In this document: positions 1 through 6,844 of the stretch, one piece after another
How the letters are laid out: each line of letters opens with the position of its first letter
How positions within the stretch are numbered: position 1 is the stretch's first letter
Assembly (NCBI RefSeq): GCF_021107415.1
Contig: NZ_JAIOSW010000281.1
Span: forward strand, 1 to 6,844
DNA from: Desulfobacula sp.
Lineage (GTDB): Bacteria > Desulfobacterota > Desulfobacteria > Desulfobacterales > Desulfobacteraceae
Reading direction: 5' to 3'
DNA: 6,844 bases
Notes under the pieces: generated by a model
What the model saw: only the letters and a program-made list of their open reading frames with translations
Database searches by the model: none
What the model was told of the DNA's origin: nothing
Program-made: the position numbers and the translations under genes

Positions 1-149
1 CATGCAATACAATCTTCGGGTCTTACTGCTTCTGCCTTCCCTTTCTTGTCAAATTCAAGTACGTTTTTGGGACAAAAGTGAATGCAGATGCCACACCCTT
101 TACACCATTCTTTATCGATTAAATGTTTGATAGTTTTGCCTTTTCCCAT
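1..149 (-). CDS. 4Fe-4S ferredoxin-like subunit, 2-oxoacid:acceptor oxidoreductase delta type (3' end outside window)
   Basis: Only the first 49 codons are present; the gene continues past the left edge. The visible protein begins MGKGKTIKHLIDKEWCKGCG and has a classic iron-sulfur signature C16-x2-C19-x2-C22-x3-C26-P. A new cysteine at 47 is followed by a partial codon beginning TG at position 50, consistent with the start of a second CxxC cluster. Small two-cluster ferredoxins with this N-terminus are typically the delta subunit of 2-oxoglutarate or branched-chain 2-oxoacid:ferredoxin oxidoreductases. These oxidatively decarboxylate 2-oxoacids to acyl-CoA and pass electrons to ferredoxin in the cytoplasm of anaerobes. 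The ATG at 149 is preceded by AAGAGGA four bases upstream, a strong ribosome binding site. The alpha, beta and gamma subunits would be expected just outside the window. An unrelated small ferredoxin is the main alternative. The iron-sulfur call is firm, the exact enzyme less so. Confidence 0.85.
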   Translation of the reverse strand, partial: MGKGKTIKHLIDKEWCKGCGICIHFCPKNVLEFDKKGKAEAVRPEDCIA

Positions 150-193
150 AATATCCTCTTAATAGATAATAAATATCTGTAAATTAAGGCCTT

Positions 194-222
194 TCTTTAA
201 GTGTTTTCAATTCGTATGTCAA
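194..222 (-). promoter_or_regulatory. candidate sigma-70 promoter for the ferredoxin-subunit gene
   Basis: Read on the minus strand there is a perfect TTGACA (222-217), a 17-base spacer and a weak -10 TAAAGA (199-194, 3 of 6 consensus bases). It would start transcription around 187, about 40 bases before the ATG at 149. The -35 box is convincing and the -10 is poor, so this is tentative. Confidence 0.3.
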
Positions 223-457
223 GGATAACTCCATTAAAATGAATTTTATTCATTCTTTTTTATTTAATGAAAAAATGCAAGAAAAAAAGATAGGTTATGA
301 AAAAATAGAATGGTTGGGCCTTTTGGTATTTTATATATCATCTAAAATAATTAAACATTTGATTTTTGTATCAAAATATATGAACCTATGAGAGAAGATC
401 AAAGAAAATGGGGCGTATGAATGTTTGCAAAATAATTATTTGAAGTGATCAAATGTG

Positions 458-464
458 AAGAGGA
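458..464 (+). promoter_or_regulatory. ribosome binding site that decides the TrmO-family start
   Basis: AAGAGGA ends eight bases before the ATG at 473, an ideal Shine-Dalgarno placement. The same sequence precedes the ferredoxin-subunit gene. An in-frame GTG at 455 would put this site inside the coding region, and it has no comparable site of its own upstream. The ATG at 473 is therefore preferred. Confidence 0.65.
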
Positions 465-472
465 AGGTAGAT

Positions 473-973
473 ATGCAGGAAAAAGTCAATTGCCAATTTG
501 AACAAATAGGAATAATAAAAACGCCATATCAAGATAATGCACCCTATCAGCCAATAGATACAGACGAGGGTGAATTTTGTATAATGATCAACCCTCAATA
601 TGTCGATGGTTTGAATGAACTTAAGAAATTTCATTATATTTATGTCATTTATTATGCACATCTTACAAATCGTAAAATCAAAATGATGGTACAGCCACCA
701 TGGACTGGAGGGAAAAAAGTAGGTGTTTTCGCCAGTAGATCTCCAGTCCGGCCTAATTCTATTGGATTAAGCATTGTTCGCATTAAAAATATTATTAAAA
801 ATAAAATTTATACATCAGGATTAGATGTGTTTGACGGGACGCCTTTACTCGATATCAAACCATACATAAAGGATCTTGATAATAAATCCGATGCTAATTA
901 TGGGTGGATTAAAGAAATGGATGATATGGAGCATCTATCTTTGCACATTAAAGGCATCCCACATGATTATTAA
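473..973 (+). CDS. TrmO/TsaA-family SAM-dependent methyltransferase, short form (putative tRNA t6A37 methyltransferase)
   Basis: The 166-residue protein shows the core signatures of the TsaA/TrmO (UPF0066) beta-barrel family. These are IGIIKTPY at residues 12-19, GVFASRSPVRPNSIGLS at 84-100 (the 'RSPxRPNxIGLS' family hallmark) and DGTPLLDIKPYI at 121-132. Characterised TrmO uses S-adenosylmethionine to N6-methylate threonylcarbamoyladenosine at position 37 of tRNA-Thr, acting in the cytoplasm. This protein is much shorter than E. coli TrmO (about 235 residues) and has essentially only the N-terminal barrel. Many archaeal and bacterial homologues are short in the same way, and their substrates are less certain, so family membership is firm and the tRNA role is inferred. 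I chose the ATG at 473 over the in-frame GTG at 455 because of the well-placed AAGAGGA. The gene is followed after 18 bases by the glycosyltransferase, probably in one transcript, though no functional link is evident. Confidence 0.85.
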   Translation: MQEKVNCQFEQIGIIKTPYQDNAPYQPIDTDEGEFCIMINPQYVDGLNELKKFHYIYVIYYAHLTNRKIKMMVQPPWTGGKKVGVFASRSPVRPNSIGLSIVRIKNIIKNKIYTSGLDVFDGTPLLDIKPYIKDLDNKSDANYGWIKEMDDMEHLSLHIKGIPHDY

Positions 974-991
974 ATGATGGCTTAAATACAT

Positions 992-1825
992 ATGAACCCT
1001 CCTCTTGTCAGTGTTATTCTAACTACATTTAACCGGGCCTGGACCTTGAAAGATGCCATTGATTCGGTTCTTTTTCAGGATTATCCAAATATAGAATTAA
1101 TAGTTATTGATGATGGATCAGAAGACAACACGAAAGAGCTGCTCTGCGCATATAAGAATAAAATGATGGTTTTGACTCAGGAAAATTCAGGTGTCAGTGC
1201 TGCCAGAAATGCGGGGATAAAAAAGAGTAAAGGAGAATTTATTGCCCTGCTGGATTCCGACGATGCCTGGGATAAGAGAAAGATATCCTGCCAGGCAGCG
1301 TTTTTTAAACAAAATCCTGAAGCCCTGATCTGTCAGACCGAAGAGATCTGGATAAGAAATGGGAAACGGGTAAATCCTAAAGTAAAGCATAAGAAACCAT
1401 CAGGAATGATATTTGAGCCGTCATTAAATCTTTGCCTGGTAAGCCCGTCTGCAGTTATGATGAGAAGACAATTGTTTGAAGTGAAAGGATATTTTAATGA
1501 AGATTTCACGGTTTGCGAAGATTATGACCTGTGGCTTCGGGTCAGTTCAACCCTGCCGATTTTTTTGATTGATAAGCATTATACTATAAAAAGGGGGGGG
1601 CACAAAGACCAGCTCTCAAACTTTCATTCCCAGGATAAATTCAGAATCCTATCGTTGCTGAACCTCATAAAATCCAACAATCTTACACAAGATCAGGCTG
1701 CAAAGGCAAAAAGGGTTTTGAAAAAAAAATGTATTATCTATGGAAACGGCTGCATAAAACGTGGCAGAAAAGAAGAAGGGGAATACTATTTAGGTGTCGG
1801 ACAATCTGTTAAAATGTCTGGTTAA
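992..1825 (+). CDS. family 2 glycosyltransferase (GT-A fold)
   Basis: The 277-residue protein opens with the GT2 start PLVSVILTTFNRAWTLKDAI, followed by IDDGS (39-43, nucleotide-sugar binding) and NSGVSAARNAGI (65-76). DSDD at 88-91 holds the metal-binding D-x-D, and CEDYDLWLR (175-183) holds the acidic pair expected to supply the catalytic base. These are the standard elements of an inverting GT-A enzyme that transfers a sugar from a nucleotide donor, here probably in cell-surface or protein glycan synthesis. There is no membrane segment, so it should act at the cytoplasmic side. Donor and acceptor cannot be read from the sequence. The start is constrained because an in-frame TAA at 983-985 lies just upstream; no good ribosome binding site is seen, which suggests coupling to the preceding gene. 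An eight-G run encodes R201-G202-G203 and an A9 run (1721-1729) lies near the end. The stop overlaps that of the convergent FapA gene. Confidence 0.92.
   Translation: MNPPLVSVILTTFNRAWTLKDAIDSVLFQDYPNIELIVIDDGSEDNTKELLCAYKNKMMVLTQENSGVSAARNAGIKKSKGEFIALLDSDDAWDKRKISCQAAFFKQNPEALICQTEEIWIRNGKRVNPKVKHKKPSGMIFEPSLNLCLVSPSAVMMRRQLFEVKGYFNEDFTVCEDYDLWLRVSSTLPIFLIDKHYTIKRGGHKDQLSNFHSQDKFRILSLLNLIKSNNLTQDQAAKAKRVLKKKCIIYGNGCIKRGRKEEGEYYLGVGQSVKMSG
1593..1600 (+). repeat. eight-G homopolymer inside the glycosyltransferase
   Basis: GGGGGGGG (preceded by AAAAA) encodes the end of R201 plus G202 and G203, just before H204-K-D-Q. Gaining one G would bring a TAA into frame at 1636-1638, removing about 60 C-terminal residues. 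Losing one G also shifts the frame and ends in an early stop. The tract could therefore act as a slippage switch or be a sequencing-error hotspot. In the present reading the frame is open. Confidence 0.9.
1822..1825. other. shared TTAA forming the stop codons of two convergent genes
   Basis: The plus-strand glycosyltransferase ends with TAA at 1823-1825. The minus-strand FapA-like gene ends with TAA at 1824-1822. The palindrome TTAA serves both, so the genes overlap by four bases and there is no intergenic space. I see no intrinsic terminator at this junction. Confidence 0.95.
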
Positions 1826-4269
1826 AGATCTAAAATGTTCATTTCATAAAGAGGGATACCTTCTTCGTCTGAGCCTGTTTCCTGAATTTTACACCGGGAA
1901 GCATCCTCTTTTAGAATAATGGAAGAGTGGGGAGCCCTTATTATTGAATCCTGAGTGATGGTTTTTGCAACCGTGACAACCGCTTGAGGTCGGTCTTTTT
2001 TTGAAAATTCTTTTAATGCTTTTTTCTCGATAACAAGGTTTTTATTTTTTCCTTCCATTACAGCAATTTGATTTTTGATCTGTTCAATTTGGTCTGCAAT
2101 CTTATCCTGGGTTTCAAAAATGGTGTTTAGTTCCTTTTCAGCAATCTTTGCTTTTTCATTCAGCTTTTTAATCTTTTTTGTTTGGTCACCTTCTGCCTGG
2201 GAATTTTTTAATTCTTTTATTTCCAGCTGGGCACGATCCTGAATATGGGCTTTTTCAGATATCGTCAGATAGAGTTCCTGGTCCTGGTTTTCAAGTTTTT
2301 TAATTTCATCTTTTAATAAATTGGATTTACTGACAGATGCTTCCAAAGTTTCAACAATCTGTTTTTTCAGTATCTCAATATGTTCATCCACACCCACTTT
2401 GAGTTTAACAGGTTTTGAAGAAGAAGTGCCGATTTTACCAGCTTCAATACCCATTTTGGCTGTAACTTGAGAGGAAATAATATGGCCTGTTTGATTTTGG
2501 CAGCTTCCGCTTAACATAATATCAGAATCAATGATTTCCTTTGATATTACAAGGTCCCCAAATCCCATGATATTTGAATGATTGATAAATTTTGCATAAA
2601 TATTTCCATGAGCGGAAATATTTGAGTCAGTAATGCCTGCGGAAATATTCAAATCCCCTGACATGTCAATGGTCCCCCCTTCTATTTCCTGGGCAGTCAG
2701 GTTTATTCCCTTTACTGTGAACCCTTCTTTAATCATGCCTTTAACAACGATATTTCCTTTAAAGTCAATATTGCCGGTTTGAAAGTCAACATTACCAGGG
2801 ATTATAAGTTCCGGGTTAACTGAAATCGTCCCCATGGCATCAAGGTGGGGTTGGCCGTCAATTACGGCATGAATGCTAAGCTCGTCTTCCGACATTTCAG
2901 TACCGGAACCTGCAACGAAAACAGGATCAATTATTTCATTAACCGGGATAGGGATACCTGAAACAGTGATTCCGGGCTTGCTTTCCTGTGGGGGTATTTT
3001 TTGCGCAAGAAGATCTTCTTTGTTGACATGGGGGATATTTCCCCTTTCCCTGAAATCAATGCTTCCGTCTTCATTGATTTTCCCGGGATTTGTAAAATCT
3101 GTTTCAAAATGGAATTTTATTTCCCTGTCATGCCCATGAACCGGGTCTTCACCTGTGGCGATTATAATTTCTTCAGTAAATGATTTTGAAATCCAGATTT
3201 CAATGGCCTCATCGTCAAGTATGCCATAGGAAATCTGTTTTTGTCTGAGCATGTCAAGCAGGTCGGAAAGACCAGGTGTTGGTAACTTATTATCAGGATC
3301 TTTGATTTTTTTAATAGTTGCCTTTGTCTGACTTTCGGAAATTGAAATTTCAAAGTATTCATTAATAATATCATCTGTCGTATCAGTGGCGGTGTCATCA
3401 GCTTCAAAAAATTTGTCTGAACTTTGAATCTCAGTAGTTATCATCCGGGTGAGAGCCTCTTTTATAATTTTTTCTAGGAGTTCAGAAGGGGCGGGTTTGT
3501 TTTCCTGAAGGTCTTGTCCCTCTTCAGTCACGATTTTTCCAAAATTAAGATTTACCGGATCTGAATGATGTTTAGTTGTCACCCGATCAAACAAGCCTTG
3601 GATGGTTTTGCAAATGGCGATAAATTCATTTTTAAACGTATCCGGTGCAGGCGCAATCTTTTTATGTTCCATCAGGCTTGAAAGAGAGAGGTTTGTGTTT
3701 AAATCACTCTCATTTTCAGTACTTCTTTTTTTTGATTTCAACATCAATTTTTGTGCTTTTTTTTCATCAATAAGATGTTTATAAGCTGTATCTTTTTTTT
3801 TAAGGCTCTGTGCAATTTTAAACATTTGCTTATTCTGATGCACGGTTACCCTTTTTAGCTGTAGTCTTTTTAAGGTATGTTTGAAGTGTTTAAAACAGTT
3901 TTTGGCCTGATCTATCAGATCTTCATCATTAAACGGAGAAATGATGCAGGCATTGATTTCAGCTTTGTTAATGGCACTGATCAAGATATCGGGTTTGTCA
4001 GCAGGTATCAGCAGCATTCTTTGAGTTAAGGGTGAAATGGATTTTACCTTTTGTAAAATATCATCACCTTCCATTTTAGGCAGCTTAAAATTACTGATAA
4101 ACAGAGCGAATAGTGTTTTTTTTGATTGGGTAAGTGTGTTCAAAGCTTCTTTGGAGACCTGTTCACAAGTAACATCCCATCCTGATTTGGATAAAATGGA
4201 TTCGGCATGTTCCCTGATGGTATCATTGCTTTCAAGAATAATGACTTTTGGTTTTTTCTTTTCCGTCAT
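1822..4269 (-). CDS. pseudo-receiver-FapA (DUF342) fusion protein
   Basis: The 815-residue protein has four visible parts. Residues 7-125 form a CheY-like receiver that has lost its active site: aligned with the neighbouring regulator, D13, D14, D59, T87 and K110 become E13, S14, N60, I88 and S111. Residues 130-300 are a charged helical and low-complexity linker ending in DDTATDTTDD. Residues 300-620 match the FapA/DUF342 module, with GILDDEAIEIW (349-359), the conserved VHG at 377-379, and a beta-helix section of short 'GNVDFQTGNIDFKGNIVVKG'-type rungs from 491. Residues 630-755 are a strong coiled coil, followed by a short beta tail. FapA proteins are linked to flagellar assembly in Vibrio and are often of unknown role elsewhere. 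No signal peptide or membrane segment is seen. The ATG at 4269 overlaps the upstream TGA as ATGA, with AAGGTG (4282-4277) seven bases before it. The FapA call is strong, the cellular role unknown. Confidence 0.85.
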   Translation of the reverse strand: MTEKKKPKVIILESNDTIREHAESILSKSGWDVTCEQVSKEALNTLTQSKKTLFALFISNFKLPKMEGDDILQKVKSISPLTQRMLLIPADKPDILISAINKAEINACIISPFNDEDLIDQAKNCFKHFKHTLKRLQLKRVTVHQNKQMFKIAQSLKKKDTAYKHLIDEKKAQKLMLKSKKRSTENESDLNTNLSLSSLMEHKKIAPAPDTFKNEFIAICKTIQGLFDRVTTKHHSDPVNLNFGKIVTEEGQDLQENKPAPSELLEKIIKEALTRMITTEIQSSDKFFEADDTATDTTDDIINEYFEISISESQTKATIKKIKDPDNKLPTPGLSDLLDMLRQKQISYGILDDEAIEIWISKSFTEEIIIATGEDPVHGHDREIKFHFETDFTNPGKINEDGSIDFRERGNIPHVNKEDLLAQKIPPQESKPGITVSGIPIPVNEIIDPVFVAGSGTEMSEDELSIHAVIDGQPHLDAMGTISVNPELIIPGNVDFQTGNIDFKGNIVVKGMIKEGFTVKGINLTAQEIEGGTIDMSGDLNISAGITDSNISAHGNIYAKFINHSNIMGFGDLVISKEIIDSDIMLSGSCQNQTGHIISSQVTAKMGIEAGKIGTSSSKPVKLKVGVDEHIEILKKQIVETLEASVSKSNLLKDEIKKLENQDQELYLTISEKAHIQDRAQLEIKELKNSQAEGDQTKKIKKLNEKAKIAEKELNTIFETQDKIADQIEQIKNQIAVMEGKNKNLVIEKKALKEFSKKDRPQAVVTVAKTITQDSIIRAPHSSIILKEDASRCKIQETGSDEEGIPLYEMNILDL

Positions 4270-5009
4270 TTGATTTCACCTTTTATATCAGGCATCTCAA
4301 AGCCATTTCGATACGCTGCCTCACTGAATTGATCATAAAGCCCATTAATCGTATCTGAGAAAAGGGTTTGGATTTTTTCCAAACTAATACCCTGATCATT
4401 TTTTACGCTGTTTTCGATCTCATCTATAAGTGTATCGAGATTGACAGGTGTTTTAGATGAAAGATCCTTGATTTCTTTTTCAATTATTTCAATATCATGG
4501 TCAAGCTCATGGATTGTTTTGTTATGAGTTTTTGTTGTTTCCATCAATTCACAATTGAGGTCATATAATTTAGCATTCTGCTTTTTGGCAAGAGTTAAAA
4601 GTTTTTCATTGTCCAAAAAGAATTCATAAAGTTTAATACCCGACTTTATGTCTTTGACAAGATCATCATGCTCCCACGGCTTGACGATATACTTTTGAAT
4701 TTCCCCCTTATTGACGGCATTAATAATGGTTTCCATTTCAGAATGGGCTGTCATCAAAAACCGGGCAGTGTCAGGAGTGAGTTTTTTTGCATGTTCAAGA
4801 AACAGGGTTCCTTTCATGCCGTCCAAGTCTTGATCTGAGATAATTAAAGAAAAGGACTTTTTTGTTTTTTTTATTTCCTCCAGTGCTGATTCACCACTGT
4901 TTGCAAAAACATACTCGATTTTTTCCTTTTGGAGAATACGATCAAGGGCTTTACCGACCTGCTCATCATCGTCAACAACAAGTACTTTATGTTGATATTC
5001 AGATTCCAT
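4266..5009 (-). CDS. stand-alone response regulator with helical C-terminal extension
   Basis: This 247-residue protein begins with an intact receiver domain (8-125). It has the acidic pair D13/D14, phospho-acceptor D59 in IISDQDLDG, switch threonine T87 and lysine K110 in VKPW. The segment AVNKGEIQKYIVKPWEHDDL resembles receivers that usually precede HD-GYP or similar output domains. Here no such output follows. Instead residues 128-247 are predicted helices with coiled-coil character (about 130-180), ending with SLEKIQTLFSDTINGLYDQF. It should receive a phosphoryl group from a histidine kinase, most simply the one encoded 160 bases upstream, and act by protein contact rather than DNA binding. 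TAGAGG (5022-5017) lies seven bases before the ATG at 5009. The gene overlaps the FapA-fusion gene by four bases, and its product looks like a paralogue of that protein's N-terminal region, suggesting the two interact. Confidence 0.92.
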   Translation of the reverse strand: MESEYQHKVLVVDDDEQVGKALDRILQKEKIEYVFANSGESALEEIKKTKKSFSLIISDQDLDGMKGTLFLEHAKKLTPDTARFLMTAHSEMETIINAVNKGEIQKYIVKPWEHDDLVKDIKSGIKLYEFFLDNEKLLTLAKKQNAKLYDLNCELMETTKTHNKTIHELDHDIEIIEKEIKDLSSKTPVNLDTLIDEIENSVKNDQGISLEKIQTLFSDTINGLYDQFSEAAYRNGFEMPDIKGEIK

Positions 5010-5061
5010 CCATTGGCCTCTAAGCTATTTGCAGTATAAGCGTTTAAAATTTATTGTTTTT

Positions 5062-5090
5062 ATCTTAACGTCTATTTTCGCCAAAATCAA
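5062..5090 (-). promoter_or_regulatory. candidate promoter before the response regulator
   Basis: On the minus strand TTGATT (5090-5085, 4 of 6) is followed by 17 bases and TAAGAT (5067-5062, 4 of 6). This fits a sigma-70-type promoter with a start near 5054, about 45 bases before the regulator ATG. It could allow the regulator and FapA-fusion genes to be expressed separately from the kinase. Matches of this quality arise by chance in AT-rich DNA, so confidence is low. Confidence 0.3.
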
Positions 5091-5107
5091 CTCCAAAGCC
5101 AAAACCC

Positions 5108-5169
5108 CAATCCACTGCCTATTTTTTTGAACTTCTCCATTAAAGTTATTACATCCAATGAGTGGATTG
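5108..5169 (-). repeat. nine-base inverted repeat just after the kinase stop codon
   Basis: CAATCCACT at 5108-5116 is perfectly inverted as AGTGGATTG at 5161-5169, with 44 bases between. The right arm abuts the kinase stop codon (5172-5170). The same arm can also pair locally: ATCCA (5153-5157) and TGGAT (5163-5167) form a five-base stem with a five-base loop. The two pairings exclude each other. It has no T-run in the right place for a standard terminator; attenuation, mRNA processing or chance are all possible. Confidence 0.4.
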
Positions 5170-6844
5170 TTATGGCACCCGGCCCTTTCCCAGCAATTTA
5201 TTAATGGAGTGTACATAATCTTTATTCCGGCAGGGCTTTGCCAGATGGTCGACATTGGCGTCTTTTTGTTTCAACTCTTTTATGGATTCTAAAAATTCTA
5301 TATTACCGGAGATAAACAGTATTGGAATGGTTTTGTCTGTTGCTCTTATATGATTATATACATCCATTCCATTAATATTTCCTGGAAGAATATAATCCAG
5401 ACTTATAAAATCATATGGGTTCCTATCAAATAAATCCTTTGCAATCTGCCCGTTAGAAGCAGTATCAACCTTGTGACTACAGGGTTCTTGTGTTAATATC
5501 CTATATTGTATATCCGATATGGCTGTTTCATCTTCAACAAGAAGAATATACTTTTCAAAATGTGATAGTTCTTTACGGAATTTTATTTTTTCTTCACTTG
5601 TCAGCTCTTTTTCAATGACCGGCAGACTTATAGTGAATTTTGTGCCTGAGTTAAATTCCGACTCAATGGAAATATTGCCCTTGTGTTGTTCGATATATTT
5701 TTTTACATTGGCCATTCCATAACCAGTTCCTTTAATTGTGCTTTCATAAGAACCTGTCATATCCTTAGTTCCCTTTAGGGTGAAAGAAGGCTCATAAATT
5801 TTTGCAAGATGTTCTTGGGAAATCCCACACCCGTTATCCTCAATTTCAAAGCAGATATTGTCGTTTAGGCAATATGTTCGAATAATTATTCTGGGATGTT
5901 CAGACATACTTATGGCATGGATTGAATTTTGTATTAGATTTATAAGCGCATGCTCGATCATTCCGGCATCGGCGAGCAAATCAGGTACGCCTGGTTTATC
6001 CTCCTTTATCAGTTCAATGCCTTTGAGATCCTTTTTCAACAGACTTAGAACAAGATCAATTTTTTCATTGATTCTGAAAAATTCCTGCCTGGGCTCCTGA
6101 TCCTTGGCAAAGGCAACCAGGTTTCTGGTTAAGTTTTTCCCTCGTATGGTCTGTTCAAATATTAATTCAAGTGTTTTTTTTGTCTTTTCATCTTTGCAAT
6201 CCATCAGTGAGAGCTCGGTATTCCCCATAATAATGCCCAAAATATTATTAAAATCATGGGCCATTTTTCCAGCAACCTGACCAACCAACGCTAGTTTTTT
6301 ATGTTCTCCTGCAATTTTTTGAGCCTTTATTTTTTCTTTTTGAGCCATTTTCAGTTCGGTAATATCATGGGCAACGACCCGTGCTCTTTTTAATTTTCCA
6401 TTTTTATAGACAAAATCAGTGTTCAAAATGACACATAATTTTTGTCCATCTTTTTTAACAATGTTGTATTCAACGCTGCCGGCAAGATCTTCTCTTGTAG
6501 AAAGCTTTTCAAGTCTTCCAATATATAAATTTTTACTGTCTTCCGTTAAAAGATCCAAAGGATTCATGGACAAAAATTCTTCTTCTGAATAACCGGTATA
6601 TTTGCACATTATATCATTAACGTTAATGAATTTGACTTTTTCAAAATCGATCTCATAGTTTCCCGCCGGAGCATTCTGAAAAAGGTGTCTATATTTTTTC
6701 TCACTTTCCCGTACAGCATCGTCAGAATGTTTGCGGTCAATAGCGATGGCCATCTGATCAGAGACCACCGAAAGTACTTGCAAATCTTGTTTTTTGTAAA
6801 GACTGGAATTTAAATAGCTCTGGACAGCCACCACTCCGATAACC
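5170..6844 (-). CDS. hybrid sensor histidine kinase, GAF-PAS-HisKA-HATPase-receiver (5' end outside window)
   Basis: The reading frame is open to the right edge. Codons before the GTG at 6834 read V-I-G and continue into VVAVQSY, a typical end of a GAF sensor domain, so that GTG is internal. Numbering from it: the GAF remnant is about 1-35, a PAS domain with its C-terminal PAC part 40-165, and the HisKA helix has H193 in the MAHDFNNILG motif. The ATPase domain carries N303 in the N box, DNGCGI (333-338) and GTGYGMANV (369-377). A C-terminal receiver (428-548) has E434/D435, phospho-acceptor D480, S509 and K533. It should autophosphorylate on H193, and its receiver may relay, store or drain the phosphate. 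No membrane segment is in view; the input end is not seen. It ends 160 bases upstream of the response regulator, same strand, so that protein is a likely partner. The signal sensed cannot be told. Confidence 0.93.
   Translation of the reverse strand, partial: VIGVVAVQSYLNSSLYKKQDLQVLSVVSDQMAIAIDRKHSDDAVRESEKKYRHLFQNAPAGNYEIDFEKVKFINVNDIMCKYTGYSEEEFLSMNPLDLLTEDSKNLYIGRLEKLSTREDLAGSVEYNIVKKDGQKLCVILNTDFVYKNGKLKRARVVAHDITELKMAQKEKIKAQKIAGEHKKLALVGQVAGKMAHDFNNILGIIMGNTELSLMDCKDEKTKKTLELIFEQTIRGKNLTRNLVAFAKDQEPRQEFFRINEKIDLVLSLLKKDLKGIELIKEDKPGVPDLLADAGMIEHALINLIQNSIHAISMSEHPRIIIRTYCLNDNICFEIEDNGCGISQEHLAKIYEPSFTLKGTKDMTGSYESTIKGTGYGMANVKKYIEQHKGNISIESEFNSGTKFTISLPVIEKELTSEEKIKFRKELSHFEKYILLVEDETAISDIQYRILTQEPCSHKVDTASNGQIAKDLFDRNPYDFISLDYILPGNINGMDVYNHIRATDKTIPILFISGNIEFLESIKELKQKDANVDHLAKPCRNKDYVHSINKLLGKGRVP

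Follow-up and report, generated by a model that had tools for sequence, protein, structure and literature searches.

The stretch of DNA analysed here (6,844 nucleotides from Desulfobacula sp., referred to as the window) encodes on its reverse strand a fusion between a pseudo-receiver and FapA (positions 1822..4269, 815 aa). The open reading frame matches the Pfam families Response_reg at residues 9-121, FapA_N at residues 306-476 and FapA at residues 486-740. Scores of 128.7 bits for FapA_N (cut-off 27) and 92.6 bits for FapA (cut-off 31), judged by the curated Pfam cut-offs, place the protein in the FapA / DUF342 family; the score of its receiver lies barely above the Response_reg cut-off. 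The pseudo-receiver domain comprises residues 1-128 (3886..4269, reverse strand). Residues 1-238 (3556..4269, reverse strand) are homologous to the whole of the neighboring response regulator, receiver and helical tail included, as judged by hhalign, and residues 306-815 (1825..3354, reverse strand, stop codon excluded) comprise FapA_N, a beta-solenoid, an antiparallel helical hairpin and a C-terminal beta domain, according to Pfam and the structural model.

The 247-aa response regulator is encoded upstream on the same strand (4266..5009; ORF call, Pfam and alignment), its gene overlapping the fusion gene by 4 nt. It carries a complete phosphorylation set (D13, D14, D59, T87 and K110) and has no recognised output domain above the Pfam cut-offs. 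Further upstream, a hybrid histidine kinase with PAS, HisKA and HATPase domains and a receiver bearing E-D, D, S and K (5170..6843, reverse strand) is cut by the window end. On the other side, a family 2 glycosyltransferase gene (992..1825, forward strand) is convergent with the fusion gene and overlaps its end by 4 nt; of the 19 loci with the window's form of the fusion (type I) that extend past the fusion gene, 16 have a glycosyltransferase at this position. The window also holds a TrmO-type tRNA methyltransferase gene (455-973, forward strand; Pfam), which has no match in the stretches listed around the relatives' fusion genes, and, on visual inspection, what looks like the first part of a small ferredoxin-like protein rich in cysteine (1-150, reverse strand). 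Locus L001 carries pyruvate/2-oxoacid:ferredoxin oxidoreductase genes on the side that matches this frame, so synteny may continue past it.

A receiver fold without phosphorylation residues

Alignment of the fusion protein with its neighbor places E13, S14, N60, I88 and S111 opposite D13, D14, D59, T87 and K110 of the regulator. The initial annotation, which had described a receiver fold with all five phosphotransfer residues changed, is thus confirmed, with the qualification that E13 is a conservative change, the other four being non-conservative. The structure prediction that it had proposed for the N-terminus, made with AlphaFold2 and 26 homologous N-termini, yields a complete, intact receiver fold followed by a single helix (residues 115-191) that is continuous with alpha5. 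In the model of all 815 residues (mean pLDDT 82.8, pTM 0.49), the long helix is placed at 115-187. Comparison of the fusion N-terminus with the PDB returned solved receivers as top matches; a sequence search for a solved FapA structure gave matches to the receiver part only, among the 60 of 125 matches listed. The N-terminus has the sequence features of a pseudo-receiver: it is recognised as a receiver computationally and by its fold, and it is missing key residues of the catalytic quintet. With N60 at the acceptor position it is also an aspartate-less receiver, and the full DD, D, T/S and K set of a phosphorylatable receiver-FapA regulator is not present.

Catalytic loss is shared by a whole family

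Homologues were collected with three queries, the window protein (best 120 of 182 matches), an intact receiver-FapA fusion (best 120 of 490) and a second pseudo form, termed type II (best 120 of 136). FapA proteins without a receiver hit numbered 5, 3 and 6 in the window, intact and type II lists, respectively, and those with an incomplete receiver 3, 1 and 53, mostly missing the DD columns. Among the 115 scorable relatives within the best 120 of 182 matches to the window protein, Asp60 is present in 12 and absent in 103, Thr/Ser88 is present in none and Lys111 in one, so that no working phosphorylation set was found among them. Asp and Lys never occur together in the 113 relatives that have all five columns (7 of the 120 proteins lack some of these columns and were left out of the pattern count). 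Acceptor substitutes in the 115 relatives are N, S, G or C and never E, so that the constitutive-state mimic suggested by the initial annotation would at any rate not be a classical phosphomimic. The Thr site is occupied by Val in 80 and by Ile or Leu in 32.

The type II search (best 120 of 136) added 113 further proteins, 7 of the 120 being already in the window-query set, and 54 of them have complete receivers. Neither the acceptor nor the Lys is present in 51 of these, and in the other 3 only the Asp survives. The acceptor Asp is found in 5 of the 105 type II proteins with a scorable acceptor position, none of which has the Lys. Across the two pseudo-form lists (best 120 of 182 and best 120 of 136), none of the 166 complete pseudo-receivers holds a working set. 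The intact-fusion query returned 92 FapA proteins (28 of the best 120 of 490 matches have no FapA), and all 88 complete receivers among them are intact. The same division appears in genomes: the best 80 of 209 loci, retrieved with the family of the window protein as query, comprise, window included, 42 pseudo and 25 intact receivers and none intermediate. The threonine is not lost in every case, since Thr or Ser stands at this site in 6 of the 42 pseudo-receivers from loci and window, all outside type I.

Misalignment of the five sites was considered and rejected, as two differently made alignments agree except for P0105, whose start is incompletely aligned in one of them. Close homologues with Asp60, which the initial annotation had named as refuting its reading, do exist, but they contradict it in form only: all 12 lack Thr/Ser and Lys. 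As for its question whether receiver-FapA fusions always lose the five positions, the set is lost throughout the pseudo clade but intact in the sister class (88/88). Catalytic loss is a property of the whole family rather than of the window gene alone.

Phylogeny of the receiver-FapA fusions

Most loci that encode an N-terminal receiver-FapA fusion are assigned in their records to Desulfobacterales, or to Deltaproteobacteria and Proteobacteria without further placement. All trees were quick and unrooted, with SH-aLRT support and without bootstrap. The receiver tree groups all 42 pseudo-receivers in a single clade (SH-aLRT 100%). This clade persists when the five sites and the K-3 switch position are masked, in a tree to which only 30 other receivers were added, and is then joined only by the rows of L040 and L044, which are pieces of pseudo genes. 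A FapA-only tree, built without receiver columns, likewise unites the 42 pseudo fusions with three rows whose receiver is unscorable (98%); L024, L030 and L040 are unscorable in this tree. The sister clade (100%) comprises 13 intact fusions and two rows without a detectable receiver, L026, cut at a contig end, and L040, a shortened frame, and both clades together are supported at 97%. The simplest reading of these trees is a single loss, which would have occurred at the base of the pseudo clade.

Several variants were seen along the way. In L040 (1989-4438), a pseudo-receiver-FapA gene is split into two overlapping frames by a frameshift or an assembly error. L064-L067, from poorly known bacteria, encode FapA with an intact C-terminal receiver, apparently an independent fusion, and were excluded from the receiver trees. 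Desulfamplus loci (L050, L051, L052, L054, L055, L057, L060, L063) encode intact receiver-FapA proteins of about 960-1100 aa, in tandem pairs in L051, L052, L054 and L057; a histidine kinase follows them in L051, L052, L054, L055 and L057.

Pairing with the neighboring response regulator

Residues 1-238 of the fusion align with the whole neighboring regulator at an hhalign probability of 99.9 (E 4e-36). The tail after the receiver, aligned alone, still reaches a probability of 94.0 (E 1.4e-7), compared with at most 1.2 for 20 column-shuffled controls and 0.2 for the reversed one. By this whole-length profile alignment, the fusion resembles a FapA protein to which a degenerate regulator copy has been attached. 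Because similar helical tails may be more widespread, the order in which the two copies arose is an inference. The N-terminus is an old, selected pseudo-receiver homologous to the whole regulator encoded next door.

Of 41 pseudo loci (among the best 80 of 209), 40 have a regulator gene of the neighbor's family upstream. In 30 of them it is the directly adjacent gene, partial at a contig edge in L004, L018 and L020. An intact sister FapA gene stands between regulator and pseudo fusion in 9 of the 41; in L036 the regulator is farther upstream, beyond an intact FapA gene and other genes, and in the remaining locus, L026, the contig starts inside the upstream sister gene. The tandem order of regulator, intact receiver-FapA and pseudo-receiver-FapA, all in the same direction, is seen in L023, L027, L033, L037, L041, L042, L043, L048 and L059. 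Overlap between the frames of regulator and fusion, with start codons assumed, was measured in 16 of the 21 type I loci; it is present in 15 and amounts to 4 nt in 11, as in the window. An intact receiver-FapA protein as an obligate partner was rejected for Desulfospira joergensenii (G007), whose six FapA_N frames are 668-832 aa long with none of the 960-aa kind; its second pseudo gene directly follows a regulator (L081; read by eye).

The regulators, too, are drifting. Among 42 of them, window included, 31 have the full set, 6 have lost the Asp and all 42 keep the Lys. With 11 of the 42 no longer complete, phospho-control cannot be a universal or the sole role of the pair. In L010 and L016, two loci of one genome, both regulators read E-G-A-A-K and both fusions keep Asp60 without the Lys, an apparent swap of residue patterns between regulator and fusion. 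A conserved three-gene system of kinase, regulator and FapA was rejected as far as the kinase is concerned: in 10 type I loci about 6 kb of upstream sequence is available, and no kinase match was seen in any of them. A kinase gene does immediately precede the regulator in L024, whose receiver is unscored, and in L083, a type II locus.

The initial annotation had suggested the adjacent regulator as a docking partner. Persistent pairing and whole-length paralogy lend this indirect support, binding being a prediction from gene order and homology; the kinase of the window proved not to be a conserved neighbor in type I relatives. Distance coevolution was rejected as proof of binding. Across 14 loci and the window, distances of pseudo-receiver and neighbor receiver correlate with r 0.66 (partial 0.42 given the glycosyltransferase), and the same correlation with FapA is equally high (0.65, partial 0.41) and hence not specific.

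A proposed complex of regulator and fusion protein

In the reading that we prefer, and to which we give about an even chance, the fusion and its co-encoded regulator form a complex in which the pseudo-receiver is the non-phosphorylatable member. A duplication of the regulator would have supplied the copy that became joined to FapA. This copy would no longer switch and would serve as the fixed half of the complex; in tandem loci the intact receiver-FapA protein may be a further partner. Phosphorylation of the regulator, where still possible, would change this complex and thereby act in trans on the beta-solenoid of FapA, comparable to the response of Vibrio FapA to the phosphorylation state of EIIA-Glc. 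HubP is reportedly a further partner of Vibrio FapA. The effect would probably be on where a flagellum or another surface structure is placed, or on how it is assembled. Pfam found no flagellar gene among the 10 neighboring proteins of two loci except for one additional FapA_N protein, and a flagellin C-terminal domain occurs in 17 of 17 relatives' genomes, which is compatible with a role in flagellar assembly without being a test of it. The same 17 genomes hold 4 to 13 FapA_N matches each; FapA is apparently expanded in these bacteria.

Conservation of the pseudo-receiver and of the neighbor receiver was compared in 17 loci and the window. Relative to the neighbor receiver, it is gained mainly in beta2 and in the beta3-alpha3 and alpha3-beta4 loops, and over 124 positions the two receivers do not differ overall (p 0.20). 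Greater conservation of the alpha4-beta5-alpha5 face was not found, its values (0.80, 0.75 and 0.68 for the three elements) being hardly above those of the neighbor (0.77, 0.76 and 0.60). According to the accessible part of PMC12632262, FrzS contacts its partner via the alpha3-beta4-alpha4 surface. The conserved alpha3-beta4 loop recalls this surface, and by analogy docking at alpha3-beta4 would be as plausible as docking at alpha4-beta5-alpha5.

An unlikely but credible alternative is a constitutive assembly domain, in which pseudo-receiver and long helix dimerise permanently and fix the oligomeric state of FapA, while the regulator serves another purpose or is simply co-expressed. The continuity of the long helix with alpha5 fits such a domain, as does the loss of both residues of Y-T coupling (I88 and C108), which argues against an ordinary phospho-switch. 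Permanent dimerisation leaves unexplained, however, why a paralogous regulator stands upstream in 40 of 41 loci, usually with overlapping frames in type I, and why this regulator keeps its Lys in every case and its full set in 31 of 42.

A conserved cysteine at the switch position

Tyr or Phe is found at K-3 in receivers that use Y-T coupling (PMC12632262, accessible part), and one or the other occupies this position in all 88 complete intact receivers (best 120 of 490). In complete pseudo-receivers, K-3 is Cys in 162 of 166 and Ser in the remaining 4 (best 120 of 182 plus best 120 of 136); the corresponding residue of the window protein is C108. Genomic loci give the same picture, with Cys at K-3 in 41 of 42 pseudo-receivers, in 1 of 25 intact ones (Desulfamplus L060) and in none of the 42 neighbor regulators. 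Further cysteines separate the two groups: Cys35 is present in 27 of 42 pseudo vs 0 of 25 intact fusions, Cys125 in 34 vs 0, Cys590 in 37 vs 1 and Cys793 in 36 vs 2. Cysteine accounts for 4 of the 45 columns that distinguish the pseudo fusions from their 13 intact sisters (binomial p 8e-4 given 0.93% Cys, a generous value because the cysteines were singled out after inspection).

These residues could belong to a rewired thiol or ligand/metal switch centred on C108, with C35, C125, C590 and C793 taking part, a reading that we consider improbable. It would account for the near-exclusive occurrence of Cys at K-3 in pseudo-receivers and for the four cysteines among the clade-separating columns, and redox pseudo-receivers do exist, namely RitR and HP1021 (PMC12632262, accessible part). 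On the other hand, C108 may be a mere packing residue, C35 and C125 are missing from a good share of the pseudo loci, and intact L060 also has the K-3 Cys. None of the conserved cysteines (35, 108, 125, 590 and 793) matches the RitR linker or the HP1021 site at DD+19, a position held in the window protein by D32 or V33, depending on the D counted from. A combination in which Asp-Lys chemistry was exchanged for cysteine chemistry, an almost invariant Cys taking the place of the aromatic Y-T coupling residue and further conserved Cys being gained in alpha5 and the FapA part, giving FapA a thiol, sulfide or metal switch in sulfate reducers while the regulator adds a phosphorylation-based input to the same complex, is more doubtful still.

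Residual phosphorylation, selection and decay

We regard it as very improbable that weak phosphorylation persists, with the Asp60 lineages as poor working receivers and the Asn/Ser forms as later losses. The aspartate does survive in 12 of 115 relatives (best 120 of 182) and in 5 of 105 type II proteins (best 120 of 136), and phosphorylation can survive changes at DD, T or K (PMC12632262, accessible part). Yet no Asp60 member has the Lys, the 12 of the window set lack Thr/Ser as well, and the Asp60 loci present on the trees (L010 and L016) fall inside the pseudo clade.

Selection was assessed by pairwise dN/dS for 14 chosen pairs from 10 loci and the window, with ratios that are rough because dS is as high as about 2.2, and 4.2 for the linker in one pair. 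The pseudo-receiver ranges from 0.065 to 0.194 (13 pairs; the 14th is saturated), compared with 0.106-0.25 for FapA, 0.138-0.355 for the neighbor receiver and 0.171-0.498 for the linker (14 pairs each). It lies below FapA in 13 of 13 pairs and below the neighbor receiver in 12 of 13, the exception being L010-L016 (0.152 against 0.138). Mean pairwise amino acid difference, taken over 14 loci and the window, follows the same order, with 0.40 for the pseudo-receiver, 0.42 for FapA, 0.44 for the neighbor receiver and 0.72 for the linker. The pseudo-receiver is thus among the most constrained parts and is not decaying, and the family-wide state, low dN/dS and intact fold bear out the earlier proposal that a non-phosphorylatable pseudo-receiver has been selected for. 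Decay, with a dying receiver retained solely through its fusion to a needed FapA, is scarcely credible: the Pfam score barely above cut-off would suit it, but dN/dS and divergence are no higher than in FapA and far under the linker, the fold is intact, and the lost sites prefer few residues (Val, Ile or Leu, for example, at the former Thr position), to which shared ancestry contributes.

Comparison with known systems

Strong selection on the pseudo-receiver, next to a sister protein that is usually phosphorylatable, suggests that the switch is not broken but binds a partner or has been rewired in some other way. The family offers a clean natural experiment, one output domain with intact and dead receivers in sister clades, each clade next to regulators of one type and in some cases the two within a single run of genes. 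It could separate a docking half from a constitutive assembler and from a rewired sensor, and the near-invariant cysteine at the switch position gives a concrete residue of interest.

Our literature search covered open-access papers (subscription papers lay outside its scope), and found none on receivers joined to FapA/DUF342; "FapA" is absent from the main text of PMC12632262 and PMC4395418, DUF342 having been looked for only in the latter. Pseudo-receivers as such are already known, and are estimated to make up several percent of receivers (PMC12632262, accessible part). The window protein resembles the pseudo- and aspartate-less receivers of bacteria (PF00072; PMC12632262 and PMC4395418, as far as accessible) in its receiver fold, its missing catalytic residues and its uncommon output. 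It differs from those described in that the loss is fixed across a clade, with Cys at K-3 and an intact sister clade that has the same output. New are therefore the FapA output, the clade-wide fixation beside intact sisters, the whole-length paralogy with a persistent neighbor and the Cys at the switch position. The intact receiver-FapA proteins of Desulfobacterales (e.g., L042 7098-9986) share the architecture of receiver, FapA_N and FapA solenoid, but have the full set and an aromatic K-3 residue (88/88, best 120 of 490) and are mostly about 960 aa long, compared with about 820 aa for the pseudo form.

Pairing of a pseudo- or atypical receiver with another response regulator has precedents in the receiver/pseudo-receiver heterodimers of CmrR-CmrT in Clostridioides difficile, whose relevance is unclear according to the authors (PMC12548384, accessible part), and in the heterodimers of BldM/WhiI of Streptomyces, where an atypical receiver is involved (PMC12632262, accessible part). 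Those proteins are transcription regulators, whereas here the pairing is known from the genes, the output is FapA and the partner is without a recognised output domain. In PleD, composed of receiver, pseudo-receiver and diguanylate cyclase, phosphorylation of the true receiver acts via the adjoining pseudo-receiver (PMC12632262, accessible part); PleD is one chain, while two overlapping genes and a FapA output are found here. Vibrio FapA binds only dephosphorylated EIIA-Glc, and is thus a FapA-family protein that responds to the phosphorylation state of a partner, as proposed for the fusion described here; it differs in having another partner and no receiver fusion (PMC6877527, accessible part).
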